DNA of 32,545 bases. Origin: Bacteroidota bacterium (GTDB taxonomy: Bacteria > Bacteroidota > Bacteroidia > Bacteroidales > JABHKC01). The stretch covers positions 1 through 32,545 of the forward strand of contig JABHKC010000092.1 in assembly GCA_018692315.1 (NCBI GenBank), in the 5' to 3' direction. Under the pieces are notes generated by a model. That model searched no databases, was not told the DNA's origin, and saw nothing but the letters and a program-made list of their open reading frames with translations. The translations under genes were made by a program, and so were the position numbers. This document shows, piece by piece, positions 1-32,545 of the stretch (the stretch's first letter is position 1; each line of letters opens with the position of its first letter).

Positions 1-360
1 ATAGAATCAGTTATTTATGATAAATGTGGTTCATCTGAGTAAAACTAAAAAAATAGCAAGAAAAATAAATTTTAGCCTAAATCATATTTCTCTAAACTTC
101 AGCTACATAAAGAGTTCTTTTTTTTCTTGCGGAATTGCTGATTAAAATGGCAATAAGCTAATGAGATAACCATGTATTTTCATAGACAAAATTTACATAC
201 ATATCTTTTATGCAACACAATGACTATACAAGAAATCGTAATTTAGAATTATTTTATCGGATAATTGAATTTTCGTTGTTCTATCAAAATCCATACGCAA
301 ATTAATAATTCTAAATTTTTATTTCATAATTAATTTCCATTTTTGCAAAAAATATCAAAA
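1..360. other. Intergenic leader with a 14-bp inverted repeat
   Basis: No convincing coding region is visible before the first gene. The stretch is strongly AT-rich. Its one clear structure is a perfect 14-bp inverted repeat with arms at 240-253 and 304-317, ending about 44 bases before the ATG at 361. No clear TAnnTTTG promoter box was found. Confidence 0.5.
240..317. repeat. Perfect 14-bp inverted repeat upstream of the methyltransferase gene
   Basis: The arm AATTTAGAATTATT at 240-253 is the exact reverse complement of AATAATTCTAAATT at 304-317, with a 50-base spacer. The spacer holds a smaller palindrome, TTATcggATAA, at 254-264. The hairpin is AT-only apart from one G-C pair and has no T-tract in a terminator position. 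It may be an operator, a leader-RNA hairpin or a relic of a repeat element; the sequence does not decide. Confidence 0.6.
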
Positions 361-1545
361 ATGGAATATTGTAAAATTATTTTGAAATCAGGAAAAGACC
401 AATCGGTTAAGCGATTGCATCCCTGGATTTTTTCCGGTGCTATTAAAAAAATGCTTGGAACTCCTGCAGAAGGTGAAATTGTTGAAGTATTAGATAATAA
501 AAATAGTTTTTTGTGCTATGGACATTATCAAATTGGGACAATCACAGTTCGTATAATCTCTTTCGAAAAACGAGTAATTGATAAAAGTTTTTGGCACGAC
601 AAAATTTTGAAAGCTATAAACTACAGAAAAAAAATAGGATTTTTAAGCGGTGGAAATACAAATGTTTTCAGAATGATAAATGCTGAAGGAGATAATCTTT
701 CAGGTTTAATTATTGACTACTATAATGGAACTGCTGTAGTTCAGGCTCATTCTATTGGAATGTTCACTATTTTGAATACTATTTCAGAAATATTGAAAGA
801 TATTCTTCAGGAAAATCTGCTTGCAGTTTACAATAAAAGTAAATCCAGTTTGCCATATAAAGCTGATATTAAGCAAGATGATGCTCTTATTTTCGGTTCG
901 CCAAACACAAATGAAGTCCTTGAGAATGGCAACAAATATTTTATTGATTGGGCAGAAGGGCAAAAAACCGGATTTTTCATAGACCAACGCGAAAACCGAA
1001 AACTTTTAGAATTTTATGCAAAAGAAAAATCTGTTTTAAACATGTTTTGCTACACCGGCGGTTTTTCAGTGGCTGCATTACAAAATGGAGCAGAATTAGT
1101 TCACTCGGTTGATAGTTCGAAAAAAGCCATTGAGCTTACCGATAAAAATATAGAACTCAACTTTCCTGATGCAAAAAATCATAAATCTTATTGCGAAGAT
1201 GCTTTCAAATTCTTAGAGAACATTCAGGATAAATATGATGTAATTGTACTTGACCCACCTGCTTTTGCAAAACATCAAAAAGCCCTACACAATGCACTTC
1301 AAGGATACAAAAGGTTGAATCAAAAAGCTATTGAACAAATAAAACCGGGTGGTATTATTTTTACTTTTTCCTGCTCGCAAGCCGTGAGTAAAGAGAACTT
1401 TCGTAAATCGGTTTTTGTGGCAGCAGCAAATGCAGGAAGAAGTGTGAAAATTCTACATCAGCTTAGCCAACCTGTTGATCATCCAATAAATATTTTTCAT
1501 CCTGAAGGAGAATATTTGAAAGGAATAGTTCTATATGTGGAATAG
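361..1545 (+). CDS. rlmI: Class I rRNA large-subunit methyltransferase (RlmI/YccW-like)
   Basis: The product is 394 residues from the ATG at 361. A TTG at 343 in the same frame would add six residues that do not look conserved, so ATG was preferred. The N-terminal ~75 residues resemble the PUA-type RNA-binding domain (motif LHPWIFSGAI). The Rossmann methyltransferase domain follows, with a SAM-binding motif NMFCYTGGFSVAALQNGA and the motif VLDPPAFAK. A later FTFSCSQAV stretch supplies the cysteine expected of m5C methyltransferases. Family members methylate a cytosine of 23S rRNA (C1962 in E. coli). Length and motif order match the family. The exact target nucleotide is inferred from the family. 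The gene stands alone, with 172 bases before gmk. Confidence 0.85.
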   Translation: MEYCKIILKSGKDQSVKRLHPWIFSGAIKKMLGTPAEGEIVEVLDNKNSFLCYGHYQIGTITVRIISFEKRVIDKSFWHDKILKAINYRKKIGFLSGGNTNVFRMINAEGDNLSGLIIDYYNGTAVVQAHSIGMFTILNTISEILKDILQENLLAVYNKSKSSLPYKADIKQDDALIFGSPNTNEVLENGNKYFIDWAEGQKTGFFIDQRENRKLLEFYAKEKSVLNMFCYTGGFSVAALQNGAELVHSVDSSKKAIELTDKNIELNFPDAKNHKSYCEDAFKFLENIQDKYDVIVLDPPAFAKHQKALHNALQGYKRLNQKAIEQIKPGGIIFTFSCSQAVSKENFRKSVFVAAANAGRSVKILHQLSQPVDHPINIFHPEGEYLKGIVLYVE

Positions 1546-1692
1546 CATTTAGATCTAAGCTAAATAGACAATTTAACCAAAATTATTAGGACGGGAACTT
1601 CTTTAAGTGGACCAATAACTGTTGTAAAAATTTCGTAAGAATTTAAATAAAATCTACTAAGTTTTTTGGCTACCAAAACTTTAATTTTAAGT

Positions 1693-1700
1693 TAACTTTG
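1693..1700 (+). promoter_or_regulatory. Bacteroidetes -7 promoter box for gmk
   Basis: TAACTTTG matches the Bacteroidetes sigma-ABfr -7 consensus TAnnTTTG. It lies 17 bases before the gmk ATG, which implies a very short leader. A TTTG at 1665-1668 could be the upstream element, but its 24-base spacing is longer than usual. Confidence 0.5.
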
Positions 1701-1717
1701 TCACATAAAATAATGAA

Positions 1718-2281
1718 ATGAAAGGGAAACTTATAATTTTTTCGGGACCTTCGGGAAGTGGAAAAACTTCAATAGTTAAATTTCTATTGTCGAAAAATCT
1801 TAATCTTAGTTTTTCGGTTTCGGCATGTAGCCGAGAAAAGCGTAAGAATGAAGTTCATGGGAAAGACTATCTTTTTATCTCTGTAAACGATTTTAAACAA
1901 AAAATTAATAACAAAGAATTTTTAGAATGGGAAGAGGTTTACGAGAATAATTTCTATGGAACTTTGAAATCGGAAGTAGAAAAAAATCTTGATACGGGCA
2001 AAAATGTGATTTTTGATATTGATGTAATTGGTGGTTTAAACATTAAGAAAATATACACAAACAGTGCTCTCACAATTTTTGTAAAACCTCCAAATATCGA
2101 CGAATTAAAAAAAAGACTAATAAGTCGTTCTACCGAATCTGAAGAAAAACTGAATAAAAGAATTAGTAAGGCAAAATATGAAATTTCGTTTGCCGACAAA
2201 TTCGATAAATTAATTATAAACGACAAACTAAATGAAGCTGAAGAAGAAGCCTTTGAAATAGTAAATCAATATCTATTTTGA
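1718..2281 (+). CDS. gmk: Guanylate kinase
   Basis: Guanylate kinase phosphorylates GMP to GDP with ATP in purine nucleotide metabolism. The 187-residue product has the usual family length. The P-loop is at residues 9-16 (GPSGSGKT). The GMP-binding region includes SREKRKNEVHGKDYLF and EWEEVYENNFYGT, and the Asp-containing segment VIFDIDVIGG follows. The lid arginines are in LISRSTESEEKLNKR. The ATG at 1718 starts directly before the conserved first strand. nadD begins 54 bases downstream on the same strand, so the two probably form a small nucleotide/cofactor operon driven by the box at 1693-1700. Confidence 0.95.
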   Translation: MKGKLIIFSGPSGSGKTSIVKFLLSKNLNLSFSVSACSREKRKNEVHGKDYLFISVNDFKQKINNKEFLEWEEVYENNFYGTLKSEVEKNLDTGKNVIFDIDVIGGLNIKKIYTNSALTIFVKPPNIDELKKRLISRSTESEEKLNKRISKAKYEISFADKFDKLIINDKLNEAEEEAFEIVNQYLF

Positions 2282-2335
2282 AATTGGTTTTGCAAAATTG
2301 AAAAGACAATCTTAGAATATTAAACTATCAAAAAA

Positions 2336-2908
2336 ATGAAAGTAGGCTTATATTTTGGCTCATTCAATCCTATCCATATTGGACATTTGGCTATTGCAAA
2401 CTATATGGTCGAATTTTCGGACATTGATCAGCTCTGGTTTGTTATCAGTCCTCAGAATCCTTTTAAGAAAAAATCGAGCTTGCTTGCAGATTATCATCGC
2501 CTCGAATTGGTGAATCTTGCAATTGGCGATAGCAATATGCTGAAATCTTCGAACATTGAGTTTAAATTATCGCAACCTTCTTATACAATTGACACATTGG
2601 TTTTTCTTAAAGAAAAATATCCTGTTAAGAATTTTGTACTAATAATGGGTTCAGATGGAATTTCGACTTTTCATAAGTGGAAAAATTATACCGAGATTTT
2701 GAAACATCATCAAATTTATGTTTACCCCCGACCAAATTGCGATAATAGTAAAGCAGCCGAATATGGAATGAAAATAATTGATGCACCTCAAATTGAAATT
2801 TCATCGAGTTTTATTCGAAATTCCATTAAAAATGGAAAAGATGTTCGCTATTTTATGCCGACTAAAGTTTCAGAATATATAACTGAAATGCACTTTTTCT
2901 CAAGTTAA
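2336..2908 (+). CDS. nadD: Nicotinate-nucleotide adenylyltransferase
   Basis: This enzyme adenylylates nicotinate mononucleotide to deamido-NAD in NAD biosynthesis. The 190-residue product opens with the nucleotidyltransferase signature GLYFGSFNPIHIGHLAIA, containing the HxGH motif, and ends with the second family motif ISSSFIRNSI. The internal segment FVLIMGSDGISTFHKW is the family's substrate-binding region. The length is standard. It follows gmk by 54 bases in the same direction and converges on the PhoH gene, with 45 bases between the two stop codons. Confidence 0.93.
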   Translation: MKVGLYFGSFNPIHIGHLAIANYMVEFSDIDQLWFVISPQNPFKKKSSLLADYHRLELVNLAIGDSNMLKSSNIEFKLSQPSYTIDTLVFLKEKYPVKNFVLIMGSDGISTFHKWKNYTEILKHHQIYVYPRPNCDNSKAAEYGMKIIDAPQIEISSSFIRNSIKNGKDVRYFMPTKVSEYITEMHFFSS

Positions 2909-2953
2909 TGGCAATAGGAAATGCCAGCTCAAAATAAAGTTAAACAAAAAACA

Positions 2954-3898
2954 CTAATTGTCTTTATGGTAAGCTTCCACAATATCTTTCACAAGTGGGT
3001 GGCGCATATTGTCCTTTTCGTTGAAGTGGATAATTGAAATTCCTTTAATGGCTTTTAAAATTTTCAATGCTTTTATTAGACCAGATTGTTGTTTTTTTGG
3101 CAAATCAATTTGAGTAATATCTCCGTTGATTACAAATTTAGAATTCGAACCCATTCTTGTTAAGAACATTTTTATTTGATTCTCTGTTGTATTTTGAGCT
3201 TCATCGAGAATTACAAAAGCATTGTTTAAAGTACGCCCCCGCATATATGCCAATGGCGCAATTTGTATAACTTCATCTTCAATCATGTCGCGAAGTTTTC
3301 TCGAAGGAATCATATCGCGCAGTGCATCATATAAAGGTTGCAAATAAGGGTCAATTTTCTCTTTCATATCGCCAGGTAAAAAGCCCAAATTTTCACCCGC
3401 TTCAACTGCCGGGCGACTCAAAATTATTCGTTTCACCCAGCGGCTACGTAAAGCTCTTACTGCCAAAGCTATTGAAGTATAAGTCTTGCCTGTACCTGCC
3501 GGACCAATTGCAAAAATCATATCATTTTTTTGCTCCTGTTCTACAAGCAATTTCTGATTTTTTGTAGCAGCTCTAATTAATTTTCCATTGTTTCCGAAAA
3601 GTAAAACTTCATTATCAGAGTTTTGGCGAACTTCAATTTCATCAATATTTTCTGTCAAAATTCTTTCGAATTCGCTATTTGTCAAATTTGAATTATTACA
3701 ATAGTGATTTATGATTATCTTGATTTTCTTTTCAAAATTATTTATTTCATTTTCATCGCCAAATAATTTCAGCTCCTCGCCACGTGCAATAATTTTTAGC
3801 TTTGGAAAAAATATCTTCATTCTTTCTAAACGAGAATTGTTTACACCGAGAAGTAACAAAGGATCAACTTCTTTTAAATAAATAATCTTTTCAATCAT
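2954..3898 (-). CDS. PhoH family ATPase
   Basis: The 314-residue product is a cytoplasmic PhoH-type P-loop NTPase. Members of this family are linked to RNA metabolism and ribosome maturation, and in many genomes sit beside ybeY. Residues 1-110 form a variable N-terminal region that may hold a KH-like fold. The Walker A motif is GPAGTGKTYT near residue 133, followed by the PhoH signature SRPAVEAGENLGFLPGD. The Walker B region is AFVILDEAQNTT. All motifs of a functional ATPase are intact. A near-match to the -7 box (TTACTTTG on the minus strand, 3930-3937) lies 32 bases upstream. It is divergent from mazG, and no ybeY is visible nearby. Confidence 0.9.
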   Translation of the reverse strand: MIEKIIYLKEVDPLLLLGVNNSRLERMKIFFPKLKIIARGEELKLFGDENEINNFEKKIKIIINHYCNNSNLTNSEFERILTENIDEIEVRQNSDNEVLLFGNNGKLIRAATKNQKLLVEQEQKNDMIFAIGPAGTGKTYTSIALAVRALRSRWVKRIILSRPAVEAGENLGFLPGDMKEKIDPYLQPLYDALRDMIPSRKLRDMIEDEVIQIAPLAYMRGRTLNNAFVILDEAQNTTENQIKMFLTRMGSNSKFVINGDITQIDLPKKQQSGLIKALKILKAIKGISIIHFNEKDNMRHPLVKDIVEAYHKDN

Positions 3899-4031
3899 AT
3901 TTAATATATTTCACTATTTTTGATTCCTACAAAGTAAATAAATTATTTTTAATACATATAAAATTGGCAAATAGAAGATTTTATGTTTTCAATCTATTTT
4001 TCAATCAAAAAGTAAATAATCTAAATAAAAG

Positions 4032-4808
4032 ATGAATAAAAATTTACAAGCATTCGATAGATTACTTCAAATAATGGACGATTTACGAGCAAAATGCCCT
4101 TGGGACAAAACTCAAACTTTAGAAAGTCTGCGAACCTTAACAATAGAAGAAACATACGAACTTGCCGATGCCATTATCAGTAACAATATGACTGATATAA
4201 AGAAAGAACTTGGCGATTTGATGCTACATATAGTTTTTTATGCAAAAATTGGTTCGGAAACTAAGGATTTCGACATTTCGGATGTAATCAATTCTTTATG
4301 TGATAAGCTAATTTTTCGACATCCACACGTATATGGCAACACGGCTGTTGCTGATGCCGAAGAAGTAAAAGCAAACTGGGAGAAGTTAAAACTGCTGGAA
4401 AAAGGAGAAGTGAAAAATACAGTTTTGAGCGGTGTTCCAAAATCGCTTCCTGCCCTTGTTAAAGCAAACAGAATTCAGGATAAAGTTAGAGGAGTTGGCT
4501 TCGATTGGGAAGAAAAAGAGCAAATTTGGGAAAAGGTAGAAGAAGAATTTAACGAATTAAAGCAAGAAATTTTGGATCAAAATCAAGATAATATTGAATC
4601 AGAATTTGGCGATTTATTTTTCTCTCTTATAAATGCAGCCCGACTTTATAATATAAATCCGGAGAATGCTCTCGAAAGAACTAATCGAAAATTTATTAAA
4701 CGATTTAATTATCTTGAGAAACAAACACTTACCAAAGGAATTTCGTTGCATGATATGACACTCGAACAAATGAACAAAATTTGGGACGATGCAAAAAAAT
4801 ATGATTAG
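4032..4808 (+). CDS. mazG: Nucleoside triphosphate pyrophosphohydrolase MazG
   Basis: MazG hydrolyses nucleoside triphosphates to monophosphates and pyrophosphate, acting as a house-cleaning or stringent-response enzyme. The 258-residue product has two MazG domains in tandem. The first has KCPWDKTQTLESLRTLTIEE followed by the metal-binding helix ELGDLMLHIVF. The second has VGFDWEEKEQIWEKVEEEFNEL followed by EFGDLFFSLINAARL. Both ExxE...ExxD-type metal-binding helices are intact. The length fits full-length two-domain MazG rather than short single-domain relatives. It is probably monocistronic: the next gene starts 89 bases on, after its own promoter box. Confidence 0.92.
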   Translation: MNKNLQAFDRLLQIMDDLRAKCPWDKTQTLESLRTLTIEETYELADAIISNNMTDIKKELGDLMLHIVFYAKIGSETKDFDISDVINSLCDKLIFRHPHVYGNTAVADAEEVKANWEKLKLLEKGEVKNTVLSGVPKSLPALVKANRIQDKVRGVGFDWEEKEQIWEKVEEEFNELKQEILDQNQDNIESEFGDLFFSLINAARLYNINPENALERTNRKFIKRFNYLEKQTLTKGISLHDMTLEQMNKIWDDAKKYD

Positions 4809-4860
4809 TTCTAAAATTGAAACAATTCATATATTTTTTCAATTTTGTCGTATAAAATAT

Positions 4861-4868
4861 TAACTTTG
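4861..4868 (+). promoter_or_regulatory. Bacteroidetes -7 promoter box for the response regulator gene
   Basis: TAACTTTG is a full match to TAnnTTTG and is identical to the box upstream of gmk. It lies 29 bases before the ATG at 4898. A TTTG at 4844-4847 is too close to be a standard -33 element, so only the -7 box is proposed. Confidence 0.45.
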
Positions 4869-4897
4869 CTTATATCAATTTATTTAATTATTTGGAA

Positions 4898-5347
4898 ATG
4901 AATGAAACTCGAACTAATAATGGAACAATATTAATAGTTGATGATATTTCAACCAATATTCAATTAATGACAACAGTTTTGGAGAGAGAAAATTTTGATG
5001 TAATCTCCACGACAAATTCCGAAGAAGCTATAGAAATCACAAAAAACAATGATATTGACCTGATATTATTAGATATTGTAATGCCAAATATAAATGGATT
5101 TCAATTATGTAAGAATATTAAAAGCCACGAAGCATCCTCTGATATCCCAATTATCTTTATTTCCGTATTGCCGTTTCCAGAAAATATTGTTAAAGGTTTT
5201 GAATTTGGAGGAGTAGATTATATAATTAAGCCCTACAACAAACAAGAATTTGTATTCAGAATAAAAACACATGTCAAACATAAGCAAGAAATTGCAAGAC
5301 TGAAGCAAGAAATTGCAAAGCTAAAAAACCCATCCGCAAATAAATAA
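4898..5347 (+). CDS. Single-domain response regulator (REC)
   Basis: The 149-residue product is a stand-alone receiver domain. The acidic pair is D15-D16 (VDDISTN), the predicted phospho-acceptor is D59 (LILLDIVMPN), the conserved Ser follows IPIIFIS, and the Lys is in YIIKPY. No DNA-binding or enzymatic output domain follows. The C-terminus is a short helix with a duplicated heptad-like unit (KQEIARL then KQEIAKL), encoded by a near-identical 21-bp repeat around 5281-5322. An in-frame TTG at 4892 is possible, but ATG is favoured. The TAA stop at 5345-5347 is in the same frame as the following AraC-type gene, with only two sense codons before its TTG. The pair probably acts as one signalling unit. 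No histidine kinase is nearby. Confidence 0.85.
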   Translation: MNETRTNNGTILIVDDISTNIQLMTTVLERENFDVISTTNSEEAIEITKNNDIDLILLDIVMPNINGFQLCKNIKSHEASSDIPIIFISVLPFPENIVKGFEFGGVDYIIKPYNKQEFVFRIKTHVKHKQEIARLKQEIAKLKNPSANK

Positions 5348-5353
5348 TCACTT

Positions 5354-6520
5354 TTGGAAGGCCTTCTGTATATAGGAATAACTCAATCGCTATTCGCCTC
5401 ATTTTTAATGATTAGCAAAAAAAACCGTCAGTTGTCTGACTATACTTTGTCTATTTGGCTTTTTCTTATTGCTATTCAATTGTCCTCTAATTTTTTAGGT
5501 TTAAAAATCGAAAAACTAAAATATCCGGAATTACTTTTGCTTAGAACCATTCCTTTCACTTACGGACCTTTTCTTTATGTCTATGCCAAGCTGCTAATTT
5601 CAGAAAAACCCAAATTCAATAATAAAAGCCTCCTTCACCTAATTCCTTTTTTCGTCTTTCTAATATTCTTTTTTAGTATAATCAAACAAAAAAATATTAT
5701 AAATAATGTTATTGAAAGTTTTCAGGGAGGCAGCTTTTCAGCAATTCATTTTTCGTATGCAATTGCAATAATTATCAGCATTATTATTTATGTTTTTCTT
5801 ACGATGAAGCTATTGCGAAAACACCGAAAAAATATCTTAAATCATTTTTCTATAAAGTCTGAAAAAACCAATCTTAATTGGTTGAGGACTATAGCAAACT
5901 GCTTTGGCTTAGCATATTTCCTTGCAATTTTAGTTAGGTTTTCTAATTTCTATTTCGATGTAAATAATCCGATTTTTAGCCCTGAATTTTTTCCCGTAAT
6001 AGGCTTAACATTTTTTGCTTATGCTCTAAGCTTTTTTGGATTCAATCAGCCGTCAATTTTTGTAAATAAACGATACGAATTATTGCAAGAGATTAAGCTC
6101 CGAAGAATGGCAAATGCAGAAAAAGCTCAAAAACGAGAAACAAAATACGAAAAATCGGGATTGAAAGAAGTAGATGCTAAAAAGTATCTCTCAATGATTG
6201 AAAAATACATGGAAGAAAAAAAACCATACTTAGATGGAAATTTTACCATCGAAAATATGGCAAGAGATTTAGATATTCAGAAATACTACCTTACTCAAAT
6301 TATTAACGAAAAGTTGAACAAAAATTTCTACACTTTCGTGAACGAATTTCGCGTAAATGAAGTGAAAAGAATGTTATTAGATAAAAACACCGGTAATTTT
6401 ACACTGCTCGGTATTGCCTACGATTGCGGATTCAACTCAAAATCGGCATTTAACTCTATCTTTAAGAAAATTACAAACGAAACCCCATCGCAGTTTAAAA
6501 AAAGAAATTTGCCATCATAA
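5354..6520 (+). CDS. Seven-TM membrane-bound AraC family transcriptional regulator
   Basis: The product is about 388 residues from a TTG at 5354. The first ATG, at 5408, would remove most of the first membrane segment, so TTG with coupling to the preceding gene is the best reading. Seven hydrophobic segments lie near residues 3-21, 30-50, 58-82, 93-112, 131-154, 175-199 and 212-231. A charged linker (232-280) leads to a C-terminal AraC double helix-turn-helix (about 285-385) with FTIENMARDL, YYLTQIINEKL and LGIAYDCGFNSKSAFNSIFKK. This architecture is common in Bacteroidetes and is thought to couple a membrane sensor to DNA binding at the inner membrane. The signal and targets are unknown. Confidence 0.85.
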   Translation: MEGLLYIGITQSLFASFLMISKKNRQLSDYTLSIWLFLIAIQLSSNFLGLKIEKLKYPELLLLRTIPFTYGPFLYVYAKLLISEKPKFNNKSLLHLIPFFVFLIFFFSIIKQKNIINNVIESFQGGSFSAIHFSYAIAIIISIIIYVFLTMKLLRKHRKNILNHFSIKSEKTNLNWLRTIANCFGLAYFLAILVRFSNFYFDVNNPIFSPEFFPVIGLTFFAYALSFFGFNQPSIFVNKRYELLQEIKLRRMANAEKAQKRETKYEKSGLKEVDAKKYLSMIEKYMEEKKPYLDGNFTIENMARDLDIQKYYLTQIINEKLNKNFYTFVNEFRVNEVKRMLLDKNTGNFTLLGIAYDCGFNSKSAFNSIFKKITNETPSQFKKRNLPS

Positions 6521-6537
6521 GACAAGTTTTTGATTTT

Positions 6538-7683
6538 CTAATTGAAAAATCCTTTGAAATTATCAAAAAAACTACTGTCTGTTTTAAAATTTTCAGCGCT
6601 GAAGTTTTTTGAAGGTTTTAGTTTCTCAATAATTTTTCTTTCATCTTTCGATAAAACTTCAGGAATGTAAACATTTATTGAGACTAATAAATCTCCTCTT
6701 CCGTAGCCATTCACTTCAGGAACACCTTTCCCTCGCAAACGTAATACTTTCCCGGGCTGAGTTCCAGGTTCAATTTTAATTTTTACTTTACCTTCTACAG
6801 TAGGAATTTCTACAGGGATTCCAAGTATTGCATCGGGGATACTAATATTCAAATTGTACAAAAGGTCGTTTTCATCTCGTACCAAATGCGGATGTTTTTC
6901 TTCTTCGATGAGAACCAAAAGGTCGCCATTAACTCCTCCTCTACGTGCAGCATTGCCTTTTCCGCTTACCGAAAGTTGCATTCCTTGAGCAACTCCAGCA
7001 GGTATTTTGATACTAATAATCTCGTCATCTTTCACAATTCCTTCGCCATAACAAACATTACATTTGTTTTTCAGTGTTGAACCCTCGCCTCCGCAATGCG
7101 GACAAGTAGATGCCGTTTGCATTTGCCCTAAAATTGTATTTGTTATTTTCGAAACTTGTCCTGTACCATGGCAAGTTGTACAAGTTATTCTTCCAGAGCC
7201 GGCTTTGCCTCCACTTCCGTTACAAGATTGGCAAGCAACATACATTTTCACCTTTATCTTTTTTTCAACTCCTTCAACAATTTCTTTTAAGTTTAGTTTT
7301 ACTTTCACTCTCAAATTTGAGCCCTTGCTTACACGTCTGCCACTACGACTACTTCCAAAACCACTAAAACCGCCTCCGAAACCACCGCCAAAAATGTCAC
7401 CAAAATGAGAAAAGATATCTTCCATATTCATTCCGCCGCCACCAAATCCGGCACCGCCTTTCATTCCGGCATGACCGAATTGGTCATATCTGCTTTTTTT
7501 GTTTTCGTCGCTTAAAACTTCGTAAGCTTCAGCAGCTTCTTTAAACTTCTCCTCAGCAGCATTGTTATTAGGATTTTTATCAGGATGATATTTTATAGCT
7601 TGTTTTCTGTATGCTTTTTTTATCTCATCTTTAGAAGCATTTTTCGACACTTCTAATATTTCGTAATAATCTCTTTTCGACAT
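6538..7683 (-). CDS. dnaJ: Chaperone protein DnaJ
   Basis: DnaJ is the co-chaperone that delivers unfolded clients to DnaK and stimulates its ATPase. The 381-residue type I protein has a J domain with HPD at 33-35, a Gly/Phe-rich region at about 70-115, and four CxxCxGxG zinc-binding repeats with cysteines at 151/154, 168/171, 194/197 and 208/211. The C-terminal substrate-binding domains follow. All elements are intact and the length is typical. It lies 89 bases downstream of grpE on the same strand, forming a grpE-dnaJ unit without dnaK. It converges with the AraC-type gene, with 17 bases between the stops. Confidence 0.97.
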
Positions 7684-7772
7684 ATTTGTAGTTTTTTGGT
7701 TTTAAGGCTTTTATGCAAATGATTTTTTGTTCAATGGATTGATTTTAATGATATTTCAAATTTGCTCATTGC

Positions 7773-8444
7773 TTAGTCGCCAATAACTACTTTTGCAAAT
7801 CGTATCACTTTGTCATTCAAATAATACCCTTTTTCTATTACATCAATAACTTTCCCTTTTTGCTTTTTCTTTGGAGCTGGAATTTTTGTTATTGCTTCGT
7901 GTAAATCTGTATCGAATTCTTTATCAATAGCATCAATTTCTTTAATCCCATTTTGCTTTAGAAAGTCTTTGAACTTATTATATATTAAGTCGTTACCAGT
8001 TTTTATTGCTGTCACATCTTTAGCTCCTTTGCTTGCAGTGATAGCTCTTTCAAAATCGTCAAAAATTGGGATGATATTTTTAATAGTATCTGCACCGGCA
8101 GATTTTATTAAATCCATTTTTTCTTTCAGAGTGCGTTTTCTGTAATTATCGAAATCGGCTGAAAGTCGAAGGTATTTATTTTTCCATTCCGCAATTTCTT
8201 CCTCCGGAGTTTTTTCAACTTCAGGTTTAGATTCCTGAGTGATGTCATCCGATTTTTCATTTTTAATTGGTTCTTCCGAAACAGTTTCAGAACTTTCGGT
8301 TTTTATATCCATTTCTTCCTCAGAATCTATATTCTCTTTGTCAGAATCCTTCTCAGACTTTTTAGTAGAAGCTTCTTTTGTTTTTGCATTTTCTACTTTT
8401 ATTTCTTTTTCAATATTCGCTTTTTCTACTTTTTTGCTTGCCAT
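7773..8444 (-). CDS. grpE: Nucleotide exchange factor GrpE
   Basis: GrpE releases ADP from DnaK. The product is 223 residues. The first ~80 are a highly charged Lys/Glu/Ser-rich low-complexity tail, longer than in E. coli GrpE. The conserved long helix (EEEIAEWKNKYLRLSADFDNYRKR) comes next, and the C-terminal beta domain has the family signature HEAITKIPAP...GKVIDVIEKGYYLNDKVIRFAKVVI. The extended acidic tail is common in Bacteroidetes and is probably disordered. dnaJ follows 89 bases downstream. No CIRCE repeat was found upstream, so HrcA control is not evident. Confidence 0.95.
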   Translation of the reverse strand: MASKKVEKANIEKEIKVENAKTKEASTKKSEKDSDKENIDSEEEMDIKTESSETVSEEPIKNEKSDDITQESKPEVEKTPEEEIAEWKNKYLRLSADFDNYRKRTLKEKMDLIKSAGADTIKNIIPIFDDFERAITASKGAKDVTAIKTGNDLIYNKFKDFLKQNGIKEIDAIDKEFDTDLHEAITKIPAPKKKQKGKVIDVIEKGYYLNDKVIRFAKVVIGD

Positions 8445-8489
8445 TTTACAAAAGTTTTGAAATTAAAAATTTAAGTTTTCTGTGCTTAA

Positions 8490-8497
8490 CAAAATTA
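8490..8497 (-). promoter_or_regulatory. Bacteroidetes -7 promoter box for grpE-dnaJ
   Basis: CAAAATTA on the plus strand reads TAATTTTG on the minus strand, a full match to TAnnTTTG, 45 bases before the grpE ATG. A TTG (minus strand) at 8514-8516 is 16 bases further upstream, one base short of the usual spacing for the -33 element. Confidence 0.45.
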
Positions 8498-8653
8498 TTG
8501 CCACTTTGAAAGACAAAAAACTATGAATAAAAAAATATATAAATAATCTGGGAAATAGGAGTTTTTAGAGAACCCAAATTTGCTGATTTGCTATTTTTCG
8601 ATTTAGATGAAAAATTATGTAAATTGTTTCAGACTTTAAATTTAGAGAAGTTT

Positions 8654-8700
8654 TTTACTAAATGAATCAATAATTTTGCAAACTTTAGGTATTTAGTAAA
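8654..8700. repeat. 10-bp inverted repeat
   Basis: TTTACTAAAT at 8654-8663 is the exact reverse complement of ATTTAGTAAA at 8691-8700, with a 27-base spacer. Each arm is followed by GAAT or TGAATGAA, so a short direct similarity is also present. Function is unknown; chance cannot be excluded in such AT-rich DNA. Confidence 0.4.
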
Positions 8701-8795
8701 TGAATGAAATTACAAAATCTTCATAGGAGAATTTTATTACATCTAAGAAAATAACAAAGGACAAATTGTCACAGAAACTATATTATATGCAAAAA

Positions 8796-8812
8796 TGACA
8801 ACATCTTTGTCA
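8796..8812 (-). terminator. Candidate weak terminator of the lipoprotein operon
   Basis: On the minus strand a TGACAA / TTGTCA stem of 6 bp with a 5-base loop is followed by TTTTTG. It lies about 65 bases after the stop codon of the downstream lipoprotein. The short AT-rich stem makes it a weak candidate. Confidence 0.35.
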
Positions 8813-8876
8813 GGAAATCACAGATATTGTCATACCATTTTTTTAAAGAATATTTGAGCTTAACTCCGTGAATTGA

Positions 8877-9245
8877 TTACTCTTCTTCTATCACAAGCTC
8901 AGAAATTACAATAGTTACATTTGCGGTTTCATCATAATTCAAAACAAGTTCTCCTTCGCCAAAACGCTTATTGTAATGCAGAACCGGACCTTTTTCAACA
9001 AAAACATCAAGGGTTGATGTGAAAACAAACTCGTGGAAAGTTTTGCCCTCTTCATTTGTAAATTTTTGGTCTTCCATTATAGTACCGTTCGGTCGGGAAA
9101 ACAACTCTACTTTTGCTCCCACAACAGGTCTATCTTCTTCGTCAATAACATAAACAACGGCTTTTGGGTTCTCATTTTTATTGCAAGAAAAAAACAATAG
9201 AGGAACTAATGTAAACCAAAAAAGTACTAAAATGCTCTTTTTCAT
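8877..9245 (-). CDS. Small lipoprotein, paralogue of the upstream gene
   Basis: The 122-residue product has a signal peptide ending in the lipobox LLFFSC, with lipidated Cys21. The mature part (about 100 residues) resembles a single transthyretin-like or carboxypeptidase-regulatory-like beta-sandwich: VYVIDEEDRPVVGAKVELFSRPNG, then a TNEEGKTFHEF loop, ending in strands with NVTIVISE. It shares the sequence plan of the gene 15 bases upstream, including the ELFS/VFSxPNGxI, GxTFHxF and LDVxVE segments, so the two arose by tandem duplication. It is probably anchored to the outer membrane facing the periplasm or cell surface. No enzymatic residues are evident and its partner is unknown. Confidence 0.8.
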   Translation of the reverse strand: MKKSILVLFWFTLVPLLFFSCNKNENPKAVVYVIDEEDRPVVGAKVELFSRPNGTIMEDQKFTNEEGKTFHEFVFTSTLDVFVEKGPVLHYNKRFGEGELVLNYDETANVTIVISELVIEEE

Positions 9246-9260
9246 ATCCTTAACACAATT

Positions 9261-9620
9261 TTACCTGATAGTAACAGTTTCTTCGTAAGTTTTGTCCTCT
9301 TCTAAAATTACAACTCCCGATCCAGTAAGAGTATAAGAAAAATCGCTGGAAACATATTCTACTTCTACATCAAGAATTGCTTCGTATTTAAATGTATGAA
9401 ATGTTTGTCCATTAGGATCGGTTCTGGCAATTTGCTCTACAATTGAACCATTTGGTGAAGAAAACACTCTAACTTGAGCTAAATGAACAGGAAATCCGGC
9501 TTCGTTAACTACTGTAATTGTAGCTTTTGGAGGTTCTGGTTCAACACAAGAATTAAATGATAAACATGTAGTTATTAATAAAATAGAAAAAAATACAAAT
9601 CTTAATTTAAAGTTTTTCAT
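9261..9620 (-). CDS. Small lipoprotein, first of a tandem duplicate pair
   Basis: The 119-residue product has a signal peptide with lipobox LSFNSC and lipidated Cys25, followed by an acidic and proline-rich VEPEPPK stretch. The mature domain is a predicted small beta-sandwich (ITVVNEAGFPVHLAQVRVFS, then SPNGSIVEQIARTDPNGQTFHTF, then LDVEVEY). It resembles the domain used in Bacteroidetes surface proteins for peptidoglycan or polysaccharide contacts, but no specific function is recognised. It is transcribed leftward together with its paralogue 15 bases downstream, from a promoter region that is divergent with the exported cyclophilin. Confidence 0.8.
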   Translation of the reverse strand: MKNFKLRFVFFSILLITTCLSFNSCVEPEPPKATITVVNEAGFPVHLAQVRVFSSPNGSIVEQIARTDPNGQTFHTFKYEAILDVEVEYVSSDFSYTLTGSGVVILEEDKTYEETVTIR

Positions 9621-9673
9621 AATATTTTACATTTATATTAAATCCTTCAATAGAAATAATTTCTATCTTGCGA

Positions 9674-9689
9674 CAAAATTACAAAATTA
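9674..9689 (-). promoter_or_regulatory. Tandem -7 boxes upstream of the lipoprotein pair
   Basis: CAAAATTA occurs twice back to back (9674-9681 and 9682-9689). On the minus strand each reads TAATTTTG, matching TAnnTTTG. They lie about 54-62 bases before the first lipoprotein ATG at 9620. No clear -33 element was found. Confidence 0.4.
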
Positions 9690-9717
9690 GAAAATTATTT
9701 AACTATTTTATTTTATT

Positions 9718-10548
9718 ATGAAACATTCTCAAATTATATTTATTATTATAATTTCGATTTTTAGTTTATCTGCTATTTCGCAAAATGCTATATCTCAAAC
9801 TATTAAGATAGAAACTAATTTTGGAGATATAACACTAAAATTATATGATGAAACGCCACTTCACAAAGATAATTTTCTGAAACTAATCTCACAGAATTTT
9901 TACGACTCATTATTATTTCATAGAGTGATGGACCAATTTATGATTCAAGGAGGCGATCCTGATTCAAAAAGTGCTATCAGCGGAAATAGACTTGGAAATG
10001 GAGGCCCCGGATATACAATTCCGGCAGAATTTGTTGAGAATATTATTCACAAAAAAGGAGTTTTGGCAGCAGCTCGCGAAGGCGACCAAATCAATCCGGA
10101 GAAACGATCATCTGGTTCTCAATTTTATATTGTTGAAGGAAAACTTTTTACAAATGAAGAAATAGACAAATTTGAAGAGCAAAGGAATAATTCGAAAAAA
10201 ACTCAAATCACGCTAGACTTTATTGCAAGGCCAGAGAATATAAAAATTAAAAATAAGGTAGATTCTTTACAGAAAATGAAAGATATTGAAAGTTTGAGAG
10301 CGTATGCCTTAGAATTAGAAAAGTTTCTTGAAGATGATTTTGCAAAAATGGAAAAGTTCAAATATTCAGAAGAGCAAAGAAAATTATATACCACCATTGG
10401 AGGAACTCCGCATCTCGATGGTGCTTACACTGTTTTTGGTGAAGTAATAGAAGGATTCGATACTATTGAAAAAATCTCGCAACAAAAATGCGACGAATAT
10501 TCCCGACCATTTGTTGATGTTCGAATGAAAATTAGTATTTCGGAGTAA
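9718..10548 (+). CDS. Exported cyclophilin-type peptidyl-prolyl isomerase
   Basis: The 276-residue protein has an N-terminal signal peptide of about 24 residues rich in Ile and Ser. The cyclophilin fold follows: the catalytic-strand motif FHRVMDQFMIQGGDP with its arginine, then GPGYTIPAEF and GSQFYIVEG, and at the C-terminus TPHLDGAYTVFGEVIEGFDTI. Between the two halves lies an insertion of about 70 charged residues (roughly 145-215) predicted as helices, an arrangement seen in Bacteroidetes periplasmic cyclophilins. It would catalyse proline cis-trans isomerisation during folding of exported proteins. It lies alone, 77 bases before pheS. Confidence 0.88.
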   Translation: MKHSQIIFIIIISIFSLSAISQNAISQTIKIETNFGDITLKLYDETPLHKDNFLKLISQNFYDSLLFHRVMDQFMIQGGDPDSKSAISGNRLGNGGPGYTIPAEFVENIIHKKGVLAAAREGDQINPEKRSSGSQFYIVEGKLFTNEEIDKFEEQRNNSKKTQITLDFIARPENIKIKNKVDSLQKMKDIESLRAYALELEKFLEDDFAKMEKFKYSEEQRKLYTTIGGTPHLDGAYTVFGEVIEGFDTIEKISQQKCDEYSRPFVDVRMKISISE

Positions 10549-10625
10549 AAGTATTAATATTGCTTATTCCAAATATTTGTACACAAATTCCTTGCAGAAA
10601 ACATAAAATTTATAATTCCTGAAAA

Positions 10626-11645
10626 ATGTTAGATAAAGTAAAATATTTATTAAAAGAAATTGAAAATTTCAGATCAAATAAGAAAGAAGAAATTGAAAAC
10701 AAAAGAATTGAATTATTGAGTAAGAAAGGCGAAATTTCGAAGTTGTTTGCCGAATTTAAGAATGTACCTAATGACCAAAAAAAGGAATTTGGACAAAAAA
10801 TTAACGAACTTAAAAATAAAGCCCTTTCTAAACTAAATTCGTTGAAAGAGAAACTTGAAGAAAATGGAGGCGAAATCAATGCAAAAGATTTGAGCTTACC
10901 AAGCGAATTTGTAAAACTTGGTTCTCGTCATCCTATCTCAATAGTTAGAAATGAAATTATTCAAAATTTTTCGCGTTTGGGATTTGTCATTTCCGAAGGA
11001 CCCGAGATCGAAGACGATTGGCATGTTTTTTCTGCTCTAAATTTTCCGGAAAATCATCCGGCTCGCGACATGCAGGATACTTTTTTCATTAATAAAAATC
11101 CTGATATTCTACTTAGAACGCATACATCTTCTGTACAAGTTAGAGTTATGCAAAATCAGAAACCCCCAATTCGTACAATTTCACCGGGTAGAGTTTTCAG
11201 AAATGAAGCCATTTCGGCACGAGCACATTGCATTTTTCATCAGGTAGAAGGATTATATATTGACAAAAATGTTTCTTTTGCTGATCTGAAACAAACTCTT
11301 CTATATTTTGCAAAAGAAATGTTTGGTGAAAAAATTGAAATACGATTGCGACCATCATATTTTCCCTTTACAGAACCATCTGCAGAAATGGATATTAGTT
11401 GTAAAATTTGTGGTGGTAGCGGTTGCAATGTTTGTAAATATACGGGTTGGGTTGAAATTCTAGGTTGCGGAATGGTCGATCCCAATGTTTTGGAAAGCAA
11501 TGGCATTGACAATCAGAAATATACCGGTTTTGCTTTCGGAATGGGAATTGAGCGAATAACAATGCTAAAATACCAAATTAAAGACCTCAGGCTATTTTTC
11601 GAGAATGATATTCGGTTTTTGCAACAGTTTGAAGCGGCAATTTAG
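10626..11645 (+). CDS. pheS: Phenylalanine-tRNA ligase alpha subunit
   Basis: PheS is the catalytic subunit of the (alpha-beta)2 enzyme charging tRNA-Phe. The 339-residue product has an N-terminal coiled coil (about 1-85) that binds tRNA, class II motif 2 (RVFRNEAISARAHCIFHQVEGL) and motif 3 (FAFGMGIERITMLKY). A Cys4 cluster is inserted between FTEPSAEMDI and GWVEILGCGMV, with cysteines 259, 262, 267 and 270, which may bind zinc as in a subset of bacterial PheS. pheT is not adjacent, unlike in many bacteria; the neighbouring gene is convergent, 4 bases away. Confidence 0.96.
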   Translation: MLDKVKYLLKEIENFRSNKKEEIENKRIELLSKKGEISKLFAEFKNVPNDQKKEFGQKINELKNKALSKLNSLKEKLEENGGEINAKDLSLPSEFVKLGSRHPISIVRNEIIQNFSRLGFVISEGPEIEDDWHVFSALNFPENHPARDMQDTFFINKNPDILLRTHTSSVQVRVMQNQKPPIRTISPGRVFRNEAISARAHCIFHQVEGLYIDKNVSFADLKQTLLYFAKEMFGEKIEIRLRPSYFPFTEPSAEMDISCKICGGSGCNVCKYTGWVEILGCGMVDPNVLESNGIDNQKYTGFAFGMGIERITMLKYQIKDLRLFFENDIRFLQQFEAAI

Positions 11646-11649
11646 GTAT

Positions 11650-12111
11650 TCATTCCTTATTCTTAATTTCCTCATATTCAGGAATTTTTTGCAAGAATTT
11701 ATAAGAATTGTTACTATGGTCAATTTTGCAGCAATAATGCGACAATCCATTAGTAACTATTAAATAATTTACTTTCAATTTAATGTTGTAGTTAGCAATT
11801 TGCTCAAATGTATTTTGAGAGATTTTCACCTTAGGCGATTTACATTCGACTATCAAAAGTGCCTTCCCGAATTTATCAAAAACTGCAATATCACAGCGTC
11901 TTTTCATTTTATTTATTGAAAGAAACATTTCAATTGTAATAAGTTGTTGCGGAAATTTTTTCTCATCGATCAAATAATTTACGAAATTTTGCCTGACCCA
12001 TTCCTCCGGTGTCAGGGCAACATATTTTTTCCTGAACTGATCGAAAATATATTTCCTATCGTCAATAAGTTTATATCGAAAATTATAGTTAGGTAAATTT
12101 AGACTTTGCAT
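11650..12111 (-). CDS. HsdR-N-like PD-(D/E)xK nuclease-fold protein
   Basis: The 153-residue product matches the stand-alone N-terminal domain of type I restriction enzyme R subunits. The nuclease-fold core is visible: RRCDIAVFDKFGKALLIVECKSP carries the Asp and the ExK catalytic motif, and a QIANYNIKLKVNYLIVTNG segment follows. No helicase or translocase domain and no methylase or specificity gene is nearby, so this is not a type I restriction system. Single-domain homologues are widespread in Bacteroidetes and of unknown role, possibly DNA repair or processing. It converges on pheS with four bases between the stops. Confidence 0.75.
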   Translation of the reverse strand: MQSLNLPNYNFRYKLIDDRKYIFDQFRKKYVALTPEEWVRQNFVNYLIDEKKFPQQLITIEMFLSINKMKRRCDIAVFDKFGKALLIVECKSPKVKISQNTFEQIANYNIKLKVNYLIVTNGLSHYCCKIDHSNNSYKFLQKIPEYEEIKNKE

Positions 12112-12214
12112 AAGAAATTTTTTCTTAATAATTCAAAACTGCAATCCTTGTTTTACTGAACATTATTTTTCATCTATCCATAATCTATAAACGATAAAAA
12201 ATTGTCCAATTTCG

Positions 12215-12227
12215 TACAATTATTGTA
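12215..12227. repeat. Short palindrome TACAAT-T-ATTGTA
   Basis: Six-base arms flank a single central base. A further wider pair, AACGAT (12190-12195) and ATCGTT (12233-12238), encloses it. It sits about 105-120 bases upstream of the HsdR-N-like gene start. It could be an operator, but AT-rich composition makes chance plausible. Confidence 0.3.
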
Positions 12228-12390
12228 TCACAATCGTTCATTTCAATTATCTACAGAAATAGAATATTCTAAATTTCAACATCTTAGCAAATATGGCATA
12301 CAAAATGCAATAATGGAAACCTGAACAATTAAATTAAAATTTAATGTAGTTTTTTCTCAATAGTTTAATAATAGGTTAGTTAAACTGTGA

Positions 12391-12422
12391 AACGGGCATT
12401 TTGGTTAGATGCCCGTTTTTTT
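12391..12422 (+). terminator. Strong rho-independent terminator without an upstream plus-strand gene
   Basis: AACGGGCAT (12391-12399) pairs perfectly with ATGCCCGTT (12409-12417) around a 9-base loop, and the T-run continues to 12422. The GC-rich stem stands out in this AT-rich DNA. The T-tract is on the plus strand; the minus-strand reading ends in TCACAG and would terminate poorly. No plus-strand gene precedes it back to pheS at 11645, so it may end a small RNA or a long pheS transcript antisense to the HsdR-N-like gene. Confidence 0.75.
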
Positions 12423-12494
12423 ATTCATTCTTTCATCGCACATTTATGCAAAATCTAAAACTGAAATTATTATTTCTTGCTATGTTTCATTTAA

Positions 12495-13256
12495 TTAGCT
12501 ATTTCTAACAAGATGATTAGAACTTGCTTGACATGTTGGCATTATCAACATATCATTTATATTTACATGAGCCGGTCTTGACACTGCAAATAAAATTGCT
12601 TCAGCAATATCGTTTGCAAATAGTGGTGTCATTCCATCATAAACCTTATTGGCAGCTTGTTTGTCTCCCTTAAACCGTACTAATGAAAATTCAGTATCAA
12701 CCATTCCGGGATGAATAGCAGTAACTTTTATTCCATACTCAAGCAAATCAATACGCATTGCTTTTGACAATGAATCAACTGCATGTTTGGTAGCACAATA
12801 GGCATTTCCATTTGCGTAAGTTTCCTTTGCTGCAATTGAACCAATATTGATAATATGTCCGGTTTTTTGGCCAGCCATTATTGGTGAAATTTTACGAGTT
12901 ATATAAAGTAAGCCCTTTATGTTGGTGTCAATCATTCTTTCCCAATCGTCTATAAGTCCAGAATGTATTGGACTTAGTCCAACTGCAAGTCCGGCATTAT
13001 TCACTAAAATATCAATTTTTTTCCAATTGTCAGGTAGGCTCTCAATAGCTTGATTTACTTCCTCGAGTTGACGAATATCGAAACTCAGGCACAAAACTTC
13101 TACAGCAAATTTCTTGACAATTTCTTGCTTCAAATCTGTTAACCTTTCTTTTCTTCTGCCAGTAATAATTATATTAAACTGATTTTCAGCTAACTTATAG
13201 GCTGTAGCTTTTCCAATGCCAGATGTAGCACCGGTTATTAATGCAATTTTTTTCAT
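12495..13256 (-). CDS. Short-chain dehydrogenase/reductase (YdfG-like)
   Basis: The 253-residue cytoplasmic oxidoreductase has a classical SDR layout. The dinucleotide-binding motif TGATSGIG is at 8-15, and Arg residues after the second strand (GRRKER) favour NADP(H). NNAG is at 86-89, and the catalytic set is Asn112, Ser140, Tyr153 and Lys157 (YCATK). It most resembles the YdfG / serine or 3-hydroxy acid dehydrogenase group, which oxidises 3-hydroxy acids, but the substrate cannot be fixed from sequence alone. It lies 42 bases before the next leftward gene's stop codon and may be cotranscribed with it. Confidence 0.9.
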   Translation of the reverse strand: MKKIALITGATSGIGKATAYKLAENQFNIIITGRRKERLTDLKQEIVKKFAVEVLCLSFDIRQLEEVNQAIESLPDNWKKIDILVNNAGLAVGLSPIHSGLIDDWERMIDTNIKGLLYITRKISPIMAGQKTGHIINIGSIAAKETYANGNAYCATKHAVDSLSKAMRIDLLEYGIKVTAIHPGMVDTEFSLVRFKGDKQAANKVYDGMTPLFANDIAEAILFAVSRPAHVNINDMLIMPTCQASSNHLVRNS

Positions 13257-13298
13257 TTGAAGGAAATATAAGTGTAAATTTCAAGCTGAATTTGAAAC

Positions 13299-15704
13299 TT
13301 ATCGGCATTTTTTACAATAATCACTTTTAACAGATGGATTTTCAAAAACCTGAATTGAAAAGTGTTTACCATCGAAAAGTGAACAATATCGTTTATGATT
13401 AATTTTATCGGCAGTTCTTAAAGCATTCACAAATTTTGAAGAAACCTGAAGGTCGGTTTCATGACTACATAAGGAAATGTATGTAAAAAGCAGTTCTTCA
13501 TTAACATTTTCGTTTTCGATAAATGGGTCTAAAAGCGATGCTGCATATTCATAATCGTTATGATCTATAAAAATATGTGCCAATTTCAGAGAACTTTGCC
13601 AGCTTGATTCTTTAATATTCACCAAATTCTTAATTCTATTCAGGCTTTCTACTACCAGAGGATTTGTAGTTTCAACCGTATCAATCTCTTCAATTATTTT
13701 GAATTGGAACTCCAAGTTCAACAAATCAATAGTTTTTTTATCTAAAGTTGTACGATAAAGTTTTTCGATTTGACTTTGAATTTTAAATGCCTGATAATCA
13801 TCAGTTAATTGTTCATTTTCTAATTTACTAAAAATATTATTAAAACTAATATATCCGTTGGTTGGAGCAAGTTTGTATAAATCTTGCATTTCTTTATAAA
13901 ACTGTTCTGATTCAATTTCATTTACAAAATTTTGCATCCACAATTTGTTCATTATCATACCTGTGAATTTAATATCAAGCGGTATTTCCTGGTCGTGTAT
14001 GGCTTTCGAATTATATTTTCCTGCAATAATTTTCTTCAAAATATATTTCTGAATTGAAAGTGCTAATGGTAAATTTTGTTTTTTTATAGCTCTATTAAAT
14101 TGAAACAAAACAAATTCTTGTTCTTTTTCGCCTCTCAAGTCGTATGAAATTTGCATTTCTACTCTGGCAAACCTATGATTTTTTAGAATTGGTTCGAGAT
14201 CTTTATACATATCATTTTTTCTGATATATGATTTTGCCTGTTGCAATGTCATCGAGGCAAAATGTTCAAATTCGGTACCTATAACATCTATCTTAAACAA
14301 AGACCAGCTATCTTTAGCAAGCAAATCGATTTCCGGTTCTTCATTTTGTTTTGCAGCTATAATATTTTTAATGCTTTCGGCTCTTTTGTGTTGCTTTATA
14401 ATATTTTTTGGGTCAGTATTTTCTATTGAAGAATATGCAACAACATGTAATTTATCAATAATGAATGGAGGCTGATTTAATTCTTCAAAATATGGATTAA
14501 TATCTTCATTTGTATATTCATATTTACCTTTTTCAAATATAATTTTGAAACTTAACTCACGACTTTTTGTCTCCGGAACATAGACCATCTCATTTTGGCT
14601 ACTTACTGTATCAGCCAGAATTTCAATTTTTTCTGTTTTAGGATTATTCCCATTAAAAACAAATGCTTGCTGAATATTTCTGCATATATGTTTGTCTTTT
14701 ATTAAAATCAAATTCAGCTCATATTCACCTATATCTTGTGGCATATAGTCAATTTCTACCATCAGGTTTTTCTTGGCATCTTTTCCTTCGATAAGATTAC
14801 TTGAATAAAGTTTTTTAGCGAGCAATTTATCTAACAATATTCCTTTGTTATACAAATTATTATCTAAAGCATTTTCAGCATTGCAAGGATATTGTTCTTT
14901 TTGAATTATATCAACAGCAATTCCATCATAGCTGTCCTTTTTTATTATTTTTTTTAATTCCTTCAAATCGTAATGCTTAAAATATACCATGTCATCTTCA
15001 ACAAAAAGACTTTCCTGCAAATCACTCAATCCTCTAAATTTATCTAACTTTTCACAGATTTTTTGATTATAGCCTTTCAGTCCCATTGATTTTGTAGTTA
15101 TTGGAACTTCAAGTTCATTGGCAAGATCAATACCTGGACTTTTTGAATAATAATTACCAAAAACTACGGAAACATAAACTTTCTTGTTTAAATCGTCGAG
15201 TGAGGAACCTATTCCGACAAATATATACTTATAATCGGTAACTCTTGAAGCAGTTTTAGGACTTCGCATCCACTTATCTACAATATAGTTTGCTACAAAT
15301 TGGTATGTATAATATTCGCCAGATTTCTTAAGAGATGATTTTTCTGTAAGACCGGCAATTTTATTCGTACCATCATAATCTAAAGCAATATCACAAATTT
15401 CCATAGGATCGCGCCTTACATCCTGATCTTTTGCCATATTTTCAGCTTGCTCTTTTGCGGTATATGTCAATATTTTTTCCTCAACAAACCTATCTACTCC
15501 ATTTTCATCGCGATTTTTGTTCAACTCATCGAGCATTGCCTGAGCAAGAATTTTGTAATTAAATTGATAAACATCAATTGTTTGGCTTGTTTCTAAATTT
15601 GTGCTATCTGAAAGTTCACCATTCGATTGACCATAAGAATTATGCAAAATAATGGTAAATAATATCGCTGATATCAATAATGTTTTATTAATAATTTCAT
15701 TCAT
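13299..15704 (-). CDS. Large exported protein with N-terminal CAP-like domain, otherwise unrecognised
   Basis: The product is 801 residues from the ATG at 15704; a TTG 36 bases upstream would put 12 residues before an obvious signal peptide (MNEIINKTLLISAILFTIIL...), so ATG was chosen. Residues about 50-195 resemble a CAP/SCP-type domain: MLDELNKNRDENG, then TAKEQAENMAKDQ, then IVDKWMRSPKTASRV and the closing YKYIFVGIGSSL...VYVSVVFG. The classical CAP metal-ligand histidines are not obvious. A segment near residue 430 (VVAYSSIENTDPKNIIKQHKRAE) is reminiscent of OmpA-like domains. The last ~350 residues look helical and repeat-like, and the C-terminus ends in CKKC. There is no sorting domain, so it is probably periplasmic. 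Function unknown. Confidence 0.65.
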   Translation of the reverse strand: MNEIINKTLLISAILFTIILHNSYGQSNGELSDSTNLETSQTIDVYQFNYKILAQAMLDELNKNRDENGVDRFVEEKILTYTAKEQAENMAKDQDVRRDPMEICDIALDYDGTNKIAGLTEKSSLKKSGEYYTYQFVANYIVDKWMRSPKTASRVTDYKYIFVGIGSSLDDLNKKVYVSVVFGNYYSKSPGIDLANELEVPITTKSMGLKGYNQKICEKLDKFRGLSDLQESLFVEDDMVYFKHYDLKELKKIIKKDSYDGIAVDIIQKEQYPCNAENALDNNLYNKGILLDKLLAKKLYSSNLIEGKDAKKNLMVEIDYMPQDIGEYELNLILIKDKHICRNIQQAFVFNGNNPKTEKIEILADTVSSQNEMVYVPETKSRELSFKIIFEKGKYEYTNEDINPYFEELNQPPFIIDKLHVVAYSSIENTDPKNIIKQHKRAESIKNIIAAKQNEEPEIDLLAKDSWSLFKIDVIGTEFEHFASMTLQQAKSYIRKNDMYKDLEPILKNHRFARVEMQISYDLRGEKEQEFVLFQFNRAIKKQNLPLALSIQKYILKKIIAGKYNSKAIHDQEIPLDIKFTGMIMNKLWMQNFVNEIESEQFYKEMQDLYKLAPTNGYISFNNIFSKLENEQLTDDYQAFKIQSQIEKLYRTTLDKKTIDLLNLEFQFKIIEEIDTVETTNPLVVESLNRIKNLVNIKESSWQSSLKLAHIFIDHNDYEYAASLLDPFIENENVNEELLFTYISLCSHETDLQVSSKFVNALRTADKINHKRYCSLFDGKHFSIQVFENPSVKSDYCKKCR

Positions 15705-16018
15705 TTTATTCAATTTAATGTTTAAAAGAATTGCTGACAATTTACAAATAATCTCAAAACTAAAAAAGCATTTATTATATATTATTTGCTCTCTTACAAA
15801 TTATAGTATCGTCATCATTTTATCCTCTTAATAACATCCTGTTTGTCAGACGATTGAAAAATTTGAACTTTTTCCTTAGTGAAATTTCCAAACAAAATTT
15901 CACTTTAACCAAAACTTTATAATTTCGCAATCTTTATAGATATGAAAATTATTTTCTTTGTACTTCGTTTTCTATTTTTTCTAATGTGATTATTAATTAG
16001 CTGATTTTTATAAATTTA
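15705..16018. other. Divergent intergenic region with a perfect hairpin
   Basis: This region separates the leftward CAP-like gene from the rightward capA-like gene and must contain both promoters. A perfect 10-bp inverted repeat is present at 15878-15904. No full TAnnTTTG box was identified with confidence on either strand. A 15-codon hydrophobic ORF at 15942-15989 is too short to call. Confidence 0.5.
15878..15904. repeat. Perfect 10-bp inverted repeat with 7-base loop
   Basis: AGTGAAATTT (15878-15887) and AAATTTCACT (15895-15904) pair perfectly around CCAAACA. Neither strand has a T-tract after the stem, which argues against a terminator. Its location in a divergent promoter region fits an operator. 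Confidence 0.5.
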
Positions 16019-17167
16019 ATGAATACAAGTGATAAAATCAATTCATTGAAAATTTCATTTGCCGGTGATACGAGCTTTACTGGCATTTTTAGAAAAAAAG
16101 TTATGGATGGCGAAGAAATTTTTTCAGAAGAATTTTTGTCGAAATATAATAAATCAGAATTTTTTGTATTGAATTTTGAAGGTGCAGCAACAAAATCCTG
16201 TCAAAACGAAAATTCAAAATTTGCCTTATTCAGCCCAACTTGCAGCATTTCATATTTAAACAAATATCTAAATCCTATTTTCAATCTTGCCAACAATCAC
16301 ATTTTCGATTGTGGTTTGAAAGGTTTTTTGGAAACCAAACAAGAAATTAAATGGCAGAAGTTGCTATATTTTGGAGCTGGAGAAAATATAAAAGAGGCTT
16401 CACGAGTTTTATTTCTGGAACACAAAAACATTAGAATTGCAATTTTAGGAATTTCTCATCGAGAAGGTGAGATTGCATCGAAAAATTCTGCCGGAGTGTT
16501 TTGCCAAAATGAATTTCAATTATTAAAACAGAAAATTGCTTTAGCAAAAAAACAAGCTAATTATGTAATAGTTAACTATCATGGTGGCGAAGAATACACT
16601 TTTTTCCCCTCACCTGCAAAAAGAAAGTATTTACGAAAAATTGCAAAACTCGATGGTGTTGATATAATTATTGCTCACCATTCACACACTTTTCAAGGCA
16701 TTGAAAAAATAAAAAATACAACAATATTTTATTCGCTTGGAAATTTCATTTTCGACATTCCACAGCATAAAATTCGCACTGGCACAAACAAATCGGCAAT
16801 TGTGAGTTTGACTTTTACTAATGAAAACTACGAGTATGTAGTGCAACCTATACACATCAATTCAACAACCGGAACTATCAACATGGGCGAAATAGTTTCT
16901 TACGAAAACATTCTAAAGATTTCAGATTTTTCGAATTATAAAAATGAATGGAACTCAGAAGCTCATCGAGTTTTGTTTAAAACTGACACAAAAAGTCTAA
17001 ATATGCCTGAAGAAAAAAATAGCTTGAAAAAAATGAGCATTTTGAAACTTTTGTTCAGCAAAGAATTTTATGAACGAACTTTTCAAATTCTCAAAAATAA
17101 TAATGAAAGAGATATATATTTTGGAGCTATTAAACATTTGATTTTTAATAAATTTCATTCAAAATAA
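16019..17167 (+). CDS. CapA family protein (metallophosphatase-like, surface polymer biosynthesis)
   Basis: The 382-residue product matches the CapA/PgsA family named for poly-gamma-glutamate capsule synthesis, whose fold is a calcineurin-like metallophosphatase. The family motifs are KISFAGDTSFTG, FVLNFEGAATKS, FNLANNHIFDCGLKGF with the NH metal-binding pair, VNYHGGEEY, and IIAHHSHTFQGIE followed by IFYSLGNFIFD. No transmembrane segment or signal peptide is seen, so it is probably cytoplasmic, unlike Bacillus CapA, which is membrane-anchored. It is 29 bases upstream of an AsnB-like gene and probably co-transcribed with it. No capB or capC homologue is present, so poly-glutamate synthesis is not implied. 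Confidence 0.82.
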   Translation: MNTSDKINSLKISFAGDTSFTGIFRKKVMDGEEIFSEEFLSKYNKSEFFVLNFEGAATKSCQNENSKFALFSPTCSISYLNKYLNPIFNLANNHIFDCGLKGFLETKQEIKWQKLLYFGAGENIKEASRVLFLEHKNIRIAILGISHREGEIASKNSAGVFCQNEFQLLKQKIALAKKQANYVIVNYHGGEEYTFFPSPAKRKYLRKIAKLDGVDIIIAHHSHTFQGIEKIKNTTIFYSLGNFIFDIPQHKIRTGTNKSAIVSLTFTNENYEYVVQPIHINSTTGTINMGEIVSYENILKISDFSNYKNEWNSEAHRVLFKTDTKSLNMPEEKNSLKKMSILKLLFSKEFYERTFQILKNNNERDIYFGAIKHLIFNKFHSK

Positions 17168-17196
17168 TTGACAATTTTCAAATAAATAATTAGGTC

Positions 17197-18792
17197 TTGA
17201 TAAATATTAGTCTAATATATAACTACGGTTTTTCCTGGTTCAAGAAGGAAAATATTTTCGTAAAAGGATATTTGTTTGACAAAAACAATTCTTTTTATGA
17301 AAAAGAGGAATTGTTCGAATATTTTAAAGGGATTACAAATATTCAATCCTTTGAGAATAAAATAAAACAAGCAAATGGACTTTTTACAGTAATTATCAAA
17401 AATGAAGATTCCGTTTTTTTTGCGGTGGATAGATTACGAATGTTTCCGATTTTCTATTTCATTGAAAATGAAGATATTTTCATTTCGGATGATGTTGAAC
17501 ATTTAAGATTACAAAACAAATTATACGAATTTGACGAAAAATCGGTTTCTGAATTTCTTGCAACTGCTTATGTTACAAGCTCGAAAACTCTTGTGAAAAA
17601 TATTTTTCAAGTACAAGCTGGGGCATATTTTCATTTTTATAACACTACTATTTTTTCAAAAACATATTATTCATACTTTTTTTCGGAAGAAAAATCAAGC
17701 AGTTTTGAGAAACTGTGCAATAAATTGCCAGAAATCTTAGACGAAGTATTTAAACGTCAAATAGATACATTTAAAAAACGTACTGTAGTAATTCCTTTAA
17801 GCGGCGGTTTCGATTCTCGGCTCATAGCTGTAATGCTCAAAAAATTCGATTATCAAAATGTTGTATGCTACACTTATGGACGAAAAAATAATATTGAAAT
17901 TTCTATATCGAAACAAGTTGCTAAAACACTTGATTTCAAATGGATATTAATAGAATACACAGAAGATCTAATAAAGAATTACCTGAACGACAAATCTTTT
18001 CAGGACTACTTTAAATTTTCGGCAAACTACAATACAATGTTTTTTATGCAGGAGTATTTTGCTGTCAAATATTTGAAAGATAATAATTTAGTTCCACAAG
18101 ATTCGATTTTTATTCCTGGACATTCCGGCGATTTTATTGCAGGCAGCCAGCTTGCAAAAAATGACGGACTTGGCAAAAAAACCAGTATAAAAAAAATTGT
18201 TAATGCAATTTATAAAACCAAATATAACATAATTAAACCAGAAAAAAGGTTTAGAAAGCCTTTCAAATCAGAAATAAGCACCTTTGTTACAAAATCTTAC
18301 CAAGAAAATAGAAATCTAAAAGCATATTCAGTTTACGAGGATTGGGATTTTAAAGAAAAAATTTCGAAATATTTAATTAACTCAATCAATGTTTACAATT
18401 TTTTTGGATATGAATTTCGACTTCCCTTTTGGGATAGCATATTAGTCGATTTTTTTAAGAATATTCCTTATGAATTCAGATTACATAAATTATTATATGA
18501 TAAAGTCTTAACCGATATTTATTTCGAAAAATATGATATTTCTTTCAAAAATGAGATTCAAACTTCAGCTTTCAAAACAAAAATTCAATCAGTCAAAAAT
18601 TTGATTAGACCATTTCTTCCATCGAAAATGAAACAAAAATTATTAGAGAAAAACGACATTATTTTTTACAAAAACATTACAGAAAAAATGATTGATGACT
18701 TGAAGAAGAATGGCAAGGAATATTATCCGGCAACAAATTCTTACAATTCAAATATTTTACAATGGTATATAAACGAACTTAAAATATATTAA
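17197..18792 (+). CDS. Asparagine-synthetase-like protein without glutaminase nucleophile
   Basis: The product is about 531 residues from a TTG at 17197; no ATG occurs in the first ~100 codons, so a non-AUG start is required. The N-terminal ~170 residues keep a class II glutamine amidotransferase fold (ANGLFTVIIKNEDSVFFAVDRL, then FPIFYFIENEDIFISDD). However, the first residues are M-I-N-I, lacking the Cys2 nucleophile. The C-terminal synthetase domain keeps the ATP pyrophosphatase loop SGGFDSR at 202-208. Such proteins occur in surface glycan clusters, where some amidate sugar carboxylates. It lies between a CapA-like protein and a UGM-like flavoprotein, which supports a surface-polymer role. 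Substrate unknown; free ammonia or a partner may be the nitrogen source. Confidence 0.75.
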   Translation: MINISLIYNYGFSWFKKENIFVKGYLFDKNNSFYEKEELFEYFKGITNIQSFENKIKQANGLFTVIIKNEDSVFFAVDRLRMFPIFYFIENEDIFISDDVEHLRLQNKLYEFDEKSVSEFLATAYVTSSKTLVKNIFQVQAGAYFHFYNTTIFSKTYYSYFFSEEKSSSFEKLCNKLPEILDEVFKRQIDTFKKRTVVIPLSGGFDSRLIAVMLKKFDYQNVVCYTYGRKNNIEISISKQVAKTLDFKWILIEYTEDLIKNYLNDKSFQDYFKFSANYNTMFFMQEYFAVKYLKDNNLVPQDSIFIPGHSGDFIAGSQLAKNDGLGKKTSIKKIVNAIYKTKYNIIKPEKRFRKPFKSEISTFVTKSYQENRNLKAYSVYEDWDFKEKISKYLINSINVYNFFGYEFRLPFWDSILVDFFKNIPYEFRLHKLLYDKVLTDIYFEKYDISFKNEIQTSAFKTKIQSVKNLIRPFLPSKMKQKLLEKNDIIFYKNITEKMIDDLKKNGKEYYPATNSYNSNILQWYINELKIY

Positions 18793-18920
18793 TACAATTA
18801 AAAAATGTGTCTCTCAAATAGACGCAAACTTGAAAAGATGATGGCATTTTTTCTGTGAACTTTAGCGAGAAAACTCACATCAGAAAATGATATATTTTGA
18901 ATGCAATATTATTAGTTGAG

Positions 18921-18936
18921 AATTGTTTAAACAATT
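18921..18936. repeat. Perfect 16-bp palindrome upstream of the FAD oxidoreductase
   Basis: AATTGTTTAAACAATT is its own reverse complement and ends 19 bases before the ATG at 18956. Position and symmetry fit a dimeric repressor site, although no TAnnTTTG box is next to it. Confidence 0.5.
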
Positions 18937-18955
18937 TCAAACAGAAGTTTCTTTT

Positions 18956-20482
18956 ATGAAGATAGAAAATAAAAAAACGTCAATAATTATTGGTGCAGGT
19001 CCGGCAGGCTTGACAGCGGCATACGAACTTGTTCACAAAACAGACATTAAACCGATAATTTTTGAAGGAAGCAAAGATATAGGAGGAATTTCTAAAACCG
19101 TCAACTATAAAGGCAATAGGATAGATATTGGAGGTCATAGGTTTTTTTCCAAATCGGATAGGGTGATGCAGTGGTGGCAAAATATTCTGCCTATTGAAAA
19201 ACATAATACTGTTGATAATCATAATATTATGCTTATTAGAACCAGACTTTCCAGAATATTTTTTCTTAGAAAGTTTTTTAATTACCCAATTTCTTTGAAT
19301 TTAAATACTCTAAGAAATCTTGGTTTGTTAAGAATTATCAAAATAGGAATAAGCTATTTCTCTATTGCCATTTTTCCCAAAAAAAAGGAAAAATCGCTTG
19401 AAGAGTTTTTTATTAATCGATTTGGTAAAGAACTTTACCGCACATTTTTCAGAGATTATACAGAGAAAGTATGGGGTGTTCCCTGCACCGAAATTGAGCC
19501 AGAATGGGGAGCACAGCGAATCAAAGGATTGTCTATCACCAAAGCATTTTATTACTCCATCAAAAATATTTTTTGGAAAGATAAATCTATTGATCAAAAA
19601 AATACGGAAACCTCGCTGATTGATCAATTTATGTATCCAAAATTTGGACCCGGACATTTATGGGAACGAGTTGCTGAAATTATTAAAAATAAAGGTGGCG
19701 AAATTCATCTGAATAAAAAAGCTGTAGGATTTGAAACTACACAAAATCAAATATCTAAAATAGAAATCTTAGATATTAGTACTCAAAATATTCAAACTTA
19801 TAATGCCGATTATTATTTTTCATCAATGCCGGTTGTTGATCTAATAAATTCGATGAAAGCAACTATTCCGCAGAATGTGAAAGAAATTGCAAATGGTTTG
19901 GTCTATCGCGACTTTATTACAGTTGGTTTGCTTTTGAAAAAGCTGAAAATCAGTAACAAAACCAAGATTAGTCCCAAAAACAATCTGATCCCCGACAATT
20001 GGATATATATTCAAGAAAGCGATGTAAAAATTGGCAGATTACAGATTTTCAATAATTGGAGTCCATATCTCGTTAAAGATGAAAATACTGTTTGGATTGG
20101 ACTCGAATATTTTTGTAATGAAGGCGACGATTTATGGCAAAAATCCGATGAGGAATTTAAAAAGTTTGCAGCCATAGAATTGGCAAAAATCGACATTATC
20201 GACATTGCTGATGTTCTTGATAGTGTAATAATTCGTATGCGAAAAACCTATCCTGCATATTTCGGAACTTATAATCAATTCGACATAATCAGAAATTTTA
20301 CTGATAAAATTGAAAATCTTTTTCTTGTCGGAAGAAATGGGATGCATCGCTACAACAATCAGGATCATTCAATGCTTACGGCAATTACTGCTGTGGAAAA
20401 TATCATTAATGGCAAAAAAACGAAAGAAAATATTTGGGAGATAAATACGGAGCAGGATTATCATGAGGAGAAGGAAGGATAA
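18956..20482 (+). CDS. UDP-galactopyranose-mutase-like FAD-dependent oxidoreductase
   Basis: The product is 508 residues from the ATG at 18956. A TTG at 18923 would begin inside a palindrome and add residues before the first beta strand, so it was not used. The FAD-binding GxGxxG is at 13-18 (GAGPAG), with the ribose-binding Glu37. [16 protein letters not shown] near residue 60 and the C-terminal [17 protein letters not shown] motif place it in the amine oxidase / protoporphyrinogen oxidase-like group that includes UDP-galactopyranose mutase relatives often found in capsule and O-antigen loci. The reaction is unknown. A gap of 163 bases and a palindrome separate it from the AsnB-like gene, so it may have its own promoter. 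Confidence 0.8.
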
Positions 20483-20552
20483 TTTTTATACAAATTAGGA
20501 TAAAGTTTTAACTATTTCAAAATTACAAAATGCATACTGAAATTTCTTTTCG

Positions 20553-22310
20553 TTAAAATCCATTAGATATAAAAACCTTAAAAAAATCACTTTCAATTTC
20601 TACCTCCAGACAATTTTCAAAAACCAAAGGAAGATAATCGTATAAATAATTATCATACTTTTTAGGCTCCAATTTTTGTGATATTTTTTTTAATTCGTGC
20701 TTATCGATAAAGATGTAGATTTTTTTTGTTTTAAGAACCTCCTCAATTTTTTCATACAACAATTGCTCGGCACCAATATATTCATCGTGTTGCATCCAGT
20801 CTAATGGAAAAGGATTTCGACTTTTTAAAATCGGATAAATAGCAGAATTATTTGGCAGCATCACAAAATTGTTTTGAATATCATCCATACTGTTATAAAT
20901 TGAAATGAAATCGGAATAATAATCGAAACAGTTTTTGTTTGTGCGAATTTCGCCAAATTCAAAGAAAATTTCGCCAAGCGAATAATCCAATTTTTCGCTC
21001 GGAAGGTCGCGGTAATTGGCTCTTCGCTGACCAAAAATGGAAACTACAAATAAACTGCAAACAACAGCTATGATAAATATTGGAAAATGTTTTTTAGTAA
21101 TTATTTTTCTAACAGAATTATTCTGCTTTTGCAATATATAAATTATTAGAATGATGGTAGTTACGCCAAGTAAGCCCATAGCAAAAATTGGGCTGTTGTC
21201 GCCAAGCGAGATTGAACTTGTCCACGACAATAAAATCACAAAAAAGATTGTAACTATTTGGTTCATTTTTAATTTCAGCGTATGAATTGCGATAAGAAAA
21301 ACTGAAATCAAAATCCAGAAAAATTCAAAAGGAACTATGTAAATAATGTTACTCTTTTGATAGAAATGAAAAAATGAAAAAGCCAAAGTCGCAAAAAAGT
21401 AAAAACCCAAAATCCAGGTTTTAGCATGTAGCAATTTTTTTTTCTTGTTTTTAAAAATGTTTCTATTTACAGAAAATAAAACAAACCAAATAATTACTAA
21501 AACATTTAAAACAAGCAATTTAGATTTAATAAAATATTTTATAAATTGAATAATTCCGGTTTCGACCAATTCGGTTCTGCCGGTCATTTGATTGAGAAAC
21601 AGAAAAAATGCTTCATTTTTAAGTAAGACAAAAAAATAGAAGATGATAGGCGAAATACCTATTGTAGCGACACAAACTAATTTCAAAAATTCCTTTTTTC
21701 TAAAAAAATGAAATGCCGTATATAAAAACCCAAAAAACAGAACTACTACAAAACTTTGGCGAGAAAGAGCTGAGAGCGAAAAAAACAACAATCCTAACGC
21801 TATTAGAATGGAATTTTTCCAAATAATTTTTTTCAGAAAAATAGTATTGTAGAAACTAAATCCAATTACCGATAGAAAAATTGCATCAATTGTAGTCCAT
21901 GGGAATAAATTATAATTGTTTAGATTTAATATAAAGCTAAACAAAAATACAGATGAAATCAGCAGATATTTTAGTTTTGAGTTTTCCGGAAAATGCAGAA
22001 ACACTTTAAACAGTGCAAAAACCCATAAAAAAGAATAAACAAAAAACTCAAAAATGACGAACCATCTTGCGCTAATTTGCAAAGGCATGGGGGAGAAAAA
22101 ATGGATTGAATGCAAAATTCCTGAAAAAACAGGTCTTATAGAAATGAAATCTTTGTGCGGACTTTCGCCATTTATCAAACGAAATGATTGGGCAAGAATT
22201 ACTCCATCATCGGTTGGATTGAATCCTTCACTTTCTACATAATCAATTGAAATAAATACAATTAATATTGTTAATAAAGTAACAAAAATTGTTAGGATAT
22301 TTTTTCTCAT
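20553..22310 (-). CDS. GT-C fold membrane glycosyltransferase-like protein
   Basis: The 585-residue integral membrane protein has roughly eleven hydrophobic segments, beginning with NILTIFVTLLTILIVFI. The acidic pair D34-D35 in the first periplasmic loop (NPTDDGVILAQ) is typical of the GT-C catalytic Asp in lipid-linked sugar transferases of the GT39/GT83 type. The C-terminal ~170 residues form a soluble domain. Such enzymes transfer a sugar from a polyprenyl-phosphate donor to a glycan, lipid or protein outside the cytoplasmic membrane. It faces the CapA/AsnB/FAD genes tail to tail, with 70 bases between the stops, and may belong to the same surface-glycan function; donor and acceptor are unknown. 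Confidence 0.72.
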   Translation of the reverse strand: MRKNILTIFVTLLTILIVFISIDYVESEGFNPTDDGVILAQSFRLINGESPHKDFISIRPVFSGILHSIHFFSPMPLQISARWFVIFEFFVYSFLWVFALFKVFLHFPENSKLKYLLISSVFLFSFILNLNNYNLFPWTTIDAIFLSVIGFSFYNTIFLKKIIWKNSILIALGLLFFSLSALSRQSFVVVLFFGFLYTAFHFFRKKEFLKLVCVATIGISPIIFYFFVLLKNEAFFLFLNQMTGRTELVETGIIQFIKYFIKSKLLVLNVLVIIWFVLFSVNRNIFKNKKKKLLHAKTWILGFYFFATLAFSFFHFYQKSNIIYIVPFEFFWILISVFLIAIHTLKLKMNQIVTIFFVILLSWTSSISLGDNSPIFAMGLLGVTTIILIIYILQKQNNSVRKIITKKHFPIFIIAVVCSLFVVSIFGQRRANYRDLPSEKLDYSLGEIFFEFGEIRTNKNCFDYYSDFISIYNSMDDIQNNFVMLPNNSAIYPILKSRNPFPLDWMQHDEYIGAEQLLYEKIEEVLKTKKIYIFIDKHELKKISQKLEPKKYDNYLYDYLPLVFENCLEVEIESDFFKVFISNGF

Positions 22311-22363
22311 TTCAATTTGAAATATCAGGAAAATCCGGCATTATTCAACAATTGCAATTATTT

Positions 22364-22861
22364 CTACTTTGAAACTTCCTCCGTCAAATTTTTCAATTGG
22401 GATGGATTTTGAATATTCGTTTTTATAAATTCAAAAGCTTTTTCTAGATTTTGCTGAGCTTTCTCGCTTATCCCTTCAAAAAAGTTCCAATCGTATCCTT
22501 TGATATGCAACAAATAAGTTTCCGGAAATTTCTTATAAATTTTTTGACATAAGTCTAAAACATATGCTGCAGAAACTGAGTGCATCGAAAATTCAACTTT
22601 AGAATTGGATGGATTCACTTCAGAGAGATAAAAATCTTCGATTGGTTCTTCCGAAGCATCTACAAAAATCACAATATCTTTATCGGAAATGTTGTGTGCA
22701 TCTTCAATGTTTAGCTGATAGTTGCTGTCGGTTTCAATATTTTGGATTCCTATTGTTTGAGTCCATTCATCCATTTTTTTTACGAAGGCATTTCCAAGGC
22801 CATCATCATTTCTGCCTGGATTGCCGTATCCGTAAAAAAGTATTTTTTTATCATTATTCAT
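22364..22861 (-). CDS. hoxW: [NiFe] hydrogenase maturation protease (HoxW/HyaD-like)
   Basis: This endopeptidase removes the C-terminal peptide of HoxH after nickel insertion. The product is 165 residues from the ATG at 22861; a TTG at 22903 would start within the terminator hairpin and was rejected. The family motif YGNPGRNDDGLG is at the N-terminus. A second Asp (IVIFVDAS) and a His (FSMHSVSA) complete the expected Asp/Asp/His nickel-binding set. The length fits the family. It is the last gene of the hydrogenase cluster, 105 bases after hoxH and behind a hairpin that may reduce its expression. Confidence 0.85.
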   Translation of the reverse strand: MNNDKKILFYGYGNPGRNDDGLGNAFVKKMDEWTQTIGIQNIETDSNYQLNIEDAHNISDKDIVIFVDASEEPIEDFYLSEVNPSNSKVEFSMHSVSAAYVLDLCQKIYKKFPETYLLHIKGYDWNFFEGISEKAQQNLEKAFEFIKTNIQNPSQLKNLTEEVSK

Positions 22862-22889
22862 TTTACAAAAATATAGTTTTTTAAGCAAC

Positions 22890-22917
22890 AAAAAAGCCCA
22901 CAAATGTGAGCTTTTTT
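22890..22917 (-). terminator. Intercistronic hairpin terminator/attenuator between hoxH and hoxW
   Basis: The sequence forms AAAAAAGC(T)CACA / TGTG(G)GCTTTTTT. On the minus-strand transcript the central mismatch is a U-G wobble, giving a continuous stem ending in six U. On the plus strand the same position is a C-A mismatch, so the hairpin favours minus-strand transcription. It lies 50 bases after the hoxH stop, so it probably ends most hydrogenase transcripts with partial readthrough into the protease gene. Confidence 0.7.
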
Positions 22918-22966
22918 ATATATTTTATCTAATTGACAGTCTAAAAAATTAGCTGTGAAACTAAAA

Positions 22967-24421
22967 TTAAGAATTTTTTTGATCAATCAGTTTATTGTCG
23001 GCATCGAATAATTTAATGTCGAGAGGCATTTTACCAAGTGCATGAGTTGCACAACTCAGACATGGGTCATAAGCACGAATTGCAACTTCAACAGCATTTT
23101 TCATAGGTTCGGTAATTTCTCTTTCGCCGTTCATGTAGCTTTTTGCAACAAAATTTACAGCTTTATTCATTGGCTCATTATTGTTTGTAGTTGAAACAAT
23201 AAGATTTGCCATCTTAATCTGATCGTTGTCGTTAATTTTGTAATGATGGAAAAGTGTTCCTCGAGGTGCTTCAATCAATCCAACTCCTTCTTTTTGTTTT
23301 GTGCCTTTTATAACAAGATCGTTTCCTTGAAGATCCGGATCTTCGAGAAGAATTTTTATCATCTCGGCAGCGTGAAGAGTTTCAATTAATCTAGCCCAGT
23401 GCATGTGCATACACATATTGTTTGGCAAACCATTAGTGTAGGCTTTATAAATCTCAAACTCTTTCTGAGCAAGTGGAGTAGGAATAAAATCGACAGTATT
23501 AAGTCTTGCAAGAGGTCCAACTCTGTACCAGCCATCTTTTTTGCCAATGTGTCTCAAATATGGGAATTTCATATAGCTCCAAGATTTTACTTCTTCGCCA
23601 ACATAATCTACATAATCTTGATAATCAACATCATTAAGAATTTTATTTCCATCAGAATCTACAGCTCGAAGTTTTCCATGATAAAGATCTAATGCACCAT
23701 CTTCGCGTACCAAACTCATATGACTTGATGGGAAATACGAAAATTTATCGATGAAATCTTTATTTCCTTCCTGATATTTTTTAAAGAAATCTAATGCACC
23801 TTGTGCCCAATGAACCATATGTTCTGCATTCAACGGATCTGCTGCTTTTAGTACTGAGTCTCTTTCTTCAATACTTAGGTTTTTGTTTATTCCTCCTGGG
23901 ATGGCACCTGTTCCATGAATTTTTTTACCGGCAGTGAGTTTAATAATCTCTTGTCCGAATTTTCTCATCATCACTCCTTGTACAGCAAGGTCGGGGTGCT
24001 TCATTGCAACGCCAATGATGTTTCGGGTAGCAACATCGCCATCTATTCCGAAAAGTAAATCGGGAGAAACAAGGTGGAAAAAGTGAAGAGCATGCGATTG
24101 GAAAAACTGACCGTAGTGCATAAGTCTTCTCATTTTTTCGCCAGTAGCTGTAAGTCCGTTTCCGGTTCCTGCACCAACAATCACGTCTAATGCTTTTGCA
24201 GCAGCAAGATGGTGGCTAACCGGGCAAATTCCACATAGTCTTTGAACCAACACTGGCATTTCCCAATATGGTCTTCCTTGTGCAAATCTTTCGAATCCTC
24301 TAAATTCTACAATATGTAGTCTCGATTGAACAACATTATTATCTCTATCAAGATGAATTGTTACTTTTCCGTGACCTTCAACTCTGGTTACGGGTTCTAT
24401 TGTTACTTTTTTTCTTATCAT
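22967..24421 (-). CDS. hoxH: NAD-linked [NiFe] hydrogenase large subunit HoxH
   Basis: HoxH carries the Ni-Fe(CN)2CO site that splits or forms H2. The 484-residue product has the first cysteine pair at C63/C66 (RLCGICPVSHH) and the second at C454/C457 (DPCLSCATH). The residues after His460 form a 24-residue C-terminal extension, the peptide that HoxW removes. N-terminal EPVTRVEGHGKVTI is typical of group 3 large subunits, and gene content places it in group 3d. It starts 11 bases after hoxY. All catalytic ligands are intact. Confidence 0.96.
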   Translation of the reverse strand: MIRKKVTIEPVTRVEGHGKVTIHLDRDNNVVQSRLHIVEFRGFERFAQGRPYWEMPVLVQRLCGICPVSHHLAAAKALDVIVGAGTGNGLTATGEKMRRLMHYGQFFQSHALHFFHLVSPDLLFGIDGDVATRNIIGVAMKHPDLAVQGVMMRKFGQEIIKLTAGKKIHGTGAIPGGINKNLSIEERDSVLKAADPLNAEHMVHWAQGALDFFKKYQEGNKDFIDKFSYFPSSHMSLVREDGALDLYHGKLRAVDSDGNKILNDVDYQDYVDYVGEEVKSWSYMKFPYLRHIGKKDGWYRVGPLARLNTVDFIPTPLAQKEFEIYKAYTNGLPNNMCMHMHWARLIETLHAAEMIKILLEDPDLQGNDLVIKGTKQKEGVGLIEAPRGTLFHHYKINDNDQIKMANLIVSTTNNNEPMNKAVNFVAKSYMNGEREITEPMKNAVEVAIRAYDPCLSCATHALGKMPLDIKLFDADNKLIDQKNS

Positions 24422-24432
24422 CTTTTTCTTTT

Positions 24433-24981
24433 TTAGTCAAATTTAACAACTTCATAAGGTAAATTAAGTTCATTGCCTGTAACTAGAGCTACGAGTGCTT
24501 CCCAAATTAAATCGGCTCTGGGAGGGCATCCTGGCAAATAGTAATCTATTTTTACTATTTCGTGGCAAGGATAAACTTTATCTAAAATCATTGGCAATTC
24601 TTCGTCATTTGGAATAATCTTATCCGGATTATCATCGACTGTTGGCCCGTCTAAATATGCTTCGTGGAAACATTCTTTTATAGGAATTCCATTTCTAAGG
24701 GCAGGGAGTCCACCCATAATTGCACATTCTCCAAGCGAAATAAGAATTTTACAATTTTTTCTGAAATCTTTTAGAACATGAACATTTTCGCTATTGCAGC
24801 AACCGCCTTCAATAATTCCAATATCGCATTGTTTTGTAAAAGTTTTAATATCGTCCACTGGGGATTTATTAAATTCCACGAGTTCAATTAGTTTTAATAT
24901 TCTTTCATCGATATCTAAAATAGACATATGACATCCGAAACATCCTGCTAAGGATGTTGTTGCTACTATTGGTTTACTCAT
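24433..24981 (-). CDS. hoxY: NAD-linked [NiFe] hydrogenase small subunit HoxY
   Basis: HoxY holds the iron-sulphur cluster next to the Ni-Fe site and passes electrons to HoxU. The 182-residue product is a short single-domain small subunit without a Tat signal, as expected for a cytoplasmic group 3d enzyme. Cluster ligands are C14 and C17 (GCFGCHMSILDID), C86 (SLGECAIMGG) and C152 (YYLPGCPPRADLIWEAL). C61-C62 in EGGCCNSEN is a further cysteine pair. A Shine-Dalgarno sequence, AAGGAG (minus strand, 24991-24996), overlaps the hoxU stop codon and lies 9 bases before the ATG. Confidence 0.95.
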   Translation of the reverse strand: MSKPIVATTSLAGCFGCHMSILDIDERILKLIELVEFNKSPVDDIKTFTKQCDIGIIEGGCCNSENVHVLKDFRKNCKILISLGECAIMGGLPALRNGIPIKECFHEAYLDGPTVDDNPDKIIPNDEELPMILDKVYPCHEIVKIDYYLPGCPPRADLIWEALVALVTGNELNLPYEVVKFD

Positions 24982-24990
24982 TTTTTATAT

Positions 24991-24996
24991 CTCCTT
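24991..24996 (-). promoter_or_regulatory. Strong Shine-Dalgarno of hoxY overlapping the hoxU stop
   Basis: On the minus strand AAGGAG is 9 bases from the hoxY ATG and shares two bases with the hoxU TAA. Few other genes in this window have such a site; most have only A-rich upstream sequence, as usual in Bacteroidetes. It fits translational coupling between hoxU and hoxY. Confidence 0.6.
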
Positions 24997-25699
24997 ATTC
25001 TTTTAAATTTTCAATTTCACTTCCAATTGGGATTTTATCGTATTTACGTTGCCCTATTGGCGTATCATAACCTTTTTCTTTAACAAGAATCGAACCTACA
25101 GGACAAATGTCCATTGCTTCCTGAGCTAATTCATCTGATATATTTGCTCCAATTTCATGGTCTAAAACGACTTTAACATTATGTCCTCTTTTGTTGTATG
25201 CAAATAGGCTTCTGCCATTTTCATCTTTGATTGTTCTAACACATCGTTTGCATAAGATGCAGCGATTTTGGTCTTTTACAATTTTTGGATTTTCTGCTTC
25301 TACCTCTTTCACTGGGAAAACATAGGGGAAACGTGGAACCATCATATTAAAGCGATAGGCTAATGCCTGAAGCTCGCAATTTCCACTTTTTTCGCATGAT
25401 GGGCAAAAGTGATTTCCTTCAACGAATAGTAATTCAACTATCGATTTTCTAATATCTTGAATTTCGGGAATATCATTTTCTATCTCCATTCCGTCGGCAA
25501 GAGGTGTGGTACAAGACGACATAAATCTGCCATTGACTTTTACTGTGCAAATTCGGCATGAACCCCTTGGCTTTATTCCTACTACATTACATAATGTGGG
25601 AATATATATTCCGTTTTGACGGGCAGCTTCAACTATATAGGTGCCATTTTCGGCAGTATAAAGTTTCCCGTCTAATTTAAATTTTACTTGTGTGCTCAT
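24995..25699 (-). CDS. hoxU: NAD-linked hydrogenase iron-sulphur subunit HoxU
   Basis: HoxU relays electrons between HoxF and HoxY and resembles the N-terminal part of NuoG. The 234-residue product has a [2Fe-2S] set (C37, C48, C51, C63), a His-Cys3 [4Fe-4S] site (H97, C99, C102, C108 in GNHFCPSCEKSGNCELQ) and a Cys4 [4Fe-4S] site (C147, C150, C153, C199 in RCILCKRCVR and DICPVGS). The molybdopterin domain of full NuoG or NADP-type hydrogenases is absent, and the length matches HoxU. It begins 25 bases after hoxF. Confidence 0.93.
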   Translation of the reverse strand: MSTQVKFKLDGKLYTAENGTYIVEAARQNGIYIPTLCNVVGIKPRGSCRICTVKVNGRFMSSCTTPLADGMEIENDIPEIQDIRKSIVELLFVEGNHFCPSCEKSGNCELQALAYRFNMMVPRFPYVFPVKEVEAENPKIVKDQNRCILCKRCVRTIKDENGRSLFAYNKRGHNVKVVLDHEIGANISDELAQEAMDICPVGSILVKEKGYDTPIGQRKYDKIPIGSEIENLKE

Positions 25700-25724
25700 C
25701 TATTTAAAGTTTAAATATTTTGTT

Positions 25725-27524
25725 TTAAATTATAGGTGTTCTATCTACTACCTCACACGAATCTTTTACGGCTGCACTCATATTGAAGCATGAATCGTAT
25801 TCTTTTTCGTCCTGAACTTTTTCAGTATATATATGTAAAAGATTCTTAATGCTGGTTAAAATTGGATTCATACTTGTCTGTCCTAAACCACAACGACTAA
25901 CTTTTACAATTTCGCCCCATGCTTTCAAATCTTCAATATCTTGTGGAATACCTCGTCCTTTGATAATTTTCATTAGTTTCTTTCTCGAAACCACAGGTAC
26001 GTTTCTACAAGTTGAGCAAGAGCCACATGATTCTTCAATAAAGAAATCGATGAAATTCAGAACAACTTCTTCGAGGATTTCTCGGTTGTTGCCAATAATA
26101 ATCATTGCTCCTCCGGTAGCTATATCTGAATAGCTTAAAGTTCGGCTGAATTCGTTGGGACCAACTAAAGTTCCAGAAGGACCACCAACCTGAACTGCTT
26201 GCACATTTTCAGCACCGGCCATATCAAGCACGTCACTAATTTTAAATCCCCATTCTACCTCATAAATGCCAGGGAATTTACAATCACCGGAAATACTCAA
26301 AATCTTTGTTCCGCTAGAATGATTAATTCCCATCGATTTGTACCAGTCTGCACCATTTGTCAGAACTTTTACTGCAGAACATAGTGTTTCAACATTGTTA
26401 ACTACGGTTGGTAAATCAAGGTATCCTTTTTCTACAGGGAATGGCGGACGGTCTCTTGGTTCACCACGTTTTCCTTCTATAGACTCAATTAATGCAGATT
26501 CTTCTCCGCAAACATAAGCTCCGGCACCAAATTGAATTCTGATATCAAAATCGAATCCTTCAATTCCAGCAATACCTTTTCCAAGATAATTGTTTTCTCG
26601 AGCATTTTTTAGAATAGTTTCAAGATAGCTTTGAAGATATTTGTATTCGTATCGTAAATATAAAATACCTAAATTCGCTCCTATCGCATATCCGGCTATT
26701 GCCATTCCTTCAAAAACCAACTCGGGTTTTTCTGTCAAAATCACACGATCTTTGAAAGTTCCTGGCTCGCCTTCATCGGCATTACATATAACAAATCTTT
26801 GGTCGCCAGACGATTTTCTACAGAAATCCCATTTCATTCCTGTTGGGAAACCCGCACCACCTCGGCCACGTAGATTTGAGTTTGTAATCTCGCCAATAAC
26901 TTCTTGAGGACTCATTTTTGAAAGAGCTTCTTTAAGAACTTTTCCTTGAGTGTAATTATCTTCCAGAACAATTCCTTTCTTCCTTATGTTGTTATTAACC
27001 ACAGATTTAAGAAGGTCGGAACTGTTTTTTCCTCCTCCATAACCTTCAACCAAAATATCCTTCGCATTTTTGCCGGCTTTAATATCGGCAACTATTTCTT
27101 TCACTCTGAAAGGAGTTAGTCGTGTAAAAATGACGTTGTTGATAATTGCAGCAGGTTCCTGATCGTTCATTCCAATACAAGATGTATCGAATAAACCAAT
27201 TTGATTATCGCTACTTACTTCGCCAAACTTGCAACCAACTTCATTTTCAAATGCTTCCTTCACTTTTTCTCTTCCCATCATATTGGCAACAACACTATCA
27301 TTAAGATAGATTGCATATTTCCCAACAGGCTTTTTGGAGAAGAAGTGATAGAATGATATAGTTTGTTCTACATCTACTTGGGAAATTCCGATCATTCCGC
27401 TTATTTGCGAAACAGCTTCGTCAGAAATAAAACCAAACTCTGCCTGAATATCTAAAAGAATATCCATTAATCGAGTTTTATCTTTCCCGAATTTTTCAAC
27501 AATTGCTTCTACTTTAGTGTTCAT
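25725..27524 (-). CDS. hoxF: NAD-linked hydrogenase diaphorase subunit HoxF with NuoE-like N-terminal domain
   Basis: HoxF exchanges electrons with NAD(H) through FMN. The 599-residue protein combines an N-terminal NuoE-like thioredoxin-fold domain (about 1-150) with a NuoF-like domain, as in the Ralstonia eutropha soluble hydrogenase. The FMN/NAD sites are GRGGAGFPTGMKW (220-232) and NADEGEPGTFKDR (248-260), with CGEESALIESIEG at 339-351. The [4Fe-4S] ligands are C500, C503, C506 and C545. In the NuoE-like part only one of the four usual [2Fe-2S] cysteines is clear (C116); the equivalents of the first pair are N75 and A80, and the fourth position is N120. This domain therefore probably lacks a standard cluster. 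It is the first gene of the operon. Confidence 0.93.
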   Translation of the reverse strand: MNTKVEAIVEKFGKDKTRLMDILLDIQAEFGFISDEAVSQISGMIGISQVDVEQTISFYHFFSKKPVGKYAIYLNDSVVANMMGREKVKEAFENEVGCKFGEVSSDNQIGLFDTSCIGMNDQEPAAIINNVIFTRLTPFRVKEIVADIKAGKNAKDILVEGYGGGKNSSDLLKSVVNNNIRKKGIVLEDNYTQGKVLKEALSKMSPQEVIGEITNSNLRGRGGAGFPTGMKWDFCRKSSGDQRFVICNADEGEPGTFKDRVILTEKPELVFEGMAIAGYAIGANLGILYLRYEYKYLQSYLETILKNARENNYLGKGIAGIEGFDFDIRIQFGAGAYVCGEESALIESIEGKRGEPRDRPPFPVEKGYLDLPTVVNNVETLCSAVKVLTNGADWYKSMGINHSSGTKILSISGDCKFPGIYEVEWGFKISDVLDMAGAENVQAVQVGGPSGTLVGPNEFSRTLSYSDIATGGAMIIIGNNREILEEVVLNFIDFFIEESCGSCSTCRNVPVVSRKKLMKIIKGRGIPQDIEDLKAWGEIVKVSRCGLGQTSMNPILTSIKNLLHIYTEKVQDEKEYDSCFNMSAAVKDSCEVVDRTPII

Positions 27525-27623
27525 AAATTGTTATTTATTTCAAAATTTAACTATTATTTTCTATTCCTGTCTTTATAGTTTATCTAATTACCAAATTATC
27601 AAATACATAAAAATTCAAATCGT

Positions 27624-27631
27624 CAAATTTA
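27624..27631 (-). promoter_or_regulatory. Candidate -7 box for the hydrogenase operon
   Basis: CAAATTTA on the plus strand reads TAAATTTG on the minus strand, a match to TAnnTTTG, about 100 bases before the hoxF ATG. No -33 element was seen at the expected distance, so this is tentative. Confidence 0.3.
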
Positions 27632-27680
27632 CACTAATTGATTTTTCTCACATATGATTTTAGTCAGCTTAAAATAATTA

Positions 27681-27803
27681 GTGGGTTTAAGAAAACGTCA
27701 ATAACTTCGTTATGCTCGTGTTTAATAAAAGTCATTTACAAAAGTAAACTCCTGTTATTAAACACTTCACAAGCCTTGTTCTTGTCGCTTTCTTAAAAAC
27801 CAC
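27681..27803. repeat. Nested inverted-repeat (cloverleaf-like) element
   Basis: An outer imperfect stem pairs 27681-27701 (GTGGgTTTAAGAAAaCGtCAA) with 27782-27803. Inside it lie three hairpins: ATAAC/GTTAT at 27701-27713; an 11-bp perfect pair GTGTTTAATAA (27718-27728) with TTATTAAACAC (27755-27765), which itself encloses TTTAC-aaaa-GTAAA (27735-27748); and ACAAG/CTTGT at 27769-27779. Flanking pairs extend it: CACTAATT (27632-27639) with AATTAGTG (27676-27683), and AAAACC (27796-27801) with GGTTTT (27817-27822). Few bases of the core are unpaired. It looks like a folded single strand or a dispersed repeat unit, not a simple terminator. Confidence 0.75.
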
Positions 27804-27876
27804 CTCAGAAATAGTAGGTTTTCTTATAATTTATTAATTTTACCTTTAGGCTAATTATAAAAATTGAATTTAGATT

Positions 27877-30537
27877 ATGAAAAAATACTGCTTCCTATTT
27901 GTTTTTATCATTAATATCACTTTTGCTTTCCCTCAGGTTCATACTACTTATTTGTGGCATTTGCAGCAGCCCAATTATTGGCCAGAGCAAAGCATAACAA
28001 ATCAGTACCACTATCAAACAGTTTGGGAATCTGATTATTTAAAAACCAGCGGAGGAAATATATATTCCGATGGGCAGGCTCATCCTTTAAACGATTTAAA
28101 CGACATTTTCAGTAAAGCCGACCGTGTTGCAGTTTATCAATATAGAGCTAAAGATGCCGTTCTATCTTTGTTGAGTTTTACTGATGGCGGAGCTCAGGTA
28201 AACTATTCCGGTTGTCTAATTGAGAACATTAATAGTCTTGCTCAAAACAACCAATGGGGATATTCTTCAGGATGGGAATCAAATTTCCAAACTGCAAGAG
28301 GATGGACAACATCTGGCGGAAAGCCACGAATGGATATTGTAGGATTTACAATGCACCACGCAATTTCGCCGCTTCTGAGCGAAAACTGTTTACGTAAGCA
28401 AATTCAGGCTCACAGATATATTTATAATCAAACTTTTGGAACATCGCCAAACTACTCGAAAGGATATTGGCCAGCCGAATGTTCGTTTAGCGAAAGAATA
28501 ATTAAAGTATTAGTTTTGGAAGGATTTGAATGGTCGATAATTGCCAATAGTCATCTTGCCCGTACTTTGCAAGATTACCCCCTACAATTTGGAACATCCG
28601 GTTGTAATTATAGCCCACCAAACAAAGCAGATATTATTCCCCAAAATGGAACAAACTGGTGGAATGGACAAATTGACGGCCGAGGAGGAACTTTTGCTGC
28701 ACCTTATTGCTATCAGGCTCACAAAGCAAAATATGTTGATCCGGAAACAGGCTCAGAATCAATCATTACAGTTGTTCCAATGGCAGATTTGCTAAGCTAC
28801 CAAAATGGATTTTCCCTAATGGGAACCGGCGACATAGATAGCCATATTGCACCTCACAATAATTCCTCGCAGCCTTGTATTGTGTTAATGGCTCACGATG
28901 GCGACAATGCCTGGGGAGGAGGCTATGATTATTATGCAAATTCGGTTCCGGGCTTTGCCAGTACAGCTTCTTCGCAAGGCTACATTCCCACAACAATTGA
29001 ACAATTTCTAACAGATTTTCCTGTTCCGGCAAACGATATTGTTCATGTTGAAGATGGTTCGTGGGTAAATGCAGCAAACGATTGGGGGCATCCACAATTT
29101 ATTAATTGGTTGTGGCCAATGTATAATTCAAATAAGCAATTCGATCCGAATGGTTGGACTGAAGATGCCAGAAATTGGGCAGTTTTGGTGGCTGCTGAAA
29201 ATCGTATTCAAATGGCAGAAGATTTGACTTCATCGGTAGATATTGCTGATATTGTGAATCCTTCCGCATCTTCGAACAATGCTGAGCTGGCGTGGCATTT
29301 TATGCTACCAGCTTACACCAGTGGATATATGTATTATGGTTCATCGCTCGACATGGAAGTGAAACAAACGCTAGCATGCAACAATGCAACTTCATACGCA
29401 GACATTGTGATAAATGCCAACTCAGGAACCGACAATACAGCCCCTACAGTTTTTATTCCGCAGCGTTTTCCATACAATCCGGGCGGAACCGGTTATGGAC
29501 CAATTTATGATTATCAGCAACATCAGAATTCTTCCGATTTTCATGTTTGGACATTTGCCTATGATGTTAGCGGAATTCAAATAATTGAATTAAAATACAG
29601 AGTAGATTTCGATGGACAAAATCCATTGAGCAACAACGAAAATGAAACTTATGCAGGAGGCTCTGATGTAAGTTCATGGAGCACAATTTCAATGTCGGAA
29701 AGAGTTTTCCCAACTGGAAATATTACAGGCAGTTCCGAAATAGATTTTTTCATCTTACCTAATTATATTGCTAAGGAATATTATGCTGAAATATCAGGTT
29801 TTAGCGATACATTGATTGATTATTATGTTGAAGCTACCGATCTTGACGGCAATATCACAAAAAGCCCTATTCAGCATGTTTATGTTGGTTCATATTCCGG
29901 AGGATCGTCCCAAACTGGTGTTTATTGGGAGCCAAGCAATCCTGATTTGAACGATTCTATAACAATATTTGTTAGCGATGCCAGCATTGGAGCAAAGCTA
30001 CACTGGGGAATTTATCAAGCCAATGGAGACTGGGATAGTCCGATTTCTGAATATTATACACTAAATTCTGATTTATTTAATGGTTCCGGGCCAGCTCTCG
30101 AATCGCCATTTTCTGGACCCGATGCAAACAATCTTTTGTCAATTACAATAGGACCTTTCGATAATCCTATGCAAATTGCCGAGCAAATTGCATTTGTAAT
30201 TCATTATGATAATGACACTTGGGACAATAACAATTCGAATGATTACTATATTTCTATCGACAATAATCCTTCTACAAAAAATGAAGTTAATTCTTTTAAT
30301 TCTGATATTGAAATATTTCCAAATCCGTTTTCCGATTTTTGCTATATAGTTACGCCAGAAAACAAATACAGCTTAATTGAAGTTTTTAATAATTCAGGTG
30401 AGCTTGTAAAAAAACAAAAAATTGAACAACGAAATGTCAAATTCGAAAGGGGAAACTTAAATGCAGGAATATATTTTGTGCGAGTTTCTACTGAAAACCA
30501 GTCGCTATTTTCAATGAAAAAACTGATTATTCTTTAA
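27877..30537 (+). CDS. Exported GH57-type glycoside hydrolase with T9SS sorting domain
   Basis: The 886-residue protein begins with a signal peptide of about 19 residues. Residues 20-400 look like a GH57 (alpha-amylase / 4-alpha-glucanotransferase type) catalytic domain: TTYLWHLQQPNYWPEQ near the N-terminus, a probable nucleophile Glu201 in YWPAECSFSERI, and a candidate acid/base Asp in LMAHDGDNAWGGGYD (341 or 343). The next ~400 residues include beta-rich domains, one resembling a starch-binding or amylase-associated module (GVYWEPSNPDLNDSITIFV). The last ~75 residues are a type A T9SS sorting domain (IEIFPNPFSD, then LNAGIYFVRV), so the enzyme is exported across the outer membrane and attached or released. 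It probably acts on alpha-glucans. It overlaps the convergent epimerase gene by 4 bases. Confidence 0.83.
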   Translation: MKKYCFLFVFIINITFAFPQVHTTYLWHLQQPNYWPEQSITNQYHYQTVWESDYLKTSGGNIYSDGQAHPLNDLNDIFSKADRVAVYQYRAKDAVLSLLSFTDGGAQVNYSGCLIENINSLAQNNQWGYSSGWESNFQTARGWTTSGGKPRMDIVGFTMHHAISPLLSENCLRKQIQAHRYIYNQTFGTSPNYSKGYWPAECSFSERIIKVLVLEGFEWSIIANSHLARTLQDYPLQFGTSGCNYSPPNKADIIPQNGTNWWNGQIDGRGGTFAAPYCYQAHKAKYVDPETGSESIITVVPMADLLSYQNGFSLMGTGDIDSHIAPHNNSSQPCIVLMAHDGDNAWGGGYDYYANSVPGFASTASSQGYIPTTIEQFLTDFPVPANDIVHVEDGSWVNAANDWGHPQFINWLWPMYNSNKQFDPNGWTEDARNWAVLVAAENRIQMAEDLTSSVDIADIVNPSASSNNAELAWHFMLPAYTSGYMYYGSSLDMEVKQTLACNNATSYADIVINANSGTDNTAPTVFIPQRFPYNPGGTGYGPIYDYQQHQNSSDFHVWTFAYDVSGIQIIELKYRVDFDGQNPLSNNENETYAGGSDVSSWSTISMSERVFPTGNITGSSEIDFFILPNYIAKEYYAEISGFSDTLIDYYVEATDLDGNITKSPIQHVYVGSYSGGSSQTGVYWEPSNPDLNDSITIFVSDASIGAKLHWGIYQANGDWDSPISEYYTLNSDLFNGSGPALESPFSGPDANNLLSITIGPFDNPMQIAEQIAFVIHYDNDTWDNNNSNDYYISIDNNPSTKNEVNSFNSDIEIFPNPFSDFCYIVTPENKYSLIEVFNNSGELVKKQKIEQRNVKFERGNLNAGIYFVRVSTENQSLFSMKKLIIL

Positions 30538-31547
30538 CTTTCAGTCATTCGATAATTCTTGCAAATTTCTTTGATAGTATTATCAATTGGAATGAAATTA
30601 TAGTCTAATAATTCAATAATTTTTTTATTTGAAAAGTATTTTTTTGAATGTGCAGATTTTGCCGACTGGCGTGAAATAATCGGAGTTTTATTGAATATTA
30701 GTTTTTTAAGAAATTCAAGTCTCCACGCTATTTCGGTCAAAAAAGGGTTTGCGTAAATGTTTGGCGGTTCTTTTTTTAACTTACCGGCAATTTTTTTCAA
30801 AATAGATTCGAAAGACAAATTTTCGGAATTTAAACAAAATCGTTCGCCTGAGATTTCACTCTTCATCAATCTTATCATAATTTCGCAAACATCGTGAACA
30901 TCAACATATCCGCTTATTCCTTTCGTAAAGAATTTTAATCCATCACTTACTTTATGAAATATTTTTGAACTTCCTTTTTCCCAAAATCCGCTTCCTAAAA
31001 TTATTGATGGATTTACAATTACTGCATTCAAACCTTCTGCAATTCCACGCCACACCTCCAGCTCTGAATGAAATTTGCTAATTGAATATCCGGCATTTTT
31101 ACTAACCGATTTTCTTTCCGATTTTTCATCTATTAATTCTCCGGGTTCTGCTGATCCGAGGGCTGCGATAGAGCTAACATGGCAAAATTTCTTAACTCCG
31201 GTTTCGAGGCTGGCGTTCACTATATTTGAAGTACCCTGAACATTATTTATTATCATTTTTGATTTATCGTCAGACTGGAAAGAAACAATCGCTCCGGCAT
31301 GATACACGTATCTTATTCCATCAAGACATTCCAGAATGCTATTATAATCTAATAAATCGCCTTCAAGCCATTCAATTTTTGCAAATAAATCTGTCTCATT
31401 TTCTTTATTATGATACGAAAATACCCTTTTGACTTCGTCAAGATTTGAATTTTTTCGTTTCAAAGCACGAACTTGTTCACCTTTAGAGATTATATGATAA
31501 AGCAAATGTGCTCCAAGAAATCCTGTACCACCAGTAACAAATACCAT
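30534..31547 (-). CDS. NAD-dependent epimerase/dehydratase (extended SDR)
   Basis: The product is 337 residues from the ATG at 31547. A TTG at 31586 would place 13 residues before the first Rossmann strand and lies in the terminator region, so it was rejected. The cofactor motif GGTGFLG is at 6-12, Ser115/Ser116 (HVSSIAALG) and Tyr144-x3-Lys148 (GYSISK) form the active site, and an RxR-like ALKRKNS region follows the second strand. It resembles the dihydroflavonol-4-reductase / 3-beta-HSD-like group, which reduces or epimerises small molecules; the substrate is unknown. It ends in a 4-base overlap with the GH57 gene. It is downstream of the tRNA terminator, so it probably has a separate promoter. 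Confidence 0.82.
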   Translation of the reverse strand: MVFVTGGTGFLGAHLLYHIISKGEQVRALKRKNSNLDEVKRVFSYHNKENETDLFAKIEWLEGDLLDYNSILECLDGIRYVYHAGAIVSFQSDDKSKMIINNVQGTSNIVNASLETGVKKFCHVSSIAALGSAEPGELIDEKSERKSVSKNAGYSISKFHSELEVWRGIAEGLNAVIVNPSIILGSGFWEKGSSKIFHKVSDGLKFFTKGISGYVDVHDVCEIMIRLMKSEISGERFCLNSENLSFESILKKIAGKLKKEPPNIYANPFLTEIAWRLEFLKKLIFNKTPIISRQSAKSAHSKKYFSNKKIIELLDYNFIPIDNTIKEICKNYRMTES

Positions 31548-31584
31548 CAAATTTATATTACAAAAACAATCTATTGAAAAAAAC

Positions 31585-31619
31585 AAAAGCCCTTATCTTC
31601 AGAAGATTAAGGGCTTTTT
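31585..31619 (-). terminator. Strong terminator of the initiator tRNA transcript
   Basis: AAAAGCCCTTATCTTC pairs with GAAGATTAAGGGCTTTT with one bulged base. On the minus strand the stem is followed by TTTTGTTTTTTTC. It begins only 4-5 bases after the tRNA 3' end. The plus-strand side also ends in TTTTT, so it could act in both directions. Confidence 0.8.
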
Positions 31620-31623
31620 GTAG

Positions 31624-31696
<73 letters not shown>

Positions 31697-31832
31697 ATAT
31701 ATTTTCAGTATCTTTTTTCAATAATTTCGCTGCAAAAGTAATATTATTTAATTAAAAACAAAAATGATTTTTAAAGTTTTATGCAAATTTCATAAATCTT
31801 CTTTTCTCAATATCAGCAAAAATAATTCATAG

Positions 31833-32545
31833 TCAATTCGTAGGATAAGTCAAAATTACAGAATTGACAGTTTTTATTTGATAGCCTTCGCCCGGAATCA
31901 TATCGCCAATATTATTTATGCTATAAATAGGCCAAAAAATTAGTCCATCTCCGTTTTTTACTATTACAATTTCGTTTACTATTGGTGCTAACATAGTTTC
32001 TATCGATGATGATGACTGTCGCAAATATCCGATAAAACTCCAATTTTGAGGAATTGTAATGGGTGTGAGTTCTGGGGTTACTGCATTTCCGTAAACAAAT
32101 AATGTTTGTGGTGAATTCATTTTTACCTGATAGCCTTCACCAATTATCATATCTCCAATATAATTTATATTATAAAATGGCCAATAAGTCATTCCGATTG
32201 TATTTTTTACAATAATTATTTCAGGATATAAATAGTTCATAACACTATCGATGTTAGCCTGAAATGGGTCGATATAAGTAGAAATAATATTCCAACCGAA
32301 TTGCATATTTATTGCTTGGTTTTCAATCATATAAATAATTATCGAATCAGTTGTATTGCAATAATTTGAGTCTGTAACAATTACTGAAAAGTAGTTTGCT
32401 CCAGCATTCATTATGGAACTATCCAATGAAATTGTCTGATTTGTTTCACCATTGCTCCACAAATATGAAATAAATCCTGCTCCGGCATCGATTGTATAAA
32501 TTTGAGAAAATCCTATTGTAGTATCGTTTCCAAGATTTATTTCTG
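31833..32545 (-). CDS. C-terminal part of a large secreted surface protein (5' end outside the window)
   Basis: The frame stays open from 31833 to the right edge, so the true start is beyond the window; the TTG at 32462 is internal. The upstream part reads INLGNDTTIGFSQIYTIDAG then YLWSNGETNQTI, a beta-sandwich repeat motif common in large secreted Bacteroidetes proteins. The C-terminal ~155 residues consist of two diverged copies of a ~70-residue unit, with W-N-I-I-S / W-S-F-I-G, an E-I-(I/V)-IVKN core, YWP/FWP and IGDMI-GEGYQ(V/I)K shared between copies (about 32300-32090 and 32050-31836). There is no standard FPNP-type T9SS domain; the protein ends in TYPTN. It is probably exported and surface-associated; function unknown. 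Confidence 0.75.
   Translation of the reverse strand, partial: EINLGNDTTIGFSQIYTIDAGAGFISYLWSNGETNQTISLDSSIMNAGANYFSVIVTDSNYCNTTDSIIIYMIENQAINMQFGWNIISTYIDPFQANIDSVMNYLYPEIIIVKNTIGMTYWPFYNINYIGDMIIGEGYQVKMNSPQTLFVYGNAVTPELTPITIPQNWSFIGYLRQSSSSIETMLAPIVNEIVIVKNGDGLIFWPIYSINNIGDMIPGEGYQIKTVNSVILTYPTN

Follow-up and report, generated by a model that had tools for sequence, protein, structure and literature searches.

The 32,545-nucleotide stretch of Bacteroidota DNA analysed here (contig JABHKC010000092.1 of assembly GCA_018692315.1, hereafter the window) raises the question of what an extended palindrome between two divergent genes is. An earlier account made from the letters only (the sequence-only reading) had named these neighbours, and both were confirmed. 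The minus strand has a HoxF/NuoF-like gene; the GH57 gene lies on the plus strand and includes a Por secretion tail. Its description of the pairing also holds: the sequence contains the 11-bp arm (27718-27728 with 27755-27765), an outer stem, two small side hairpins and, at the centre, the hairpin TTTAC-AAAA-GTAAA. The pairing was said to be far beyond chance and is so: folded as single-stranded DNA, 27681-27834 reached -22.1 kcal/mol compared to -10.2 ± 2.7 for its shuffles (z = -4.46), and folded as RNA it reached -36.6 kcal/mol compared to -19.4 ± 3.2 (z = -5.32), with none of the 200 shuffles folding as well in either case. The RNA fold has a longer outer stem in place of the two side hairpins.

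The limits first given to the palindrome, 27632-27822, were misplaced. Alignment with other copies places the repeat unit between 27681 and about 27834, which leaves 27632-27680 in the flank and carries the unit 12 bases past 27822. The outermost arm pair that had been counted in (27632-27644 with 27671-27683) straddles the left boundary and does not belong to the element; it is one among 48 inverted pairs in a 701-bp AT-rich stretch. Additionally, a target-site duplication had gone unrecognised and one is readable (TAATTA compared to TAATTT, five of six positions), blurred because the right end of the window copy has diverged. A pattern derived from the core, in which arms and hairpin letters were left free, was run across genome contigs and found at least 120 stretches. 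Two models were used: R1, a covariance model built on 21 core sequences from G000 (the window's own genome, 4.98 Mb in 248 contigs) and G004, and R2, a second core model from 46 pattern matches, one of them from a viral contig and none from G000. Two alignments were likewise kept apart: A1, a core alignment not chosen by the scan pattern, and A2, an alignment of the pattern-scan matches. The features of the window copy are the following.

27675-27680, no strand: left target-site duplication TAATTA, read in the sequence
27681-27834, plus strand: whole probable mobile element of about 154 bp, its limits set by aligning other copies and by the duplications
27681-27696, plus strand: left terminal repeat GTGGGTTTAAGAAAAC, common to the insertion sequence at C81:1-1869
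27696-27787, plus strand: ERIC-type core (outer stem, boxes, arm, central hairpin), about 92 nt, from R1 and R2 matches
27705-27711, plus strand: 5' conserved box CTTCGTT (CTGCGTT in most relatives), from the alignments
27718-27728, plus strand: 5' pairing arm, pairs with 27755-27765 and covaries
27732-27752, plus strand: central hairpin TTTAC-AAAA-GTAAA flanked by the internal-loop strands TCA and CTCC, from fold and covariation
27755-27765, plus strand: 3' pairing arm, pairs with 27718-27728
27773-27778, plus strand: 3' conserved box GCCTTG, from the alignments
27788-27803, minus strand: inner of the two inverted terminal-repeat copies, paired with the left end, from sequence and fold; same layout in other copies and in L203, L169 and L178
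27818-27834, minus strand: outer right terminal repeat, diverged here, from alignment with intact copies ending in GTTTTCTTAGAnnCAC
27835-27840, no strand: right target-site duplication TAATTT (5/6), read in the sequence

In the alignment of genome copies the element begins with GTGG at 27681, and the right end of the core-bearing type is doubled, consisting of an inner inverted copy and an outer copy. R1 matches the window at 27695-27788 with 105.3 bits, this copy being one of its seeds, and R2 matches it at 27702-27784 with 47.6 bits (E 4.5e-7), this copy not being a seed of R2. As for the boxes, CGTT and CCTTG belonged to the scan pattern; the C preceding the former and the G preceding the latter did not, yet both are at least 90% conserved in A2.

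The ends of the element point to mobility. The sequence-only reading had proposed a search of the host genome for dispersed copies with covarying arms, and this search returned, besides the window copy, 13 further dispersed matches (E 2e-9 or better, two of them 98–99% identical), with compensatory changes in the arms. The terminal sequence AGTGSCTCTAAGAAAAC, with up to 3 mismatches, has 129 matches in G000 compared to 25 for its reversed control, and ends of this type are found at both sides of a 1869-bp insertion sequence (C81:1-1869) encoding a 508-aa ISNCY-family transposase (NF033593, E 1.7e-121, 406 bits against a cut-off of 325). Contig C81 starts at the first base of the insertion sequence, so its left flank is absent from the comparison; the same left end closes contigs C39 and C182, which suggests that the assembly probably collapses several copies. 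A script located both ends of 16 elements in the loci covered. Exact 6-bp duplications, always TANNTA, flank 12 of the 16, and four of these 12 carry the core; one of the four elements lacking an exact duplication had no left flank. The window element itself holds no transposase gene (no listed open reading frame of at least 80 aa lies inside its approximately 154 bp). It is short, shares its ends with an autonomous element, is bounded by a target-site duplication and is dispersed in many copies, all of which are traits of a MITE. Its mobility is read from the ends, the duplications and the near-identical copies, and because the ends are common to the insertion sequence and the duplications are TANNTA, the pattern fits a MITE moved in trans. 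The ISNCY transposase of the same genome would most likely have moved it, insertion into a TANNTA target leading to duplication of the 6 bp. The MITE option, one of several that had been offered for this locus, is borne out by these dispersed copies, shared terminal repeats and duplications. The element and the C81 insertion sequence had no match in the plasmid collection, and the nearest 30 genomes to the host all belong to other families.

Other elements of G000 were observed along with these. A core-less palindromic MITE, mostly of 157–160 bp, has the same ISNCY-type ends (L042, L049, L056, L058, L062, L081, L084 and L085), with exact TANNTA duplications except in L081. An 88-bp derivative (L087 255-343, in G000:C4, also L018) is flanked by AAAT on both sides and lacks the part of the core that starts after CTG in the 5' box and stops before CCTTG in the 3' box. 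The IS5-family element at C137 was considered as a source of the ends and rejected because its own ends differ; it is a separate IS5-family transposase gene (L072 85-1629).

The same core is also found between other ends in the window's genome. A second family has the ends AGGGGACTTCTAAAAATG, with 146 matches compared to 2 for the reversed sequence, and its core is the same as that of the window element; 4-bp duplications flank 26 of its 31 delimited elements compared to 4.2 with shuffled flanks (best of the offsets tried). R1 found 88 matches in G000 at E ≤ 0.1 and 85 at E < 0.001, seeds included, from 150 candidates scored. Of 84 R1 places looked up, 71 lay within fetched stretches, and their left ends were of the second type in 53, of the ISNCY type in 12 and of neither type in 6, one of which begins TAGTGTTTGTCATAATGTCC. 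The C81 insertion sequence has no core, R1 having no match at C81:1-1869. Both types stand side by side in L079 (G000:C244:165-415), where an ISNCY-type core element is directly followed by an oppositely oriented second-type element and the central hairpin is CCGA-AATA-TCGG, not TTTAC-N4-GTAAA. A replication-strand bias was considered and set aside: GC skew along the element was positive in 22 of 63 regions (p 0.02) but is tied to coding direction (r 0.84).

Beyond this genome, 132 pattern matches from other genomes were compared. Both free hairpin pairs were complementary in 130 of them and the arm gaps were exactly 18 in 72 and 75 of the 132; chance matches must therefore be few. Hosts among the 80 listed of the at least 120 stretches include Pseudomonas, Salinicola, Billgrantia, Chromohalobacter, Amphritea, Endozoicomonas, Enterobacter and Rouxiella, and further hosts among the matches listed are Thiotrichaceae, Mariprofundales, Desulfobacula, Arcobacter, Campylobacterales, Candidatus Scalindua, Nitrospinota, Acidobacteriota and many Bacteroidota; Halomonadaceae are among the groups that harbor the core. 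At E ≤ 0.01, R2 found several copies in each of 20 genomes, which were chosen because they hold one: at least 150 each in Scalindua, Marinilabilia and Mariprofundales, 139 in Fulvivirga, 134 in Nitrospinota, 126 in Acidobacteriota, and the fewest (4) in Arcobacter and Campylobacterales. In G000 it gave 77 places at E ≤ 1 and 74 at E < 1e-4, the window copy included. Contamination is unlikely in Scalindua because the listed copies are spread over many contigs, and it possibly accounts for the core in the single Acidobacteriota and Nitrospinota bins. Under stricter filters, R1 matched in 5 of 295 other genomes of a phylum sample, and in view of this and of the many hosts of R2 the core is described as widespread but patchy. 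The doubled right end of the window element recurs in elements of Desulfobacula (L203), Scalindua (L169) and Fulvivirga (L178), which also begin and end like it (GTG...AC) and have exact TANNTA duplications.

ISNCY was also considered as the common partner elsewhere and rejected, since among 19 genomes the C81 protein had a match in its own and in no other. The ISNCY family model gave nothing over its cut-off in 12 other core-holding genomes, with five partial places in 3 of the 12. Inward-facing ends in G004, TAGTGCCTGTCCATAAAC (L352) and TAGAGTCTGTCCATAATGTCC (L353), lie no more than a few hundred bases from partial ISNCY remnants, and their resemblance to the end of the core-bearing L032 is suggestive only. 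Four core matches were found in viral contigs; L160 and L162 (IMG/VR) carry a Pseudomonas-type core element with the same flanks in both, and L163 looks like chance, as do the G016 matches L033 and L035.

The core also leads to a known enterobacterial repeat. The window sequence GTCATTTACAAAAGTAAACTCCTG resembles the stretch between the two standard ERIC primers. An ERIC consensus matched 5375 of 5426 E. coli genomes, and blastn located three ERIC copies in two 50-kb E. coli stretches (100 kb in all). R2 ranked these three copies first (23.3, 21.5 and 19.2 bits, E 0.004–0.04), its next match lying inside pgk (E 0.44). R1 found the same three (22.7, 22.1 and 19.7 bits, E 0.01–0.07) and nothing besides them up to E 10; as R1 draws on two genomes alone, G000 and G004, members of one taxonomic order, the result is independent of the make-up of R2. 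The central frame from 27731 on is identical to an E. coli ERIC copy at 19 of 25 bases. Judged by sequence comparison, the core is very probably homologous with ERIC, the scores being modest and the three E. coli copies mutually related. ERIC (also IRU or RU-1) is described as a 127-bp repeat of enterobacteria, reported from Enterobacteriaceae and Vibrionaceae (PMC10969869, PMC2229807); the Por secretion tail in the window and the Bacteroidota relatives of the elements point to a Bacteroidota host here. Like the window core, it is an intergenic, multi-copy imperfect palindrome with a CTGCGTT box, an arm, GTCAnTTACnnnnGTAAnCTCCTG, an arm and a CTTG box. Its ends and arms differ from those of the window element: the ERIC ends (TATACTCGTCATACTTC...GAGTATA, as in L284 and L285) are absent there, the element ending in GTGGGTTTAAGAAAAC and its inverted copies, and unlike ERIC the core is enclosed either by ISNCY-type ends with TANNTA duplications or by other ends whose duplications are 4 bp long.

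Whether the pairing is kept as DNA or as RNA was approached through covariation. In both alignments the arms vary with compensation and the boxes and loops are conserved; the invariance of CGTT, CTCA, CTnCG and CCTTG in A2 is due to selection by the scan pattern, to which they belong, and these motifs are conserved in A1 also. Double-change cells numbered 78 in A1 compared to 31 in shuffled columns, and 295 in A2 compared to 114. Sliding the partner by one column in A1 lowered pairing from 78% to 43–47%. Two measures did not exceed shuffles, namely the further pair types in A1 (106 of 500 shuffles reached as many) and the doubly changed pairs in A2 (172 of 500). G-T cells fell below shuffled columns in A1 (9 of 132 non-Watson–Crick cells, z -5.9) and in A2 (36 of 240, z -3.3), and wobble on the other strand showed no consistent rise (z +2.3 in A1, z -1.9 in A2). 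RNA helices usually tolerate wobble. Because wobble pairs are scarce, DNA appears to be favoured over RNA, and selection on DNA pairing, or palindrome correction during replication, fits the data better.

The strong RNA fold nevertheless lends something to the possibility that the core acts as RNA, a processing or stability element in the 3' part of transcripts, as ERIC does in Yersinia, where copies at 3' ends are reported to alter transcript stability (PMC10969869, PMC2229807). Of the copies that share their strand with the upstream gene (37), 19 begin no more than 25 nt from its stop (core edge extended by 15 nt), which counts in favour of such a role. Of 74 core places 68 were mapped, and none overlaps an open reading frame of at least 100 aa by more than 30 nt (simple ORF caller); this intergenic placement and the stop-proximal starts fit selection against damage as well as they fit a transcript-end role. 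Gene orientations around 58 copies are mixed (18 +-, 16 ++, 14 -- and 10 -+), Rfam found nothing at gathering score in the whole window but one tRNA, with only four sub-threshold matches (E 1.7–4.5) in 27600-27900, and together with the scarce wobble this makes an RNA role improbable. That the structure serves specifically to regulate the divergent hoxF and GH57 genes, one of the options of the sequence-only reading, has the position between the two genes in its favour but is hardly credible: near-identical copies lie at unrelated places, the boundaries are of the insertion type, and a terminator-like site was searched for in 27500-27900 with none found, in addition to the Rfam and wobble results. 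The tRNA is a tRNA-Met gene (anticodon CAT) at 31623-31696 of the window, on the minus strand.

Two further accounts concern the origin of the element rather than its role. A REP-like element moved by a RAYT (HUH) transposase on folded single strands would also be palindromic, intergenic and present in many copies, as are the GTAG- and CGTC-tagged REPs known from several phyla; these differ in measuring 20–40 bp, in being tagged and in their link to RAYT transposases (PMC3733652). The unit here is about 154 bp, its target-site duplications have a fixed length, its terminal inverted repeats are those of a DDE-type insertion sequence, and it has no conserved GTAG/CGTC tag (the CGTC at 27696-27699 is CGAC, CTTC, CTCC or TGCA in other copies), so the REP-like option fails on size, tags and duplications and is very improbable. 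More weight is given to an ordinary deletion derivative of insertion sequences with a functionless core that crossed phyla by descent and horizontal transfer: the element ends match the insertion sequence, and both Bacteroidota and Pseudomonas have known MITEs whose ends are IS-like (PMC4596501, PMC2718517). Against this account, the C81 insertion sequence is without core, boxes and loops are kept in the copies while arms are replaced with compensation, and one genome holds the same core with different ends and duplication lengths, which leaves it doubtful.

With good confidence, then, the window palindrome is taken to be a MITE with ISNCY-type ends that carries an ERIC-type hairpin module, a module found joined to several transposon ends (two well-delimited kinds in G000) and in several phyla. 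The module opens with a box resembling CTGCGTT and closes with a GCCTTG box; inside these, two matching arms of variable sequence enclose NNTAC-N4-GTANN with its TCA/CTCC internal loop. The preferred view is that it is portable and may be carried by different transposases. Its conservation would most likely mean that a widespread host factor recognises the DNA hairpin, or that the hairpin favours copying of the element. The window copy is inserted in the intergenic space of two divergent genes, which it would affect only incidentally, if at all. Of the options of the sequence-only reading, a site that works as a folded single strand is the one left for the core, and it is a possible one. A broader proposal, which we advance tentatively and at rather less than even chances, is that in the ERIC core one sees part of a selfish DNA module of wide distribution, a hairpin with loops read by a conserved host protein, which spreads when joined to any DDE transposon ends at hand (ISNCY in this genome, others elsewhere).

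Several known systems resemble the window element in part. Within G000, the ISNCY insertion sequence at C81:1-1869 has the same terminal repeats and differs in coding for a transposase and lacking the core. In Pseudomonas fluorescens, R0, R2 and R178 are likewise intergenic palindromic repeats, and R0 and R2 are described as having ends identical to insertion sequences of the same strain (PMC2718517); the comparison with the window element is by the descriptions in that paper alone. BrickBuilt and other MITEs of Porphyromonas gingivalis, also from Bacteroidota, have ends resembling insertion sequences of the same genome (IS5 family); unlike the window element, BrickBuilt has different printed ends and a minisatellite inside, this comparison also being by description (PMC4596501). 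Mobilisation in trans by an insertion sequence with matching ends was also proposed for RUP of Streptococcus pneumoniae, which differs by its IS630 partner and TA target, this likeness too being by description alone (PMC2229807). In the open-licence literature covered, no description was found of a cross-phylum core with exchanged ends or of the core outside gammaproteobacteria, and among the listed papers matched by sequence strings none is on this subject by title.

With an ERIC-type core between identified transposon ends, two end systems in one genome and an occurrence in several phyla, it becomes testable how ERIC-type repeats arose and spread. If the selfish-module proposal is true, ERIC would be a single branch, in enterobacteria, of a superfamily that spans phyla, and its origin would be explained. 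ERIC-PCR bands from other bacteria could also stem in part from real targets. Finally, some further copies of the core were noted: five pattern matches 122 bp apart form a tandem array in Rouxiella aceris (L191), three R2 matches 126 bp apart are in tandem in a Tannerellaceae bin (L326/L343, G343:C159, the genome of L166), and in Enterobacter cloacae (L224, just before 531) a core element lies, by eye, about 30 bases past an apparent tRNA 3' end (GGTTCAAGTCC...CCA).
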